From NCBI RefSeq assembly GCF_004346865.1, contig NZ_SMGR01000001.1, forward strand, positions 2,294,001 through 2,358,000: a DNA stretch of 64,000 nt. Reading direction: 5' to 3'. The notes under the pieces were generated by a model, which ran no database searches, was not told where the DNA came from, and was given only the letters and a program-made list of their open reading frames with translations. Within the stretch, counting starts at the first letter, position 1. Every line of letters starts with the position of its first letter. Below are positions 1 through 64,000 of this stretch, one piece after another. The DNA comes from Shimia isoporae (GTDB lineage Bacteria > Pseudomonadota > Alphaproteobacteria > Rhodobacterales > Rhodobacteraceae). Made by a program: the position numbers and the translations under genes.

Positions 1-360
1 CGTATCCATCTTCGTCTTCCCCAGGTGCATGGTTTTCATGCCTTTGAGGACATACTGCTAAGATGTTTGGAGTGATTGGGCCACAAATCGGGAAAAATTG
101 CGGCACTGTTTCAGGACGCTCAACACTCAACTTGGTTAATGCATATTAACCATGATCCGAGATCAACATACCTTGTTATCACCGCATTTGCGCCCTTTAC
201 CGAAAGCCTTTCGGGACAATCCTGACAAGATCCTTACTTTTCCCCTGCCGCCCTGACCTACGTCGATTCCCGCAAAAACCCTGCGTAGAATTACCAACTT
301 CCCAAGGCGGCGTTCTATGGGCAATATCCACCGACCATGATCAACAGGGAGGAGGCGGCC
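1..360. other. Intergenic region before the first gene; nothing coding supported
   Basis: No convincing gene lies here. A minus-strand ATG at position 39 (an ATG-AAA-ACC start preceded by AAAGG) could open a gene running off the left edge, but only 13 codons are visible. An 18-bp inverted repeat, GGTTAAT-GCAT-ATTAACC, sits at 134-151 and may be an operator. A Shine-Dalgarno GGGAGGAGG at about 348-356 belongs to the gene starting at 361. Confidence 0.5.
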
Positions 361-1989
361 ATGGGTTGGATGTCCGATGAAACCGGGCTGGAAAAGCGCG
401 CAGCAAATTATGTGCCACTGACACCTTTGTCGGCCCTGAAACGCGCGGCCAAGATCTTCCCTGAGAAGCTTGCAGTGGTGCACGGTAGCCACCGAAAAAC
501 CTATGGGGAATACCACACGCGCTGCACACAACTGGCCTCCGCCCTTGTGGAAATGGGTGTGAAACCAGGCCAGGTCGTCGCAACAATATTGCCAAACATC
601 CCTGCCGCCGCCGAAGCTCACTTTGGCGTTCCGGCCTGTGGTGCTGTGTTGAACGCCATCAACATCCGACTTGATGTTGCAACTGTGGCCTACATTTTTG
701 ATCACGGCGAAGCCAAAGTCGTGCTTGTCGACACAGAGTTCCTGTCTCTCGCAGAATCCGCCTGCGCCGAAATGAAAGGCACTCCCCCCAAAATCATAGA
801 AGTTGCCGCCCCAGAGCAGGGGTATCACGCGACGGGGCGTCATCCGGAGTATGAACAGGTCCTCGCCGGAGCAGACCTTTCTTTCGACTGGATCATGCCG
901 GAAGACGAATGGGAGAGCCTTGCTCTGAACTATACTTCAGGCACCACCGGAAAACCGAAGGGCGTCGTCTATCACCACCGAGGAGCCTACCTGAACGCCA
1001 TGGGACAGGTCCTGAGCTGGCGCATGGTTCTGCACCCTGTCTATCTGACGATCGTGCCCCTCTTTCACTGCAACGGATGGTGTCACACGTGGATGATGCC
1101 GATGGTTGGTGGAACACTTGTCTGCTGTCGCGACATCACTGCCAAGAACATCTTTGATGCCATCGCAGATGAAGGCGTGACGCATTTCGGCGGAGCCCCA
1201 ATCGTGCTCAACATGCTGGTCAACTCACCGGACGGAGAACGCCGCTCCTTCGACCACACGGTGGAGGTTTTCACCGCAGGCGCCCCCCCTGCGCCCGCTA
1301 CGCTTGCCAAGATCGAACCGATGGGATTCCACATAACGCAGGTCTACGGCCTGACCGAAGTCTATGGCCCCGCCACGGAGTGCCTGTGGGATCATGAACG
1401 CTGGGGAGAGTTGGAAGGACACCATCGCGCAGAAATAAAAGCCCGTCAGGGGGTCGAAATGCCCTTTATTGACGAAGTCACCGTGATGGACGAGCAAATG
1501 AACCAGACCGAGATGGACGGCGAAAGTCTCGGTGAAATCATGATCAAGGGCAATGCGGTCATGAAGGGGTATTTCAAAAACCCCGCAGCCACAGAAGAAG
1601 CCTTTGCAGGCGGCTACTTCCACTCCGGAGACATCGCCGTCCAACACGACGACACTTATGTGCAGATCACTGACCGCGCGAAGGACATCATTATCTCCGG
1701 CGGCGAAAACATCTCTTCCGTCGAAGTTGAAGGTGTCCTGATGCATCACCCGGCTGTATCCCTTGCTGCCGTCGTTGCAAAACCGGATGAGAAATGGGGA
1801 GAAGTGCCCTGCGCATTCCTCGAACTTCTTGAAGGCGCCGAAACCACCGAAGAAGAGGTGATCTCCTTCGCTCGGTCACAATTGGCGGGGTTCAAAACAC
1901 CCAAGAAAGTCATCTTTCAAGAACTTCCGAAAACATCGACGGGCAAGATCCAGAAATTCGAGTTGCGGACACTCGCGCGCGATCTCTGA
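361..1989 (+). CDS. Acyl-CoA synthetase (AMP-forming), ANL superfamily
   Basis: This 542-residue enzyme should activate a carboxylic acid with ATP and CoA in the cytoplasm, via an acyl-adenylate. It carries the AMP-binding P-loop motif YTSGTTGKPKG near residue 200, the adenylate motif VYGLTEVYGP near 335, the hinge region HSGDIAV/TDRAKDIIISGGENIS, and the C-terminal KTSTGKIQK lysine motif. An in-frame ATG exists 24 bases upstream, but GGGAGGAGG lies just before the ATG at 361, so I chose that start. The acid substrate cannot be read from sequence; plant AAE-like medium-chain or branched-chain acids are possible, and a role as DmdB (methylmercaptopropionate) is not supported. A hairpin follows the stop codon. 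Confidence 0.9.
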   Translation: MGWMSDETGLEKRAANYVPLTPLSALKRAAKIFPEKLAVVHGSHRKTYGEYHTRCTQLASALVEMGVKPGQVVATILPNIPAAAEAHFGVPACGAVLNAINIRLDVATVAYIFDHGEAKVVLVDTEFLSLAESACAEMKGTPPKIIEVAAPEQGYHATGRHPEYEQVLAGADLSFDWIMPEDEWESLALNYTSGTTGKPKGVVYHHRGAYLNAMGQVLSWRMVLHPVYLTIVPLFHCNGWCHTWMMPMVGGTLVCCRDITAKNIFDAIADEGVTHFGGAPIVLNMLVNSPDGERRSFDHTVEVFTAGAPPAPATLAKIEPMGFHITQVYGLTEVYGPATECLWDHERWGELEGHHRAEIKARQGVEMPFIDEVTVMDEQMNQTEMDGESLGEIMIKGNAVMKGYFKNPAATEEAFAGGYFHSGDIAVQHDDTYVQITDRAKDIIISGGENISSVEVEGVLMHHPAVSLAAVVAKPDEKWGEVPCAFLELLEGAETTEEEVISFARSQLAGFKTPKKVIFQELPKTSTGKIQKFELRTLARDL

Positions 1990-1997
1990 ACCTAACT

Positions 1998-2021
1998 GTC
2001 GGGCGCTTCCTCGCGCCCGAC
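1998..2021 (+). terminator. GC-rich hairpin after the acyl-CoA synthetase gene
   Basis: Perfect 9-bp stem GTCGGGCGC / GCGCCCGAC with a 6-base loop, eight bases after the stop codon. There is no T-tract, so it may terminate weakly or protect the mRNA 3' end. Confidence 0.5.
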
Positions 2022-2090
2022 GCCCCATTGCGGGGGCCAAACCGCCTGTGATAAGCCTGAGAGCAACAAAAAAGGCAGAGCAGGCCTTCC

Positions 2091-3098
2091 ATGAGCACGG
2101 CACTTCACAAATACGACCGCCTGGAGGCGACCGCCATCTGGAGGGCGTCTTCAAACGAACAACGCCGCGACGTGATTGTCTCGATCGGGGACGCCACTCT
2201 GGTGATTTCCGATCTGCAGGACCGTGCCATTACCCACTGGTCGATCCCCGCCGTACGTCGCGCCAACCCAGGCGAGAGACCGGCGATTTTCCACCCTGAC
2301 GGCGACGCCGATGAGACATTGGAAATCGGCGATGGCGAAGCCGAAATGATCGATGCGATCGAGAAACTGCGCTCCGCAGTTGCTCGCCGCCAACCCCGCC
2401 CCGGTCGTCTACGTTATGGTATTTTTGCGCTCAGCCTTGCAGCGTTGACGGCGCTTGGCGTTTTCTGGTTGCCAGGCGCGCTTAGCGAACATGCACTCAA
2501 GGTGGCGCCAGCTGCCGTGCGGCAGGACATTGGCGAAGCCATCCTCAAACACACCACCCGTGTCACAGGACAGGCCTGCGAAGACGATTTGGGGCAAATC
2601 GCCCTACGCAAACTTGAGCGTCGCCTGAAAGTCGATCACTTGATGGTCGTACCCTCCGGTGTACGCGAAGCTGCAGTCCTTCCCGGTGGGACGGTCCTTT
2701 TGAACAGAAGCACCGTCGAAGATTTCGAAGAGCCAGACGTGGTAGCGGGTTTCGTCATAGCCGTTCAGGAAGCCACCGGCGATCCGTTGCGCCGGTTATT
2801 GGAAGATGCTGGCATCGGCGCGAGCTTTCGCCTCCTGACGACTGGCTCCCTGCCTGACGACTTGCTGCGAAGCCACGTCGAGAATGTCGTGCTCGCCCAA
2901 CCCATCAGACCAGGAGACCAGGCGCTCATCGAGGCCTTCAAAACCCATCAAGTCCGCATCAGCCCATACGCTTTTGCCTTGGACCCATCCGGAGAGCAGA
3001 CACTTGAGTTGATCGAAGCCGATCCGTTTGCCGTGACGCCGGAACCGGTGCTCTCGGACGGCGATTGGGTGGCGCTTCAAGGCATATGCGGCGCCTGA
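2091..3098 (+). CDS. Membrane-anchored protein with a degenerate M48-like peptidase domain
   Basis: A 335-residue protein with an N-terminal soluble part, one membrane segment at about residues 108-127 and a C-terminal domain presumably outside the membrane. The stretch VLPGGTVLLNRSTVEDF (about 196-212) followed by VVAGFVIAVQEATG resembles the M48 peptidase layout in which a PGG-containing strand is followed by the HEXXH zinc helix, but here HEXXH reads QEATG at residues 226-230, so both zinc-binding histidines are missing. By family knowledge it should then have no zinc-dependent peptidase activity; a binding, chaperone or regulatory role is inference. The assignment rests on pattern recognition and could be wrong. 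Start ATG at 2091 has only a weak ribosome-binding site. Confidence 0.75.
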   Translation: MSTALHKYDRLEATAIWRASSNEQRRDVIVSIGDATLVISDLQDRAITHWSIPAVRRANPGERPAIFHPDGDADETLEIGDGEAEMIDAIEKLRSAVARRQPRPGRLRYGIFALSLAALTALGVFWLPGALSEHALKVAPAAVRQDIGEAILKHTTRVTGQACEDDLGQIALRKLERRLKVDHLMVVPSGVREAAVLPGGTVLLNRSTVEDFEEPDVVAGFVIAVQEATGDPLRRLLEDAGIGASFRLLTTGSLPDDLLRSHVENVVLAQPIRPGDQALIEAFKTHQVRISPYAFALDPSGEQTLELIEADPFAVTPEPVLSDGDWVALQGICGA

Positions 3099-3143
3099 GA
3101 ATTCTCCCAAACGCCGCAATGAATTGCTGAGAATTCGTCGCTT

Positions 3144-4487
3144 TTATTTTCGTAGAAACGCGTCGGAGTAGCCAGCAGACCGCGCTTTGAGCAGCGCCTT
3201 CTCCGCAGCGGCTTGATCTGCAAAGGGGCCAGCCAGAACCATCCGGTGTTCGGTACCAGCGCGCTCGTATTTGCCGATCCGAACCGGCATGCCAAGTTTG
3301 CGAACCTGCTTGGCAGTCCCCTGTGCAGCAGAAGCTTCTGTAAACGTCGCCACCTGCACGTAGGTCGTGCCGGAAAGCCGCAGGGACTTTTCGGCCGGTG
3401 CGGAACGGGAACTTACCACGGGTGCGGGCGCAAGAGGCGTCTCAACAGAAGCGTCACGCGCAACAACCACAGGCACGGCAATTCCAGTCAACATACGGCG
3501 CGGCACCTTGCGCTCCCATATCGCATCACTTTGCGCTTTGCCCGCGAACGTCATCTCAGCGCGACGCGTGTTCAGACGGCCGTCATCAAATGCTAGCCTG
3601 TAGCCAGCGGGCACTTCGGTAGACACGTTGTTGAGCAGGTTCGCTTCATAGACGTGTTTGGGCACAACACGCACGTCACTCGCCACCTCGCCTTCGCGCA
3701 CCACCGTCCCTACGGGCGGTCTGCGCAATGATGAATTTTGCTGGTTAAACCGCATCTTTGGGGGTGTCGCCGTCGGAGTGCCACTTCCCGGCGTCACTGG
3801 AGACTCGGCTTGAGGTCCACACCGTACCTTAAGCCCCTTGTAGGTCGTCGCACCTCCGCGACAGGGTGAGGCACTTCCCGCTGCGCGCGCGGGCTGCGTC
3901 GAAGTGCGCCTCGTCTGGGTCGGCGCGGTTGTGGTTGTGGTTGTGGTCGTCGTCGGAGCGGCCACCGGCTTGGGTGCCGTTGTCGTGGTCGTTGTTGCGG
4001 GGGGCACAGCAACTGGCGTCGTAAACAAGGGTTTCTTCGTAGACTTTTTCACAGTCGTTTTCGGCGCAGGAGCCGCTATGGCCGCCGGAGCCGTAGCGGT
4101 CGCCGCAGGCGCTGTCGTGGTCTGCGGTTTCTTTGGCGTTCCGAAAAGAGTGGGGCCGTCTGTAGGTGTCGCCGCAGGCTGAATTTGAACGACATTCTTG
4201 TCGATCTTCGGCGGAGGGGCAGTGCCCGCGACAGGCTTGTCAAACGTCGGTTTGAACCCGCACACAACCTTGCGGTCGCGCGTCACCCGCGGCACCCACG
4301 CGACGCTGCCATCAATGCCCGCACGGATATAGACGCAGCCGCGGCTGTCGACATACTGCTTGCCTTGATAACTCGCCGGCGGGAATTCGGCCGGGGAGTC
4401 CATTGGCGAAAAGGACTGAGCGTGTACCACGCCTAAGCCCAAAGATGCCACGATCACATTGATCGCGATGACTCTGGTCAGTTTCAT
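3144..4487 (-). CDS. Exported SPOR-domain protein with Thr/Ala/Pro-rich linker
   Basis: A 447-residue protein with an N-terminal signal peptide (MKLTRVIAINVIVASLGLGV, cleavage probably after VHAQ), a short conserved Cys-containing region, a long low-complexity linker rich in Thr, Ala and Pro (about residues 105-200) and a C-terminal SPOR domain (about 370-447; TYVQVATFTEASAAQG to LAGPFADQAAAEKAL). SPOR domains bind denuded peptidoglycan at division sites, so this is likely a periplasmic or outer-membrane cell-wall protein. The poly-Thr runs give strong low-complexity open frames on the opposite strand, which are artefacts. It stands alone. Its ribosome-binding site is inside a hairpin immediately before the start codon. 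Confidence 0.88.
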   Translation of the reverse strand: MKLTRVIAINVIVASLGLGVVHAQSFSPMDSPAEFPPASYQGKQYVDSRGCVYIRAGIDGSVAWVPRVTRDRKVVCGFKPTFDKPVAGTAPPPKIDKNVVQIQPAATPTDGPTLFGTPKKPQTTTAPAATATAPAAIAAPAPKTTVKKSTKKPLFTTPVAVPPATTTTTTAPKPVAAPTTTTTTTTTAPTQTRRTSTQPARAAGSASPCRGGATTYKGLKVRCGPQAESPVTPGSGTPTATPPKMRFNQQNSSLRRPPVGTVVREGEVASDVRVVPKHVYEANLLNNVSTEVPAGYRLAFDDGRLNTRRAEMTFAGKAQSDAIWERKVPRRMLTGIAVPVVVARDASVETPLAPAPVVSSRSAPAEKSLRLSGTTYVQVATFTEASAAQGTAKQVRKLGMPVRIGKYERAGTEHRMVLAGPFADQAAAEKALLKARSAGYSDAFLRK

Positions 4488-4511
4488 TTTGCCCCCACAA
4501 GATGTAGGGGC
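4488..4511 (-). promoter_or_regulatory. Candidate Shine-Dalgarno-sequestering hairpin before the SPOR gene
   Basis: Read as RNA, the leader forms a 9-bp stem between GCCCCUACA and UGUGGGGGC (one U-G wobble) closed by a 3-base UCU loop, followed by AAA and the AUG. The only Shine-Dalgarno candidate, GGGGG, is the 3' arm, so the folded form would block ribosome access. Translational control is inference; the same inverted repeat in DNA could instead be a protein site. Confidence 0.45.
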
Positions 4512-4564
4512 AACTTTGCCGGAATTATCTAAATGAGTAAACCGCTGATATTATTAAATTTGCG

Positions 4565-5194
4565 TCAGCGTGTGCCAAACATCCGGTCACCTGCATCACC
4601 GAGTCCAGGCAGGATATACCCTTTCTCGTTCAGCCGTTCGTCAAGTGCGGCGGTCACGATAGGCACGTCCGGATGGGCCTCCTTCATGCGTGCGACACCT
4701 TCGGGCGCGGCAAGCAGACAAAGGAAGCGAATGTTCTGCGCGCCTTCTTTCTTCAACAAGTCAATCGCCGCCGCAGAAGAGTTGCCTGTCGCCAGCATCG
4801 GATCGACTGCGATCACCAGTCGGTCATTCAACTCGCTGGGCGCTTTGAAGTAGTATTGCACCGGCTCAAGCGTTTCTTCATCGCGGTACAGCCCCACGAA
4901 ACCGACACGCGCAGATGGTACCAGTTCGAGCATACCATCCAGAAGGCCGTTACCTGCACGCAAAATCGATACAAGCGCCAGCTTGCGACCAGCGAGAGTC
5001 GGCGCGTCCATCTCCACCATTGGCGTCTTGATCTTCTTGGTGGTCATTGGCAACTCGCGGGTCACCTCATAGGCCAAAAGCTGGCTGATCTCGCGAAGCA
5101 GACGGCGAAATTCGGCGGTCGAAGTCGCTTCGTCGCGCATAATCGTCAGCTTGTGCTGCACCAGCGGGTGATCAACGACGGTCAGATGGTCCAT
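4565..5194 (-). CDS. upp: Uracil phosphoribosyltransferase
   Basis: This 209-residue enzyme makes UMP from uracil and PRPP in the cytoplasm. It has the conserved N-terminal [15 protein letters not shown], the [11 protein letters not shown] region, the PRPP loop [12 protein letters not shown] (about residues 128-139) and the C-terminal uracil-binding [13 protein letters not shown]. Length matches the family. It is the last gene of the nucleoside-salvage operon; its ATG overlaps the upstream add stop codon (ATGA), implying translational coupling. It salvages the uracil base released by upstream pyrimidine phosphorylase activity. Confidence 0.97.
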
Positions 5195-6180
5195 CAGATT
5201 TTCTCCAGTCTCTCGGCTACGGTTTTCTTTGTTTCGGCGTCACAGAAGGCCGCGTCAAGCGCCGTGGCATTCAATGCGCGGAAATCTTCTTCGGTCCAGC
5301 CAAACGCCTTTTCAAGCTCCTCGTACTCGCGACGCATGGTGGTGTGAAAGAATGGAGGATCATCGGTACTGACCGTGACTTTGACTCCTGCGTCCCGAAG
5401 CTTCTGGATCGGGTGACTGACAAAATCAGGAAACAGTCCCAAAACGACATTCGAACCGGGACAAACTTCAAGTGTGACCTGCCGCGCCGCCAGTTCTTTG
5501 ACCAGATCGGGGTCTTCCATCGCACGTACACCGTGTCCGATCCGCTCGACATTCAGGTCCTTGATCGCGTCCCATACGCTCTCTGGTCCGCCAAACTCCC
5601 CCGCATGGGTGGTCAAACGCAAACCGGCTTCCTTGGCCTGCTCAAATGCATAGGAGAACGCGCCTTGGCTGAACTGGCCTTCGTCGCCGCCCATCCCAAA
5701 TCCGGTGACGAAGTCACCCGCTGTTTCCGCTGCACACAATGACGAGGCGCGGGATTTCTCCGGCCCAAAGTGGCGCACCGCAGTGATCACGCCGCGCAAC
5801 GTGATACCGTGCTTGGCTTCGGCCGCCGATGCCGCTTCCTCAATAGCCGCGAGGTATTCGCGCCATGCTCCGACATCGCCACCGCCACAGAAATCAGGGC
5901 TCAGGAAACTCTCGGTGTAAACCACCCCGTTCGCAGCGCTCTCTTCCAGAATAGCGGTTGTCAGCCGCGCGAACTCCTCAGGTCCGGTCAAAACGGAACT
6001 TGCCGCCTCATAAACGCTGAGAAAATGCACAAAGTTCTCGAACGCATATCCGCCATCCGCCGTGAAAACCTTGCTCAGGTCCACGTTCTTTTCATGCGCC
6101 AATTGCTTGATAAAAGCCGGCGGCGCCGCACCTTCATGATGCAGGTGCAACTCGACTTTCGGCAGATCCGCTACGCTCAC
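5194..6180 (-). CDS. add: Adenosine deaminase
   Basis: A 328-residue zinc hydrolase that deaminates adenosine (or deoxyadenosine) to inosine. Visible landmarks are the metal motif [10 protein letters not shown] near the N terminus, [12 protein letters not shown], the histidine in [12 protein letters not shown], and STDDPPFF with the metal-binding aspartates. A longer in-frame reading to 6330 exists, but the GTG at 6180 is preceded by AAGGAG and forms a GTGA overlap with the deoB stop codon, so I chose it. The 3' end overlaps the upp start. Its position between deoB and upp fits purine nucleoside breakdown. A related deaminase specificity (for example adenine) cannot be excluded. Confidence 0.93.
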
Positions 6181-7385
6181 AAAAAACTCCTTCCGCGCGG
6201 GGGAGTTACCCCCAAATGGGTCGCCAAGGTTGCGGCGACGTCCACAAAATCCAAAATTCCGGCCTCTTTCGTGCCGACACCGGCACACAGAACCGGCACA
6301 CGCTCCCGCGTGTGATCGGTGCCGGACCAACTCGGGTCATTGCCGTGATCCGCCGTCAGGATCAAGAGGTCACCTTCCCGCATTTTATCCATAAATGCGC
6401 CGATCTCCGTATCGAACCATTCCAGGGCCTTGGCATAACCGGAGATATCCCTCCGATGCCCGTATAAGCTGTCGAATTCCACAAAGTTCGCAAAGGTCAG
6501 GCTGCCGTTTTCAGCCTCATCACCCCATCGATGCAAATCCTGCATCAGCTTGGCGTCGCTGCCCTTTGTACAATCATCGATGCCCGCCATGGTAAAGATG
6601 TCGCCGATTTTCCCGACGCCATGCACTTTTCCACCTGCATCTTGAATCCAGTTGGTCAACACGGCTTCTGGTGGCGCAATGGCATAGTCGCGACGGTTGG
6701 TCGTACGCGAGTACCCCCGCTCTGCGTCCCCGACGAACGGCCGTGCAATCACGCGTCCAATCTTCATCGCATGCAATGTTGGCGCCAAATCACGGCAAAG
6801 TCCCAGCAACTTATCGAGCCCGAAGTGATCTTCATGCGCGGCGATCTGAAACACGCTGTCCGCTGACGTATAGCAAATCGGAAAGCCCGTTCGGATATGC
6901 TCGTCTGCCAACTCATTGATAATCACCGTCCCAGATGCGTGACAGTTCCCTAGGATCCCATCGGTGCCGGCGAGACGGCAGACTTCGGTCACCAATTCTT
7001 CCGGGAAACAAGGCGTTTCCACGGGGAAATAACCCCAATCCCAAGGCACCGGCAAACCTGCCAGTTCCCAATGCCCCGAAGGCGTGTCCTTTCCCGGGGA
7101 TTGCTCCGTCGCTGCGCCCCAGACGCCGGATGGCTCGGCATCCAGCCCTGGTACGTTTGCGCCACTGGCCAATCGCGTCGCTGCGCCCAGCCCAAGCGCG
7201 TCCAGATGTGGAACCCTCAGCGGACCGGAACGTCCTTCTTCCGCCCGCCCCGCCGCGCAAGCCTGCGCTATGTGGGCCAAGGTGTTTGAACCTGTGTCCG
7301 GCACCGCACCGTTGAAAAACCGTCCCGCATCGGGTGCGCCGCCAATGCCAACCGAATCCATCACTACCAAAAACGCGCGCGTCAT
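6177..7385 (-). CDS. deoB: Phosphopentomutase
   Basis: A 402-residue alkaline-phosphatase-superfamily enzyme that interconverts (deoxy)ribose-1-phosphate and (deoxy)ribose-5-phosphate, feeding the sugar from nucleoside phosphorolysis into central metabolism. It shows the N-terminal metal motif MDSVGIGGAPDA, the phosphorylated Thr region GKDTPSGHWE (about residue 100), and C-terminal metal ligands in LTADHGNDPSWSGTDHTRE. Its ATG overlaps the deoA stop by one base (TAATG) and its own stop overlaps add, so it is in the middle of a coupled operon. Confidence 0.97.
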   Translation of the reverse strand: MTRAFLVVMDSVGIGGAPDAGRFFNGAVPDTGSNTLAHIAQACAAGRAEEGRSGPLRVPHLDALGLGAATRLASGANVPGLDAEPSGVWGAATEQSPGKDTPSGHWELAGLPVPWDWGYFPVETPCFPEELVTEVCRLAGTDGILGNCHASGTVIINELADEHIRTGFPICYTSADSVFQIAAHEDHFGLDKLLGLCRDLAPTLHAMKIGRVIARPFVGDAERGYSRTTNRRDYAIAPPEAVLTNWIQDAGGKVHGVGKIGDIFTMAGIDDCTKGSDAKLMQDLHRWGDEAENGSLTFANFVEFDSLYGHRRDISGYAKALEWFDTEIGAFMDKMREGDLLILTADHGNDPSWSGTDHTRERVPVLCAGVGTKEAGILDFVDVAATLATHLGVTPPRGRSFL

Positions 7386-8689
7386 TACCGGTTCCTCTCA
7401 TGAATAAGAGGCGGGATATCCGGCATTTCATCCGAAATGACAATCGCCGAAAGCACAGCCGCCGTAACCTCCTCGGCCTTATCTTCGCGTGCGGCATGCA
7501 GGCGCAATAAGTTGTCGCCGATTTCGACGCGATCTCCCAATCTCACCACTTCGGAAAACCCGACAGAAGGATCGATCACGTCGCTTTCCACCTGACGACC
7601 GCCGCCAAGCCCGACGACGGCAAGACCAAGGGCCTCTCCATCGATGGCCGATACATATCCCGCACGCTTGGCCTTCACCGGACGAATAACCGAGGCTTCC
7701 GGCAAGAACCGCCGCCATTCTTCGACGAACCGCACCGGCCCGCCCTGTGCGGACACCATTTTCCCAAATGCTTCGGCGGCTGACCCGTCCGCCAAAGCTG
7801 CAACCATTTTTGCAACGCCATCTTCGACGTCCGTTGCCAACTTGGCGTTGGCCAACAGCACGCCCCCAAGCGATACGCTCAACTCTGCCAAAGGGCCGCC
7901 TTTCGATCCGCACAGCACTTCCATGCACTCGGCGACCTCAAGCGCGTTGCCAAGACTGGGCGCCAAGGGTTGGTTCATATCCGAAATCACTGCACTTGTC
8001 GGACACCCTGCCAAATTTGCGGTGCTGACCAGTGACTGCGCCAGCGCTTCTGCATCATCCAGCGTTTTCATGAACGCTCCTGAGCCGAGCTTTACATCCA
8101 GAACCAACCCCTGCAGCCCAGCCGCGAGCTTTTTTGAAAGGATCGACGCGGTGATGAGATCCAAGCTCTCGACCGTCCCCGTCACATCGCGGATCGCATA
8201 GAGGCGTTTGTCCGCCGGAGCGATATCAGCCGTCGCACTGACGATCGACGCACCGCAGTCTCGAACGACCTGAGCAAACCGGCCTTCATCAAGACCCGTT
8301 TGATACCCTGCAATGGCTTCAAGTTTGTCCAAAGTGCCGCCGGTGTGTCCAAGGCCGCGGCCCGAAACCATTGGCACAAATGCACCGCACGCCGCCAACG
8401 CAGGCGCCAGCACAAGGCTGACACAATCGCCGACACCGCCAGTGGAATGCTTGTCGAGAACAGGCCCTGGCAATTCCCAGACCATGGTATCGCCGCTGTC
8501 CCGCATTGCGAGTGTCAGAGCCACGCGCCCTTCTTCGGTCAGCCCCCGCAAACATACACCCATAGCAAATGCACCGGCCTGCGCGTCGCTGACCACCCCA
8601 TCGGCCAATCCTTTGGCAAACCACGCAAGCTCTTCGCGGCTTGGGTCTTCCCCGCGTCTCAACTGGGCGATGATCGCACGTGCATCCAT
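7385..8689 (-). CDS. deoA: Thymidine phosphorylase
   Basis: A 434-residue enzyme converting thymidine plus phosphate to thymine and deoxyribose-1-phosphate. It contains the DKHSTGGVGDCVSLVLAPAL signature near residue 85 and the phosphate/nucleoside-binding region MVSGRGLGHTGGTLDKLEAI. The ATG at 8689 is preceded by AGGAG at 8-base spacing; a TTG two codons upstream is less well placed. It lies 15 bases after cdd and is coupled to deoB. A dual thymidine/uridine activity is possible. Confidence 0.95.
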   Translation of the reverse strand: MDARAIIAQLRRGEDPSREELAWFAKGLADGVVSDAQAGAFAMGVCLRGLTEEGRVALTLAMRDSGDTMVWELPGPVLDKHSTGGVGDCVSLVLAPALAACGAFVPMVSGRGLGHTGGTLDKLEAIAGYQTGLDEGRFAQVVRDCGASIVSATADIAPADKRLYAIRDVTGTVESLDLITASILSKKLAAGLQGLVLDVKLGSGAFMKTLDDAEALAQSLVSTANLAGCPTSAVISDMNQPLAPSLGNALEVAECMEVLCGSKGGPLAELSVSLGGVLLANAKLATDVEDGVAKMVAALADGSAAEAFGKMVSAQGGPVRFVEEWRRFLPEASVIRPVKAKRAGYVSAIDGEALGLAVVGLGGGRQVESDVIDPSVGFSEVVRLGDRVEIGDNLLRLHAAREDKAEEVTAAVLSAIVISDEMPDIPPLIHERNR

Positions 8690-8704
8690 CCGCAAATCTC
8701 CTGC

Positions 8705-9112
8705 TTAGTCGCGGTCTTTGTGATCGGCATCCATGTGATCAGAACCAAAGGCGCCAGGCAGAAGTTCGGCCATTGTCATCGTCACACGCACACCGTCCAG
8801 GTTAGCAAGCGTCACAACAGCGTCGCCCGCGGCAAACTCAGCCAGCTTTTGACGGCACCCGCCGCAGGGACTGACCGGCTCTTTGCTGTCGGCGACGACA
8901 AACACTTCTTTGAGCCTCGTTTCTCCCGCCGCCACCATAGCCGCAATTGCGCCGGCCTCCGCACAAGTACCTTCCGGGTAAGCAATATTCTCGACATTGC
9001 AGCCGGAATAGACGACGCCGCTCATGGAACGGATCGCTGCGCCGACCTTAAAGTTTGAATAGGGCGCATACGCATGTTCACGCACCGCAAAAGCAGATTT
9101 TTCGAGGCTCAT
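8705..9112 (-). CDS. cdd: Cytidine deaminase
   Basis: A 135-residue homotetrameric-type zinc enzyme that deaminates cytidine and deoxycytidine to uridine and deoxyuridine. Zinc and catalytic residues are visible in NVENIAYPEGTCAEAGA (Cys plus the catalytic Glu) and PCGGCRQ (two Cys). A short acidic His/Asp-rich tail ends the protein. The ATG overlaps the stop of the upstream cupin gene (ATGA), which places both in the same nucleoside operon. Confidence 0.96.
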   Translation of the reverse strand: MSLEKSAFAVREHAYAPYSNFKVGAAIRSMSGVVYSGCNVENIAYPEGTCAEAGAIAAMVAAGETRLKEVFVVADSKEPVSPCGGCRQKLAEFAAGDAVVTLANLDGVRVTMTMAELLPGAFGSDHMDADHKDRD

Positions 9113-10197
9113 TCTTCTATCACTTTCGTCTTGAAGGCCCCTGCAAGCGTGACTTCGAGCAATTCGATGTCCGCACTGGGGTCGGTGTAACGGGTTTTCA
9201 TTCCTGGCGGGATCACAAAGGCATCACCGGCTTCAAGTGCAAAGGGGTCGCGCCCTTCGCCCTCCAAAACCATCGTGCCCTTCATCACAAAGGTAAAGTG
9301 GATATCTGCGTCATGCCGCGCCCACTGGGGATTGCCCGTGCCGCGCCGGATCACTTGAACGCCGGCAACATTTCTGGTGTTCGCGGCAATCGTCGTGTCG
9401 CGGCACACGAACCCGGGCAGCCTGAAATCCGTCCACTCCGCCCCCTCTGCCAGATTGTGCACAAACCGCTGTCCGTCCCACTCCCTGTCCGGGCGCTCAT
9501 GCGGCGTCGGCAATGCCATTTCATGATCGATCTCTGTCACGTGGTCAGCGGGCACACCGATCTCGATGACTTGCAGATCATCACTGGCTTCGCACACCAT
9601 GTGACGGATCTCGGGCGGCTGGATGAAACAGTCACCCGCGTTCAGTCGACGCATCCCACCTTGATCTTCATAAAGAACATCCACCCATCCGTTCACACAG
9701 AAAATCAGCTGAAACCCCACTTTGTGGTAATGCACCATATCGGGCACCGGACCGCCGTCCGGAATACGGATATGGCTCGCAATCATTGCGCCGCCCAACC
9801 GGTCCGGCACCAGATCGCGATAGTGCATCCCCGCGCGTCCGATCACCCACGGCGCCTGATCCGCAAGCCGCCGCACCACAAACGAGTGCTGGACCTTCGG
9901 CAATACCAATGGCGGATTCAGTTCGTCGATCTCCACCCGGGTGCCGTTCGGCGCGGTCAGTTCCCGTGCCCCCTCTGCAAAACCATCGGGATCTTCCGTC
10001 AGGATACGGATCATACCGGGACCTTCAGGCGCCCCTTTTTCGATACGGAGCCGCAGACCGTGTCCGGAAAAAACGGCAATCGTGGGATCGTCCGCCGGAT
10101 AGATCATATCCATCCGCATTTTCAGCGTTTTGGTGTAAAAAGGGATATCGTCCCGCAGCTCGTCTGTGGGAAGCCGTACCTCCGCCCGAATGTCCAA
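9109..10197 (-). CDS. VOC-like plus double cupin protein, first gene of the nucleoside operon
   Basis: About 362 residues: an N-terminal glyoxalase/VOC-like fold (RAEVRLPTDELRDDIPFYTKTL) followed by two cupin regions, one around VHYHKVGFQLIFCVNGWVDV and one around HFTFVMKGTMVLEGEG with DAFVIPPG. Cupins commonly bind a metal through His/Glu residues. The specific reaction is unknown. No ATG is available; a TTG at 10197 has GAGGGAG eight bases upstream, while a TTG at 10239 gives 376 residues but no ribosome-binding site, so I chose 10197. The ATGA overlap with cdd implies a shared transcript and a possible role in sugar or nucleobase metabolism, which is inference. Confidence 0.75.
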   Translation of the reverse strand: MDIRAEVRLPTDELRDDIPFYTKTLKMRMDMIYPADDPTIAVFSGHGLRLRIEKGAPEGPGMIRILTEDPDGFAEGARELTAPNGTRVEIDELNPPLVLPKVQHSFVVRRLADQAPWVIGRAGMHYRDLVPDRLGGAMIASHIRIPDGGPVPDMVHYHKVGFQLIFCVNGWVDVLYEDQGGMRRLNAGDCFIQPPEIRHMVCEASDDLQVIEIGVPADHVTEIDHEMALPTPHERPDREWDGQRFVHNLAEGAEWTDFRLPGFVCRDTTIAANTRNVAGVQVIRRGTGNPQWARHDADIHFTFVMKGTMVLEGEGRDPFALEAGDAFVIPPGMKTRYTDPSADIELLEVTLAGAFKTKVIEE

Positions 10198-10351
10198 AAT
10201 ATCTGCTCCCTCACGTGATTTGGCCGAGAATGAAACCAAATGGTCAAAATTTCAAGATGCTGCCGTTGCGTCAGGATTGCCCATTTTCACCGCGACAAAA
10301 CTAGTTTAAGGCTCAACTATCTCCGAAAACCCCTGATCCGAGGTAACCCGA

Positions 10352-12631
10352 ATGTCCGACAACCGCACCCAATCGCTCCGCGATGCGGCCCTGTTCTACC
10401 ACGCAAATCCCAAACCGGGTAAGCTCGAAATCCGCGCCACCAAACCGCTCGCCAACGGGCGCGACCTCTCGCGCGCTTACTCCCCCGGCGTCGCAGAAGC
10501 CTGCCTCGAGATCAAGGATGATCCTGCCAACGCCGCACTCTATACAGCGCGCCAAAATCTGGTGGCTGTCGTCTCCAATGGCTCCGCTGTGCTCGGCCTT
10601 GGAAACATAGGTGCGCTAGCCTCAAAGCCTGTGATGGAAGGCAAGGCCGTCCTATTCAAGAAATTTGCCAACATCGATTGCTTCGACATCGAGCTTGACG
10701 AAAAGGACCCCGAGAAACTAGCTGACATTGTCTGCGCAATGGGCCCGACGTTCGGCGCCATCAACCTTGAGGATATCAAGGCACCGGATTGCTTCATTGT
10801 TGAGAAGCTCTGCCGAGAGCGAATGAATATTCCGGTATTTCACGACGATCAGCACGGCACAGCTATTGTCGTCGGCGCCGCAGCAACCAATGCCCTGAGG
10901 GTGGCGGGCAAGAAATTCGAAGACATCAAAATCGTCTCTACCGGTGGCGGCGCAGCGGGGATCGCATGCCTCAACATGCTGCTGAAGCTCGGCGTCAAGC
11001 GCGAGAACGTTTGGCTCTGCGACATCCACGGCCTTGTGTATGAAGGCCGGACCGAAGACATGAACCCGCAGAAGGCCGAATTTGCCCAATCCACCGACCT
11101 GCGAACTCTCGCGGAGGTAATGGACGAAGCGGACATGTTCCTAGGCCTCTCTGGCCCTGGCGTTCTCAAGCCTGAACTGGTGTCCAAGATGGCCGCGCAG
11201 CCCATCATATTTGCGCTCGCGAACCCGACACCCGAAATCATGCCTGATGAAGCCCGCAAGGTTGCGCCGGACGCCATCATCGCCACGGGGCGATCGGATT
11301 TCCCCAATCAGGTCAACAATGTCCTTTGTTTCCCATTTATCTTCCGCGGGGCTTTGGATGTTGGCGCGACGGAGATCAATGATGAAATGTGCGTCGCCTG
11401 CGTGAACGGCATTGCCGAACTGGCACGCGCAACCACCTCCGCCGAAGCCGCCGCGGCGTATAAAGGCGAGCAACTCACCTTTGGGGCCGACTATCTGATC
11501 CCGAAACCCTTCGATCCGCGCCTCGTCGGCGTTGTTTCCGCCGCAGTTGCGCAAGCCGCAATGGAAAGCGGGGTTGCCCAGCGCCCGATCGAAGACCTCG
11601 AAGCCTACACGCACAAGCTCAACCAGTCGGTGTTCAAATCCGCGCTTCTTATGCGCCCTGTTTTTGAAGCCGCCTCAAACGCTGCCCGGCGCATCGTCTT
11701 TGCCGAAGGGGAAGACGAACGCGTACTCCGCGCAGCGCAGGCGATCCTCGAGGAAACCACCGAAACTCCCATCCTGATTGGTCGTCCCGAGGTCATCGAA
11801 GCCCGCTGCGAACGTGCGGGCCTCACGATCCGGCCGGGTTCAGATTTCCAGATCGTGAATCCGGAAAATGACCCGCGCTACTTTGACTACTGGAACAGCT
11901 ATCACGAGCTCATGGAACGCGAAGGCGTCACGCCCGACCTCGCCAAAGCGATCATGCGCACCAACACAACCGCTATCGGCGCCATCATGGTTCATCGCGA
12001 GGAGGCCGACAGTCTGATTTGCGGCACCTTCGGAGAATACCGCTGGCATCTGAACTACGTGCAACAAGTGCTTGGCAATGCCTCCTTGTCGCCACACGGC
12101 GCGCTGTCGCTAATGATCCTTGAAGACGGTCCGCTCTTTATCGCCGACACACAAGTTCATGAGCTTCCCAGCCCCGAACATATCGCGCGCATCACCGAAG
12201 GCGCCGCCCGTCACGTGCGCCGCTTCGGTCTGGAACCCAAGATAGCGCTTTGCTCGCAAAGTCAGTTTGGCAACCATCGCCAAGGCTCCGGCAAACGCCT
12301 GCGCGAAGCAATGGCGATCCTAGACAGCCGCCCACGCGACTTTACCTACGAAGGCGAAATGAACGTCGACACGGCTCTCGATCCGGAACTCCGCGCCCGC
12401 ATCTTCCCTCGTACACGCCTCGAAGGGTCGGCCAATGTGTTGGTATTTGCCCATGCGGACGCGGCTTCCGCCGTGCGCAACATTCTGAAAATGCGTGCCG
12501 ATGCACTGGAGGTAGGACCGATCCTGATGGGAATGGGCAACAAGGCGCACATCGTGAGCCAGTCCATCACCGCCCGTGGCCTTCTAAACATGGCCGCGAT
12601 CGCCGGAACGCCGGTGACCCATTACGGCTAA
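10352..12631 (+). CDS. maeB: NADP-dependent malic enzyme with phosphotransacetylase-like C-terminal domain
   Basis: A 759-residue fusion. Residues 1 to about 430 form the malic enzyme, which decarboxylates malate to pyruvate with reduction of NAD(P); visible are [12 protein letters not shown], the catalytic region with [11 protein letters not shown] and [11 protein letters not shown], the dinucleotide loop [12 protein letters not shown] and ALANPTPEI. Residues from about 430 resemble the PTA/PTB phosphate acyltransferase family, which in such fusions is usually thought to mediate acetyl-CoA regulation rather than catalysis. It is divergent from the nucleoside operon and ends at a strong hairpin facing a convergent gene. 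Confidence 0.95.
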
Positions 12632-12639
12632 AACAAAGC

Positions 12640-12665
12640 CAGGTGCGCGGCCGCCCGCGCACCTG
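12640..12665. terminator. Bidirectional hairpin between maeB and the convergent membrane gene
   Basis: Perfect 11-bp stem CAGGTGCGCGG / CCGCGCACCTG with a 4-base loop. On the minus strand it is followed by GCTTTGTTTT, a good T-rich tail, so it terminates the membrane protein transcript best; on the plus strand the tail is only moderately T-rich. Confidence 0.7.
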
Positions 12666-12679
12666 CTCTTGAAGAATCT

Positions 12680-13912
12680 TCAGGCCTCTACCTTCAAATC
12701 TTCGCGCAATTTCTTGTCTTTACTGGGCCGCCAGATGAACTGGTCCAGCACATAGTGATGCATCTGGAAACCAAGTGTCAGCATCACGTAAAACGCGATC
12801 CACGTGGTTCCACCAATTTCCAGCTGATCCCCCCACACCGGTCCCGGCGCACAAACTTTGATGCGCCCGATCAGACAACCAAGCCCCCATACAGGCAGGG
12901 AAATCGCCGCAATAGCAAAGGCCAGATAAATCCAGAAGTTGCGCGACAACTTGGCTGCAAACCCATAAGTCTTCTCTGCCTTTGCCGGCTCTCCGCCATA
13001 GCGGTTCTCGTTATAGAACCAGACAATCGCGAGGTACTGAACGTCGTGATAGATCGTCACAATCATGGTGAACACGAGCAGGCTCGTAAACAAAAGGTGG
13101 TCCGAATAACACATGTAAAGGTGCAACGGCAGGACCGCCGCCAGAAACGCAAGCTTGGGCAAGGCAATTTTGTCGCCACGGCTCACCCTTTGCACTTGTC
13201 GCGCGACAAACACGCCAAGCAGACCGACAACGATCGCCATTGTCGCCAACACAACCCAAAGCTCCCATTGCAAAGCCGCGACATAGTCAAACCATGACTG
13301 CCCGGCGTCCCGCTCCGGAAAGGTCAGCCGCCCCTCAAGCCCCACACGCCGCCGCGCACCCGCGTGCCGTGCCAGAAACGCCACAAAAGGCACCAGCAGA
13401 CAGCCATAGAGCACCCAACTGTCGATCCGCGCATCCTTGGTGCCGGTCTCTCCGTTCACACGGTGATAAAGCCGCAAAATCCCGTAATGCTGGCGGGTTA
13501 CATGCCAATAGGCCCACAAGCTCACAACGATCATGAACCCGTACCAAGGTGCCTTCCAGAATGGTGCCCCCAAGGCCTCAAGCCCATAAGAAACTGCAAG
13601 CGTGACCGGCCCGACCAGAAACACACCAAGCGACAGGATCAGAAGGCGAGGCATTTGCTTGCGTGCCTCACGATCAAGATATGTGCGGCTGTAAGTGGCA
13701 AAGAAATGCGGCGTGTCCAACACGATGACCCAAACCAGCCATACCAGGATCATGTTCCACCCCAGCACCAGATAGATGCCAAAGATGAGCCATCCAGACA
13801 GAACCGACCCAATCAGAAAGATCAGATCTCTCCGTGCACTGAAGACCCAGTTCATCTTGAAAAACCGATCCAACCCGACGCTCTGATCCGGTTGTAAATG
13901 AATATCCGCCAT
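12680..13912 (-). CDS. Polytopic membrane protein with conserved-looking histidine motifs
   Basis: A 410-residue integral membrane protein with roughly eight to ten hydrophobic segments. Histidines are clustered at membrane boundaries in DTPHFFATYSRTY, YWHVTRQHYGILRLY, IYHDVQYLAIVW and QMHHYVLDQFIWRP, a pattern seen in membrane di-iron oxygenases, desaturases and Brp/Blh-type carotenoid cleavage enzymes. I do not recognise the family with certainty. The ATG at 13912 has AGAGGG seven bases upstream; a TTG seven codons earlier lacks one. It is divergent from prpE and shares a 286-bp region with TTTGCAAA elements, so co-regulation with propionate metabolism is possible but unproven. Confidence 0.8.
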   Translation of the reverse strand: MADIHLQPDQSVGLDRFFKMNWVFSARRDLIFLIGSVLSGWLIFGIYLVLGWNMILVWLVWVIVLDTPHFFATYSRTYLDREARKQMPRLLILSLGVFLVGPVTLAVSYGLEALGAPFWKAPWYGFMIVVSLWAYWHVTRQHYGILRLYHRVNGETGTKDARIDSWVLYGCLLVPFVAFLARHAGARRRVGLEGRLTFPERDAGQSWFDYVAALQWELWVVLATMAIVVGLLGVFVARQVQRVSRGDKIALPKLAFLAAVLPLHLYMCYSDHLLFTSLLVFTMIVTIYHDVQYLAIVWFYNENRYGGEPAKAEKTYGFAAKLSRNFWIYLAFAIAAISLPVWGLGCLIGRIKVCAPGPVWGDQLEIGGTTWIAFYVMLTLGFQMHHYVLDQFIWRPSKDKKLREDLKVEA

Positions 13913-14008
13913 TGGCTTTCCCTCTATTGCCAAAACAATGACGCGCCGACAGCAAAGCTGTCAACAGAACCTCACAGTTACCGTGGCGATTCGTCCGGCG
14001 GCAAAAAA

Positions 14009-14106
14009 TTTGCAACTTTGCAAACCTCCAAGTCGGAGTTTGCGGCGAATTCCAAAGAAGGAGTGGTTTGCAAATCTTTGCAGGGTCAAATCGCAAACTC
14101 TGCAAA
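14009..14106. promoter_or_regulatory. Cluster of TTTGCAAA elements, predicted ScfR/PccR-type sites
   Basis: The divergent region before prpE contains TTTGCAACTTTGCAAA (14009-14024), TTTGCG (14039-14044), TTTGCAAATCTTTGCAGG (14067-14084) and inverted GCAAA at 14093-14097 and TGCAAA at 14101-14106. Paired TTTGCAAA units are the known recognition sequence of RamB/PccR-family short-chain acyl-CoA regulators controlling propionyl-CoA assimilation in Rhodobacter. The downstream gene is propionyl-CoA synthetase, which fits. No regulator gene of that family is in the window. Confidence 0.65.
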
Positions 14107-14198
14107 TTTTCTGCGATAATCTGCCACGCCATAGCCTCCCGCTCTTGCCGCAACGGCACCTGCTCCCCTATGCCTGAGACAAGGAAGAGGAGGACCCC

Positions 14199-16091
14199 AT
14201 GTCGTACAAAGACGTCTATCAGAACTGGCAGGACGACCACGAAGGCTTCTGGCTTGAGGCTGCCAGCTATATTGACTGGGACAAAGCTCCCAGCAAAGCA
14301 CTGACCGACAAAGGCAACGGTCTGTATGAATGGTTCTCCGACAGTTTGGGCAACACTTGCTACAACGCTGTCGACAGACACGTCGAAGCGGGTCGGGGCG
14401 ATCAGACCGCGATCATCTACGACAGCCCGATCACCGGCAAGAAAGACAAGGTGTCCTTCTCCGAATTGCGCGACCAAGTCGCTTCACTTGCCGGAGGCTT
14501 GGCAGACAAAGGTGTTGCCAAAGGCGATCGCGTTATCATTTACATGCCGATGGTTCCCGAAGCGCTTGTGGCCATGCTGGCTTGTGCCCGCCTCGGCGCA
14601 ATACACTCTGTTGTGTTTGGCGGCTTTGCCTCCAACGAACTGGCCGTTCGCATCGACGACGCAAAACCCAAGGCCATCATCGCTGCCTCTTGCGGCCTCG
14701 AGCCGGGTCGTGTGGTCCACTACAAGCCTCTTGTTGACGGCGCCATCGAACTGGCAGACCACAAGCCGGACTTCTGCGTGATACTCCAACGCGAGCAAGA
14801 GCGCGCGGATCTGATCGATGGTCGCGACGTGGACTGGCACGACTTTCAGGCCAATACACCGGAAGCCGATTGCGTTCCGGTCGAAGGCAACCACCCGCTC
14901 TATATCCTCTACACTTCCGGCACCACTGGCGCCCCCAAGGGTGTGATCCGAGCCTCCGCAGGCCATATGGTCGCGCTCTATTGGACAATGGAGAAAATCT
15001 ACGACGTAAAGCCGGGCGATGTGTTCTGGGCAGCCTCCGACGTCGGTTGGGTCGTCGGTCATAGCTACATCTGCTATGGTCCGCTCCTGCACGGCAACAC
15101 AACCGTCGTCTTCGAAGGCAAACCTGTGGGTACGCCTGATGCAGGTACTTTCTGGCGGGTTATCGACGAACACAACGTCCGCAGCTTCTTCACCGCACCC
15201 ACTGCGATCCGTGCCGTGAAACGAGAAGATCCCACCGGCCAGCTCATGAAGGACTATGACCTGTCCTCATTGCGCGCGCTGTTCCTGGCGGGCGAACGCG
15301 CAGACCCGGACACCATTCAATGGGCCTTTGACCACCTCAAGGTTCCGGTTGTGGATCACTGGTGGCAGACCGAAACCGGCTTCGCCATTGCAGCCAACCC
15401 GCTTGGCGTGGAGGAGATCCCCGTGAAAATCGGTAGCCCGTCTGTCCCGATGCCAGGCTACGATGTCGAAATTCTCGACGAAGGCGGCAACCCGCTCGGT
15501 CCGAACGAGCTGGGCGCCATTGCAATCAAACTGCCTCTGCCACCTGGCACCCTCCCCGGCCTGTGGAACGCCGAAGACCGTTTCCGCAAGAGCTATCTCA
15601 GCACCTTCCCCGGCTACTATGAAACCGGCGATGCCGGCATGATCGACGAAGACGGCTACCTTTACATCATGGCGCGTACGGATGACGTCATAAACGTCGC
15701 GGGTCACCGCCTGTCCACCGGCGGCATGGAAGAAGTTCTTGCATCGCACCCCGATGTTGCAGAATGCGCTGTGATCGGCGTTTCTGATCAACTGAAAGGC
15801 CAGATGCCTGTCGGCTTCCTTTGCCTGAATGCCGGAAGTGATCGGGATCACGCCGAGGTTGCCGCAGAGGTGGTGAAATTGGTTCGCGAAAAAATCGGCC
15901 CAGTGGCCGCTTTCAAGCTTGCCGTTGTCGTGGATCGCCTGCCCAAGACCCGCTCCGGTAAAATTCTGCGCGGCACCATGGTGAACATCGCCGATGGTAC
16001 GCCGTGGAAAATGCCCGCAACCATCGATGATCCTGTAATCCTCGACGAAATCACCGAGGCGCTGAAAACCATCGGTTACGCTGGCGGCTGA
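14199..16091 (+). CDS. prpE: Propionyl-CoA synthetase
   Basis: A 630-residue AMP-forming ligase that converts propionate, ATP and CoA to propionyl-CoA. It has the acetyl-CoA-synthetase N-terminal domain (FWLEAASYIDWDKAP), the P-loop YTSGTTGAPKG near residue 245, the propionate-type DHWWQTETG motif, and the C-terminal lysine motif KTRSGKILRG, whose Lys is usually controlled by acylation. Start ATG follows GAGGAGG. Length and the DHWWQTETGFAI region favour PrpE over Acs. The upstream TTTGCAAA cluster suggests induction by short-chain acyl-CoA. Confidence 0.95.
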   Translation: MSYKDVYQNWQDDHEGFWLEAASYIDWDKAPSKALTDKGNGLYEWFSDSLGNTCYNAVDRHVEAGRGDQTAIIYDSPITGKKDKVSFSELRDQVASLAGGLADKGVAKGDRVIIYMPMVPEALVAMLACARLGAIHSVVFGGFASNELAVRIDDAKPKAIIAASCGLEPGRVVHYKPLVDGAIELADHKPDFCVILQREQERADLIDGRDVDWHDFQANTPEADCVPVEGNHPLYILYTSGTTGAPKGVIRASAGHMVALYWTMEKIYDVKPGDVFWAASDVGWVVGHSYICYGPLLHGNTTVVFEGKPVGTPDAGTFWRVIDEHNVRSFFTAPTAIRAVKREDPTGQLMKDYDLSSLRALFLAGERADPDTIQWAFDHLKVPVVDHWWQTETGFAIAANPLGVEEIPVKIGSPSVPMPGYDVEILDEGGNPLGPNELGAIAIKLPLPPGTLPGLWNAEDRFRKSYLSTFPGYYETGDAGMIDEDGYLYIMARTDDVINVAGHRLSTGGMEEVLASHPDVAECAVIGVSDQLKGQMPVGFLCLNAGSDRDHAEVAAEVVKLVREKIGPVAAFKLAVVVDRLPKTRSGKILRGTMVNIADGTPWKMPATIDDPVILDEITEALKTIGYAGG

Positions 16092-16108
16092 CACGCGCTC
16101 CAAAAGAA

Positions 16109-16133
16109 GAGGCGCGGACAACCTCCGCGCCTC
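16109..16133. terminator. Hairpin terminator between prpE and the convergent nsrR-like gene
   Basis: Perfect 10-bp stem GAGGCGCGGA / TCCGCGCCTC with a 5-base loop. Downstream on the minus strand is TTCTTTT, so it is a good terminator for the nsrR-like operon; it overlaps the last bases of that gene. Confidence 0.7.
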
Positions 16134-16566
16134 ACTCGATCATTTCAAATATCCGCATCAGATCTGACTTTCGTGCAACCAGCTCGCGTAACGAGTATTG
16201 GTCAAAAACGGCAAAAAACGCTTCCTGTGCTTCGCGAAAGATGCTGCGAGCCGAACAGGATGACGTGATCTTGCAGGCGTTGTTGGGACCGAAACATTCT
16301 ACCGTTGATGTTCGGCTCTCCATCAATCGCAAAACGGCGCCCAAATTGATTTCTTCGGGCGCCCGCGCCAAAACCATTCCGCCGTTTCGACCTTTGGTCG
16401 TTTTCAGGAAACCTGCCTCTGACAGCTTCCAGACCACCTTCGTCAGATGGCTTCGGGAGATGTCGTAGGACTCCGCAATTTCCTGAATCTTGCACATCCG
16501 CCCGTTTGCGAGCCCGACATAAATCAAGACCCGCAAACCGTAGTCGCTATGAGTTGTGACGCGCAT
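16132..16566 (-). CDS. nsrR: Rrf2-family transcriptional regulator, NsrR-like
   Basis: A 144-residue winged-helix regulator. The N terminus MRVTTHSDYGLRVLIYV, the helix-turn-helix around IQEIAESYDISRSHLTKVV and the wing NGGMVLAR are typical of Rrf2. Three cysteines in the order C-X6-C-X5-C (ECFGPNNACKITSSC, about residues 90-105) match the Fe-S ligand region of NsrR, which senses nitric oxide. It is the third gene of a very compact operon: its ATG immediately follows the stop of a 34-residue gene. A palindrome of NsrR type upstream of the operon suggests autoregulation. IscR or RirA are less likely because of the Cys spacing and context. Confidence 0.85.
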   Translation of the reverse strand: MRVTTHSDYGLRVLIYVGLANGRMCKIQEIAESYDISRSHLTKVVWKLSEAGFLKTTKGRNGGMVLARAPEEINLGAVLRLMESRTSTVECFGPNNACKITSSCSARSIFREAQEAFFAVFDQYSLRELVARKSDLMRIFEMIE

Positions 16567-16671
16567 TTACTGAAACGCCGAAAAAGCCAGCATGATCCAA
16601 AGAGGGGCTGGCGCCGCAATCCAAACGAGACCCGCGGCAAGGCATTTGTAGAACACTTGACTGTTTTTCAT
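16567..16671 (-). CDS. 34-residue single-span membrane miniprotein
   Basis: A very short gene whose product has one hydrophobic segment (about residues 10-31, containing AAGLVWIAAPAPLWIMLAF). It is supported by a ribosome-binding GGGAG six bases before the ATG and by its packing: the ATG is one base after the stop of the preceding small gene, and its stop TAA abuts the nsrR-like ATG. Function is unknown. The context suggests a membrane role linked to nitric oxide response or respiration, which is inference. Confidence 0.6.
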   Translation of the reverse strand: MKNSQVFYKCLAAGLVWIAAPAPLWIMLAFSAFQ

Positions 16672-16672
16672 T

Positions 16673-16909
16673 TTAAACTCCCGGACCGTTCTGGATGACA
16701 TCGACGACCTCATAAATCGAAAAGGCAAAGAAGGCAGTATATCCCACGACAAAGGCGACCTGTGCGTTGCGGATCAGAAAACGCCCCACCCCGTCTTTCA
16801 CCTTGATCTCGAACACTTTCCCCATAAGCCCATCTGACGCCAGCATAAGACAAAACGTCAGGAGGAAAACCGCAGTCAACGCTTCGGCGATAAACACAAT
16901 TACAAACAT
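16673..16909 (-). CDS. Small two-span membrane protein, first gene of the nsrR-like operon
   Basis: A 78-residue protein with a hydrophobic N-terminal segment (VIVFIAEALTAVFLLTFCLM) and a second near the C terminus (AQVAFVVGYTAFFAFSIYEV), separated by a basic loop. Two ATGs are available; the one at 16909 has AAGGA at six-base spacing, whereas the one at 16915 abuts it, so I chose 16909. I do not recognise the family. It is transcribed with a 34-residue membrane miniprotein and the NsrR-like regulator from a region holding the palindromic operator. Confidence 0.65.
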   Translation of the reverse strand: MFVIVFIAEALTAVFLLTFCLMLASDGLMGKVFEIKVKDGVGRFLIRNAQVAFVVGYTAFFAFSIYEVVDVIQNGPGV

Positions 16910-16969
16910 GGCCATTCCTTATCATTCATATGAAACGAACTAATATGGCGATGGCGATTCTGCAATATA

Positions 16970-17001
16970 ATATTCATTCAAGATGAATATATATTCATTT
17001 T
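16970..17001 (-). promoter_or_regulatory. Palindromic operator, NsrR-like
   Basis: Three copies of one 8-mer occur in alternating orientation: ATATTCAT (16970-16977), ATGAATAT (16983-16990) and ATATTCAT (16991-16998). The last two abut to form a perfect 16-bp palindrome, and with flanking bases (AAG before, TTT after) resemble the NsrR half-site AAGATGYATTT. It lies 61-92 bases upstream of the first gene of the nsrR-like operon. Confidence 0.6.
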
Positions 17002-17024
17002 CCTAGGAAAATCAGCAACTTGCT

Positions 17025-17786
17025 TTAGACAAACTGTTCTCTAATAAGGCGTTCTTCCAGTCCGTGCCCCGGGTCGAACAGAATTTTGTGCGCGACAGAA
17101 GGCTCGGACCGGATCTCGACACGCACCACGTTTTCAAACGACCGGCTGTCCGCATCCGCCATCACAGGCCTCTTATCTGCCTCGACAACGTCGAACTGGA
17201 CCTGAGCGCCTTTGGGTAGCAAAGCCCCCCGCCAGCGGCGCGGACGAAATGGCGCGATCGCAGTCAAAGCCAGAACATCCGAGCCGATCGGAAGGATCGG
17301 CCCATGCGCTGAGTAGTTATAAGCCGTCGATCCGGCAGGAGTGCTGACCAGCGCCCCGTCGCAGACCAGTTCTTCCATCCGCAAACGCCCGTCCACAGTG
17401 ATCTTGAGCTTCGCCGCCTGCGGCCCCGCGCGCAAAAGGGACACCTCGTTGATCGCCAGCGCCTCGTGAACGGACCCATCGGCACAGGTCGCTCGCATCG
17501 AAAGCGGGTTCAGGACCTCTTCCTCAGCCGCAGCGAGACGTTCAAGCAGATCGCTTTCCAGATAACTGTTCATCAGAAAGCCAACGGTCCCGCGGTTCAT
17601 GCCATAAACCGGAGCTTCAAGCGTCTGCGTATCGTGCAGCGTCGACAACATGAATCCGTCACCACCAAGCGCAACAATCACGTCCGCATCTTCTGGTGCA
17701 CAGTCACCATACCGGCCGATCAACGCAGCCCGCGCGGTCTGTGCGACCGGAGCACGACTGGCCATAAAGGCGATTCTTTTCTGCAT
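17025..17786 (-). CDS. nadK: NAD kinase
   Basis: A 253-residue kinase that phosphorylates NAD to NADP with ATP. The GGDGFML motif (about residues 41-47), the Gly-rich [10 protein letters not shown], the INEVSL (NE) motif and [17 protein letters not shown] are all present. Length is normal for the alphaproteobacterial short form. It sits alone between the nsrR-like operon and divergent glyA. Confidence 0.95.
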
Positions 17787-17967
17787 CTCTACTGGTCCGC
17801 CGAGATCGTTTCACAGCCGTCACAAAGTTTCCTATGACGGCATATGTTTATCCCCTGCACCATTCACGGCGTTCAGACAAGACATTGCGTCGTTTTATGA
17901 CCTTCCGTCCCGTTCATATTTCCTTTAGCTAGCGGCCAACGTGAACACCTGATCTGGAGATGCATCC

Positions 17968-19260
17968 ATGACTGCGACCCGCGACGCCGGCTTTTTCACC
18001 GAGTCCCTGTCTTCCCGTGACCCCGAGCTATTTGCTTCCATCACCGACGAGCTGGGCCGCCAGCGCGACGAGATTGAACTGATCGCGTCGGAGAACATTG
18101 TCTCCGCGGCAGTGATGGAGGCCCAAGGCTCCGTACTGACCAACAAATACGCCGAAGGCTACCCGGGTCGCCGCTATTACGGTGGGTGCCAATATGTGGA
18201 CGTAGCGGAAAACCTTGCCATCGATCGCGCCAAAGAGCTCTTCGGCTGTGATTTTGCCAATGTGCAGCCGAACTCCGGTTCTCAGGCAAACCAGGGTGTC
18301 TTCACCGCGCTGCTGCAACCTGGCGACACCATCCTCGGCATGTCGCTCGACGCAGGTGGCCACCTGACCCACGGTGCCAAGCCCAACCAGTCCGGCAAAT
18401 GGTTCAACGCCATCCAATACGGTGTGCGCAAGCAGGACAGCCTGCTGGATTATGATCAGGTCCGCGAACTGGCACTCGAGCACAAACCCAAGCTGATCAT
18501 CGCTGGCGGCTCCGCCATCCCGCGTCAGATCGACTTTGCCAAGTTCCGCGAAATCGCAGACGAGGTTGGTGCCTACCTGATGGTCGACATGGCGCACTTC
18601 GCCGGTCTGGTTGCGGCGGGCGAACACCCCTCGCCCTTCCCGCACGCGGACGTGGCTACTACCACAACCCACAAAACCCTGCGCGGCCCGCGTGGCGGCA
18701 TGATCCTGACCAACGACGAAACCATCGCCAAAAAGGTCAACTCCGCGATCTTCCCCGGCATTCAGGGCGGCCCGCTGATGCACGTAATTGCGGGCAAGGC
18801 AGCGGCCTTTGGCGAAGCGCTGCGCCCGGAATTCAAAGACTACCAGAAACAAGTCCGTGCCAACGCTGTCGCGCTGGCCGATCAACTGGTCAAAGGCGGT
18901 CTGGACATCGTCACCGGCGGCACCGACACCCACGTCATGCTGGTCGACTTGCGCCCCAAAGGTGTGAAAGGCAACGCCACCGAGAAAGCCCTTGGTCGCG
19001 CCCACATCACCTGCAACAAAAACGGCATTCCGTTTGATCCGGAAAAGCCGATGGTCACCTCCGGCATCCGTCTTGGCACCCCCGCAGGCACCACCCGCGG
19101 CTTTGGCGAAGACGAGTTCCGCGCCATTGCCGACATGATTGTCGAAGTGGTCGATGGTCTGGCCGCCAACGGTGAGGAAGGCAACGCCGAGGTTGAGGCC
19201 GCGGTGAAAGCCAAGGTCGCGGATCTCTGCGCCAAATTCCCGATGTATCCGAACCTGTAA
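17968..19260 (+). CDS. glyA: Serine hydroxymethyltransferase
   Basis: A 430-residue PLP enzyme that interconverts serine and glycine with tetrahydrofolate, the main source of one-carbon units. Motifs: [19 protein letters not shown], the GRRYYGGC loop, [25 protein letters not shown] and the PLP-lysine in [14 protein letters not shown] near residue 235. Codon use is markedly GC-biased at third positions, as expected of a highly expressed gene, and this creates long antisense open frames that are not genes. No glycine riboswitch was recognisable upstream. A good terminator follows. Confidence 0.98.
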
Positions 19261-19284
19261 AACCACAGGTTGCAGAAATCGATT

Positions 19285-19322
19285 GGCCGTCGCTGGACAT
19301 TCCAGCGGCGGCCTTTTCTTTT
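19285..19322 (+). terminator. Rho-independent terminator of glyA
   Basis: A 13-bp stem, GGCCGTCGCTGGA / TCCAGCGGCGGCC with one wobble, a 3-base loop, and TTTTCTTTT directly after it. Confidence 0.88.
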
Positions 19323-19328
19323 GGCGCC

Positions 19329-19865
19329 ATGACCAAAGACAATTTGAAAACGACCAGTAAGTATTTGAGCTACATCCTGCGTCACGCGCCTGACAGCATC
19401 GGCCTGAACCTTGACGCCCGGGGATGGGCGCGGACCGACGACTTAATCGAGAAGTCGGAACACCCGCTCACCCGTGAGTTGATCGCCGAAGTTGTGAGCA
19501 CCAACGCAAAACAGCGTTTCGCCCTTAGTGAGGACGGAAACCACATTCGCGCAAACCAAGGGCATTCCATCCAGGTTGATCTCGCACTTGCCGAGAAAGC
19601 GCCGCCGGAAACGCTGTTTCACGGCACTGCAGAGAAACACCTCGCGTCCATCCGGCGCGACGGGTTGGTCAAAGGCAGCCGGCACCATGTGCATCTCTCG
19701 TCGGACACGGCCACCGCAACATCTGTCGGCGGCCGCCATGGCAAACCTGTCGTGCTCACAGTAAATTCAGGTGATATGGCCCGCTCCGGAACAGTTTTCT
19801 ACCAATCCGACAACGGTGTCTGGCTGGTGGATCATGTACCACCGAAGTTTTTGGTTTGGCACTGA
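19329..19865 (+). CDS. kptA: RNA 2'-phosphotransferase (KptA/Tpt1 family)
   Basis: A 178-residue enzyme that in the characterised family transfers an internal RNA 2'-phosphate to NAD, giving ADP-ribose cyclic phosphate. It has SKYLSYILRHAPDSIGL, FALSEDGNHIRANQGHS, FHGTAEKHLASIRRDGL and HHVHLSSD, covering the catalytic Arg-His-Arg-Arg set. Bacteria lack the yeast-type tRNA splicing pathway that generates the usual substrate, so the physiological role is open. It begins seven bases after the glyA terminator and is probably independently expressed; no strong ribosome-binding site is visible. Confidence 0.93.
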   Translation: MTKDNLKTTSKYLSYILRHAPDSIGLNLDARGWARTDDLIEKSEHPLTRELIAEVVSTNAKQRFALSEDGNHIRANQGHSIQVDLALAEKAPPETLFHGTAEKHLASIRRDGLVKGSRHHVHLSSDTATATSVGGRHGKPVVLTVNSGDMARSGTVFYQSDNGVWLVDHVPPKFLVWH

Positions 19866-19969
19866 ACAGTGCGCTTTCGTGAGCCAGAGATTGGCCAGCG
19901 GGCGGGAACTGTTCCGACAATGCACGGAGCGCCCTAATTGGAGTGGCACAAAGACACCTGACGACGCTG

Positions 19970-20167
19970 TCAGCTGCGCTGCCCGGTCTTTGCCTTGCAC
20001 AGGTCTATCTCCAAATCGCGAAGATACTCGCGTCGAGCTAGCGGATCTGCCGTAAGATGGGGATAGCTCTCTGACTTCCCCTTGCAGCCGGAAGAAAAAG
20101 CCGCCGCCCGGCTCCAGTGGTCTTCGCGCGCCGCAACACGCAAAACGTCAGAAAAAATACCAAACAT
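19970..20167 (-). CDS. Small hypothetical protein
   Basis: A 65-residue open frame in an otherwise gene-free 400-bp gap. The C-terminal half (DPLARREYLRDLEIDLC) looks like a real folded or helical small protein rather than a shadow. The ATG at 20167 has AAAAGGA eight bases upstream; another ATG three codons earlier is less well placed. No family recognised. It opposes kptA and is divergent from the LysR-type gene. Confidence 0.45.
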   Translation of the reverse strand: MFGIFSDVLRVAAREDHWSRAAAFSSGCKGKSESYPHLTADPLARREYLRDLEIDLCKAKTGQRS

Positions 20168-20266
20168 CGCGTCCATCCTTTTGATTGCTGGATGTGAATA
20201 TTCTTATGGACACAGTCAAAAATTTCGATTCAATATGATTTCTAAATTGAAAGCTGAGCTTACATT

Positions 20267-21145
20267 ATGGACTGGTCTGCAATTCCGTCTTTGTCTGCCT
20301 TGCGCGCCTTTGACATGGTCGCGCGGACAGGAAGCTACACGGCGGCCGGACGCGACTTGAATGTCACGCACGCTGCCATCGCACAGCACGTACGCACGCT
20401 TGAAGGAACTTTTCAGACCTCACTCGTGACCCGCCGGGGTCGCGGCATGTCGCTCACACCCGCCGGCCAGTTGCTTGCGGACCATTTGCAGAAAGGCTTT
20501 GGTCAGATCGCGACCGGAGTTGAGGCCTTGCAGGCTTATGGCACCACACGTCCGCTCAGCGTAACTGTAACTCCGTCCTTTGCCGCCAATTGGTTGATCC
20601 CGCGCATGGCAGATTTTTGGCAAACCCATCCTGACATCACCGTCCAGCTTGTTCCGGCCATTCAGGTGATGGATTTGCAGCACAACAATTTCGATTTGGC
20701 CCTGCGCTACGGCACTGGCGACTGGCCCGGAGTGAAGAGCAGACTTCTGACGGGCGGAGATTTCTGGGTTGTCTGCCATCCCGACCTGCTGCCAAACGGT
20801 CCACCGCCCCAACTGCAGGACATTCCCGACGGCCGCTGGATTCTGGAGCCCTACATGCTCGAACTCCGACGCGTACTCGAAAATGCCGGCATCATCTTGC
20901 ATGAGGACAATGTCACCCTGCTCGAAACAAACGAACTTGTCCTATCAGCCTCGCTTTCGGGCCATGGTTTCTCCGTGCACCCAAAATCGCTGGTGGAACG
21001 CGACGTTGACGCAGGCCGGCTCACAAAGGTTCACGCGCTGAGCCAACCGCCATTGGGCTATTACATGGTTACGCGCGCGGACAACCAAAGCCCGGCACTG
21101 AAAACTTTCACGTCCTGGCTGCTGGACACCACAAAAGAAACTTGA
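20267..21145 (+). CDS. LysR-family regulator, GcvA-like
   Basis: A 292-residue LysR-type regulator. The N-terminal helix-turn-helix (SLSALRAFDMVARTGSYTAA, then LNVTHAAIAQHVRTLE) is typical of the GcvA/AmpR-like subgroup; the effector domain starts near residue 90 (LSVTVTPSFAANWLIPRMADF). Its target is not evident: neighbours are a small hypothetical gene and the SOS-type ycaQ gene. The upstream region is AT-rich. Confidence 0.85.
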   Translation: MDWSAIPSLSALRAFDMVARTGSYTAAGRDLNVTHAAIAQHVRTLEGTFQTSLVTRRGRGMSLTPAGQLLADHLQKGFGQIATGVEALQAYGTTRPLSVTVTPSFAANWLIPRMADFWQTHPDITVQLVPAIQVMDLQHNNFDLALRYGTGDWPGVKSRLLTGGDFWVVCHPDLLPNGPPPQLQDIPDGRWILEPYMLELRRVLENAGIILHEDNVTLLETNELVLSASLSGHGFSVHPKSLVERDVDAGRLTKVHALSQPPLGYYMVTRADNQSPALKTFTSWLLDTTKET

Positions 21146-21197
21146 AATCCGGAACGAAAAATTCCGCCGCGGAACAGAGATTTCAAATTCCAAAATT

Positions 21198-21212
21198 GTT
21201 CTTTATTTGTTC
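21198..21212 (+). promoter_or_regulatory. LexA (SOS) box upstream of ycaQ
   Basis: GTTCTTTATTTGTTC is an exact GTTC-N7-GTTC, the LexA recognition sequence established for alphaproteobacteria such as Rhodobacter and Rhizobium. It ends 24 bases before the ATG of a DNA-repair gene, an appropriate position to block transcription. Confidence 0.7.
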
Positions 21213-21236
21213 CGATCACCTTCCTAGGGTGCCGTC

Positions 21237-22424
21237 ATGGTTTATCGTATTTCCAACCGCGACGCCCGCCGATTGTGGCTGTCCAATCAAGGTCTCGCAG
21301 AAACGCCCACCGGTCCCGCTGATCCACGCGCGACCATCCAGAAGCTCGGGTTCGTTCAACTGGACAGCATTCAAGTGCTGTCACGCGCCCATCATCACAT
21401 CCTGTGGTCCCGCAACCAGAACTACCGCGAGCCGATGCTGGACAAGCTCTTGGGCCAAGACCGCGCGGTGTTTGAGCATTTCACCCACGACGCAAGCGCT
21501 CTGCCAATCGAAACCTATCCTTATTGGCGTGCACAGTTTGAGCGCCGCAAGGCCCGCATGGACGCCAAGGGCTGGTTCAAATCCGCGCTTGATAAAGTGG
21601 ACCTGAATGACATCAAAACACGGATTTCCACCGAAGGCGCTCTATCGACGGAGGCTTTCGACACCAAGATCGAGGGGCCAAAGGAAATGTGGTCCCGTCC
21701 GCCCCACAAGCAAGCCCTGGATTACCTTTGGTACGCGGGAGATCTGGCAACGTGTTACCGACAGAACTTCAAAAAGTTCTACAATCTGCCGGAACGGGTC
21801 ATCCCCGAAAATATCCGCACAACCCAGATTGCGCGTGAAGAGCAAATCGACTGGTTGTGCCGTCAGGCCGTTGAGCGTCTTGGCTTCGCCACCTCGGGAG
21901 ATATCAAACGGTTTTGGGAGGCTGTCGATACCGCCGAGGTCAAGGATTGGGTGACCGGAGCCGACCTGGCGGAGGTCGAGGTGCAATCTGCGAACCGCGA
22001 ATGGTTTCCGATGCTGGCGCCGCCCGATATTGCTGACCGCATTCAATCCGCTCCCGCGCCCACGTCCCGACTGCGCATCCTCAACCCGTTTGACCCCGTC
22101 ATCCGCGACCGCGACCGCCTCTCACGCCTATTCGGCATGGACTACCGCATCGAGATCTTCGTGCCTGCCGCCAAACGCATCTGGGGCTACTACGTCTACC
22201 CGCTCTTGGAAGGCGACCGGTTTGTCGGTCGCTTGGAGGCCAAGGCAGACCGCAAGAAAGGCACGCTCACCGTGACCCGCCTTTGGGCGGAAAAGGGCGT
22301 GAAATGGACCAACGCGCGCTCCGCCAAACTGGACGCGGAACTTGACCGCATGGGCCGTTTCATCGGAACACCCGAAATTGTCTGGGCCGCGTCACGCATC
22401 CCTGACGCATCGCCCGTGGGTTAA
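21237..22424 (+). CDS. ycaQ: YcaQ-family winged-helix DNA glycosylase
   Basis: A 395-residue member of the HTH_42/YcaQ family, which excises alkylated bases and unhooks interstrand crosslinks. Near the N terminus is GFVQLDSIQVLSRAHHHILWSR, which contains the Q-x-D catalytic motif, followed by the winged-helix repeats and the C-terminal LNPFDPVIRDRDRLSRLFGM and WGYYVYPLL segments typical of the family. An SOS box lies just upstream. The 3' end overlaps a convergent small membrane protein gene by four bases. Confidence 0.88.
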   Translation: MVYRISNRDARRLWLSNQGLAETPTGPADPRATIQKLGFVQLDSIQVLSRAHHHILWSRNQNYREPMLDKLLGQDRAVFEHFTHDASALPIETYPYWRAQFERRKARMDAKGWFKSALDKVDLNDIKTRISTEGALSTEAFDTKIEGPKEMWSRPPHKQALDYLWYAGDLATCYRQNFKKFYNLPERVIPENIRTTQIAREEQIDWLCRQAVERLGFATSGDIKRFWEAVDTAEVKDWVTGADLAEVEVQSANREWFPMLAPPDIADRIQSAPAPTSRLRILNPFDPVIRDRDRLSRLFGMDYRIEIFVPAAKRIWGYYVYPLLEGDRFVGRLEAKADRKKGTLTVTRLWAEKGVKWTNARSAKLDAELDRMGRFIGTPEIVWAASRIPDASPVG

Positions 22425-22795
22425 ATAAATCCGCGCCAGCGCAGGAACAAGATTACCAGCGCCGTCAGAACAATCAGGTTGAAGCTCACAGAACCCAGAA
22501 CATCCAATATGCGGTCAATCCGCCGCTCGCGCCGGTCCACTGTTTCAAGATGCGCCTTGATGCTGTCAAACGCGCGTTGCACACGTACATGATCCATCTG
22601 CATCATCAGCTTGGGGTGTCCGGTCAAACCGCGCGCATCCGCAATTACAGCTGCTTCTTTGTGCAACCAGTTTGGCACCCGACGGCCAATTTTCTTCATC
22701 GCCTTGTCCAGAGACTTGCTGCGCACGCCGAATTTGGCCTTTGCAAGCAGAAGTACCTCGTCGGTTTTGCGATCTAGGGTCTGAGCGTCCATCAT
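22421..22795 (-). CDS. C-terminally membrane-anchored hypothetical protein
   Basis: A 124-residue protein with a basic helical N-terminal region and one hydrophobic C-terminal segment (SVSFNLIVLTALVILFL), so likely tail-anchored in the inner membrane with a cytoplasmic basic part. The ATG at 22795 has AGG a few bases upstream; a TTG eight codons earlier would lengthen it. No known family was recognised. It overlaps the end of ycaQ and is divergent from the esterase gene. Confidence 0.65.
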   Translation of the reverse strand: MMDAQTLDRKTDEVLLLAKAKFGVRSKSLDKAMKKIGRRVPNWLHKEAAVIADARGLTGHPKLMMQMDHVRVQRAFDSIKAHLETVDRRERRIDRILDVLGSVSFNLIVLTALVILFLRWRGFI

Positions 22796-22868
22796 TTGAC
22801 CTGTGTAGGACTTTGCCAAGGGACACTCAACTCTGGAACCTCCCTGAAATGCACTCTAATGCTGGGCC

Positions 22869-23639
22869 ATGCTGAATGTGATCGATCATGGCCCTGCCGA
22901 TACCGCCGAACCGCCCCTTCTGATTGTACACGGGTTGTTTGGCTCAGGCCGAAACTGGGGCGCGATAGCCAAACGCCTTGCCCCCAAGCGCCAAGTCATT
23001 GCCGTAGACCAACGCAATCACGGCAATTCCCCGTGGTTTGACAGCCATTCCTACATGGATATGGCAGACGATCTGGCGGAGGTTGTCACGCATTTCGGCG
23101 GACGCATGGATGTGTGCGGGCACTCCATGGGTGGCAAAGCAGCGATGACGCTCGCTCTGACCCGACCGGAGTTGGTGAACCGCCTCATCGTGGCAGATAT
23201 CGCGCCTGTGCCCTATAGCCACGATCAAAATGAAAATATCGAAGCCATGCGCTCGGTTGACCTTACCAAAGTCACCAAACGCGCGGACGCGTCTGCTCAG
23301 CTTGCCCTGCGTATTCCGGACACAACGCTGCAAAGCTTCTTCACCCAGTCGCTTGATGTGAAGGAACGACGCTGGCGCCTCAATCTTGATGTTCTTGAAC
23401 GGGAGATGGACAAAATTCTTTCCTTCCCCGAACTGGACGGTGTATTTGAGGGGCCCACACTCTTTCTTTCCGGTGCGGCTAGTACGTACGTTTTGCCCGA
23501 GCACCGCACGACAATTCGCGGCAAATTTCCAAAAGCACGCTTTGCCAAAATCACCGGAGCGGGCCACTGGCTTCATGCCGAGAAACCGCGCGAATTCATT
23601 GCCTCAGTCGAAGCATGGCTGGCTCATCCCGCGTCATAG
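22869..23639 (+). CDS. Alpha/beta-hydrolase, YbfF-like esterase
   Basis: A 256-residue alpha/beta hydrolase. It shows the oxyanion region LIVHGLFGSGRNWGAIA, the nucleophile elbow CGHSMGGK (Ser near residue 95) and the catalytic histidine in GAGHWLHAEKP near the C terminus. The HGLFGSGRNW motif and length match the YbfF group, which hydrolyses short acyl esters or thioesters. Substrate unknown. Its 3' end overlaps the convergent small membrane gene by 16 bases. Confidence 0.88.
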   Translation: MLNVIDHGPADTAEPPLLIVHGLFGSGRNWGAIAKRLAPKRQVIAVDQRNHGNSPWFDSHSYMDMADDLAEVVTHFGGRMDVCGHSMGGKAAMTLALTRPELVNRLIVADIAPVPYSHDQNENIEAMRSVDLTKVTKRADASAQLALRIPDTTLQSFFTQSLDVKERRWRLNLDVLEREMDKILSFPELDGVFEGPTLFLSGAASTYVLPEHRTTIRGKFPKARFAKITGAGHWLHAEKPREFIASVEAWLAHPAS

Positions 23640-23809
23640 AGCTTTCTGGCAACAACCCTGCTGATCGGAAAAGCAATAACCGTTCCGGCAAGCGCGGCGC
23701 CAAGGATCATCCAAAGGCCGCTAAACCCTGCCACGAGCACCCCGACTATGGCGACACCTGACAGCGTCGCTCCGATGAAAAGGTGCAGAACCAGCGTCAG
23801 GTGAAACAT
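23624..23809 (-). CDS. Small two-span membrane protein
   Basis: A 61-residue protein almost wholly made of two hydrophobic segments (LVLHLFIGATLSGVAIVGVL and SGLWMILGAALAGTVIAF). Rhodobacteraceae genomes carry similar tiny proteins, often mislabelled CTP synthetase; it has no CTP synthase domain. Function unknown. It lies 11 bases downstream of the YbaY/META gene on the same strand, so the two are likely co-transcribed. Confidence 0.65.
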   Translation of the reverse strand: MFHLTLVLHLFIGATLSGVAIVGVLVAGFSGLWMILGAALAGTVIAFPISRVVARKLYDAG

Positions 23810-23820
23810 GTGTCCGTCCG

Positions 23821-24567
23821 CTATTGCGCCATGAGTTGAAGGAGAATGTTGCCGCCTTGGTCCGTGAGTGCAACGCCATTCTCAAAGGCAAAGCCGGTAA
23901 CCTGAGACAACGCGGCAAAAAACGCGGCTTCCTGAGCATCAAGCGGACCGGGACATGCCATGCGCGTACTGGCCAAAGGCCCAAAAGTCATGGCCTCTCC
24001 GTCGACCTCAACTGTGCCATTGAACCGGTTGCAACCACTGGTCCCGCTGATCTTGCCGTCTTCGGCAAAGACAAGCTCTGGCACGCGTTCGGTCTGAACT
24101 GCCTCACCGTTCATTGCGACCACTATATAGGACGACTGGGTAAGTTGCTCGGGCACTTTTGTGCCTGAAAATTCAAATCGCTGCGTTTTTTCGACCATCA
24201 CATCCACCCGCTCCGGATCGTTCTCCCCCAAAGCGGGAAACACCTGCGTGGTGCGCCATATCACGTCGTCCGCAACCGTAATTTTAGCTTGAACGGCGTA
24301 CCGGTGTCCCGCCTTCACCATCCCGCTATCGTAGACCAGCCGGTAGTCCACCGGCACCTGCCCCTCTGGCCGGATCACAACCGTTGCCAACTCAACCGAA
24401 GGCGCATCGGCCAGAGAAATATCCTGCAAAGTCACCTCGACCATTGCTCCCGAAGGCATCGCAATCTTTTCGCGATAGACCACGCTGCCTTCGAGGTCCA
24501 GCATCTCCGCCAGGCCAGCCGAGGCAGTCAGCGCAAGCGCCACAACAGAAGAGCAAAACCATTTCAT
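23821..24567 (-). CDS. Exported protein with YbaY-like and META (HslJ-like) domains
   Basis: A 248-residue secreted protein. A signal peptide (MKWFCSSVVALALTASAGLA) is followed by a YbaY-like domain (about 25-130; PSGAMVEVTLQDISLADAPS) and a C-terminal META domain (about 150-248; GTSGCNRFNGTV and STRMACPGPLDAQEAAFF, with the conserved Cys pair). META proteins are envelope or heat-shock proteins of unclear function. An upstream in-frame ATG would bury the signal peptide; the ATG at 24567 has GGAG at eight-base spacing and is preferred. Confidence 0.85.
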   Translation of the reverse strand: MKWFCSSVVALALTASAGLAEMLDLEGSVVYREKIAMPSGAMVEVTLQDISLADAPSVELATVVIRPEGQVPVDYRLVYDSGMVKAGHRYAVQAKITVADDVIWRTTQVFPALGENDPERVDVMVEKTQRFEFSGTKVPEQLTQSSYIVVAMNGEAVQTERVPELVFAEDGKISGTSGCNRFNGTVEVDGEAMTFGPLASTRMACPGPLDAQEAAFFAALSQVTGFAFENGVALTDQGGNILLQLMAQ

Positions 24568-24704
24568 ACCGTATTCTCCAAGAACCGCGTGATCCGAGCC
24601 TACTTCAGTCTGCGTATGACACAAGCCTGCGCTACGACTTTAGCCTCCCTTCCAATCCCGACAGGCGATGTTACGCTTAAGCAAAAGCAACCGACGCGAA
24701 CCAG

Positions 24705-25373
24705 ATGCCAGCTCTCTCCAGCCTTCCGCACCGAAACAGCTTCAAGACAGCTTTGGTTGTCGACGACCACCCATTGTTTTGCGACGCGCTGGTGATGACG
24801 CTTCAAGCGGTTTCTTCGGTGGAAACGGTCACCACAGCGGCCAGCCTGACCGAGGCAATTACGGCGTTGGACAGTGTGTCCCCTGACGTCGTTGTACTCG
24901 ACCTGAACCTACCCGACGTGAACGGCTTTGATGGTCTCATAAGGCTGCGAAAGTCCACAAATGCTGCCATTCTGGTGGTTTCCTCAATGGCGGACGCGCG
25001 CACGATTAATGCAGCTATCTCTGCGGGTGCAGCCGGGTTTGTGCCAAAACACAGCCAGCGCGACATGTTCCGCAGAGCCCTCGACGCCATCGCGCGCAAC
25101 CGCACTTTTGTTCCCGAAGACCACGTTCCGGAAGCTGACACTGCGACTCAGGATGCCGTAGCGCGTCTGGCCTCCCTGACAACGCAGCAGTCCCGCATTC
25201 TTGAGCTGATCTGTGAAGGCAAGCTCAACAAGCAAATCGCTTTTGACCTGTCCATCGCGGAAACCACCGTAAAAGCACATGTCACAGCCATCATGCGCAA
25301 GCTTGGGGTGCACTCCCGCACCCAGGCCGTATTGATTGCCAAAGAAGCGAGTTTCGACGAACACTTGCGCTAG
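24705..25373 (+). CDS. LuxR-type response regulator
   Basis: A 222-residue two-component regulator. The receiver domain (about 14-130) has the acidic pair VVDDHP, the phosphoacceptor Asp66 in VVLDLNLPD and Lys in GFVPKHS; the C-terminal LuxR-type helix-turn-helix (about 155-215) has LTTQQSRILELICEGKLNKQIA and VKAHVTAIMRKLGVHSRTQA. It stands 69 bases upstream of the FIST/NosP-like gene and in the same direction as the hybrid kinase, so it is the likely output of that kinase. Confidence 0.92.
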   Translation: MPALSSLPHRNSFKTALVVDDHPLFCDALVMTLQAVSSVETVTTAASLTEAITALDSVSPDVVVLDLNLPDVNGFDGLIRLRKSTNAAILVVSSMADARTINAAISAGAAGFVPKHSQRDMFRRALDAIARNRTFVPEDHVPEADTATQDAVARLASLTTQQSRILELICEGKLNKQIAFDLSIAETTVKAHVTAIMRKLGVHSRTQAVLIAKEASFDEHLR

Positions 25374-25442
25374 ACGCATTTGCGCGCCTAAGCTGCGCGC
25401 GCGGCTTTGGGGAGAGGCCGCCAAAGGGAGGAGATCACAGGA

Positions 25443-26624
25443 ATGGACGGCGCGACCGGCCAGTCTCGCCACCCCGCCCAGTGGAGAGAGGAGGCCACTG
25501 GGCACGTGCGCCGCGGGTTTGCGCCTTGTGACGCGCCAGACGCGATTGATCGTCTGGCTGCTGCACTGGGACCGGATCCGCTGGCGCTGGTGATCCTCTT
25601 CCTCTCCCCGCAGACACCCCTCACAACCTTTCTCGAGGCCGCCCAAAACCGTTTCGGCGATGCTCAGGTTGTGGGCTGCACAACGGCCGGCGAGCTTGGC
25701 GCCGAAGGCTATACCGAGGGCGAGATCGTTGCAGTGGGCTTCCCCGAAGCCCACTTTGCCGCCACAACGCTTCTGATTGACGACCTCAACGACATCCGCG
25801 CGTCCGAGCGCATCCCGCAGATGATCCACAATCGCAATGCGCTCGCCGCACGGCAGCCCGATTGGCACTCGGAATTTGCATTCCTGATGGTGGATGGCCT
25901 GTCACTGCGCGAAGACGCGCTTGCCAACGAGCTCGCCGTCGGTCTCGGCCCCGTCCCGCTGTTCGGCGGCTCCGCAGGCGATGGCGAAGACTTCGAACAA
26001 ACGCATCTGATATTCGATGGCAAGATACGCGACAATGCGGCAGTCCTCGTTCAAGTCCGCTCAAATTGTCCGGTGCGTGTTTTCAAGACCGACCATCTGC
26101 AACCAACAGACGCCCGTATGGTTGTGACCGCCGCCGACCCTGCCAACCGGCTGGTCTCTGAAATCAACGCCGAACCTGCGGCCCGCGAATACGCCCGCAT
26201 ACTTGGCAAAGATCCGGAACAGTTGTCGACCTTCACGTTTGCGGCACATCCGGTTGTTGTGCGCATTGGTGACCAGACGCATGTGCGTGCGATTCAGCGT
26301 GTGGCGGAAAACGGTGACCTCGTTTTCTTTAGTGCCATCGATGAGGGCATGGTTCTCACGCTTGCCGAACCCGAAGACATGGTCACTCACCTGGACCGGG
26401 AACTGTCGATCCTGTCAGAGAGCAAAACGCCCGATATGATCCTAGGTTGCGATTGCTTGTTGCGTCGTGTCGAAGCGACGCAAAAACAGATGACCACAGG
26501 CCTGTCGGAAGTCATGGCCCGCCACAACGTGGTCGGCTTCTCCACCTACGGGGAACAGGTTAACTCTATGCATGTGAACCAGACCTTCACCGGTGTCGCG
26601 ATCTATCCCCCGGAAACGGACTAG
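25443..26624 (+). CDS. nosP: FIST-domain sensor, NosP-like
   Basis: A 393-residue FIST N plus FIST C protein. The N-terminal part includes VVGCTTAGELGAEGYTEGEIVAVGF and the middle PLFGGSAGDGEDF, both FIST signatures; the C terminus ends in VVGFSTYGEQVNSMHVNQTFTG, which is also family-typical. NosP proteins are haem-binding FIST proteins that sense nitric oxide and regulate a partner kinase NahK, usually encoded next to them. Here a NahK-like kinase starts ten bases downstream. The ATG at 25443 has GGGAGGAG upstream; an earlier in-frame start lacks one. Haem binding is not visible from sequence. Confidence 0.85.
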   Translation: MDGATGQSRHPAQWREEATGHVRRGFAPCDAPDAIDRLAAALGPDPLALVILFLSPQTPLTTFLEAAQNRFGDAQVVGCTTAGELGAEGYTEGEIVAVGFPEAHFAATTLLIDDLNDIRASERIPQMIHNRNALAARQPDWHSEFAFLMVDGLSLREDALANELAVGLGPVPLFGGSAGDGEDFEQTHLIFDGKIRDNAAVLVQVRSNCPVRVFKTDHLQPTDARMVVTAADPANRLVSEINAEPAAREYARILGKDPEQLSTFTFAAHPVVVRIGDQTHVRAIQRVAENGDLVFFSAIDEGMVLTLAEPEDMVTHLDRELSILSESKTPDMILGCDCLLRRVEATQKQMTTGLSEVMARHNVVGFSTYGEQVNSMHVNQTFTGVAIYPPETD

Positions 26625-26633
26625 GCCGGACCC

Positions 26634-28838
26634 ATGGCCCAATCACTCATCAACCCGACCGATACGCTTGCGCGGCAAAACGAAAAGCTGCTCAAAATCG
26701 TGGACACCCTCATGCGCCGCGCCGAGCAGGGCCCCGACACCGCCGGTGTCGCTTATGCCCAGTTCGAACGCGCCGTCATGCTCGAGGAAGAGGTGCGCGC
26801 CCGCACTCGAGAGCTTGAACACGCACTCGACCTGCTAAATTCCTCCAACGCTCAGCTGGCCACCGCCAACGCCGAAGCTGAAGCCGCCCGCGCCAACCTC
26901 GCGAATGCAATCGAAACCGTGCAGGAAGGTTTTGCCCTCTTTGACGCCAATGAACATCTCGTGATGTGCAATTCTCGCTTTGGGAAACACATGCGTGACG
27001 TCCACCATCAGTTTCAGCCCGGCCTTCCGTTCCGGGATTACGTCCACATCGTTTCCGCCAGCCCCTACCTCGAACTGCCAGAGGGTGAGACGCCAGCGCA
27101 GTGGGCCGCACAGCGCATGGCCCGACACAAGGAACAACACGTCGTCTTCAACGCTCGTATGGCAGGCGACCGGTGGCTTCAGGTATCGGAGCACCGCACC
27201 CGCGACGGTGGCACAGTCGTTCTGCAAACCGACGTCACGGATATGATGCTGTTGGAGAGACAGGAACGTGAACGGCTAAAGGACGATCAGGCTGCACTTA
27301 TCAAAGCCACTCTCGAGCACCTCAATCAAGGTGTCGGTATCTTTGACAGCGAACAGCGCCTCATAGGCTGGAACCGTCGAATGGGTGAGTTGCTGTCAAT
27401 CCAGATCGGTCGGTTCCGTATCGGCCAAAGCTTCCAAACCATTTTCGAACAACTCAGCCGCAAGGTCTCATTTGCCTCGACCGAAGACGCGGAGGCCCTA
27501 CCCCGCTGGACTTCGCGCAAAGACAGACGCGCGGCACTCAGCTTCGAAGTCGAGATCGGAACCGACCGCATTCTTGCCGTCTTCGCGCAACAAATGCCTG
27601 ACGGTGGTTTTGTGATTTCCTTCACCGACATCACCGCCGAACGCGCTGCAATGCGCGCGATATCGCAAGTCAATGAAACCCTTGAGAAACGAGTAACCGA
27701 GCGCACGCTTGAACTTCAGGACGCTCTGGCAGAAGCCGAACGCGCCAACGCGTCCAAATCCCGTTTTGTGGCAGCTGCCAGCCACGATCTCTTGCAACCG
27801 CTCTCCGCGGCAAAACTCTATATGGCTTCGCTGGACAGCGATATCGAGGACCCGGATCAACGCGAGCGCCTGACAAAAGCATCCAGCGCACTGCAAAGCG
27901 TTGAACACATTCTCGGCGCGTTGCTGGACATCTCACGGCTGGATTCAGGCCGTGCCGCCATTCATCCCAGCGAAATCCCCTTGGGCGTCATGCTGGACCA
28001 GATGCGTGACGAACTTGCGCCACTGGCCGCTGAAAAAGGCCTTCAATTTGATGTCGTGCCAAACTCGGCCCATGTGTCTTCCGACGCCACTTATCTGCGC
28101 CGCATCCTGCAGAACCTGATTTCCAACGCTCTCCGCTACACGGACAATGGGCGCGTTTTGGTCGGCGCGCGCCGTCGCGGCGATCGAGTGATCGTGGAAA
28201 TCCATGACACCGGTCCCGGCATCCCACCAGAACAGCAGGACAAGATTTTTGACGAGTTTCATCGCGTGAATGCCGCCGCAAGCGCCGCCGAAGGTCTTGG
28301 CCTTGGTCTGGCCATTGTGGACCGCGCCTGTCGCCTTTTGCAGCACCCGCTGACCATGCGCTCAACTCCGGGCTCCGGCACCCGCTTTTCCGTCGATCTG
28401 CCACTGGCTTGCCCCACAGATACGGCCATGGAACCACAAGATGATCCTGTTGCAGGTACTCCCTTGGCGCATCGCATTGTTCTGCTAGTGGAAAACGACA
28501 CAGAATTGCGCAACGCGATATCCATGACGCTTGAAAACTGGGGAGCTGACGTACTGGCTTGCGAAGGCCACTCCGAGGCCATCGCACTCCTTCAGGAAAT
28601 CGACATAGCGCCAGACGTCATCCTTGCAGACTATCAGCTCGACGAAGACGCTACCGGCACCGGCCTGATTGCGGACCTGCAGGCCATTTACGGTCCGCTC
28701 CCGGCTGTCGTGATAACAGCCAACCGGGAACCGGAGGTGCAGAACGAGGCCGCCGCTTTGAACGCCCGCCTGCTTTACAAGCCGCTGGACCTCGATGCAT
28801 TGCGGGCGGCTCTGGAAGCCCAGCCCGGATTTTCGTAA
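26634..28838 (+). CDS. Hybrid sensor histidine kinase, NahK-like
   Basis: A 734-residue soluble hybrid kinase: N-terminal coiled coil (about 1-95), two PAS-type domains (about 95-200 and 215-340), a second coiled coil, a HisKA domain with phospho-acceptor His384 in AAASHDLLQPL, an ATPase domain with N-box LQNLISNAL, DTGPGIP and GLGLGLA, and a C-terminal receiver with Asp666 in ILADYQLD. There are no membrane segments. The architecture and the adjacent FIST gene match the NosP/NahK nitric oxide pathway. The upstream LuxR-type regulator could receive the phosphate directly or by a phosphotransfer protein. Confidence 0.9.
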   Translation: MAQSLINPTDTLARQNEKLLKIVDTLMRRAEQGPDTAGVAYAQFERAVMLEEEVRARTRELEHALDLLNSSNAQLATANAEAEAARANLANAIETVQEGFALFDANEHLVMCNSRFGKHMRDVHHQFQPGLPFRDYVHIVSASPYLELPEGETPAQWAAQRMARHKEQHVVFNARMAGDRWLQVSEHRTRDGGTVVLQTDVTDMMLLERQERERLKDDQAALIKATLEHLNQGVGIFDSEQRLIGWNRRMGELLSIQIGRFRIGQSFQTIFEQLSRKVSFASTEDAEALPRWTSRKDRRAALSFEVEIGTDRILAVFAQQMPDGGFVISFTDITAERAAMRAISQVNETLEKRVTERTLELQDALAEAERANASKSRFVAAASHDLLQPLSAAKLYMASLDSDIEDPDQRERLTKASSALQSVEHILGALLDISRLDSGRAAIHPSEIPLGVMLDQMRDELAPLAAEKGLQFDVVPNSAHVSSDATYLRRILQNLISNALRYTDNGRVLVGARRRGDRVIVEIHDTGPGIPPEQQDKIFDEFHRVNAAASAAEGLGLGLAIVDRACRLLQHPLTMRSTPGSGTRFSVDLPLACPTDTAMEPQDDPVAGTPLAHRIVLLVENDTELRNAISMTLENWGADVLACEGHSEAIALLQEIDIAPDVILADYQLDEDATGTGLIADLQAIYGPLPAVVITANREPEVQNEAAALNARLLYKPLDLDALRAALEAQPGFS

Positions 28839-28948
28839 ACCCGCCTCCCACAATCCGCACCGACACGATACCGACGCTCTGCCGACGCGTTGCAGACATC
28901 CGAAGTTGCCCGTAAATTCGCCGCAAATCAAAATCACCGGAGCGCCCC

Positions 28949-29509
28949 ATGTCCAAGCTTGATTCTGTCCTCAAAGCCATCGACGCTGCCAATGCCAAAG
29001 ACCCGAGGATGGACGACGGACAACCGGAAGCGCTGCTTTATGGCCAGCGGATGAGCGCCGAGTGCAACCGGCTTTTCCCGAATGCGTCCGAAGTGTTGCA
29101 GATCGCCGCGCGAGGTCAGCACATCGAACGATGGGTTCTTTTGCGCGCCGACTATCCCGAAGGTCGAGCAGGTTATCTCAAGTGGCGCCGCGACCTCGGC
29201 GCGCATCACGCAACACGCGTTGGCGAGATCATGGCAGGCGCGGGCTATTCAGACGAAGACATTTCCAAAGCGGGCGCCATGTTGCGCAAAGAAGGGATCA
29301 AACGCAACGATCAGGTCCAAACCCTTGAAGACGTTATTTGTTTCGTATTTGTCAAATGGTACTTCGCTCCCTTTGCGGCAAAGCATCCGCATGAGAAAGT
29401 TCTGGATATCGTCACAAAAACCGCCCGAAAGATGTCACCCGAAGCCCGCACTCGCGCGCTGTCCGAATTCGACTTGCCCGCAGACCTCGCCGCTGCCTTT
29501 GAGGCATGA
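28949..29509 (+). CDS. DUF4202 family protein
   Basis: A 186-residue protein matching the DUF4202 family by its central QIAARGQHIERWVLLRADYP, GYLKWRRDLGAHHATRVGEI and EDVICFVFVKWYF segments. The conserved His/Arg/Asp residues suggest a metal or HD-like hydrolase fold, but no activity is known to me. Its stop overlaps the ATG of the CbiX-like gene (ATGA), so the two are translationally coupled. Confidence 0.82.
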   Translation: MSKLDSVLKAIDAANAKDPRMDDGQPEALLYGQRMSAECNRLFPNASEVLQIAARGQHIERWVLLRADYPEGRAGYLKWRRDLGAHHATRVGEIMAGAGYSDEDISKAGAMLRKEGIKRNDQVQTLEDVICFVFVKWYFAPFAAKHPHEKVLDIVTKTARKMSPEARTRALSEFDLPADLAAAFEA

Positions 29510-30210
29510 GCATTCCGCCCAAACAAGCCCTGATCGTGGCCCACGGCCAGCCATCTGATCCTGAGCCACCGGAACTCTGGCTTTCCGGTTTCGCGGCCAA
29601 GGTCGGCCTGCTCTTACCTGATTGGGACATAAGATCCGCAACCATCGCAAAACCGGAAGCGCTGGAAAATCAATCTCTTAGCATGGAAGAAGACGCGCTT
29701 GTCTTTCCCATGTTCATGGCAGACGGCTGGTTTGTCGGTCGTGTTCTGCCACGCCGTTTGAAAGGCCGTAACCTGCGCATTCTGCCTCCGCTCGGCTTCC
29801 ATTCCGCCTTGCCAGATTTGGCAACCGAGCTGATCCAATCCCATTTGATTGCTCAGGGATGGCCGCAGGCCGACACCCGTCTTCTCCTTGCCGGCCATGG
29901 CTCCGCCAAGGGCGACAAGGCGGCTCTTTCGACCCGAAATTTCGCCGAAGCCCTCTCGGAACGCCTCCCGGAAATTGATATTATTCAAGGCCTTATCGAA
30001 GAAAGTCCGTTTATCTTCGACGCGGCTCGTGATCTTGGCCCCAAGGCGATCTGCCTGCCATTTTTCGCGCTCGAAGGCGGTCATTGCAAAGAAGACATTC
30101 CTGAAGCGCTCGACAATGCCGGCTTTGTAGGACTTCGGTTGCCCCCTTTGGGGCACGCCAATTCCCTTCCCGAACTCGTGGCAAGCGCCCTGACGCAAGA
30201 GCGGCAATAG
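29506..30210 (+). CDS. CbiX-like sirohydrochlorin chelatase family protein
   Basis: A 234-residue two-half protein in the CbiX/chelatase superfamily. The N-terminal half begins QALIVAHGQPSDPEP and the C-terminal half begins LLLAGHGSAKGDKA, the two active-site-like AHG/GHG motifs, with a conserved Glu-rich segment (LPFFALEGGHCKEDIPEAL). Such enzymes insert Co or Fe (sometimes Ni) into sirohydrochlorin. The metal and true substrate cannot be told here; no other corrin or sirohaem genes are in the window. It is coupled to the DUF4202 gene. Confidence 0.82.
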   Translation: MSIPPKQALIVAHGQPSDPEPPELWLSGFAAKVGLLLPDWDIRSATIAKPEALENQSLSMEEDALVFPMFMADGWFVGRVLPRRLKGRNLRILPPLGFHSALPDLATELIQSHLIAQGWPQADTRLLLAGHGSAKGDKAALSTRNFAEALSERLPEIDIIQGLIEESPFIFDAARDLGPKAICLPFFALEGGHCKEDIPEALDNAGFVGLRLPPLGHANSLPELVASALTQERQ

Positions 30211-30212
30211 GA

Positions 30213-31202
30213 TTAGAGCGACTGGCCTCTAATGGCTTCCGGTTCCAACTGGACAAGCTTCGCCGCTTTCGGAGCATCGAGAATGATATCTGCAGCGGCC
30301 TCGCCAATTGCAAACCTGTGCGCGTCTGTTGTTGCCAGCTTGATCGGCAAACCCCGCAAGAGGTTCAGGTTATTGAAACCCGCCAGCGCCAGCTCATCCG
30401 GCACCGAAAGCCCAGCAGCAACGCAATGCATATAGGCGCCTACGCTCATGACATCGCTCGAAAAATACAGGCAGTCGAGGTCCGGTGTTCTGGCCAACAG
30501 TTCCTTCGTTAACAGGTGGCCGTTCTCGATCGAAGACGCACCGGAGTAAAGCTCCTGATCGGCCAGGGAGACGCCTGCTTTTTCCAGCTCTTCCAGAAAG
30601 CCGGTCAACCTTTTCTCGGCCCGAAAATCTTGCGGCATCTTTGTCCCGATAAAGCCGATACGCTTGTAACCCGCATCCAGAATGGTGCGCGCCATTGCAC
30701 GTCCCGCGGCTAGGTGCGAAATGCCCACGCAATGGCGTACCGGATCGCCGTCCACATCCATAACTTCAACAACCGGACAATCCGCATTGGCCATCATCTT
30801 GCGGGCCGCCTCTGTGTGCTCCAACCCCGCAACGACAATTCCCGCGGGACGCCAGCTTAGCATCTCGCGGATCACCTCCTCCTCCTCCTCAAGATCATAG
30901 GCCGTCACCCCGATTACAGGCTTGAGAGGCGTGTCCTTAAGCTTGGAAGAAATGCCGGAGAGCACCTCTGGAAAAACAGAGGAATTCAGGCTCGGCACAA
31001 CAACACCAACAAGGTTCACCTTGTTGGAGGCCAGCGCTCCGGCAATGCGATTCGGAACATATCCGACATCCTTGGCGATTTGCTCGACCTTCTCGCGCGT
31101 CCGCTGCGACACGTCTGGCGCACCCCTCAAGGCCCGCGAAGCTGTCATTTCACTGACGCCCGCAAGGTTGGCAATATCTTTGAGAAGCAGCTTTTTCCCC
31201 AT
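30213..31202 (-). CDS. LacI-family regulator, GntR-like, of the Entner-Doudoroff operon
   Basis: A 329-residue LacI-type repressor: helix-turn-helix at the N terminus (KLLLKDIANLAGVSEMTASRA), hinge YVPNRIAGALASNKVN and a periplasmic-binding-protein-like effector domain. It most resembles GntR-type gluconate regulators. It is divergent from gap-zwf-edd-eda, with a LacI-type operator in the 157-bp spacer, so it probably represses that operon until a sugar acid or sugar phosphate binds. The ATG at 31202 places the helix-turn-helix at the normal distance; a longer in-frame reading is ignored. Confidence 0.9.
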   Translation of the reverse strand: MGKKLLLKDIANLAGVSEMTASRALRGAPDVSQRTREKVEQIAKDVGYVPNRIAGALASNKVNLVGVVVPSLNSSVFPEVLSGISSKLKDTPLKPVIGVTAYDLEEEEEVIREMLSWRPAGIVVAGLEHTEAARKMMANADCPVVEVMDVDGDPVRHCVGISHLAAGRAMARTILDAGYKRIGFIGTKMPQDFRAEKRLTGFLEELEKAGVSLADQELYSGASSIENGHLLTKELLARTPDLDCLYFSSDVMSVGAYMHCVAAGLSVPDELALAGFNNLNLLRGLPIKLATTDAHRFAIGEAAADIILDAPKAAKLVQLEPEAIRGQSL

Positions 31203-31299
31203 GGCGTGATGGTCTGACACTGCCCCCAGTTTCGCAAGCCCAAAACTTGTGAAGGACGCCGTGCCGCAACCCCCTTGATTTCTGATGCGTTCGACTGTA

Positions 31300-31315
31300 C
31301 CGATAGCGCTAACGG
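31300..31315 (+). promoter_or_regulatory. LacI-family operator upstream of gap-zwf-edd-eda
   Basis: CCGATAGCGCTAACGG is a 16-bp palindrome with a single mismatched pair and the central CG typical of LacI/GntR operators. It is 45 bases upstream of the gap ATG, in the spacer shared with the divergent regulator gene. Confidence 0.65.
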
Positions 31316-31359
31316 TAGCGCAATCGAAATGCGCTTGTCTACGGGTTAGGAGTTTTAAG

Positions 31360-32367
31360 ATGACCACGAAGATTGCAATCAACGGATTTGGCCGCATTGG
31401 CCGCGGAGTTTTGCGGGCCCTCGTTGAAAGTGGTGCAACCGATATCGAAGTTGTAGCAATCAACGACCTGTCTCCCAACGATCACCTGGTGCACCTGCTA
31501 AAATACGACAGCGTTCACGGCCGCCTGAATGCAGACGTTTCGCTGGACGGCGACACAATGAAGGTCGCCGGCCAAACCATTAGCCTGACAGCGATCCGCA
31601 ACCCAGAAGACCTGCCTTGGTCTGACGTAGACGTTGCGTTCGAATGCACCGGCATTTTCACCGCAAAAGACAAAGCTGAACTTCTGCTGAAATCCGGAGC
31701 AAAACGTGTTCTGGTCTCGGCTCCTGGAAAAGATGCTGACAAAACCATCGTTTTCGGTGTCAACGACGACACTCTGACTGCTGACGACATCATCGTTTCC
31801 AACGCGTCCTGCACCACCAACTGTCTCGCGCCGGTGGCCAAGGTTCTCAAAGACACCTACGGCATCAAAACTGGCTACATGACGACTATTCACGCCTACA
31901 CCGGTGACCAGCCTACCCACGACACAAACCACAAGGACCTCTATCGCGCCCGCGCCGCCGCATTGTCGATGATACCGACGTCCACCGGAGCGGCCCGCGC
32001 CATTTCTCTGGTTCTCCCGGAACTGGCAGGCAAACTTGAAGGCTCCGCAGTGCGCGTTCCCACAGCCAACGTTTCCATGGTTGATCTGGTTATCGTCCCC
32101 GAGAAAGAGGCGACCGTTGGCGGTATTAACGCAGCAATGAAAGCCGCTGCCGAAGGTCCGCTGAAGGGCGTGCTTGGGTATGAAGAGGCGCCACTGGTTT
32201 CACAAGACTTCAACCACGACCCGCACTCTTCGGTGTTTGCTCCGGCACAAACATCCGTCACAGACGACGGCCTTGTGCGTGTGGTAAGCTGGTACGACAA
32301 CGAGTGGGGGTTCTCCAACCGCATGCTCGACACCGGCCGCCGCATTGGCGCCTTGCTGAAGGGATAA
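31360..32367 (+). CDS. gap: Glyceraldehyde-3-phosphate dehydrogenase
   Basis: A 335-residue phosphorylating GAPDH. It shows the NAD-binding INGFGRIGRGVLRA, the NAD-specificity Asp in AINDLS, the catalytic Cys in SNASCTTNCLAP and the C-terminal WYDNEWGFSNRM. The ATG at 31360 has AGGAG upstream; an in-frame ATG 25 codons earlier gives a non-homologous extension. As first gene before zwf, edd and eda it handles the glyceraldehyde-3-phosphate made by KDPG aldolase. Confidence 0.96.
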   Translation: MTTKIAINGFGRIGRGVLRALVESGATDIEVVAINDLSPNDHLVHLLKYDSVHGRLNADVSLDGDTMKVAGQTISLTAIRNPEDLPWSDVDVAFECTGIFTAKDKAELLLKSGAKRVLVSAPGKDADKTIVFGVNDDTLTADDIIVSNASCTTNCLAPVAKVLKDTYGIKTGYMTTIHAYTGDQPTHDTNHKDLYRARAAALSMIPTSTGAARAISLVLPELAGKLEGSAVRVPTANVSMVDLVIVPEKEATVGGINAAMKAAAEGPLKGVLGYEEAPLVSQDFNHDPHSSVFAPAQTSVTDDGLVRVVSWYDNEWGFSNRMLDTGRRIGALLKG

Positions 32368-32373
32368 GAACAC

Positions 32374-33828
32374 ATGGTCGCTCGCGTCATCCCGGTTTCG
32401 CCCTTTGATCTGGTGATCTTCGGGGCGACGGGTGATCTGGCCCGGCGCAAAATCCTGCCGGGCCTGTTTCTTCGCTTCAAGTCGGGTCAAATGCCCGAAG
32501 AAGCCCGCATTGTCGGCTCTGCGAGATCCGATTTTGACAGCGCCGAGTTCCGCAAGGTTATCGGCGCAGCCATTGCTGAATTCTTGCCTGAGGAACTGCG
32601 TCCTGCTGACACTGTCGCGGCCTTCCTTGAACGGTTGGAATACGTACATATCGACGCCACCGGAGACACCGGTTGGTCGGCGCTCAAGAACATTTTGCGC
32701 GACGATGTGATCCGCACGTTCTACTTGTCGGTCTCGCCATCACTCTTTGGTGCAATCGCGGAACGACTAAGCAAACATGGCGTGGCAACGCCGCAATCCC
32801 GCATCGTGGTCGAAAAACCCTTTGGCCACGATCTCGCGTCCGCCAAGGCGCTGAACGCCGATCTGTTGCGCCACTTTGCCGAAGAACAAATCTATCGCAT
32901 CGACCACTACCTCGGTAAAGAAACCGTGCAGAACCTGATGGCGCTGCGGTTTGCCAACTCGCTCTTTGAACCGCTGTGGAATTCCACCCACATCGATCAC
33001 GTGCAGATCACCGTCGCAGAAAGCCTTGGTGTCGGCGGACGCGGCGGATACTACGACCAGTCCGGTGCCATGCGCGACATGGTGCAAAACCACCTGATGC
33101 AACTCTTGTGTCTGACGGCGATGGAGCCCCCCTCCAAGTTTGCGCCCAACTCTGTGCGCGACGAAAAGGTGAAAGTAATAGAAGCGCTGGATCCGGTCGA
33201 AAGCGAAGACATCGTGCGTGGTCAATACCGCTCCGGCCGAGACATGCCGAGCTATTTCGAGGATGTAGAAAACGACGCCTCGCGCACCGAGAGCTTTGTG
33301 GCAATGAAGCTCAAAATTGCGAACTGGCGTTGGGCTGGCACGCCGTTCTATCTGCGCACAGGCAAACGCCTACGCGACCGCGTCAGCGAGATCACTGTGG
33401 TCTTCCGTGATCCGCCACACATGATTTTTCCCAACCCGATGGACGGACGCAAAGGCAACGCCCTGATCATCCGCCTGCAACCGGACGAGGGCATCACCCT
33501 GCGCACCACGATCAAGGAACCGGGTCCCGGCGGCATGCGCCTTACCGAAGTCGACATGGACATGACCTTTGCCGATGCCCTTGGCTCGGACCTGAATACA
33601 CAGGACGCTTATGAGCGCCTGATCATGGACGTGATCCGCGGCGACCAGACCCTCTTCATGCGCGGTGACGAAGTCGAGGCAGCCTGGGGCTGGGCCGATC
33701 CGCTGATCGCTGCTTGGCAGGAAAGCGGCAAAAAACCAGTGCCTTATGATGTCGGCAGTTCGGGCCCTGAAGAGGCGTTGATGCTGCTTCACCGCGACGG
33801 AAGGCGCTGGCGCCCGATCGGCGACTGA
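32374..33828 (+). CDS. zwf: Glucose-6-phosphate 1-dehydrogenase
   Basis: A 484-residue enzyme oxidising glucose-6-phosphate to 6-phosphogluconolactone with NAD(P). It has the nucleotide-binding IFGATGDLARRKILP, the active-site RIDHYLGKE and EKPFGHD. It begins six bases after gap and is followed, 38 bases later, by edd. No 6-phosphogluconolactonase gene (pgl) is in the cluster, so that step must be encoded elsewhere or be spontaneous. Confidence 0.97.
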   Translation: MVARVIPVSPFDLVIFGATGDLARRKILPGLFLRFKSGQMPEEARIVGSARSDFDSAEFRKVIGAAIAEFLPEELRPADTVAAFLERLEYVHIDATGDTGWSALKNILRDDVIRTFYLSVSPSLFGAIAERLSKHGVATPQSRIVVEKPFGHDLASAKALNADLLRHFAEEQIYRIDHYLGKETVQNLMALRFANSLFEPLWNSTHIDHVQITVAESLGVGGRGGYYDQSGAMRDMVQNHLMQLLCLTAMEPPSKFAPNSVRDEKVKVIEALDPVESEDIVRGQYRSGRDMPSYFEDVENDASRTESFVAMKLKIANWRWAGTPFYLRTGKRLRDRVSEITVVFRDPPHMIFPNPMDGRKGNALIIRLQPDEGITLRTTIKEPGPGGMRLTEVDMDMTFADALGSDLNTQDAYERLIMDVIRGDQTLFMRGDEVEAAWGWADPLIAAWQESGKKPVPYDVGSSGPEEALMLLHRDGRRWRPIGD

Positions 33829-33866
33829 AGCTAAAGAAGATTTGTAAAATCAGGAAGGAAGGCACT

Positions 33867-35675
33867 ATGCCGGTCCACCCAACAGTGCAGGCGGTCACGG
33901 ACCGCATTATCAGCCGCAGCGCGCTAACCCGTTCGGCCTATCTTGAACGCATGGATCAGGCTCGCAAGCAAGGCCCCGCACGTGCTCACCTGTCTTGCTC
34001 CGGGCAGGCGCATGCTTACGCCGCAGCGGGGGAAGATCAGTCGACTTTGGCCACAAAAGGTGCCGGAAACCTCGGGATCATAACCGCCTACAACGACATG
34101 TTGTCCGCTCACCAGCCGTTTGAAACCTACCCCAATGCGATTAAGGAAGCCGTTCGGGAGATCAGCGGTACCGCGCAGGTCGCGGGAGGCGTGCCCGCCA
34201 TGTGTGATGGCGTGACACAGGGTGAAGCAGGGATGGAGCTTTCCCTCTTCTCGCGGGATGCCATCGCCATGGGCGTCGGGGTCGCATTGTCCCACAACGT
34301 TTTTGACGCCACGGTTTACCTCGGGGTTTGCGATAAAATCGTGCCGGGCCTGATCATAGGCGCGCAGGTATTTGGCCACTTGCCCGCCGTTTTCTTACCG
34401 GCCGGACCGATGACTTCTGGCATCTCCAACGATGAGAAGTCCGAAGTCCGCAAGAAATATGCTGCCGGCGAAATCGGTCGCGACGAGCTTTTGAAATCGG
34501 AAATGGCCGCCTACCACGGCCCCGGCACATGCACATTCTACGGAACCGCCAACACGAACCAGATGTTGATGGAGTTCATGGGCTTGCATCTGCCCGGCTC
34601 GTCTTTCGTAAATCCCGGCACCGACCTGCGTGATGCACTAACGCGTGAAGGCGCCAAACGGGCACTCGGCTTGTCCGCCCTCGGCAATGACTACACGCCA
34701 GTTTGCGACGTTCTCAACGAAAAGGCATATGTAAACGGTATTGTAGGTCTGATGGCCACCGGCGGCTCGACCAACCTTCTTATTCACCTGATCGCCATGG
34801 CACGCGCCGGCGGCGTGATCCTTGACTGGCAGGACTTTGCAGAACTGTCCGACGTCGTGCCGCTTTTGTCGCGCGTCTATCCCAATGGGCTCGCGGACGT
34901 GAACCACTTCCACGCGGCTGGCGGTCTGGGGTTCATGATCCGCGAACTGCTTGGCGCCGGCTATCTGCACCCCGACACCAAGACTGTCACGGGCGAAGGG
35001 ATTGGCAGCTACATCATGGAGCCTTTCCTTGACGGCGGCGCTCTCACCTGGCGCGAAGGAAGCAAAGAAAGCCTGAACGAACAGATTGTGCGGCCCGCCT
35101 CAAAGCCGTTTCAGGAAACGGGCGGTCTTGCACGCCTGACCGGCAACCTTGGCACCGGAGTCATGAAAGTCTCTGCAGTGGCCGAGGAAAACCGCATTAT
35201 CGAAGCCCCCGCGCGCATCTTCCACGATCAGGAAGAAGCAAAGGACGCCTTCAAAAAGGGTGAATTGACTGAGGATGTTGTAATCGTCGTGCGCTTCCAG
35301 GGCCCCAAGGCCAACGGCATGCCGGAACTGCACTCTCTGACGCCGTTCCTGTCGATCATGCAAGGCCGCGGTCAGAAGGTTGCTCTTGTGACGGACGGGC
35401 GCATGTCCGGCGCTTCCGGCAAGATTCCGTCTGCAATCCATGTGGTCCCTGAGGCTTTGGATGGCGGCCCAATCGCAAAACTAAAGGACGGCGATTTGGT
35501 GCGTGTCGATGCTGTGACGGGCGATCTGGAAGTCCTGACGGACGGGTTCTTGGATCGGGATGTGGTCACTGCCGATCTTTCTTCCTATCAATCCGGAACG
35601 GGTCGCGAGCTTTTCCGCCTGTTCCGCAACAACGTGAATTCCGCCGACACCGGCGCAACCGTATTTGGATTCTAA
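33867..35675 (+). CDS. edd: Phosphogluconate dehydratase
   Basis: A 602-residue Fe-S dehydratase of the IlvD/Edd family converting 6-phosphogluconate to KDPG. Cluster-region motifs include [20 protein letters not shown] and [19 protein letters not shown]; the C-terminal part has [19 protein letters not shown]. Start ATG is preceded by GGAAGGAAGG. It runs with only a four-base gap into eda. Confidence 0.97.
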
Positions 35676-35679
35676 AAAC

Positions 35680-36327
35680 ATGCCGATCACTCCCCAACAA
35701 GCCTCCGTTGAAGCCCGCAAAATCTGCGAGGCCGCGCCGATTGTTCCAGTCCTCGTGGTAGACGACGTCGCGCATGCCAAGCCGTTGGCCGAAGCTCTCG
35801 TTGCGGGTGGCCTCCCCGCCCTTGAGGTCACTCTGCGAACGCCGGCGGCGCTTGATGTGATTGCGGCCATGTCCAAGGTTGAAGGCGGCATGGTCGGCGC
35901 CGGCACACTCCTTACACCTGATGACGTTAAGGCCGCCAAGGACGCCGGCGCGACTTTCGGTGTCTCCCCCGGCGCAACCGATACATTGCTGGAAGCTTGC
36001 GAAGCGGAAGGCTTACCCCTGCTGCCTGGCTCGGCCAGCGCAAGCGAAGCTATGGCTTTGTTGGAACGTGGATACTCCATGTTGAAGTTCTTTCCGGCCG
36101 AAGCGGCAGGCGGAGCGAAATTCCTCGGGTCTCTTGCCAGCCCCCTGCCCCAGATCAGCTTCTGCCCGACAGGCGGCGTTAACCCGCAAAACGCAACCGA
36201 CTATCTGAGCCTGCCCAATGTCGTCTGCGCAGGCGGTAGCTGGGTTGCACCCTCAGCGTTAGTAAAAAGCGGCAAGTGGGCTGAAATCGAAGCCCTCGCC
36301 CGCGAGGCATCTCAATTGCCACATTAA
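35680..36327 (+). CDS. eda: KDPG aldolase
   Basis: A 215-residue class I aldolase splitting KDPG to pyruvate and glyceraldehyde-3-phosphate. The general-base Glu is in ALEVTLRTPAAL, and the Schiff-base lysine in SMLKFFPAEAAGG; both are intact. The ATG at 35680 is preferred over an in-frame TTG that would overlap edd. A strong terminator follows, which closes the operon. Confidence 0.96.
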   Translation: MPITPQQASVEARKICEAAPIVPVLVVDDVAHAKPLAEALVAGGLPALEVTLRTPAALDVIAAMSKVEGGMVGAGTLLTPDDVKAAKDAGATFGVSPGATDTLLEACEAEGLPLLPGSASASEAMALLERGYSMLKFFPAEAAGGAKFLGSLASPLPQISFCPTGGVNPQNATDYLSLPNVVCAGGSWVAPSALVKSGKWAEIEALAREASQLPH

Positions 36328-36351
36328 GTTTGACCGCTTAAAACCGCTCAG

Positions 36352-36381
36352 AAAGCCGCCAGAACCCCTGGCGGCTTTTTT
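36352..36381 (+). terminator. Rho-independent terminator of the gap-zwf-edd-eda operon
   Basis: 11-bp stem AAAGCCGCCAG / CTGGCGGCTTT with a 5-base loop, running into a T-rich tail (TTTTTTCGTTCG). Confidence 0.9.
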
Positions 36382-36607
36382 CGTTCGTCGGAGCAGCAGC
36401 GCGCGCCAAATAGACCGCCTGTGTATCAACTGTGTCAGTTTCGGCTTCCAAGAGGCTCCGACTGATACAAAGCGTACAAAACTCATGGGTTCGCGAAGTT
36501 CGCGTGACACACAGGAGCGTCAAAACATCCCCATCACAGATCTGATGTAGGCAGCACAACCGCCAGACATCGGACAAACGTAGTTCATTGGTAAGGGGGT
36601 CATTCAG

Positions 36608-38041
36608 ATGGCGTTCAAATTTCTAAAACCGTTTTCCACTTCTCTGGCTTGGAATGGCCGAGCCAACCGTGCTGAAAAGGCCGAAACACGGCAAACTGAA
36701 GAAGATAGTCGTGGACCGCAGGCTCGCAGGGGAGAACAGCCACCAGCGGAACCTGCACCCGATACTAACGAGCCAATCCGAGAGGCGGACGATCCGCGTG
36801 AGGAGGAGCGCCCCGAACCGACGGAGCCCACGTTCGTAATCGACACCGAACTCGCGGCGCGCTTCACTTCCTTTTTGAATTTTCTGGCACCACTGTCTCC
36901 CCTCATTCCCGACGGATTGACCATCACGCCTGCCAGCATCTGGATCGACTACGGCGGAGCGGACTTGTATCACGGCACCAACGGCGTAGACCGCGTCTGG
37001 GGCCTCTGGGGTGACGATGATCTCTTCCTCTACGACGGCAACGATGTTGCATACGGCGGTACCGGCAACGATCTCATCCTTGGAATGCGAGGCGACGACG
37101 CCCTCTACGGCGGAACCGGAAATGATGTCATTTCGGGTGACCAGGGCGATGACACGATCGAAGGCGGCTCAGGTAACGACGTTATCTACGGCGGCATCGG
37201 AATGGACATGATCTGGGGTGGCGTCGGCAACGACCGTATAGAAACCGGTACGGGTTTTGATGTTGTGCGCGGAGAAGACGGCAACGACAGCATTGATGGT
37301 GGCGACGGGAACGATTTGCTTTGGGGTGATGATGGTGCGGACACCATCTTCGGTGGCGAAGGCAACGACCAGGTCTTCGGCGGCATTGGCAACGACCTCC
37401 TCCAAGGCGGTCTCGGTGACGACCACATGGAAGGTGGCGGCGGCATTGACGTCATGGTTGGCGCGCAGGGCAACGACATCATTAACGGCGGTGCCAGCCG
37501 TGACCTCATGTCAGGTGGCAGCGGCAACGACCAGATGAATGGAGGCACCGGCAACGACAGCATCGATGGCGACGGCGGGAACGACTCAATTCTTGGCGGC
37601 GAAGGCGACGATGAACTCTATGGTCAGGTCGGCAACGACTACATTCAAGGCGGCGGCGGCAATGACGCCATCTACGGAGGCACAAACGAAGCGGGCGAAA
37701 TTGGTGACTATATGTCCGGTGGCGCTGGCTTTGACGTGTTCTACTTCGAAACCGGAGACAGCGGCGGCACATCGGGCGGACCGAACGACATCATCGAGGA
37801 TTTCGTTTCCGGCGGCGACCTGATGGTGTTCCAGGACTTTGGAGGCGCTGACTTCCTCGGAGAGCAGAACGGGTTCTCCAACACTCCGGGCGCAGAAGTG
37901 TACTTCGAGCAAACCCAGAGCAACATTTATGGCGATGTAACGAATATCTACATGCGCGATGGGAATGGGCTGACCACAGATCTGTCCCTGACCCTGCTGG
38001 GCCATATCGATCTGACCGAGGGAGATCTTTTCCTGATCTGA
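36608..38041 (+). CDS. RTX-type calcium-binding repeat protein
   Basis: A 477-residue secreted-type protein. Residues 1-75 are charged and low in complexity without a signal peptide; a short domain (about 78-115) precedes tandem GGxGxDxxx nonapeptides from about residue 118 to 358, each pair binding calcium in known RTX proteins; the C-terminal 100 residues (FDVFYFETGDSGG to LTLLGHIDLTEGDLFLI) resemble serralysin-like RTX tail domains that carry the type I secretion signal. No type I exporter is nearby. Function could be adhesin, matrix or S-layer-like. Start has AAGGGGG eight bases upstream. Confidence 0.88.
   Translation: MAFKFLKPFSTSLAWNGRANRAEKAETRQTEEDSRGPQARRGEQPPAEPAPDTNEPIREADDPREEERPEPTEPTFVIDTELAARFTSFLNFLAPLSPLIPDGLTITPASIWIDYGGADLYHGTNGVDRVWGLWGDDDLFLYDGNDVAYGGTGNDLILGMRGDDALYGGTGNDVISGDQGDDTIEGGSGNDVIYGGIGMDMIWGGVGNDRIETGTGFDVVRGEDGNDSIDGGDGNDLLWGDDGADTIFGGEGNDQVFGGIGNDLLQGGLGDDHMEGGGGIDVMVGAQGNDIINGGASRDLMSGGSGNDQMNGGTGNDSIDGDGGNDSILGGEGDDELYGQVGNDYIQGGGGNDAIYGGTNEAGEIGDYMSGGAGFDVFYFETGDSGGTSGGPNDIIEDFVSGGDLMVFQDFGGADFLGEQNGFSNTPGAEVYFEQTQSNIYGDVTNIYMRDGNGLTTDLSLTLLGHIDLTEGDLFLI
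36957..37680 (+). repeat. Tandem 27-bp coding repeats (RTX nonapeptides)
   Basis: About 26 consecutive units of roughly 27 bp encode GGxGxDxxx-like nonapeptides. The units differ at synonymous positions, so they are ancient rather than recently expanded. Confidence 0.85.
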
Positions 38042-38059
38042 TGGACGCTGCCCCCGACA

Positions 38060-38097
38060 GAAAGAAGGCGCGAGACAGTGTCTCGCGCCATTTCTTT
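38060..38097. terminator. Bidirectional terminator between the RTX gene and the OmpR-type regulator
   Basis: Perfect palindromic stem GGCGCGAGACA / TGTCTCGCGCC flanked by AAAGAA on the left and TTTCTTT on the right, so each strand has an A-rich then T-rich context. It sits between convergent genes. Confidence 0.85.
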
Positions 38098-38119
38098 GCG
38101 ACCAACAATCGGAAACACG

Positions 38120-38836
38120 CTAGTCAAAAATATATCCGATGCCTCGAACCGTTCGAATTGTGTCTGGCTTACTGGGATGCACCTCAATCTTGCGGCGCAG
38201 TCGAGAAATCCGCAGGTCAATTGAACGATCGAAATGCTCCCATCCCCTATCATGCGCCTGCTCCAGAAGCTGGTCACGATTGAGTACTCTTCCGCGGTTC
38301 TGGGCAAAGACCCTTAAAAGACTGAATTCCATCGCGGTGATGCTGATCTCTTCGCCGTTCTCACCGAACAACTTCGCGCCGTCCAAATCCAACTCACATC
38401 GGCCAAAAGGAACCCTGCCGGTTGCCCTCATTGGCACGTCCGGCTCGGCAGCGGAAAAACTCTGTCGCCTGAGCGCGGCCTTGATCCTCGCCTCCAACTC
38501 ACGCAGATCGACCGGTTTCGCAACGTAGTCATCCGCCCCCATTTCGAGGCCCACAATCCGGTCAACAACTTCGCCCGCGGCAGACAACATGATCACCGGA
38601 ATAGCCGAGTCCACACGAAGTTGGCGCAGAGCAGTAAGTCCATCCGTTCCAGGCATGTTGATGTCAAGAATAACAATGTCCGGCGGTGTCTGCTCGATCA
38701 CCTCAAACAACGCATCTGCATTCTCGGCCTGCTTCACACCAAAGCCCCGCTCGCAAAGGTACTCCGACAACATCTCGCGCAGATGCGGTTCGTCATCGCA
38801 AACGAGAATGGTCTTTGCCTCGCTGCCAGAGATCAT
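38120..38836 (-). CDS. OmpR-family response regulator
   Basis: A 238-residue regulator with a receiver domain (acidic pair VCDDEPH, phosphoacceptor Asp in VILDINMPG, Lys in VAKPVDL) and a winged-helix DNA-binding domain (ISITAMEFSLLRVFAQNRGRVLNRDQLLE and the IRTVRGIGYIFD end). It overlaps the upstream hybrid kinase by four bases (ATGA), so the two form a two-component pair on one transcript. Confidence 0.93.
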   Translation of the reverse strand: MISGSEAKTILVCDDEPHLREMLSEYLCERGFGVKQAENADALFEVIEQTPPDIVILDINMPGTDGLTALRQLRVDSAIPVIMLSAAGEVVDRIVGLEMGADDYVAKPVDLRELEARIKAALRRQSFSAAEPDVPMRATGRVPFGRCELDLDGAKLFGENGEEISITAMEFSLLRVFAQNRGRVLNRDQLLEQAHDRGWEHFDRSIDLRISRLRRKIEVHPSKPDTIRTVRGIGYIFD

Positions 38837-41800
38837 TTTACATCTCCCGCTTTGGACAGACCTTCGACAAGGCTCTCGAGTTCGTCACGCAAGATTGGCT
38901 TCTCGATATGCGGCCGTTTCAACTCAGAAAAGAACCTGTATGCATCATTGCCAAGCGTATCCCCGGTAACAAACCCGATCCTTTGGGCGTAGTGCGGCAA
39001 GGATACAGCGATCTCGCTATAAAAGTCGGCACCGTTCATTCCCGGCATTTTGAAATCACTCAGAACAAGATCAAACGGTTCATGGACCAACAGCTCCAAT
39101 GCCTCTTTGGCATCGGTCACCAAGACCGGCTCGCAAGCCAACTCTTCCAGCATGTCGCAGATAAGCTCCCCCACGGTTTCCTCGTCATCGACAACAAGCA
39201 CCCGACGGGCCAAATTCTCTTTGGACGGCTCCGGAATTCGCCCCTCGGAGGCATCCCTGCTACCTTCTGCATCGAGCCTGACAAAGAAACTTGTGCGTTC
39301 CCCCTCGACCGACTTCAGATCCAGTTGCCCTCCGTGGGCATCAACGATCCTGTGACTAAACGCCAGACCAATTCCAGTGCCCTTGCCAACATCCTTGGTG
39401 GTAAAGAAGGGCTCGAAAATACGCGCGCGAATGGCTTCGGGGATTCCAGAACCGTTGTCGCGAATTTCCACCACCGACTGGCCATGCTCTGTATCAAAAT
39501 AGGACCGGATCAAAAGCTCGCCCCTGTCTCCAAGCGGCGCCAACGTATGTTCGGCATTCACAATCAGGTTTGAAAAAACCTGCACCAACTGATCAACATC
39601 CCCGTCAACATCCGGCAAATCGTCGTCAAGCTCTGTGACAACGTTGGTGCCGTTCGTGCGCAGTCCGTAACCCGCGACATCAAGTGCTGTCAGCGCAATA
39701 TCGTTCAAAGAACATTGCTCTACTTTGGTTGGGCGCTGCCGCGCCATTGCGAGGAAAGCGCGAACAATTTTTGAACTGCGCTCTGCGGCTTCGGCGATAC
39801 GGTCGACCCGCTTTGACAACGTCGGATCTTCAAGCCGCCCTTCCAGCATCTGGGCATACCCCACTATGATCGATAGTGGATTGTTCAACTCATGAGCAAC
39901 GCCGGCCAGCAACTCGCCAAGTGCAGATAGCTTTTCCGACTGATGCGCAGCGTCGCGTTGCAGTTGCAATTCTTCCTGCATGGCCAAAAGATCGGAGATA
40001 TCGCGGGTAGAGGACACGATCACATCCTCGCCCTTATATTCGGTGACTCTTGCCGCCGTAATGCCCTGCATGATTGATCCGTCCGCCCGTCGGAACTGAA
40101 CGCGATAATCATCCAAAGAACCGGTTGGCAAAAGTGCATCCAGATAAGCTTGTCGATCTTCAGGGCTCAAAAAGAAACTCAAGGTGGTTTCGATCTCGCC
40201 AAATCGTTCCCGCGAAGGCGGAGGGCAATAGATGATCTTGCCGTCGTCAATTCGCGAAACGAGGAAATTCGCCGGACAAGCGTCGACGATCTTGTGCAAA
40301 AGAAGATCCGCTTCTCGCTGTTCCGCCTCAGCTCGGCGCTGCTCGGTTACGTCCACGAATGACAACAGATAGCGCTCTTTCTCCGTCCAGTGAGTGGATG
40401 CCAAAAGTGTGCGCCCATTGACCAGATGGATAGTTTCTCGCTTTCGAAATTCAGTTGCGAAACGATCAAGATCAGCAACGTACGCTTCCGGAGTCAGATT
40501 TTCGGGAACCGCGATCACCCGCCCTTCAACCAATCGCTTCCATAGCGCCGACAGCTGCTCGCCTTCGCTCGGAGGAGCAAGGGTTTCAAAGAACATCTCC
40601 CGCAATCGCCGGTTTCCCAAGACAAAGCCGGTATCCGTATCGAAAACCGCAAGCCCCTCTTCAAGCGACTGAATGGTGTCGTTCAGCGTTTGCTGACTGC
40701 GTTTCTCAGCTTCTTTCAGGGCGGTGGTGTCCGTGACAACGACAACGCGCCCGTCATCTTCGGTTGCGGCCCGCTCGACAAGATAGTGGCGCCCGTTGCG
40801 GAAGCAGACTTCCATAGGTTTGAGTGTCTCGCGTTGCGCACGGATGGCTTCTCCGAAAAGTTCAACACCCCGGTCCCCGACATCCTGACCCGCAATCGAC
40901 GCGATTTGCGGCGCAAGTGTTGAAAATCTCTCGCTGTCCGCAAGCGCCAGAAGGTCCGCTGGCTGATAGCCGAAGGGAGAGGAAAACGCCTCGTTACAGT
41001 GAAACAGGTTACCGTCAGCCTCCTCAATCGCCACACCGACCGGCAATCGCGCAACGGCGTCCGTGAACAGCCGCTCTGCCCGTAGCTGATCTGTAACGTC
41101 TTCCAGCGTCAGCAGACGTCCCTCAAGAACAGTTTCATAAACGTTTCCGACAATCTCCCGTCCGGCTGAGCTCGTCAGGGAAAACCCTTTCGCCGCAGTA
41201 CGGATCATATTGTTCAATTCGGCGCGCATCTCTTCCCACGCCATACCTTCCGGCGCCCTAAAGCTTCCCTTTTCGATAGAGCGTTCATAAACCTCTTGGA
41301 TTGGGATGCCGGGTTTCAAGAAATGGTCTTCTGGATCGACCATTTCCCGAAATCGTTGGTTGGCGAACACAAGACGGTCATCATCGTCAATAAGCGCGAT
41401 CCCGAATTCTACGGCGTCGATAACCTTGTTCAGCAATTCGCGCGCGCGCGCCTCTGTCGTGCGTTGATGGGTGATATCCTTAACGTTGCCCACAAGCCCG
41501 CCATCGCTCAACCGCGTAAGACTGATCTCACGCTCCGTGCCGTCGGCAACACGCACTTCTATCTGCGCGCTTTCCAAAGATTTCAGCTTCTCCATAAATG
41601 CCGGCATCCCCTGTTCGGCGCCGCGCTGGATCGTCACATGTCCGCTGGCTACCGCACTACCGATAATATTCTGCATCGGGGTTCCGGGGACCAAGACATC
41701 TCGGTGCGGACCGAGCATTTCGGCGTAGCTCTTGTTCGCGAACACCAGCTTGAGGTCTCGGTCAAAAAGCACAAACCCCTCGTCGAGCACATTTACGGCC

Positions 41801-41847
41801 TCGAAAACCGAAGAAATCGGCTCGCGGGTGTTAATGCTCGTCTCCAT
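38833..41847 (-). CDS. Soluble hybrid histidine kinase with multiple PAS domains
   Basis: A 1004-residue kinase without membrane segments. I count about five PAS-like modules before the kinase core (starting about residues 10, 140, 265, 390 and 515), a HisKA domain with His near residue 652 in [14 protein letters not shown], an ATPase domain with [20 protein letters not shown] and [12 protein letters not shown], and a C-terminal receiver with Asp in [13 protein letters not shown]. An upstream TTG would add 16 residues. No clear ribosome-binding site precedes the ATG at 41847. It pairs with the OmpR-type regulator. Ligands of the PAS domains are unknown. Confidence 0.9.
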
Positions 41848-42047
41848 TTGTTGCGCCCAACCTTTCCGGAGTTGCTTCCCAATCGGTTTTCTCAACCCAA
41901 TGGAAAGCAGACCAACTCAAGCGAACCCCATTTTTCCGTTCAGGTCACTACCTCAAATTGTATCAATTGTTTCAGGGGATCACTGTGAGAGTTGCTTCAC
42001 GCTGTCGCAACGCGAGACAGTTTGCAAACACGGCAAATCTGAGAGGC

Positions 42048-42734
42048 TTAGCCGAGCCACTTCCGATAATCGCTGACCAATAGGTGCGTAGGCGCTTCAT
42101 CTTCCTCGATGTCGGCAAAACGTCCGATAGGTTCTCGGAAGATGTTGTCAGTTTCGTCGTCGTTTACGGTAGACACCTCCCCGATCAAAACGTCCCCTCC
42201 TTCGCCCCAAAATGCATGCCAGTCTCCTGGCATCAGCGTCACACTCTCACCTGGTTCAAACCGCAGCTTTTCGCCAGGCGCATAGTTGCGCTTGATACCA
42301 TCGCACATCACGACACCGCCGCGGTCTTCAGCAAAATTCCCATCGTCATCAGAGCCAAACAGCTCGACGACCAATGTGGCACCGCCGCGATTGATAATAT
42401 CCTCTGCCTTGATCACATGTGTGTGCATCGGGCTGAGTTGGTCCTGCTTCGAAATCAGCAGTTTCTCCGCGTAACACATGCCACCGCCCCGTTGCAGGTC
42501 CCCAAGCAAACCGTTCCGTAAAGTGAACAGGAACAGCCCCATCTCGTCAAAACGCCCGTCTCCATAGTCGGTGATGTCCCATCCACAACGCGCATTGATT
42601 ACGTGACGGGCCGCATCCTTCTGCGACACGAACTCTTCGGGCGTCCAATGCGCAAATGGAGGCAGCACAAAACCGTAGCGACGGATCATATCGCCGGCCT
42701 CTGCCATAATTTGGTTGATGCGCGAACGTTTCAT
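42048..42734 (-). CDS. D-lyxose ketol-isomerase-like cupin
   Basis: A 228-residue cupin of the D-lyxose isomerase (DUF1498) family. Metal-ligand candidates are in SPMHTHVIKAEDI (His-x-His and Glu) and LMPGDWHAFW (His). The reaction in characterised members is D-lyxose to D-xylulose, with D-mannose/fructose as a side activity. The ATG at 42734 has GGAGG at seven-base spacing; a longer in-frame reading has no support. It stands alone between unrelated genes, so the physiological sugar is unknown. Confidence 0.85.
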   Translation of the reverse strand: MKRSRINQIMAEAGDMIRRYGFVLPPFAHWTPEEFVSQKDAARHVINARCGWDITDYGDGRFDEMGLFLFTLRNGLLGDLQRGGGMCYAEKLLISKQDQLSPMHTHVIKAEDIINRGGATLVVELFGSDDDGNFAEDRGGVVMCDGIKRNYAPGEKLRFEPGESVTLMPGDWHAFWGEGGDVLIGEVSTVNDDETDNIFREPIGRFADIEEDEAPTHLLVSDYRKWLG

Positions 42735-42882
42735 ACTGTGGCCTCCCCTGCTCTTCTCGTCTCTAGCAAACAAGCCAGGCCCTGTCAGCGCTAACGGCGC
42801 TTTCCGAGCAAATTCTCTATAGCCCATTGCGAACGCAGAATTCATGCGCGACAACTGAACAACAGTTCACTGGAGAATGCTC

Positions 42883-43998
42883 ATGACCAACGCCAATTAT
42901 TCTGATCGCATCGCCGCGTTGCGGGCCCGAATGGAAGAGACAAATACTGATCTCGTGGCGCTTGGTCCGTCCACCCACATGGCGTGGCTTTCCGGCGTCA
43001 ATCCGCACGGCGACGAGCGTCCCGTGATGTTGCTGGTCGGCCCCAAGGAAGCAGGTTTCTTGATGCCATCCCTCAATGCAGACAGTGCTCGTCAGATGAC
43101 CGAACTCCCTTTCTTCCCTTGGAAGGACGACGAGGGTCCGAGCGAAGCACTTTCACGACTTCTTTCGCATGTCGGCGTTGCTGAGAAAACCGACCCTTCG
43201 ATTGTCATTGACGAAACGATGCGTGCCGATTTCGCCTTTAGGCTCACCGACGCTTTGCCGACGCAATACCGACGTTTTACAGACGACACTGTCGGCCTGC
43301 TCCGCAGTCGCAAGGACGCCAGCGAAAAGGCGGCGATCAAGGCCGCGCATCTGCTGAATGACCAAGCCGTACAGATCGCGTTCGACAGTTTGAAAGAAGG
43401 TATGACAGAGCGGGATCTGCAAGACATCATTCGCGGTCACTATAAGGCAAATGGCGCAACACCAGAGTTTACCATCGTCGGCTTCGGTGCCAACGGCGCG
43501 TTCCCGCATCACCACACGGGCGACACGCAGCTGGTAAAGGACATGGCCGTCCTCATAGACACGGGCTGCCGCCTCGACGGTTATCCCTCCGACATGACGC
43601 GCTGTGGATATTTTGGGCAGCCGAACTCAACTTACGAAGACGTTTTCGCGACTGTGGAACTGGCTGTAAAAGCCGCACTCACCGCCGCCAAGCCGGGGGC
43701 AAAGGCAAGCGAAGTCGATGCCGCCGCGCGAGACGTTATCTCAGCCGCGGGGTATGGTGACCTTTTCTTGCACCGTACCGGCCACGGACTCGGCGTTGAT
43801 GTGCACGAGCCACCTTACATCACCGCCTCGTCAGATGTTGTGCTTGAAACCGGCAACGTCTTCTCCATCGAACCCGGGATTTATGTCCCAGGACAGTTTG
43901 GCGTTCGGCTTGAGGAGATCGTAATTCTGACCGAAAACGGGAACGAGGTGTTCTCCGAAATGCCCCGGTCAATGCAAAACCGCCCTGCGCAGAACTGA
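42883..43998 (+). CDS. M24-family Xaa-Pro peptidase
   Basis: A 371-residue aminopeptidase P or prolidase-like protein: N-terminal creatinase-like domain (about 1-130) and a pita-bread catalytic domain. Metal ligands are visible as Asp in LIDTGCRLDGYPSDMTR (two Asp), His in HRTGHGLGVDVHE, Glu in SIEPGIYVPG and Glu in VRLEEIVI. The ATG at 42883 has GGAG at seven-base spacing. It likely removes or releases N-terminal residues next to proline in the cytoplasm. Confidence 0.92.
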   Translation: MTNANYSDRIAALRARMEETNTDLVALGPSTHMAWLSGVNPHGDERPVMLLVGPKEAGFLMPSLNADSARQMTELPFFPWKDDEGPSEALSRLLSHVGVAEKTDPSIVIDETMRADFAFRLTDALPTQYRRFTDDTVGLLRSRKDASEKAAIKAAHLLNDQAVQIAFDSLKEGMTERDLQDIIRGHYKANGATPEFTIVGFGANGAFPHHHTGDTQLVKDMAVLIDTGCRLDGYPSDMTRCGYFGQPNSTYEDVFATVELAVKAALTAAKPGAKASEVDAAARDVISAAGYGDLFLHRTGHGLGVDVHEPPYITASSDVVLETGNVFSIEPGIYVPGQFGVRLEEIVILTENGNEVFSEMPRSMQNRPAQN

Positions 43999-44010
43999 CA
44001 CAGGGCGGTT
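43978..44010. terminator. Hairpin between the M24 peptidase and the GGDEF-EAL gene
   Basis: 10-bp stem AACCGCCCTG / CAGGGCGGTT with a 13-base loop that contains the M24 stop codon. It is positioned between convergent genes and could work in both directions; T-tracts are short. Confidence 0.6.
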
Positions 44011-44038
44011 TCAAAACAAAGATTGAAGTGCGTGCGCC

Positions 44039-45637
44039 TTAACTGGCGGCACGCACATCCGGTTGAGACATAACGTGATTGTCGGACCACTCAGTCTCCA
44101 AGAGCCAGGAAATCTGTTCAGCAGGGACAGGTTTTTCAAAGAAATACCCTTGTCCAAGTGAACAATGCAGCCCCTGCAGATATGTCAAATCATCTGCCGT
44201 TTCGATGCCCTCAGCTGTCACATCCAGCTCCAGCCCAGACGCCAACGAAAGAATACCGGACACGATTTGCTGACTCTGACGCTGTTCCGAAATATCGGTG
44301 ACGAAACTGCGGTCGATCTTCAACCGGTCAAACGGCAGGCTCCGCAGGCAAGCAAGGCTTGAATAGCCGGTGCCAAAGTCATCGAGAGCAATCTGGATCC
44401 CCAACGCTTTGAAGGCGTCGATTTTCTTGCGGGCAATCTCGAAGTCATCGATGACGGAGCTTTCCGTGATCTCGATCGTCAGACGGCTCGGCTTGAAGCC
44501 GGTCTCCTTCAAAACTTTCTGCACATTCTCAACCAGTGCACCTTCTCGGAACTGGATGGGCGAAATATTGAAGGAGATAGAGAGCTCTTCCGGCCAGGCA
44601 GCAGCATGAATGCAGGCCTTGCGCAACAGCGCCATACCCAGCGGCCCGATCAATCCACTGTCTTCGGCAATTTCAATAAACACGAAGGGGGGAACGTTGC
44701 CCCGTGTCGGATGCGTCCAGCGTGCCAGCACTTCAAAGCCGACCAATTCGGAACTGTCGATACGCACAATCGGTTGGAAGAATGGGACAATGTCGTGGTT
44801 CTCGACCGCGTGCTTCAAATCACTGGCAATCTCGGCACGATCACGAGATTGACGGTCCGCATCCTCATCATACCAGGCAAAGCTTCCGCGGGCGCCCGCC
44901 TTGACCTGATAGAGCGCATGGTCGGCACGGCGCATCATTTCGGCAAGTCCACGGTCCTGATCCCATTGGACAAGACCAATACTCGCGCCAACAAGAATAC
45001 TTTGTCCATTAAACGGGATCGGCTGCTCAACGCTGCGAAGGATACGGCGTGCCGCGCGTTCGACCGATGCAGCGTCCATCGCCGGTCCAAACACCAGCAC
45101 AAATTCGTCGCCGCCCAAGCGTGCCACAACACCACCGGCACCAGCTTCTTCCCGCAGGCGTTCAGCCGCTGCTATCAATGTTGCGTCGCCTGCTGCGTGG
45201 CCATGTACGTCATTGACCGGTTTAAAGCGATCCAGATCGACAAGGGCAACATACCGTGGTCCGGATGCATCTTGCGCCTCTGCGCTGAGGTTCTCAACAA
45301 CTTCGTAAAAGGCGCGGCGGTTCATCAACCCGGTCAACGGATCGTGGCGAGCATTTACATCAGCGCGGTTGCGCTCCAACTCGCGGTACTCCGCAAGCCG
45401 CTTGATCCTGCGTGACTTGTACCAAACCGACAACCCCAATGCGATCAGCAGGTTGAAGCCCAACATAGCAATCTCGTCCAGTTCCCAGTTTTCGTGGGAT
45501 CGGCTGAACTGGTAAAAGACTTCAAAGGCTTCGAACTCGGCAAGGAAAGGCCAAGTGATCACCGCGCTCAAAAAGAAGAGCGTAGGTACGGAAAACAATC
45601 TGCTACGCCATTTGGCTCTTTGTTCAGGGGACAGCAC
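44039..45637 (-). CDS. GGDEF-EAL cyclic-di-GMP protein with two membrane spans
   Basis: A 532-residue bifunctional-type protein. Two N-terminal hydrophobic segments (about 13-33 and 56-72) anchor it; a short coiled coil leads to a diguanylate cyclase domain with an intact LGGDEF motif (about residue 170) and an EAL phosphodiesterase domain in which the signature reads EVLARW, a variant that can be active. NISPIQ, DDFGTGYSSL and TAEGIET, which hold metal and catalytic residues, are intact. The GTG start has GGAG seven bases upstream. It may control surface attachment or motility. Confidence 0.92.
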   Translation of the reverse strand: MLSPEQRAKWRSRLFSVPTLFFLSAVITWPFLAEFEAFEVFYQFSRSHENWELDEIAMLGFNLLIALGLSVWYKSRRIKRLAEYRELERNRADVNARHDPLTGLMNRRAFYEVVENLSAEAQDASGPRYVALVDLDRFKPVNDVHGHAAGDATLIAAAERLREEAGAGGVVARLGGDEFVLVFGPAMDAASVERAARRILRSVEQPIPFNGQSILVGASIGLVQWDQDRGLAEMMRRADHALYQVKAGARGSFAWYDEDADRQSRDRAEIASDLKHAVENHDIVPFFQPIVRIDSSELVGFEVLARWTHPTRGNVPPFVFIEIAEDSGLIGPLGMALLRKACIHAAAWPEELSISFNISPIQFREGALVENVQKVLKETGFKPSRLTIEITESSVIDDFEIARKKIDAFKALGIQIALDDFGTGYSSLACLRSLPFDRLKIDRSFVTDISEQRQSQQIVSGILSLASGLELDVTAEGIETADDLTYLQGLHCSLGQGYFFEKPVPAEQISWLLETEWSDNHVMSQPDVRAAS

Positions 45638-45853
45638 TTTCAGGCTCCGTTGGGACTTTTGTCTGACAGAGGAAATCGCCCGAGAATCCTAATCTTCGGT
45701 GAACAACGCGCGCGCAACATTTGGCAATATCGGACAATTTTAGGTTAAATACGCCAACCAGTTGCTGGGCAAAGATGGACTCCTCGCCGCATTGGTTTGA
45801 AGACCGCGAATAAGTTACAGTAATGGAATGAAAATCCGGCTGAGCATCAAAAA

Positions 45854-47131
45854 ATGAGACCTGCAGATATCCTTATCGCTGGAGGTGGTATTGGCGGCCT
45901 CTCTTTGGCGCTCACACTGCATCAGATCGGTGTTTCTTGCGTTGTGTGCGAATCGTCGCGTCAGATGAAACCACTGGGGGTTGGCATCAACCTGCAACCC
46001 AATGCCGTGAGAGAACTCCTCGATCTTGGGTTTTCTCGAGAGTCATTTGACGGGTTTGGCCGCGCGATTGAGGAGTGGACTCTCGTCGGGCGTCAAGGTT
46101 CGGAAATCTATGCCGAACTCCGCGGAGAAGCCGCCGGCTACCATTGGCCGCAATATGCCGTACATCGTGGAGCATTCCATATGGCGCTCTACGAAAGGTT
46201 CAGAACGCTGGCGGGCGACAAGGCCATTTTGCTTGACCACAAGTTTATTGAATACCGGCAAAACTACGACCGTGTTGAAGCCGTCTTTGAAACCGCCGAG
46301 GGGAAAAAGACACTGTCAGCGAACCTGCTGGTAGGTGCCGACGGCATACACTCTGCAGTGCGAGCTCAGATGCATCCAACACAGCCGCCAATTCATTGGG
46401 GGGGCGCTTTGATGTGGCGAGGAACCAGTTGGGCGCGCCCGCTTCGTTCCGGTGCTTCGTTTGTGGGCCTAGGAGGCCCCGATCAGCGCATGGTCATCTA
46501 CCCGATTTCTCACCCTGACCCCAAAACCGGACTGGCTTTAATCAACTGGATAGCTGAAATTCAGCACGATGATCCGGCAAGTTTCGACACTTCGTCTTGG
46601 TTCCGGCAAGTCGCGGCGAACATCCCATTGAAGACCTTCAAGGGTTGGACTTTCGATTGGTTGAACGTTCCGGATCTCATTTCGGCAGCCGGCGCTGTTT
46701 TTGAGAACCCAATGATTGATCGCGATCCGGTTTCCACATGGATCGACAACCGCGTCGCACTCTTGGGGGATGCGGCTCATGCCATGTATCCAACGGGTTC
46801 AAATGGGGCCAGTCAGGCCATCATCGACGCCCGAATTCTGGGCGCCAAGTTGCTACAACTCGGCATTTCGCCTGACGCGCTGGAAGCCTACAATGACGAA
46901 CTGCATGGCCCTATTTCCGACCTTGTTTTGCGAAACCGGCAGGCTGGGCCCTTCGGCCTTCTAAGCTTGGTTCATGACCGCTGCGGCGGCGTGTTTGACG
47001 ACATCGACAAGGTCGTTTCCCCTTCAGAACGCTCGGAATTTATGGCCAAGTACAAATCCGCTGCGGGCTTCGCCAAGGAAGTGCTGAACGCCGCGGCTCC
47101 CACAATCCCGCAAGGGGCAAGGATAGGCTAA
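45854..47131 (+). CDS. FAD-dependent monooxygenase, salicylate hydroxylase/PhzS-like
   Basis: A 425-residue group A flavoprotein monooxygenase: FAD motif ILIAGGGIGGLSLAL at the N terminus, the DG motif LLVGADGIHSAVRA, and the C-terminal GD motif ALLGDAAHAMYPTGSNGASQA. Such enzymes hydroxylate aromatic rings with NAD(P)H and O2. The overall look is closest to the PhzS-like group, but substrate is unknown. It is upstream of the GntR/KDG-kinase pair and near the pca cluster. The ribosome-binding site is weak. Confidence 0.85.
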   Translation: MRPADILIAGGGIGGLSLALTLHQIGVSCVVCESSRQMKPLGVGINLQPNAVRELLDLGFSRESFDGFGRAIEEWTLVGRQGSEIYAELRGEAAGYHWPQYAVHRGAFHMALYERFRTLAGDKAILLDHKFIEYRQNYDRVEAVFETAEGKKTLSANLLVGADGIHSAVRAQMHPTQPPIHWGGALMWRGTSWARPLRSGASFVGLGGPDQRMVIYPISHPDPKTGLALINWIAEIQHDDPASFDTSSWFRQVAANIPLKTFKGWTFDWLNVPDLISAAGAVFENPMIDRDPVSTWIDNRVALLGDAAHAMYPTGSNGASQAIIDARILGAKLLQLGISPDALEAYNDELHGPISDLVLRNRQAGPFGLLSLVHDRCGGVFDDIDKVVSPSERSEFMAKYKSAAGFAKEVLNAAAPTIPQGARIG

Positions 47132-47224
47132 AGTTCCCGAACTGATTTTGTGGTTGTAGATCCATGAGAATACCACTACCAACTGATATGCTAGTCTGCC
47201 AGATGTAAAATCGACAATAAATTC

Positions 47225-47920
47225 ATGAATGTACCAATCCAGTCACCCACTCATTCGCCTCCGCAAAGCGCGACAGAGCAGGTATTTCAGGCGCTCCACG
47301 CTTCAATTGTCGACCTTTCGCTGGAACCCGGAAGCAAAGTATCCGAAGCCGAAATTGCAAATCGAATGGATGTGTCGCGCCAACCTGTCAGAGACGCGTT
47401 TTTCAGACTTTCTCAACTTGGCTTCCTGCAAATTCGACCACAGCGCGCAACATTGGTGTCGCGTATCTCCCTGCAAGCCGTCGAAAGTGCAGCCTTCGTA
47501 CGTACAGCGCTAGAAACGGCCTGCCTCTCAGAAGCCATCAATCGACTGACAACCTCCGATCTAGAACATCTGAACATGCTGACAAGAGCTCAGGAAAACG
47601 CTGTTTCTGCTTCAGACGGTACCCGCTTCTTCTCCTTGGACGAAGACTTCCACCTTGCGATTTGTCGGATTGCCGGACGCGAAGACATTTGGCCCCTCAT
47701 TCGCGAACAAAAAAGCCATATGGATCGTGCGCGTCACCTTTCTTTGCCCGACAACGGTCCGGCTGCCCTTGCTGAACACAAGGACATTGTTGGGGCCTTG
47801 GGCTCGCGAGACGAAACCGCAGCTAGGGAACGACTTTCCCAACACCTTTTCAGCTTGATGCCTATCTTTGAAGACATCCGTGCCAAGAACCCCAATTACT
47901 TCGAGGACCGTCCAAAATGA
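47225..47920 (+). CDS. GntR-family (FCD) regulator
   Basis: A 231-residue regulator: GntR winged helix (residues about 17-80; ISLxPGSKVSE, NRMDVSRQPVRDAFFRLSQLGF) and an alpha-helical FCD effector domain with metal-binding-like residues (DEDFHLAICRIAG, LAEHKDIVGAL). Its stop overlaps the kdgK start (ATGA), implying it regulates and is co-translated with the sugar-acid kinase gene. Confidence 0.9.
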   Translation: MNVPIQSPTHSPPQSATEQVFQALHASIVDLSLEPGSKVSEAEIANRMDVSRQPVRDAFFRLSQLGFLQIRPQRATLVSRISLQAVESAAFVRTALETACLSEAINRLTTSDLEHLNMLTRAQENAVSASDGTRFFSLDEDFHLAICRIAGREDIWPLIREQKSHMDRARHLSLPDNGPAALAEHKDIVGALGSRDETAARERLSQHLFSLMPIFEDIRAKNPNYFEDRPK

Positions 47921-48810
47921 ACAAACGACTACTTTGCATCGGTGAGTGCATGGTTGAGATGGCCCCAACCCAAAACGGGCTGTTCAAGATGGGCTATGCA
48001 GGAGACACGTTCAACACAGCCTGGTATGCCGCTCGACTGGCGGACGAGAATACCGAAGTCGCCTTTCTTTCAGCCGTCGGCGACGACGCAGCATCCGAAG
48101 GCCTTGTCGAATTTGCACGTTCGAGCGGTATCATTCCCGAGATGCAAATCTTTCCAGACGCGTCCGTCGGTCTTTACTTGATCAAAACCGAAGATGGTGA
48201 ACGTTCCTTTTCTTATTGGCGTTCTGCTGCGGCTGCACGTCGGTTAGCCGAGACATTGACGGAGCTCCCTATTTCCGGCCCAGGCGATACGGTTTTCTTT
48301 AGTGGGATCACTGTGGCGATACTGCAGGATAGCGGCCGGGAACATTTGCTCGACGCTGTAGCGAAAGCGCGTGCCTCGGGCGCAACAGTTGCTTTCGACC
48401 CCAACTTGCGCCCACGCCTTTGGGAAGATGCGGCAACCATGCGGCATTGGGTCAGTGAGTCCGCACGTCACGCCGATATTTTGCTGCCGTCTCACGAAGA
48501 CGAAGCAAGCTGGTTCGAAGATGCGTCAACAAACGCAACAGCCACTCGTTATCTCAATCTCGGCTGCAGAACTGTCATCGTCAAAGATGGCCCGGGGAAA
48601 GTTCTGATTGCGCATTCAAATGGCCAGACAGAGCAAGTAACCCCGCAATCGGTGACCAAGATTGTCGACACCACCGCCGCCGGAGACGCATTCAATGCTG
48701 CGGTTTTGACATCCCTGATGCGCGAAGAAACGGCACAACTCGCGGTGGAATTGGGCTGTGCTTTGTCTGCACAAGTGATCCAAGCTCCCGGCGCCTTAGT
48801 CGAAATCTAG
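47917..48810 (+). CDS. kdgK: 2-dehydro-3-deoxygluconokinase
   Basis: A 297-residue PfkB/ribokinase family kinase phosphorylating KDG to KDPG, which would enter the Entner-Doudoroff aldolase step encoded at 35.7 kb. The N-terminal LCIGECMVEMAP, the Gly-rich GYAGDTFNTAWYAARL, and the catalytic DTTAAGDAFNAAVL motif (anion hole and base Asp) are present. It is coupled to the GntR regulator. A related sugar kinase specificity is possible. It ends one base before the convergent livF-like gene. Confidence 0.9.
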   Translation: MNKRLLCIGECMVEMAPTQNGLFKMGYAGDTFNTAWYAARLADENTEVAFLSAVGDDAASEGLVEFARSSGIIPEMQIFPDASVGLYLIKTEDGERSFSYWRSAAAARRLAETLTELPISGPGDTVFFSGITVAILQDSGREHLLDAVAKARASGATVAFDPNLRPRLWEDAATMRHWVSESARHADILLPSHEDEASWFEDASTNATATRYLNLGCRTVIVKDGPGKVLIAHSNGQTEQVTPQSVTKIVDTTAAGDAFNAAVLTSLMREETAQLAVELGCALSAQVIQAPGALVEI

Positions 48811-48811
48811 G

Positions 48812-49501
48812 TCAAACGCCCAAATATCTGTCACTGAGTTCTTCAGTTAGTTCGTCAAATTGCCCTGTCCAGACGGATCTCCCCTTCTCAAGGATAACAC
48901 CTCGGTCCGCAATTTGGCGCAACTCAGATAGGGACTTGTCGACAACCAAAATTGTAAGCCCCGCGTTTGCCTTTAGGTTCGAGATCGCAGCCCAGATTTC
49001 CTGACGAACCACGGGCGCAAGCCCCTCAGTGGCCTCATCCAGCAAGAGCAACCGTGGGTTAGTCATAAGGGCGCGAGCAATTGCCAACATTTGTTGCTCC
49101 CCCCCAGACAGTGTACCTGCGGCCTGGTCTCTACGCTCTTTCAAGCGAGGAAACAGCTCGGTAACCAACTCAAAATCCCACTCCCCCCTTCTCGCAGCCG
49201 CGACAAGGTTTTCATATACCGTCAGATCTTTGAAACAACGACGCCCCTCGGGCACCAAACCAACGCCCATTCGGGCGACTCGATAGGACGGGACTCCAGA
49301 GATGTTAGAGCCATCCAGCGTCACATCTCCGCCTCGGTGTTGTAGCAACCGGCAGATCACCTTGATTGTCGTTGACTTGCCCATGCCGTTGCGCCCCATC
49401 AACGCGACAACTTCGCCTTGATCCACGCTCAAATTGACGTCGAACAATGCCTGCGACGGTCCATAAAAAGCAGACACACCGGACATGGTCAAAAGGCTCA
49501 T
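48812..49501 (-). CDS. Liv-type ABC transporter ATPase, PcaX-like
   Basis: A 229-residue LivF-type ATP-binding protein with Walker A GRNGMGKST, signature LSGGEQQML and Walker B RLLLLDEATEGLAP. It overlaps the LivG-like gene by four bases (ATGA) and is the last gene of the importer operon. The operon is divergent from pobA-pca and includes pcaQ next to it, so aromatic acid import is likely. Confidence 0.92.
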   Translation of the reverse strand: MSLLTMSGVSAFYGPSQALFDVNLSVDQGEVVALMGRNGMGKSTTIKVICRLLQHRGGDVTLDGSNISGVPSYRVARMGVGLVPEGRRCFKDLTVYENLVAAARRGEWDFELVTELFPRLKERRDQAAGTLSGGEQQMLAIARALMTNPRLLLLDEATEGLAPVVRQEIWAAISNLKANAGLTILVVDKSLSELRQIADRGVILEKGRSVWTGQFDELTEELSDRYLGV

Positions 49502-50250
49502 CCAACTTCCTCCCCCAGATAAGCTCTTCTCACGTCCGGGTTGGCTCGGATTTCATGCACTGATCCTGTCGCGATAATCTCACCGTAAACCAAAACGCTG
49601 ACCCTATCAGCCAATGCAAAAACAGCATCCATATCGTGCTCAATCAACAATATCGGCGCACGATCTCGCAAAGCATCCAGAATACGAATTAGGCTGCGTG
49701 ATCCATCAGCACCCATTCCCGCCATTGGCTCGTCCATAAGAAAAGCTTTGGGTGACAAAGTTAATGCGACTGCGACTTCCAATTGTCGACGTTGACCATG
49801 TGAAAGGTCGGCTGTGCGAACAGACTGAAAATCACTTAAACCAACCTGTTCCAAAGCCAGTTCAGCTGCCGAACGCAAATCCAGTTCCCTCATAACGTTC
49901 TTGAAAAACGACAACACCTTGCCCTTTCGCCCCAACGCACCCAGCATGGCGTTTTGCAAGACAGTGTATTCCATGGCCAAGGATGAAATTTGAAAGGTCC
50001 GGGCCATGCCGAATTGCGCCCTCTTCGCTGTCGACATTGCGCCAACGTCGTGACCATCGAACACAATCCGCCCGCTGTCTGGCGTAAGGCCTCCTGTGAC
50101 TTGTTGGACAAGGGTGGACTTCCCGGCTCCGTTTGGACCGATAAGTGCGTGTATCTCGCCCTGACGAAGGTCCAAATCTATGTTCTTGCTCGCGACCAGT
50201 CCGCCAAAAGCTTTGGTCACACCTTGAACGTCCAAAACGGGATCAGTCAT
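49498..50250 (-). CDS. Liv-type ABC transporter ATPase, PcaW-like
   Basis: A 250-residue LivG-type ATP-binding protein with Walker A IGPNGAGKST, signature LSHGQRRQLEV and Walker B KAFLMDEPMAGM. The ATG at 50250 overlaps the end of the LivM-like gene by eight bases; the longer in-frame reading to 50325 is not needed. Works with the two permeases and second ATPase. Confidence 0.92.
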   Translation of the reverse strand: MTDPVLDVQGVTKAFGGLVASKNIDLDLRQGEIHALIGPNGAGKSTLVQQVTGGLTPDSGRIVFDGHDVGAMSTAKRAQFGMARTFQISSLAMEYTVLQNAMLGALGRKGKVLSFFKNVMRELDLRSAAELALEQVGLSDFQSVRTADLSHGQRRQLEVAVALTLSPKAFLMDEPMAGMGADGSRSLIRILDALRDRAPILLIEHDMDAVFALADRVSVLVYGEIIATGSVHEIRANPDVRRAYLGEEVG

Positions 50251-51226
50251 GCGCGACCTCCCGCCCAGCGAGCAACCCATAAAGCCCCCCTCGGGCAAAA
50301 AGAACAACTCCCAAGAGGATGGCACCGAGATATACGTGCCAATACTCGCTCAACCCGCCAAGCGTGTGCTCTAGCAGTATGAACAAGGCTGCACCGGCAA
50401 CCGGTCCGTAAACGCGCCCCACACCTCCCAGAATTACAAAAACCATGATCTCGCCAGACACCTGCCAGCTCAACATAGTCGGACTCACGAACCTGTTCAG
50501 GTCTGCGAACAATGCCCCGGCCAATCCAGTGATCGCACCGGAGATCGTGAACGCAATAAGGTACAAACGATATGGCGTCTGTCCAACCGCCTGAACCCGT
50601 TCCTCGTTTTGCTTCGCAGCGCGCAGCATCAATCCGAACGCCGAGCCAGAGACGCGTGAAACACCGAACAGGACAAGGAGAAGCAGCCCGTAGCAGATCG
50701 CAAAATACTGGATCGGGTCCATTGTATTCAGGCCTGGAAATGAGTTGCGCACATAAATCGACAAACCATCCTCGCCGCCATAGGCGGACCAACTGATCGT
50801 GAAGTAAAAAAGCATCTGGCCAAATGCCAACGTGATCATGATGAAATAGACTCCCGATGTCCTCAGACTCAGCGCACCGATGGCCAGTGCAGCCAAAGCA
50901 CCAGTCAAAATTGCAACGGGCCAGACAACGAGCATCGACTTAGTACCCTCTATGACCAAGGGCCATTCCATCAATGGTGTATAGGTCTGAGCGTGATGCG
51001 CCAAAATACCCATTGCGTATCCACCAAGACCAAAAAAAGCCGCATGGCCGAAGCTGACCAATCCGCCAAACCCTAAGGCGAGATTCAACCCGACACCTGC
51101 GATGGCAAAGATCACAGCCCGCGTAGTCAAAGTGATCAGAAAAGGTTCATCCAGTAACCAGGCCAAGAGCGGCACAAACAGCAAAAGTGCCATAAGGGCA
51201 AAATTCAGGTAGCGTTCTCGCTTCAA
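50243..51226 (-). CDS. Liv-type ABC transporter permease, PcaV-like
   Basis: A 327-residue LivM-type inner-membrane permease with about eight to ten hydrophobic segments (for example GVGLNLALGFGGLVSFGHAAFFGLGGY). It starts with TTG at 51226, eight bases after GGAGG, one base from the LivH-like stop. It forms the translocation channel with the LivH-like protein. Confidence 0.9.
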   Translation of the reverse strand: MKRERYLNFALMALLLFVPLLAWLLDEPFLITLTTRAVIFAIAGVGLNLALGFGGLVSFGHAAFFGLGGYAMGILAHHAQTYTPLMEWPLVIEGTKSMLVVWPVAILTGALAALAIGALSLRTSGVYFIMITLAFGQMLFYFTISWSAYGGEDGLSIYVRNSFPGLNTMDPIQYFAICYGLLLLVLFGVSRVSGSAFGLMLRAAKQNEERVQAVGQTPYRLYLIAFTISGAITGLAGALFADLNRFVSPTMLSWQVSGEIMVFVILGGVGRVYGPVAGAALFILLEHTLGGLSEYWHVYLGAILLGVVLFARGGLYGLLAGREVAHD

Positions 51227-51227
51227 A

Positions 51228-52145
51228 TCATGCGCCTCCGAACAAGCCTTTTGGTCGCACCAGAAGCACTCCAGCCATCAGTATGTAGATCGCCATCGAA
51301 GCCAGCGAGGAACCAACGGACGTGGCTGCTGCCGGTGCGAGGAAAAGAGAAAACACCTTGGGCAGAAGGAAACTTCCCAAAGTATCGGTCACTCCAACCA
51401 GAATTGCACCGACAAGAGCGCCTTGGATTGAGCCGATACCACCGATGACAATCACCACAAAAGCAAGGATTAAAACTGGTTCTCCCATCCCCACCTGAAC
51501 GGATTGGATTGCGCCGATCAAGGCTCCGGCAAGTCCGGCCAACGCCGCGCCAAGCGCGAAAACAAGCGTGTAAAGTTTTGAAATGTCGACCCCCAAGGCG
51601 CCAATCATCTCGCGGTCGTTTTCTCCCGCTCGGATTTGAATTCCGATACGTGTTTTTGCGATCATCCAGAACAGCCCTGCTGCGACCGCAAGACCGACAC
51701 CAATCAGCGACAGACGATATTTCGAGTATTCGATGCCAAAAGGCAGAGAAACCGTTCCGGCAAGGAATTCAGGCCGATCCAAAAAGAGAGGAAAGGAGCC
51801 AAAAAGCCACCTTGTTCCCTCAGAAAAAATCAAGATCAATGCGAATGTTGCCAAAACTTGGTCCAGATGGTCACGGTCATATAGCCGCCGGATCACTGTT
51901 GTCTCAATCACAACGCCCGCCAATGCGGCTGCGGTTAAACTTGCCGCGAGTGCCAGCCCGAATGATCCAGTCGCACCAGCTACGGCAGCCGCAGCGAAGG
52001 CACCGACCATGTAAAGCGATCCATGTGCGAGATTGATGAGCCCCATAACCCCAAAAATCAGCGTCAAACCAGCGGCCATAAGGAAAAGCATCACGCCAAA
52101 CTGCAATCCGTTCAGCGTTTGCTCCACCAAGAGTATCCAGGACAT
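51228..52145 (-). CDS. Liv-type ABC transporter permease, PcaN-like
   Basis: A 305-residue LivH-type inner-membrane permease; the start is MSWILLVEQTLNGLQFGVML and the segment GVMGLINLAHGSLYMVGAF is family-typical. It is preceded by a perfect hairpin that separates it from the abundantly needed binding-protein gene. Confidence 0.9.
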   Translation of the reverse strand: MSWILLVEQTLNGLQFGVMLFLMAAGLTLIFGVMGLINLAHGSLYMVGAFAAAAVAGATGSFGLALAASLTAAALAGVVIETTVIRRLYDRDHLDQVLATFALILIFSEGTRWLFGSFPLFLDRPEFLAGTVSLPFGIEYSKYRLSLIGVGLAVAAGLFWMIAKTRIGIQIRAGENDREMIGALGVDISKLYTLVFALGAALAGLAGALIGAIQSVQVGMGEPVLILAFVVIVIGGIGSIQGALVGAILVGVTDTLGSFLLPKVFSLFLAPAAATSVGSSLASMAIYILMAGVLLVRPKGLFGGA

Positions 52146-52166
52146 GTCTTCCCCATTTGTCCAGGC

Positions 52167-52195
52167 TTCCGCCCTGTCAATAAAACAGGGCGGAA
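52167..52195 (-). promoter_or_regulatory. Intercistronic hairpin between binding-protein and permease genes
   Basis: Perfect 11-bp stem TTCCGCCCTGT / ACAGGGCGGAA with a 7-base loop, between the binding-protein stop and the LivH-like start. Hairpins in this position often stabilise the upstream mRNA or partly terminate, raising binding protein over permease. Confidence 0.6.
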
Positions 52196-52204
52196 CTGAG
52201 CTGA

Positions 52205-53344
52205 TTACATTTTGCAGTCAGAAGCGTATGCGTCGCCGTGATCCTCTAGGCCCACCGACACAATCTTGTTTGTGAAAACATCGCCTTCTTGGACGACTTC
52301 GCGGACATAGATGTCTTGAATTGGGTGATTGTTCGGACCAAACGCAAAGTCACCGCGCGTACTATCAAAGTCAGCTGCCTGCAAAGCTGCGCGGAACGCA
52401 TCTTGATCTGCAACATCAGCACTTCCCATCGCAGAGATCAGCAAATTAGCCGTATCAAACCCCTGGCTTGCATAAAGTGAAGGCAAACGCCCGTACTTGG
52501 CCGCAAAGCTTTCTACGAATGCCGCATTTGTGGCGTTATCGATGTCTTTCGACCATTGAGAGGTGTTCTTTACACCCAGCGCAGCTGCGCCAACAGCCTG
52601 CAAAATGCCTTGATCAAACGAGAAAGCAGGACCTACAACCGGAAGGTTTACCCCGCTGTCTGCGTATTGTTTAAGGAACGAAATACCCATACCACCCGGC
52701 AAGAAGAAATAGATGCTGTCCGCACCGGACGCACGGATTTGCGCGATTTCGCTGGCATAGTCCGTCTGTCCCAATTTGGTGTAAATCTCACCAGCCAGAT
52801 CACCTTCGTAGAACCGCTTGTAACCGGTAAGCGCGTCCTTGCCTGCCGGATAGTTCGGCGCGAGGATAAAGGAGTTTTTCAGGTCTGCAGAGTTTGCGTA
52901 GGCGCCAGCCGCCTCGTGTAGGTTGTCATTCTGCCATGCAACGTTGAAATAGTTCTTGTTACAACCTTTGCCCGCCAATGCGGACGGACCCGCATTTGGT
53001 GAAAGATAAAATTTGCCTTGTGCAACCGTCGCAGGGACAACTGCCATCGCGAGGTTGGACCAAATGATCCCGGTCAGCACATCTACCTTTTCGGATTGGA
53101 TCATCTTATCGGCCAACTGAACGGCAACATCTGGCTTGCGTTGGTCGTCTTCAATCACAACCTCAATATCGTCCCGGCCGGATTGCTCAACGGCAAGCAT
53201 AAAACCATCCCGCACATCGATGCCCAATCCGGCACCACCACCGGAAAGAGTAGTAATCATACCGACTTTGAGGCCCTCAGCCTGCGCTCCCGCGGCAAAA
53301 AGGGCCGAACACGCTACCGACACCAGCAGTTTTCTAAACTTCAT
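52205..53344 (-). CDS. Periplasmic substrate-binding protein, PcaM-like
   Basis: A 379-residue LivK/aromatic-type periplasmic binding protein. A signal peptide (MKFRKLLVSVACSALFAAGA, cleavage near AQAEG) precedes the type I PBP domain starting LKVGMITTLSGGGAGLG. Regulator pcaQ and the pca genes are adjacent, and the Sinorhizobium pcaMNVWX importer for protocatechuate has the same gene set, so the ligand is probably 4-hydroxybenzoate or protocatechuate. Ligand choice is inference. Confidence 0.88.
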   Translation of the reverse strand: MKFRKLLVSVACSALFAAGAQAEGLKVGMITTLSGGGAGLGIDVRDGFMLAVEQSGRDDIEVVIEDDQRKPDVAVQLADKMIQSEKVDVLTGIIWSNLAMAVVPATVAQGKFYLSPNAGPSALAGKGCNKNYFNVAWQNDNLHEAAGAYANSADLKNSFILAPNYPAGKDALTGYKRFYEGDLAGEIYTKLGQTDYASEIAQIRASGADSIYFFLPGGMGISFLKQYADSGVNLPVVGPAFSFDQGILQAVGAAALGVKNTSQWSKDIDNATNAAFVESFAAKYGRLPSLYASQGFDTANLLISAMGSADVADQDAFRAALQAADFDSTRGDFAFGPNNHPIQDIYVREVVQEGDVFTNKIVSVGLEDHGDAYASDCKM

Positions 53345-53585
53345 TTTTTCCTCCAGTCAGATCAATTTGCGAAACCGCAATTCGGTTCAGCGCCGCAAGA
53401 GTTTGCGCGAACATCGTGCGTTCACGCAATCCGGTTTTTGAAGTTTCTTAAATCTTTTCGACGAATTACCTCAAATCCTTGCAGCGGCCACATCATACCA
53501 CCGAACCGTGGATAACACTCTGTTTGAAGCCTTCCGTGCGATTAGGATTGAAGTGCAAAATCCGGCAAAACCATCTTCAGATTGC
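53345..53585. other. Intergenic region upstream of the binding-protein gene
   Basis: A 241-bp non-coding region holding the importer promoter and the end of pcaQ. An inverted repeat AACCG-CAATT-CGGTT lies at 53373-53387 and another, CCAC-CGAACC-GTGG, at 53498-53511. Neither is a clear match to the reported PcaQ site (ATAACC-N4-GGTTAA). Confidence 0.4.
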
Positions 53586-54542
53586 CTATTTTGGAATTGT
53601 GTTTGCGGCGCCCAATGGACCGCCCGCTTTGAGAACCTTTTCCACGGCAAGTTCAAAAACCCTTGCGTGAGGCGACAAGCCGTCATGGTGCCTATACATT
53701 AGTCCAACCGGACCGTGGGTCATGCTGGTGTCAAAGGGCAAAGCAACCAATCGCCCAGCAGCAAGTTCATTAGCAACAACGCCTTCGGAAATGATCCAAA
53801 CCGCATCCGTTTTTTGCGTATGAACACGACCAAACGCGCCACTGACAGTTTCCAATTGCTGATCCAAACCGCCAATTCCATGAGCGATCAAAAATCGGTC
53901 TACAAGTGACCGGATAGCTGAACCCTTTGACGGGTAAATTACAGGGAAATCTCTAACCAACATCAAATCTGGATTTTGAATCAACGGATGGTCCGGTCTG
54001 ACCACAAAAACTACGCGCTCCTCATAGAGTTGTGTGAACGACACTCCATCCATAGTTTCAGGTTGCCCCAAACGCCCAATGACAAGATCAAGTTCCCCCA
54101 GTCGCAGTCGCTCGACAAGGAAGCCGTGAGGACCGTCCAGAACATGCAACACAGTCTGGGGAGCAAGCTGTGCAAACTCTAAAGAAACGTCCGGCATCAA
54201 ACGCGCGGCCACTGAGGGCAATGCACCAACCGAAAGGCGCTTATTTCCGCCGACCGAGACCTCTTGCACACCATCTAAGCCCTGCTGCAAAGCCTGCAGT
54301 GACATTTCAGCAAACTGATAAAACACCTCTCCCTTGGGTGTGAGCGATACTCCTCCTCTGTTTCGGATCAGCAGCACTCCATCAAGAATACTCTCAAGTT
54401 CCCGAAGAGTTTTTGAGATTGCGGGCTGGGTAAGGAACAACTTTTTCGCCGCCGCCTTCAGGCTTTTCTCGTGGCAGATTTCGACAAAGCACTGGATGTG
54501 GCGAAATTTGATCCGTTGATCGATCACTGGATTACTTTCCAT
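53586..54542 (-). CDS. pcaQ: LysR-family pca operon regulator
   Basis: A 318-residue LysR-type activator. The HTH (RIKFRHIQCFVEICHEKSLK, KKLFLTQPAISKTLRELE) and effector-domain segments match PcaQ, which activates pca genes in response to pathway intermediates in Rhizobiales and Roseobacter. It is divergent from pobA with a 79-bp spacer, and on the same strand as the adjacent importer genes. Orthology to PcaQ is from context and overall resemblance. Confidence 0.85.
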   Translation of the reverse strand: MESNPVIDQRIKFRHIQCFVEICHEKSLKAAAKKLFLTQPAISKTLRELESILDGVLLIRNRGGVSLTPKGEVFYQFAEMSLQALQQGLDGVQEVSVGGNKRLSVGALPSVAARLMPDVSLEFAQLAPQTVLHVLDGPHGFLVERLRLGELDLVIGRLGQPETMDGVSFTQLYEERVVFVVRPDHPLIQNPDLMLVRDFPVIYPSKGSAIRSLVDRFLIAHGIGGLDQQLETVSGAFGRVHTQKTDAVWIISEGVVANELAAGRLVALPFDTSMTHGPVGLMYRHHDGLSPHARVFELAVEKVLKAGGPLGAANTIPK

Positions 54543-54552
54543 TTTTAGAAAC

Positions 54553-54569
54553 TATAAGCCGAAAAATAT
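54553..54569. promoter_or_regulatory. Weak LysR-type box between pcaQ and pobA
   Basis: TATAAGCCGAAAAATAT contains an imperfect dyad (ATA...TAT) and T-N11-A spacing as in LysR sites. It is in the short divergent spacer, where PcaQ should bind, but it does not match the ATAACC-N4-GGTTAA consensus well. Confidence 0.3.
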
Positions 54570-54621
54570 CATTTTACTTGCCCAAAACTGTCATTCAATA
54601 CTTGTTTCAAGGAGACGAGAA

Positions 54622-55791
54622 ATGAGAACTCAAGTGGCAATTATCGGAGGTGGGCCTTCTGGGTTATTGCTGAGTCATTTGCTTCATCTAAATGGGATCG
54701 ACACGGTCGTACTGGAGCGCAAGACCAAAGCCTACGTACTTGGTCGAATTCGTGCGGGAGTTCTTGAGACCGGGTTTGTAGACTTGTTGCGCGAAGCCAA
54801 AGTTAGCAAGCGATTGGACGAAGAAGGTTTTGTACACAATGGAGCCGTGATTGCCTACGGCAACTCTGAATTCGGAATCGATTTCAAAGAACTCACTGGT
54901 CGACACGTTGTGGTCTATGGCCAAACAGAAGTTACTCGGGATCTATACGAAGCACGGGAAAACACAGATGGGCATTTGGTATTTGAAGCCGAAAACGTTG
55001 CCATTCACGGAGCAGACACCGATGCGCCGTTTGTGACCTACCAGATCGCGGGCACAGAAAAACGCCTCGATTGCGAGTTCGTTGCTGGATGCGACGGGTT
55101 CCATGGTGTTTCCCGCCAGACAATCCCGGGTTCCATTCGAAACGAATACGAGAAGATTTACCCGTTTGGGTGGCTTGGTGTTTTGTCCGAAACGCCTCCG
55201 GTACATGAGGAATTGATTTACAGCGGGTCAGAACGTGGATTTGCCTTGTGTTCTATGCGCAATTCAAACCTCAGCCGATACTACATTCAATGCAGCCTGA
55301 AGGACTCCGCTGCCAAGTGGTCCGACCAAGCTTTCTGGAAAGAACTCAAGCGTCGCATACCGGAAGCCTACAGAGACAAACTCGTCACAGGCCCCAGCAT
55401 AGAAAAGTCTATTGCACCGCTAAGGTCTTTTGTAACCGAACCCATGCGCTGGGGACGTTTGTTCCTTTGCGGAGACGCAGCCCACATCGTTCCGCCAACC
55501 GGCGCAAAGGGATTGAATACCGCTGCAAGCGACGTCCACTATCTCCTCAATGGTTTGGTTCAGCATTATCACGACAAAGATCCGTCCGGACTTGATCGGT
55601 ATTCAGAAACTGCACTCGCCCGCGTTTGGAAGGCGGAGCGCTTTAGTTGGGCGACGACCACTTTGCTTCACAGGTTTCCGGACCAAACAGAGTTCGACAT
55701 CAAGATGCAGCAAGCAGACGTTGAATTTTTAAGAGAAAGCCTGTCAGCCCAAAAGGTATTCGCCGAGAACTACGTTGGTCTGCCCTACTAG
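54622..55791 (+). CDS. pobA: 4-Hydroxybenzoate 3-monooxygenase
   Basis: A 389-residue flavoprotein that hydroxylates 4-hydroxybenzoate to protocatechuate with NADPH and O2. It begins with the FAD motif VAIIGGGPSGLLLSHLLH and includes the RIRAGVLE segment, FVAGCDGFHGVSR (DG motif) and LFLCGDAAHIVPPTGAKGLN (GD motif), all typical. ATG follows AAGGAG. It is the first gene of the pob/pca operon and divergent from pcaQ. Confidence 0.96.
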   Translation: MRTQVAIIGGGPSGLLLSHLLHLNGIDTVVLERKTKAYVLGRIRAGVLETGFVDLLREAKVSKRLDEEGFVHNGAVIAYGNSEFGIDFKELTGRHVVVYGQTEVTRDLYEARENTDGHLVFEAENVAIHGADTDAPFVTYQIAGTEKRLDCEFVAGCDGFHGVSRQTIPGSIRNEYEKIYPFGWLGVLSETPPVHEELIYSGSERGFALCSMRNSNLSRYYIQCSLKDSAAKWSDQAFWKELKRRIPEAYRDKLVTGPSIEKSIAPLRSFVTEPMRWGRLFLCGDAAHIVPPTGAKGLNTAASDVHYLLNGLVQHYHDKDPSGLDRYSETALARVWKAERFSWATTTLLHRFPDQTEFDIKMQQADVEFLRESLSAQKVFAENYVGLPY

Positions 55792-55808
55792 CGAGAAAAG
55801 GGGAACTT

Positions 55809-56192
55809 ATGACAAACCGTTACGAAACAGGCGATCAGAAACGCCGACAAATCCTTGGCGACACGCATGTCGACCACGCACGATCTGCACAAACGGACTT
55901 CGACGAACCGTTTCAGACCCTCATAACAGAGGGGGCCTGGGGAACGGTTTGGGCATCAGGGCGTATAAGCGATCGCGAGAGATCCATGCTAACGCTGGCA
56001 CTGCTTGCAGCACTGGGAAATTTCGATGAGATCCCAATGCATGTTCGCGCCACATCAAACACGGGCGCAAGTCGCGAGGACGTGCTTGAGACTTTCCAAC
56101 ACGTAGCAATTTATGCTGGAGTGCCTAGAGCCAATCACGCGCTCAAACTCGCGAAAAAGACGTTTGCGGAGATGGATTCGGAGGACAGCTGA
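55809..56192 (+). CDS. pcaC: 4-Carboxymuconolactone decarboxylase
   Basis: A 127-residue AhpD/CMD-like protein that decarboxylates 4-carboxymuconolactone to beta-ketoadipate enol-lactone. The conserved segment FQTLITEGAWGTVWASGRISDRERSMLTL and the later NTGASREDVLETFQHVAIYAGVPRA are CMD signatures. It stands 17 bases after pobA; pcaD, which often precedes or is fused to pcaC, is missing. Confidence 0.94.
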   Translation: MTNRYETGDQKRRQILGDTHVDHARSAQTDFDEPFQTLITEGAWGTVWASGRISDRERSMLTLALLAALGNFDEIPMHVRATSNTGASREDVLETFQHVAIYAGVPRANHALKLAKKTFAEMDSEDS

Positions 56193-56195
56193 GCG

Positions 56196-56924
56196 ATGGA
56201 CAACTTTGCTGAATACTACCAGCGCGATCGTGAGTGGCAGCCCTCTGCCTTGTCTTCGGGCTACAAGACCAGCGTCGCACGCTCCCCACAATACGCGCTG
56301 ATCTCGCTAGAAAACACTGTAAGCGAGCTTACAGGACCGCGGTTCGGGCATGCCGACATCGATCCGTTGGACAAAGACCTGATTCAAAATTTCGCAAATT
56401 CAGGAGAGTCTCCGATCGGCGAGCGGATCATCTTGCATGGAAGGGTACTGGATGAAAACAGGCGCCCGGTGCCAAACGCGCTTGTAGAAATCTGGCAGGC
56501 AAATGCTGGTGGTCGATATCGGCACAAAAAAGACACCTATCTCGCGCCTATTGATCCCAATTTTGGAGGGTGCGGCAGAACGCTGACTGACGAACAAGGG
56601 TACTATTTCTTCCGAACTATCAAGCCTGGAGCGTACCCGTGGCGCAACTGGGTCAACAATTGGCGACCAGCGCACATTCACTTCTCGGTATTTGGCGAAG
56701 CATTTGCGCAGCGTCTGGTTACGCAATGCTATTTTGAAGGTGACCCATTGATCGACAAGTGCCCAATCATAAAGACGATTCCGGACTCCAAAGCCATCGA
56801 CATGTTGGTGGCGCCGCTTGACCTGAACGCATCAGTCCCCTTGGACAGCCTCGCTTATAAATTCGATATTGTTTTGCGCGGCCGCCGCTCAACCTTGTTT
56901 GAGAACCGGCTGGAGGGGAACTAA
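56196..56924 (+). CDS. pcaH: Protocatechuate 3,4-dioxygenase beta subunit
   Basis: A 242-residue subunit holding the catalytic Fe(III). All four iron ligands align with the well-studied enzyme: Tyr108 in GGRYRHK, Tyr147 in GAYPWRN, His160 and His162 in WRPAHIHF. The enzyme opens the ring of protocatechuate to 3-carboxy-cis,cis-muconate. Its stop codon is immediately joined to the pcaG ATG (TAATG), so the subunits are translated together. Confidence 0.97.
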
Positions 56925-57544
56925 TGGCGCAGGACTTGGACTACCTCAAGGAAACGCCTTCTCAAACTGCAGGGCCATACGTTCACATTGGACTTGCACC
57001 GGGTGCCGCCGGATTTGACATCTACAGGCGAGAGCTCGGCGCTGACATTGCGGGTCCTAACGCCCGCGGCGAACGCATTCGCATCGAAGGATCTGTGATT
57101 GATGGTAGCGGAAGCCCGATCAAAGACGTCCTAATAGAAACATGGCAAGCGAACTCAAAAGGACTGTATGTCGACCCCAACGATAGTTCCGCAGTCGAGG
57201 ACGGCTTCAGCGGATTTGGCCGCGTCATTTCCGATTTTGAAACCGGCAAGTGGGCCTTTGAGACAATAAAGCCAGGATCGACGCCAGGTCGAAATGGAAA
57301 AGTTCAGGCCCCGCACGTCTCGATGTGGATTGTGGCTCGCGGCATCAACATTGGCCTTAATACTCGCCTCTATTTTGAGGATGAAACGGACCTGAACGCT
57401 ACAGATCCGGTCCTCAACCTGATCGAACCAGAAAACAGACGTGCAACTCTCTTGGCGAAACGCTCCGAAACCAAAGGAAAGACAACCTATCGTTTCGACG
57501 TCGTCCTCCAAGGCTTGAACGAAACAGTTTTCTTTGACATTTGA
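56924..57544 (+). CDS. pcaG: Protocatechuate 3,4-dioxygenase alpha subunit
   Basis: A 206-residue subunit of the same fold as PcaH but without the full iron-ligand set, forming the alpha-beta protomer. Segments TPSQTAGPYVHIGLAPG and VLIETWQANSKGLY are family-typical. It is coupled to pcaH at its start and adjoins the BKACE gene at its end. Confidence 0.96.
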   Translation: MAQDLDYLKETPSQTAGPYVHIGLAPGAAGFDIYRRELGADIAGPNARGERIRIEGSVIDGSGSPIKDVLIETWQANSKGLYVDPNDSSAVEDGFSGFGRVISDFETGKWAFETIKPGSTPGRNGKVQAPHVSMWIVARGINIGLNTRLYFEDETDLNATDPVLNLIEPENRRATLLAKRSETKGKTTYRFDVVLQGLNETVFFDI

Positions 57545-57561
57545 ACGCGGAGTACTCCGAA

Positions 57562-58392
57562 ATGGCAAAACCCTGCATTCTTTGCGTCGCTATCACGGGC
57601 TCGGTTCCAACAAAGGCCGACAACCCAGCGGTCCCGGTGACCGTCGCAGAGCAAATCGAAAGCACCCATGAAGCCTTCGAAGTTGGTGCCAGTATCGCCC
57701 ATTTACACGTCCGCAACGATGACGAAACGCCGAGCAGCGATCCTGAAAAATTCGCGCTGCTCAAGGAAGGTTTGGAAAAACACTGTCCAGGAATGGTTAT
57801 CCAGTTTTCTACTGGTGGGCGTTCCGGCGCAGGGCGAGCTCGTGGAGGCATGTTGCCATTGCGACCGGATATGGCGTCTTTGTCGGTTGGATCCAACAAT
57901 TTCCCCACACGGGTCTATGAAAACCCGCCAGATCTGGTGGATTGGCTGGCAAGCGAAATGAAAGCCTACGGAGTGACACCGGAAATAGAAGCCTTCGACC
58001 TCAGCCATGTATTGCAAGCTATCCGAATGCATGGCGCAGGTGTTTTGCCGGGCAAACTTTATGTGCAATTTGTCATGGGCGTGAAAAACGCCATGCCAGC
58101 AGACAGGGAAGTTTTTGAATTCTATCGCAAGATATTAACCGAGCGGGCGCCACAGGCCGAATGGTGTGCGGCAGGTATCGGGGCTAATCAGATCGCGGTC
58201 AACGAGTGGGCCATTGCTGCGGGAGGTCACACTCGTGCCGGGCTGGAAGACAACGTGCGCTTGAACAAGAACGCGCTGGCGCCGTCCAACGCCGCCCTTG
58301 TCCAACGCGCTGTTACCCTTTGCGAGAAATACGAGCGACCCGTAGCAACTTGCGAACAAGCTCGGGAAATGCTCGAGCTGTCCCCAACGTAA
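57562..58392 (+). CDS. Beta-keto acid cleavage enzyme (BKACE/DUF849)
   Basis: A 276-residue TIM-barrel enzyme of the BKACE family, which transfers a beta-keto acid's acetyl-like fragment using acetyl-CoA, giving acetoacetate and a new acyl-CoA. Zinc-binding His-x-His is in AHLHVRND near the N terminus, with conserved FSTGGRSGAG and SVGSNNFP motifs. In this operon a plausible substrate is beta-ketoadipate, yielding acetoacetate and succinyl-CoA and thus replacing pcaIJ/pcaF; this is inference. ATG at 57562 follows GGAG; a TTG overlapping pcaG is an alternative. Confidence 0.88.
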   Translation: MAKPCILCVAITGSVPTKADNPAVPVTVAEQIESTHEAFEVGASIAHLHVRNDDETPSSDPEKFALLKEGLEKHCPGMVIQFSTGGRSGAGRARGGMLPLRPDMASLSVGSNNFPTRVYENPPDLVDWLASEMKAYGVTPEIEAFDLSHVLQAIRMHGAGVLPGKLYVQFVMGVKNAMPADREVFEFYRKILTERAPQAEWCAAGIGANQIAVNEWAIAAGGHTRAGLEDNVRLNKNALAPSNAALVQRAVTLCEKYERPVATCEQAREMLELSPT

Positions 58393-58437
58393 ATTTCACT
58401 TCAAACAATTCAAACCACTCGTCTCAAAGGCCTTTAA

Positions 58438-59499
58438 ATGACAGACGTATTCACGCATCCATGGCTTGGCGGTCTCTTTGACGACGAAGAAATTCGGCAA
58501 GTCCTGAGCGCTGAAAACTCCCTTTCGGAGATGATTGCAGTCGAAAACGCCTATACTGAGGCTCTTGCCGAAACAGGAATTGTCCACAAGGCAGACGCGG
58601 CCGAAGTGAGAAAACATCTATCAAAAGCAGCGGTTGGAATTACCGCTCTCCGAGACGGCACAGCCAAAGACGGGCTCGTTATTCCAACTCTGGTCAGCGA
58701 GTTGGCCAAGGGACTTCCGGATCGCGCCCGAAAAGCACTCCACAAGGGGATGACCTCTCAAGACGTCATTGACACAGCTCTGGTTCTATCCTTGCGCAGG
58801 GTCCTGGAAATCTTCGAGCAAAGGCTAACCCATGTCCTCTCACAGTTGAGCAGACTGGACTCCTCCTTCGGTCAAAATGACTTGATAGGACGAACGCGGA
58901 TGCAAGCCGCGTTGCCCATTCAAGTCGCCGATCGTCTGAATGGGTGGAGGGCCCCCTTTGAAAGCTGCACCAATCGATATCCGGGCATACGAAAAAACCT
59001 TTTGCGCCTCCAACTTGGTGGAGCAGTCGGCGATCGAACCCCTTGGGGAGAACATGCCGATCAAGTGGCCAACATAATGGCTGTTAAACTTGACCTTGAA
59101 AACGCGGCTCCATGGCACACTGACCGTACCGCAATTGCGGACTTTACGAACTGGCTTTCGCTGCTTACAGGGGGCGCCGGAAAAATTGGTCAGGATTTGA
59201 TGCTTATGTCGCAACAGGGGATCGATGAGGTTACCCTTTCAGGCGGCGGGAGCTCCTCCGCAATGCCTCACAAGCAAAACCCAATACAGGCGGAAGTTTT
59301 GGTAGCTCTGGCTCAGTACAACGCGATCCAATTAAGTGGAATGCACATGGCGTCGCACCACGAACAGGAACGTTCAGGAACTGCGTGGACACTGGAATGG
59401 ATGATTTTGCCACAAATGGTAATGGCGACCGGTTCCGCGCTAATGACCGTCTCAAAATTACTTGCCAACATAGAGAGGCTTGGAACGGCCAGTGGCTAA
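58438..59499 (+). CDS. pcaB: 3-Carboxy-cis,cis-muconate cycloisomerase
   Basis: A 353-residue member of the fumarase/aspartase superfamily forming 4-carboxymuconolactone. The superfamily signature is GGGSSSAMPHKQNPIQAE (about residue 265), with KGMTSQDVIDTALVL earlier. It is shorter than the about 450-residue gamma-proteobacterial enzymes, as usual in alphaproteobacteria. It is the last gene of the pca operon and a hairpin overlaps its stop. Confidence 0.94.
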   Translation: MTDVFTHPWLGGLFDDEEIRQVLSAENSLSEMIAVENAYTEALAETGIVHKADAAEVRKHLSKAAVGITALRDGTAKDGLVIPTLVSELAKGLPDRARKALHKGMTSQDVIDTALVLSLRRVLEIFEQRLTHVLSQLSRLDSSFGQNDLIGRTRMQAALPIQVADRLNGWRAPFESCTNRYPGIRKNLLRLQLGGAVGDRTPWGEHADQVANIMAVKLDLENAAPWHTDRTAIADFTNWLSLLTGGAGKIGQDLMLMSQQGIDEVTLSGGGSSSAMPHKQNPIQAEVLVALAQYNAIQLSGMHMASHHEQERSGTAWTLEWMILPQMVMATGSALMTVSKLLANIERLGTASG

Positions 59500-59509
59500 G
59501 CCACCGGCC
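59487..59509. terminator. Hairpin at the end of the pca operon
   Basis: 10-bp stem GGCCAGTGGC / GCCACCGGCC (one G-T pair) whose 3-base loop is the pcaB stop codon TAA; a weakly T-rich stretch follows. Located between convergent pcaB and coxG. Confidence 0.55.
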
Positions 59510-59532
59510 GATCGCTTTGTTCCGTTTCGCTC

Positions 59533-59985
59533 CTAGCTGACCGCTTCTTCGGTCATAACATCGGAAAAAGACTTGAAGAACTTTGCAGCTAACTTTTTAG
59601 CCGTACTTTGAATTAGGCGGCTGCCAAGCTGTGCCAGTTTTCCACCAATGGCCGCTTTGGCCTCGTAGCGCAAAATCGTTCGCCCGCCTTCAGCTGTCAG
59701 GGTGACGTCTGCTCCCCCCTTGGCATGTCCTGCCGCGCCGCCATTGCCTTGGCCGGAAAGGGAAAAAGCGCTTGGAGCGCCTTCTGTGTTCAGAACCACC
59801 TCGCCAGAAAACTTGGCTTTTACAGGGCCAACTTTGAGAACGACTTTGGCTTCCAGCTCGTTCTCAGATTTTTTGATCAACTCCTCGCATCCAGGTATAC
59901 AACGCTTCAATACCTCCGGATCATTGAGCGCCGCATAGACTTCCTCGATTGGCGCCTCAATTGTGATTTCATCAACCAACTCCAT
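59533..59985 (-). CDS. coxG: CO dehydrogenase accessory protein CoxG (SRPBCC family)
   Basis: A 150-residue SRPBCC-fold protein. The start (MELVDEITIEAPIEEVYAAL), GCEELIKKS, VKAKFSGEV and the C-terminal helix are typical of CoxG, thought to anchor or recruit CO dehydrogenase to the membrane. AAAGGA precedes its ATG. It is the final gene of the cox operon in this window, directly downstream of the 30-residue microprotein gene. Confidence 0.9.
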   Translation of the reverse strand: MELVDEITIEAPIEEVYAALNDPEVLKRCIPGCEELIKKSENELEAKVVLKVGPVKAKFSGEVVLNTEGAPSAFSLSGQGNGGAAGHAKGGADVTLTAEGGRTILRYEAKAAIGGKLAQLGSRLIQSTAKKLAAKFFKSFSDVMTEEAVS

Positions 59986-60003
59986 GGCTTGTCCTTTCTT
60001 TCG

Positions 60004-60096
60004 TCAACAACAGGGGAATTTGATTTTGGCCAGCAGCTCTGCCTGCTCCTGGGAGGGCGCACAGCGACGGGCAAGACGGTGCAACAGATTACACAT
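60004..60096 (-). CDS. 30-residue Cys-rich microprotein in the cox operon
   Basis: A tiny gene visible only by inspection. Its ATG overlaps the coxF/xdhC stop (TGATG) and has AGGGG six bases upstream; coxG starts 18 bases after its TGA. The product begins MCNLLHRLARRC, is basic and amphipathic in its first half, and ends KIKFPCC, with Cys at positions 2, 12, 29 and 30. No known family was recognised. A vicinal Cys pair at the extreme C terminus could bind a metal or sulfur donor during CuSMo cluster assembly; this is inference. Confidence 0.6.
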   Translation of the reverse strand: MCNLLHRLARRCAPSQEQAELLAKIKFPCC

Positions 60097-60875
60097 CACG
60101 ATCCCCTTTCGACCGATTGGCGGCGGTGCTGGATCAGCTCGCCCAGGATAGAGAGCGCGATTTCTTCGGGCGTGACCGCACCGATGTCCAAACCTGCCGG
60201 GGCAGAAACGCGGGTGATGTCCACTTGGGCGATGCCAGCATCGGCAAGTTTTGTGGACAGCGCGGCGAATTTCTTGTGGCTGCCCACAAAGGCCACATAG
60301 CTGGCGTCTTGGGTGAGCGCGTTTTTGAGCGCGTCAAGGTCCCCCTGCCCCTGCGTGGCAACCACTATGGCGCGCAGTTTGCCCGAGAACGCGGGGGCGT
60401 CGCCAGAGCGCGACACAGACCAATGGAACTGGGGCGCCAGTTGCGCGAGCGCCTCGGCAACCGGGGATGTGCCCAGCACCGCAAGCTGCGGCATGGGCAA
60501 GCATGGCTCAATAAAGATGTCCACCGTGCCGCGAGAGGGGCAACCGTTGCGGGCGTAGGTCACGCCGTCCACCATTGTCCCAGCGCTGACGCCGATTTCA
60601 TTGAGGAAATCTTCAGGCGCAACTGACACAAGCTGCGGCGCGCCAGTAGCGAGCGACTCGAGCGTTGCGCGGCGTACAGCCCCCCGCGTGCAACCGCCCC
60701 CAAGAAACCCCTGCAGTATGGTGCCGTCCGCGCCGATGATCGCCTTAGCGCCGGGTTTGGCGGCGGTGGTGCCTGCGGTGCGCACGATGGTGGCAAAAGC
60801 AAAGGGTTCGTCTTTAGCGCGTAGGTCAGTGGCGGTCTGGGCGAGGTCGGTGGACAAAAGCTCGGCAGGGGTCAT
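60096..60875 (-). CDS. coxF: XdhC/CoxF-type molybdenum cofactor maturation protein
   Basis: A 259-residue XdhC/CoxI-family protein. The N-terminal XdhC domain has FATIVRTAGTTAAKPGAKAI and the Cys-containing GGGCTRGAVRRA; the C-terminal Rossmann-like domain has LAVLGTSPVAEALAQL and VAFVGSHKKFAAL, with PAGLDIGAVTPEEIALSILGEL near the end. These proteins bind and sulfurate molybdenum cofactor for insertion. It overlaps coxE by four bases and the microprotein gene by one base. Confidence 0.9.
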   Translation of the reverse strand: MTPAELLSTDLAQTATDLRAKDEPFAFATIVRTAGTTAAKPGAKAIIGADGTILQGFLGGGCTRGAVRRATLESLATGAPQLVSVAPEDFLNEIGVSAGTMVDGVTYARNGCPSRGTVDIFIEPCLPMPQLAVLGTSPVAEALAQLAPQFHWSVSRSGDAPAFSGKLRAIVVATQGQGDLDALKNALTQDASYVAFVGSHKKFAALSTKLADAGIAQVDITRVSAPAGLDIGAVTPEEIALSILGELIQHRRQSVERGS

Positions 60876-62059
60876 AGGGTCACAAGCTCCATTTCCAAAG
60901 CCGCCAGATCGGCCAGCGTGTTGGCAGCGGCAAATCGATCAAGGTGCGGCAAGGCAGCGGCCATGCCCGCGGCAACAGGTTGGTAGTCGCGCCAGCCTTT
61001 GAGGGGGTTAAGCCAGATGATGCGGCAGCCGCGTTTGCGCAAGGTTGCAAGGGCGGCGTCGATATGCGCGGGCGGCGACGTGTCGTAGCCATCCGAGAAA
61101 ATCATCACAACTGAGCGGCCATCTACAAACTTGCGAGCGTAGGTGTGGGCGAAAGTATCGAGGCTCTCGCCAATTTTTGACCCGCCGCCAAAGCCATCCG
61201 CCATCAGAGACATGCGGCCAATAGCGCGCATGGCATCTTTGTCGCGCAACGCTTCGGTGATGCGCACAAGGCGGGTGTGGAACAGATAAGCGTCGGCGGT
61301 GAAATCGCCTCGCATGAGGCCCGCCAAAAAGGCGAGATAGACCTGCGCGTAGACGGTCATGGAGCCCGACACATCGCAGAGCGCGACGATTTTACGGCTG
61401 CGATCCGGACGTTTGCGCTGGATCAGCCGGATCGGTTCGCCACCCGTGGCCAAGCTGCGCCGGATGGTTTTGCGAAAATGCAGGCGGTCGCCTTTGTTGG
61501 CCGCCACACGGCGACGGGAGCGCCGGTCGCGTAGTGCAAGCCCGAGCCGTCGCGCAATAGCCTCGGCTTCGGCAATGTCTTCGGGCTGTATCAGGTCACG
61601 CAAGTCGCGACGTGAGAGGTTGCGCATCTCTGTGGCGATGAGCTTGCCTTCGCCATCATTCTCAGCCTCACCTTGCCCTGCCTCGGGCGCAGTGGCATCC
61701 CCTGCACCACCGGCGTCTTCGCCTTTGGCGTTGCGGGAGGAATGCACGCTGTCGTCGCCTTTGCTTGGCGCCGTCCTTTTCGGCATGACCTTGGTGCGCA
61801 CGCGGCCTGCGTCCATCCAAAAGCTATCAAACAACGCGTCGAACTGTTGCGCATCGTCTTTGCAACCCGTGCAAATGGCTTTGAGCGCGCGGCGGGTTTC
61901 AGCGGGCTGGGCCGCGTCCACATAGGTGAGCGCGGTGAGGGCCGCTTCGGTTTCCTGAACCCCAAGGCGCAGGCCGTTTTCGCGCAGATGCGCCATGAAC
62001 CCTGCCATGCGCGCGGTGGCACCCGGGTCGCGGCCAGCAAAACGGGTGACACGGCTCAT
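60872..62059 (-). CDS. coxE: CoxE, VWA-domain partner of the CoxD ATPase
   Basis: A 395-residue protein with a helical N-terminal part, a charged acidic linker (about 115-150) and a C-terminal von Willebrand A domain carrying the MIDAS motif CDVSGSM followed by GGSKIGESLDTF and FSDGYDTSPP. Such VWA proteins work with MoxR-type ATPases in metal-centre assembly. It overlaps both coxD and coxF by four bases, so all are coupled. Confidence 0.92.
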   Translation of the reverse strand: MSRVTRFAGRDPGATARMAGFMAHLRENGLRLGVQETEAALTALTYVDAAQPAETRRALKAICTGCKDDAQQFDALFDSFWMDAGRVRTKVMPKRTAPSKGDDSVHSSRNAKGEDAGGAGDATAPEAGQGEAENDGEGKLIATEMRNLSRRDLRDLIQPEDIAEAEAIARRLGLALRDRRSRRRVAANKGDRLHFRKTIRRSLATGGEPIRLIQRKRPDRSRKIVALCDVSGSMTVYAQVYLAFLAGLMRGDFTADAYLFHTRLVRITEALRDKDAMRAIGRMSLMADGFGGGSKIGESLDTFAHTYARKFVDGRSVVMIFSDGYDTSPPAHIDAALATLRKRGCRIIWLNPLKGWRDYQPVAAGMAAALPHLDRFAAANTLADLAALEMELVTL

Positions 62060-62934
62060 GCGGCCTTCCCCGCGATCCGCTGCGCCACCTCGGTCGTGAT
62101 ATGCGCGCGGTCGCTTTGCGTTTTTAGCAAAGTTGTGAGGGTGGCTTGCAGCGCGGCGGGGTCGGCGGTTAGGTCAGCAATGCCCAACCCCATGAGTGCT
62201 GCGGCGAAGTCCAGCGTTTCGGCAATGCCTGGCACTTTTTCCAGGTCTTCTTTGCGCAGGGTTTGCACAAAGCCAATAATCTTTTCTGCGAGGCGTGTTT
62301 CAATTCCGGCGCAGCGCGCTTGCAGGATTGCCAATTCTGTTTCGCGGTCGGGGTAGTCAACATAGGCGAACAAACACCGGCGGCGCAGCGCGTCCGACAG
62401 GTCACGTGTACCGTTGGAGGTCAGGATTACGGTGGGCACCGTGGTCGCTGTGATGGTGCCCAGTTCAGGCACGGTGATTTGGTAGTCTGCTAGGATTTCC
62501 AGAAGGAAGGCTTCGAACTCCTCGTCTGCGCGATCAATCTCGTCGATCAGCAGAACCGGGGCTTGCGCCTGCGTGATTGCTGCCAGCAAAGGCCGCTCCA
62601 GCAAGTACTCACGCGAGAATATGCGGTCTTCGACTTGTTTTCCGGTTTCGCCCGCTTCTGAACTGGCGCGGATGGCGAGCAACTGGCGCTGGTAGTTCCA
62701 TTCGTAAATGGCTTGGGCCGCATCTAGACCTTCGTAACACTGCAGGCGGATCAGTTTGGTGTTTTGAGCCGCCGCCAACACACGCGCGACTTCGGTTTTG
62801 CCCACGCCAGCTGCGCCTTCAAGCAACAAAGGACGCTGCAGTGACAGGGCGAGGTGCAGAGACACCGCGAGATCATCGGATGCCACATAGTTTTCCGCCG
62901 CGAGGGCAGATTGAAGGTCGGTCCAAGAAGTCAT
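62056..62934 (-). CDS. coxD: CoxD, MoxR-type AAA+ ATPase
   Basis: A 292-residue AAA+ ATPase. Walker A LLEGAAGVGKTEVA, Walker B VLLIDEIDRADEEFEA, sensor 1 ILTSNGTRDLSDALRRRC and a C-terminal helical lid are clear. In Oligotropha, CoxD is needed to build the Cu-S-Mo centre of CO dehydrogenase. The ATG at 62934 has GAGG at five-base spacing; a longer in-frame reading would overlap the coxL spacer without homology. Confidence 0.92.
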   Translation of the reverse strand: MTSWTDLQSALAAENYVASDDLAVSLHLALSLQRPLLLEGAAGVGKTEVARVLAAAQNTKLIRLQCYEGLDAAQAIYEWNYQRQLLAIRASSEAGETGKQVEDRIFSREYLLERPLLAAITQAQAPVLLIDEIDRADEEFEAFLLEILADYQITVPELGTITATTVPTVILTSNGTRDLSDALRRRCLFAYVDYPDRETELAILQARCAGIETRLAEKIIGFVQTLRKEDLEKVPGIAETLDFAAALMGLGIADLTADPAALQATLTTLLKTQSDRAHITTEVAQRIAGKAA

Positions 62935-62987
62935 GAGAGCCTCGATGCGTCGGGGCGCGCGCGATGCCTGACCGCGCGCGCCAATTT

Positions 62988-64000
62988 TTACCCGTGCAGA
63001 CCAAGCCCGTTGGCGGTCTTCCAAATCCGCCAGTGGTCATGCGGCATGTGCGTGTGGCGTAGGCCAAAGGCGCGGAAGGCGTCGTTCACGGCGTTGGAGA
63101 AACAGGGCACTCCGCCCACATGAGGGCTTTCGCCGACGCCCTTCGCCCCAATTGGGTGGTGCGGACTTGGCGTCACGGTGTGATCTGTTTCGTAGTTCGG
63201 CACCTCCCACGCGGTGGGCAGGAAGAAGTCCATCAGCGTGCCGGTCTTGACGTTGCCCATGTCATCATAAGCAATCTCTTGCCCCAGCGCGACGGCCAGA
63301 GCTTCGGTGAGGCCGCCATGCACCTGCCCTTCGATGATCATCGGGTTGATGCGTGTGCCACAGTCGTCCAGCGCATAGAAGCGGCGGATCTCGGTCACAC
63401 CGGTGTCCACGTCGATGTCCATGACGCAGACATAGGCACCAAACGGATAGGTCATGTTCGGCGGATCATAGTAGCTGACCGCCTCGAGACCCGGCTCAAT
63501 GCCCGGAATAGCCTGATTATATGCGGCGAAGGCGATTTCCTTCATCGTCTTGAACTTCTCAGGCGCGCCTTTGACCACAAACCGATCCACGTCAAACTCG
63601 ACATCATCGTCGTGCACTTCCAAGAGGTAAGCCGCAATCATCTGCGCCTTGGCGCGGATTTTACGACCAGCCATCGCTGTGGCTGCACCGGCCACAGGCG
63701 TGGAGCGCGAGCCATATGTGCCGAGACCATAAGGCGCGGTGTCAGTGTCGCCTTCCTCAATGGTGATGCTGTCCGCTGGCAAGCCAATCTCGGTTGCGAG
63801 GATTTGCGCAAAGGTGGTCGCGTGGCCCTGTCCTTGTGAGATGGTGCCGAGGCGCGCAATCGCGGAGCCAGTTGGGTGGATGCGGATTTCGCAGCTGTCA
63901 AACATCCCGAGACCAAGAATGTCGCAATTCTTGACCGGACCTGCACCGACGATTTCGGTGAAATGCGTCAGGCCAATTCCCATCAGCTTGCGGGTTTTGC
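62988..64000 (-). CDS. coxL: Aerobic CO dehydrogenase large subunit, form I (5' end outside window)
   Basis: Partial: about 337 C-terminal codons are in the window and the frame stays open to the right edge. The molybdenum subunit oxidises CO to CO2. Segments YGLGTYGSRSTPVAGAA, YYDPPNMTYPFGAYVC, YALDDCGTRINPMIIEGQ and GAKGVGESPHVGGVPCFSN closely match the Oligotropha form I (OMP) enzyme, and the molybdenum-proximal glutamate of GVGES is intact (codon 63129-63131). The form I active-site loop with the Cu-binding Cys lies upstream, outside the window. Subunits S and M are presumably beyond the edge. Confidence 0.95.
   Translation of the reverse strand, partial: KTRKLMGIGLTHFTEIVGAGPVKNCDILGLGMFDSCEIRIHPTGSAIARLGTISQGQGHATTFAQILATEIGLPADSITIEEGDTDTAPYGLGTYGSRSTPVAGAATAMAGRKIRAKAQMIAAYLLEVHDDDVEFDVDRFVVKGAPEKFKTMKEIAFAAYNQAIPGIEPGLEAVSYYDPPNMTYPFGAYVCVMDIDVDTGVTEIRRFYALDDCGTRINPMIIEGQVHGGLTEALAVALGQEIAYDDMGNVKTGTLMDFFLPTAWEVPNYETDHTVTPSPHHPIGAKGVGESPHVGGVPCFSNAVNDAFRAFGLRHTHMPHDHWRIWKTANGLGLHG

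Follow-up and report, generated by a model that had tools for sequence, protein, structure and literature searches.

Results

A 30-codon gene between coxF and coxG

The stretch of DNA analysed here in its whole length, 64,000 nucleotides from Shimia isoporae and called the window below, carries close to its end a part of a cox operon for CO dehydrogenase (CODH), located on the minus strand. Read in the direction of transcription, it consists of the 3' part of coxL, encoding the large subunit of form I CO dehydrogenase (62988..63983, running out of the window; Pfam and NCBIfam), coxD, encoding a MoxR-type AAA ATPase (62056..62934; Pfam and NCBIfam, the start at 62934 being chosen inside a longer open reading frame), coxE (VWA_CoxE, PF05762, 60872..62059), coxF (XdhC-like, PF13478/PF02625, 60096..60875) and coxG (PF06240, 59533..59985), the last three assigned by Pfam. 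CoxL of the window genome is form I, scoring above the TIGR02416 cut-off. The coxG product has 150 amino acids and, in comparison with its relatives, is a short form devoid of the C-terminal tail; it is the proposed partner of the microprotein described here. A plus-strand gene (58438-59499), which may encode a fumarase/PcaB-type lyase, converges tail to tail with coxG at a distance of 33 nt (59499-59533).

Between coxF and coxG lies a further minus-strand gene (60004..60096, stop codon TGA at 60004-60006), which is contained in the ORF list and supported by homologues and purifying selection. It encodes a microprotein of 30 amino acids, MCNLLHRLARRCAPSQEQAELLAKIKFPCC; according to the ORF list, an alternative GTG start one codon upstream would give 31 amino acids. 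The initial annotation had described a TGATG junction with coxF, a separate ribosome-binding site and tight packing before coxG, and all three are present. The coxF stop codon TGA (60096..60098) overlaps the microprotein ATG (60094-60096), the ribosome-binding site AAAGGGG (60103..60109) is placed inside the 3' end of coxF, 6 nt before this ATG, and 18 nt separate the microprotein stop from the coxG ATG (59985), the coxG ribosome-binding site AAAGGAC (core AAAGGA, 59991..59997) being contained in this gap. The TGATG junction indicates translational coupling between coxF and the microprotein gene.

No family of Pfam, NCBIfam or PHROGs was assigned to the window protein. Among 70 aligned members of its family, no more than four matched any Pfam family, the best of these weak matches being that to PF03457 (E 1.2e-4), and weak matches were obtained for 2/70 with PHROGs and for 1/70 with NCBIfam. 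The SRPBCC domain PF06240 was absent from the microprotein in the Pfam search; the microprotein itself appears not to be a CoxG, and at most works with CoxG. A second CoxG (49% identity) is encoded in the window genome, yet the profile search found only one microprotein match there. The neighbouring genes of the operon within the window are cox genes, and a search among them gave no RiPP modification enzyme; the listings obtained from searches of open-licence papers name no small protein between coxF and coxG. Within what was searched, the microprotein is thus best regarded as a new, unnamed family, and its role, as discussed below, is one that we infer. That the gene is undescribed and easily missed, as had been claimed, agrees both with the absence of a curated family and with plasmid annotation: in five Rhodobacterales plasmid matches it was a separate gene once (as 'hypothetical protein') and had no entry in four, in a count where the second Roseivivax record is represented by a search row alone and the gene table describes itself as incomplete.

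Conservation and coding selection

A CoxG scan of species genomes provided 80 coxG loci from other genomes. It had been proposed along with the initial annotation that the region between coxF and coxG be searched for short frames ending in PCC; a homologous short frame is found directly before coxG in 73 of the 80 loci, and its end is conserved. The distance from its stop to coxG is 11-22 nt and varies in length. The frames end in FPCC, the exceptions being HPCC, SPCC, YPCC and FPSC (one each) and FSCC (two). Complete frames starting with ATG, either of exactly 33 residues (37 frames) or of 30 (25 frames), account for 62/72, and three more reach 33 residues from TTG or GTG, which makes 65/72 complete at 30 or 33. 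The start overlaps the upstream stop by 4 or 1 nt in 42/72 homologous loci. Immediately upstream of the frame we found a MobA-like gene in 40 loci, coxF in 32 and the end of a contig in one; the MobA-like nucleotidyltransferase gene, inserted between coxF and the microprotein gene in these 40 of the 73 loci (e.g. L005, L010, L034), is absent from the window operon.

Alignment A1 comprised the window and 69 of the 73 positive loci, L011 (incomplete), L015 (a near-copy of L014), L016 and L017 (unclear starts) being omitted, and residue statistics (n=66) were calculated for the window and the 65 loci with frames of 30 or 33 amino acids. The family consensus is MxxLxxxxxRLRRKxALTPEQAExLAxIKFPCC. 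The last residue is Cys in 66/66 sequences and that at position -2 in 65/66, making the free C-terminal CC of the FPCC terminus, which the initial annotation had noted, the most conserved part of the protein. Of the four cysteines to which it had also drawn attention, the C-terminal pair is conserved and C2 and C12 of the window protein are not, 49/66 sequences having no Cys beyond the pair; the feature to be explained is therefore the FPCC end. A four-Cys metal site within the peptide was ruled out, as the N-terminal cysteines are not conserved.

Substitution rates were calculated for 40 genes of 33 amino acids, the 26 genes of 30 amino acids being handled apart. In frame, pN/pS was 0.315/0.727, i.e. 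0.43, and in the two shifted frames of the same genes it was 0.431/0.383 and 0.449/0.307, both above 1. In this set pN fell to 0.16 in the C-terminal half and to 0.05 in the last six codons, where pN/pS was 0.06. The microprotein pS was close to that of coxG codons 2-80 (0.74), pN/pS was below 1 in 120/120 gene pairs with pS between 0.1 and 0.6, and both TGT and TGC were used at both C-terminal Cys positions. Conservation and pN/pS with the shifted-frame controls rule out a chance frame; judged by these substitution patterns, the frame is a selected, protein-coding gene whose start, ribosome-binding site and stop are kept.

Predicted structure

AlphaFold2 predicted two helices (residues 2-11 and 16-26) and a free KFPCC end, with a pLDDT of 85.5 and a pTM of only 0.33. 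Helix 1 (60064..60093) is basic and amphipathic according to this model and to the hydrophobic moment, and is the proposed membrane-binding part. In the window protein, residues 1-12 have a hydrophobic moment of 0.77, compared with 0.38 for shuffled sequences, and a net charge of +3; over the family (n=66), the N-terminal 12-14 residues have a mean charge of about +5 and a mean moment z of 1.35, and with a mean hydrophobicity of -0.39 they form no transmembrane-like segment. By inspection of the alignment and by mean hydrophobicity, no Sec-like hydrophobic core was seen in the N-terminal half. Helix 2, with the motif EQAELLAKI, makes up together with the C-terminal KFPCC (60007..60051) the conserved part of the family, as judged by the alignment, pN and AlphaFold2.

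A Foldseek search of the PDB returned one match only (E 9.4). TALE repeat proteins were at the top of the profile search of PDB sequences (whole-sequence E 4.8e-11); none of their stretches passed singly, and we take the match, which covers positions 6-22, as summed repeats. After them, only matches with E above 0.1 were obtained.

Distribution among CODH operons

The 80 loci were fetched by CoxG and have a coxG neighbour by construction; the order-wide profile search is independent of that. It covered 292 genomes, 73 of which have form I CoxL above the cut-off. Strong microprotein matches (E <=1.3e-5) were obtained in 41 genomes, all of them among these 73, and in 0/219 genomes without form I CoxL above the cut-off; coxG was located within 45 nt downstream of the match in 41/41. 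Because only 20-27 candidates were scored per genome in the profile search, misses are to be expected, and reading of the gap before coxG added 14 genomes with a divergent version 15-19 nt before coxG. Thirteen of these end in (F/Y)P(R/K)CC and one in FPRSC, and they are presumably homologous to the microprotein.

Among the remaining form I genomes, seven have a coxG-bearing operon with no intact microprotein, remnants being visible in two (L137, L130), nine have neither coxG nor an intact microprotein in the stretch retrieved after coxF, one of them (L157) with a decayed remnant, and two stop at a contig edge. An uninterrupted microprotein was found in 54/62 form I operons with coxG, as compared with 0/9 without it (Fisher p = 1.5e-7, calculated with 55/62, G422 being counted as intact, and with relatedness not corrected). 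In G422 (L117, near 1480-1620), one of the 41 genomes with a strong match, an in-frame TAA interrupts the microprotein before AEQIRFPCC, with the coxG start behind it. Among the 80 loci fetched by CoxG, the microprotein precedes 71/74 coxG genes for which coxL lies within reach, and 0/4 of those that have no cox gene nearby. The nine genomes of the order sample that lack a neighbouring coxG retain coxD, coxE and coxF together with a CoxL bearing the YRCSFR copper-ligand motif, and their only CoxG is a paralog encoded elsewhere (48-56% identity), tailed in 8/9. Gene content thus indicates that the microprotein goes with coxG rather than with coxD, coxE or coxF.

Strong matches in the class sample (385 genomes, five of them from the family of the window) numbered three, all in Rhodobacteraceae; the four in the phylum sample (299 genomes) were also all from Rhodobacteraceae and overlapped those of the class sample. 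Weak matches (E 0.002-0.008) were set aside: seven in the class sample and, in the order sample, those in G599, G433 and G587 as well as an additional one in G571. We attribute to chance a match on a Klebsiella plasmid (E = 2, 38% identity). The sample from other families consisted of 12 form I coxL stretches, with coxG after coxF in L166, L169 and L171 and, in L164, a gene resembling coxG that is flanked by coxL and coxD; none of these four has a short frame ending in Cys-Cys within 150 nt before coxG. The coxF and coxG genes of Afipia and Bradyrhizobium adjoin directly, leaving no room for such a frame.

Two plasmids have unusual arrangements. On Roseivivax pTHAF197b_a (L120:6840-7600) coxL, coxD, coxE and coxF are annotated, the microprotein is intact and coxG is a broken remnant, in what looks like a recent loss of coxG. 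On Pseudosulfitobacter pSMR1-4 (L122:7548-8531) a second XdhC-family gene overlaps the 3' end of coxG.

CoxG proteins with and without a C-terminal tail

The CODH-linked CoxG proteins of Rhodobacteraceae have 147-154 amino acids and no C-terminal tail, and CoxG is equally tail-less in the seven coxG operons without the microprotein. Plasmids, too, encode tail-less CoxG (146-158 aa), either away from CODH operons or where the surroundings are unannotated (L177, L179, L213, L214). Six CODH-linked CoxGs from other families carry a tail after residue about 145. In the CoxGs of Afipia (205 aa) and Bradyrhizobium (209 aa) the tail combines KK..GWLKK with a hydrophobic segment and HWCC; the tail of L169 contains HACC, that of L166 is a basic amphipathic helix, VIKRVVRAIRRLFGG, that of L171 a plain hydrophobic helix, and that of L164 reads WQLIKHWIAGLFGTRR. 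Three of the six tails contain CC, two of these coming from one family. Behind the hydrophobic stretch of L176, L210 and L169 (Afipia, Bradyrhizobium and another family) come H(W/A)CC and an AHA stretch. Of ten CoxG paralogs inside Rhodobacteraceae, nine end in an acidic linker followed by a short, basic tail resembling KKGWLKRL. CC occurs in 2/9 readable CoxG tails, nine being the number obtained from 20 loci.

The basic amphipathic helix of the microprotein resembles the tails of long CoxGs in character, without alignable homology. Shared with the long tails, such as those of Afipia carboxidovorans OM5 and Bradyrhizobium betae, are the basic stretch, the association with the SRPBCC protein CoxG and, in three of the six, the CC pair. 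The long tail, however, is fused to CoxG and has a linker and a hydrophobic stretch of membrane type, whereas the microprotein is encoded by a separate gene 5' of coxG, has no hydrophobic stretch, and carries CC as its last two residues.

Discussion

The explanation that we tentatively favour, with a probability of about 45%, is that the microprotein serves as a membrane tether or adapter acting in trans on the quinone shuttle CoxG. The role of a missing tail is suggested by the combination of a tail-less CoxG with a basic amphipathic helix and a CC end encoded just before coxG. The short CODH-linked CoxG of Rhodobacteraceae would have its membrane tail supplied in trans by the microprotein, whose helix 1 would rest on the surface of the inner membrane. 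CoxG, alone or in complex with CODH, would be held by helix 2 (EQAExLAxI) and the KFPCC end, so that CoxG could ferry quinone between CODH and the membrane; the point of contact would be the C-terminal Cys pair, by way of a thiol, a disulfide or a metal.

Such a role can be accommodated in part by published data. Excerpts of one paper present CoxG as a quinone-binding protein which delivers electrons from Mo-CODH (PMC13240472), and CoxG is treated as a quinone carrier in excerpts of this paper and of another (PMC13077300). In the portions available of two further reports, CoxG attaches its partner enzymes to the membrane (PMC11962113, PMC4240915); the former argues that its CoxG has this anchoring role and no share in electron transfer, which counts against assistance to a shuttle. 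Three of our own observations also speak against the favoured role. The tailed CoxG paralog encoded elsewhere in the nine genomes without adjacent coxG might serve CODH, and the microprotein is apparently not strictly needed, because seven of the 62 coxG operons do without it and one more has it interrupted by a stop codon. Tail-less CoxG is encoded in other contexts as well (L177, L179, L213, L214).

The cysteines of the two proteins allow a more specific proposal, in which CoxG would be the quinone pocket of a split shuttle and the microprotein its detachable membrane tail, the Cys pair of the latter being linked (as thiol, disulfide or metal-thiolate) to the Cys pair of the CoxG motif CIPGC, so that docking would be coupled to redox state or copper. 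In this specific form we regard the idea as a long shot. CoxG Cys29 (searched as xIPGC) is kept in 107/107 distinct pairs in which the microprotein frame ends in Cys, and is lost in 3/8 distinct CODH-linked CoxGs that have no microprotein (L030, L130, L150); the Fisher test gives p = 2e-4, with the incomplete L011 counted as the 108th pair and phylogeny not corrected. This pattern would fit a thiol contact between the microprotein and CoxG, and is to be treated as a lead rather than a result. CIPGC is also kept in CoxGs without a microprotein partner, and the losses of Cys29 may therefore reflect nothing else than CoxG decay.

A different function of the cysteines was implied by the initial annotation, which placed the peptide among genes building the Cu-S-Mo centre. 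Cox17 binds Cu(I) through the neighbouring cysteines of a K-P-C-C motif, and chaperones of this type share with the microprotein a Pro-Cys-Cys near a basic residue; the microprotein differs from them in having 30 residues, no further conserved Cys, and the CC pair at a free C terminus. Its PCC end might bind Cu(I), or carry a persulfide, and hand it over to CoxF or to apo-CODH for the [CuSMo] centre. The nearly invariant CC, the location in the operon of a copper enzyme and, in the window, the translational coupling to coxF are all in line with such a carrier; its absence from the nine operons that lack coxG and retain coxD, coxE, coxF and an intact coxL with YRCSFR is not, and neither is its absence from the Afipia and Bradyrhizobium operons with abutting coxF and coxG. 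The mutant data from Oligotropha (Afipia) speak on both sides: one passage of PMC4240915 has the enzyme of the coxG mutant deficient in copper and high in zinc, whereas elsewhere this paper states that the catalytic site of the CODH made by the mutant is functional, and concludes that coxG acts outside cluster maturation and that CoxF supplies copper. We therefore consider a copper or sulfur carrier unlikely: of the initial proposal, the real, unnamed gene stands, and the part in assembly is less supported given the nine coxL-D-E-F operons, although the peptide may bind a metal.

The peptide might alternatively act while it is being made, its CC end sensing cysteine, copper or redox state as a nascent chain and setting the translation of coxG 11-22 nt downstream, with no later role for the product. 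The fixed place directly before coxG and conservation that is strongest at the C terminus would be expected of a regulatory frame, and copper-sensing small frames precede other genes in Rhodobacter and Bordetella, according to the parts available of PMC9973294 and PMC9426467. CutF of Rhodobacter capsulatus and the DUF2946 frame bp2923 of Bordetella are similar to the microprotein in being encoded by a small frame directly before the gene concerned, and CutF has Cys. The microprotein, however, has neither the conserved CxxxC nor the proline-rich end of CutF (as described in part of PMC9973294), its conserved end being KFPCC, and in contrast to CutF no stem-loop signal was detected over the next ribosome-binding site, that of coxG, in 72 sequences (mean folding z +0.37, 0/72 below -2). 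RNAalifold gave no pairs for the 72 sequences, and Rfam had no match in the 3 kb from 58500 to 61500 of the window, on which grounds an RNA element or attenuator hairpin was rejected. Arrest without RNA structure is possible. The gap to coxG nevertheless varies in length, and both charge and amphipathic pattern are preserved in the N-terminal part, so that a purely regulatory peptide seems improbable to us.

A structural role in CODH itself, as a small subunit or adapter on the CoxM/CoxS side that is linked to coxG only via a shared CODH-membrane interface, is doubtful, for although the microprotein is encoded in the same operon and form I CoxL is present in 41/41 genomes with strong matches, it was not found where coxG is missing and CoxL stays (9/9). 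Small proteins of respiratory complexes of the CydX type have about 30 residues as well, are encoded in electron-transfer operons and easily remain unannotated; the microprotein is unlike CydX in its lack of a transmembrane-like segment, given its N-terminal hydrophobicity of -0.39 and charge of about +5.

The transfer of electrons from the soluble Mo-Cu CODH to membrane quinone through CoxG has been addressed only recently, and Rhodobacteraceae include the marine roseobacter CO oxidisers. If the favoured role as a membrane tether or adapter of CoxG is true, a conserved, often unannotated partner encoded next to coxG would explain how a tail-less CoxG reaches the membrane, and it is a partner that could be missed in expression constructs designed from the annotated cox genes alone.
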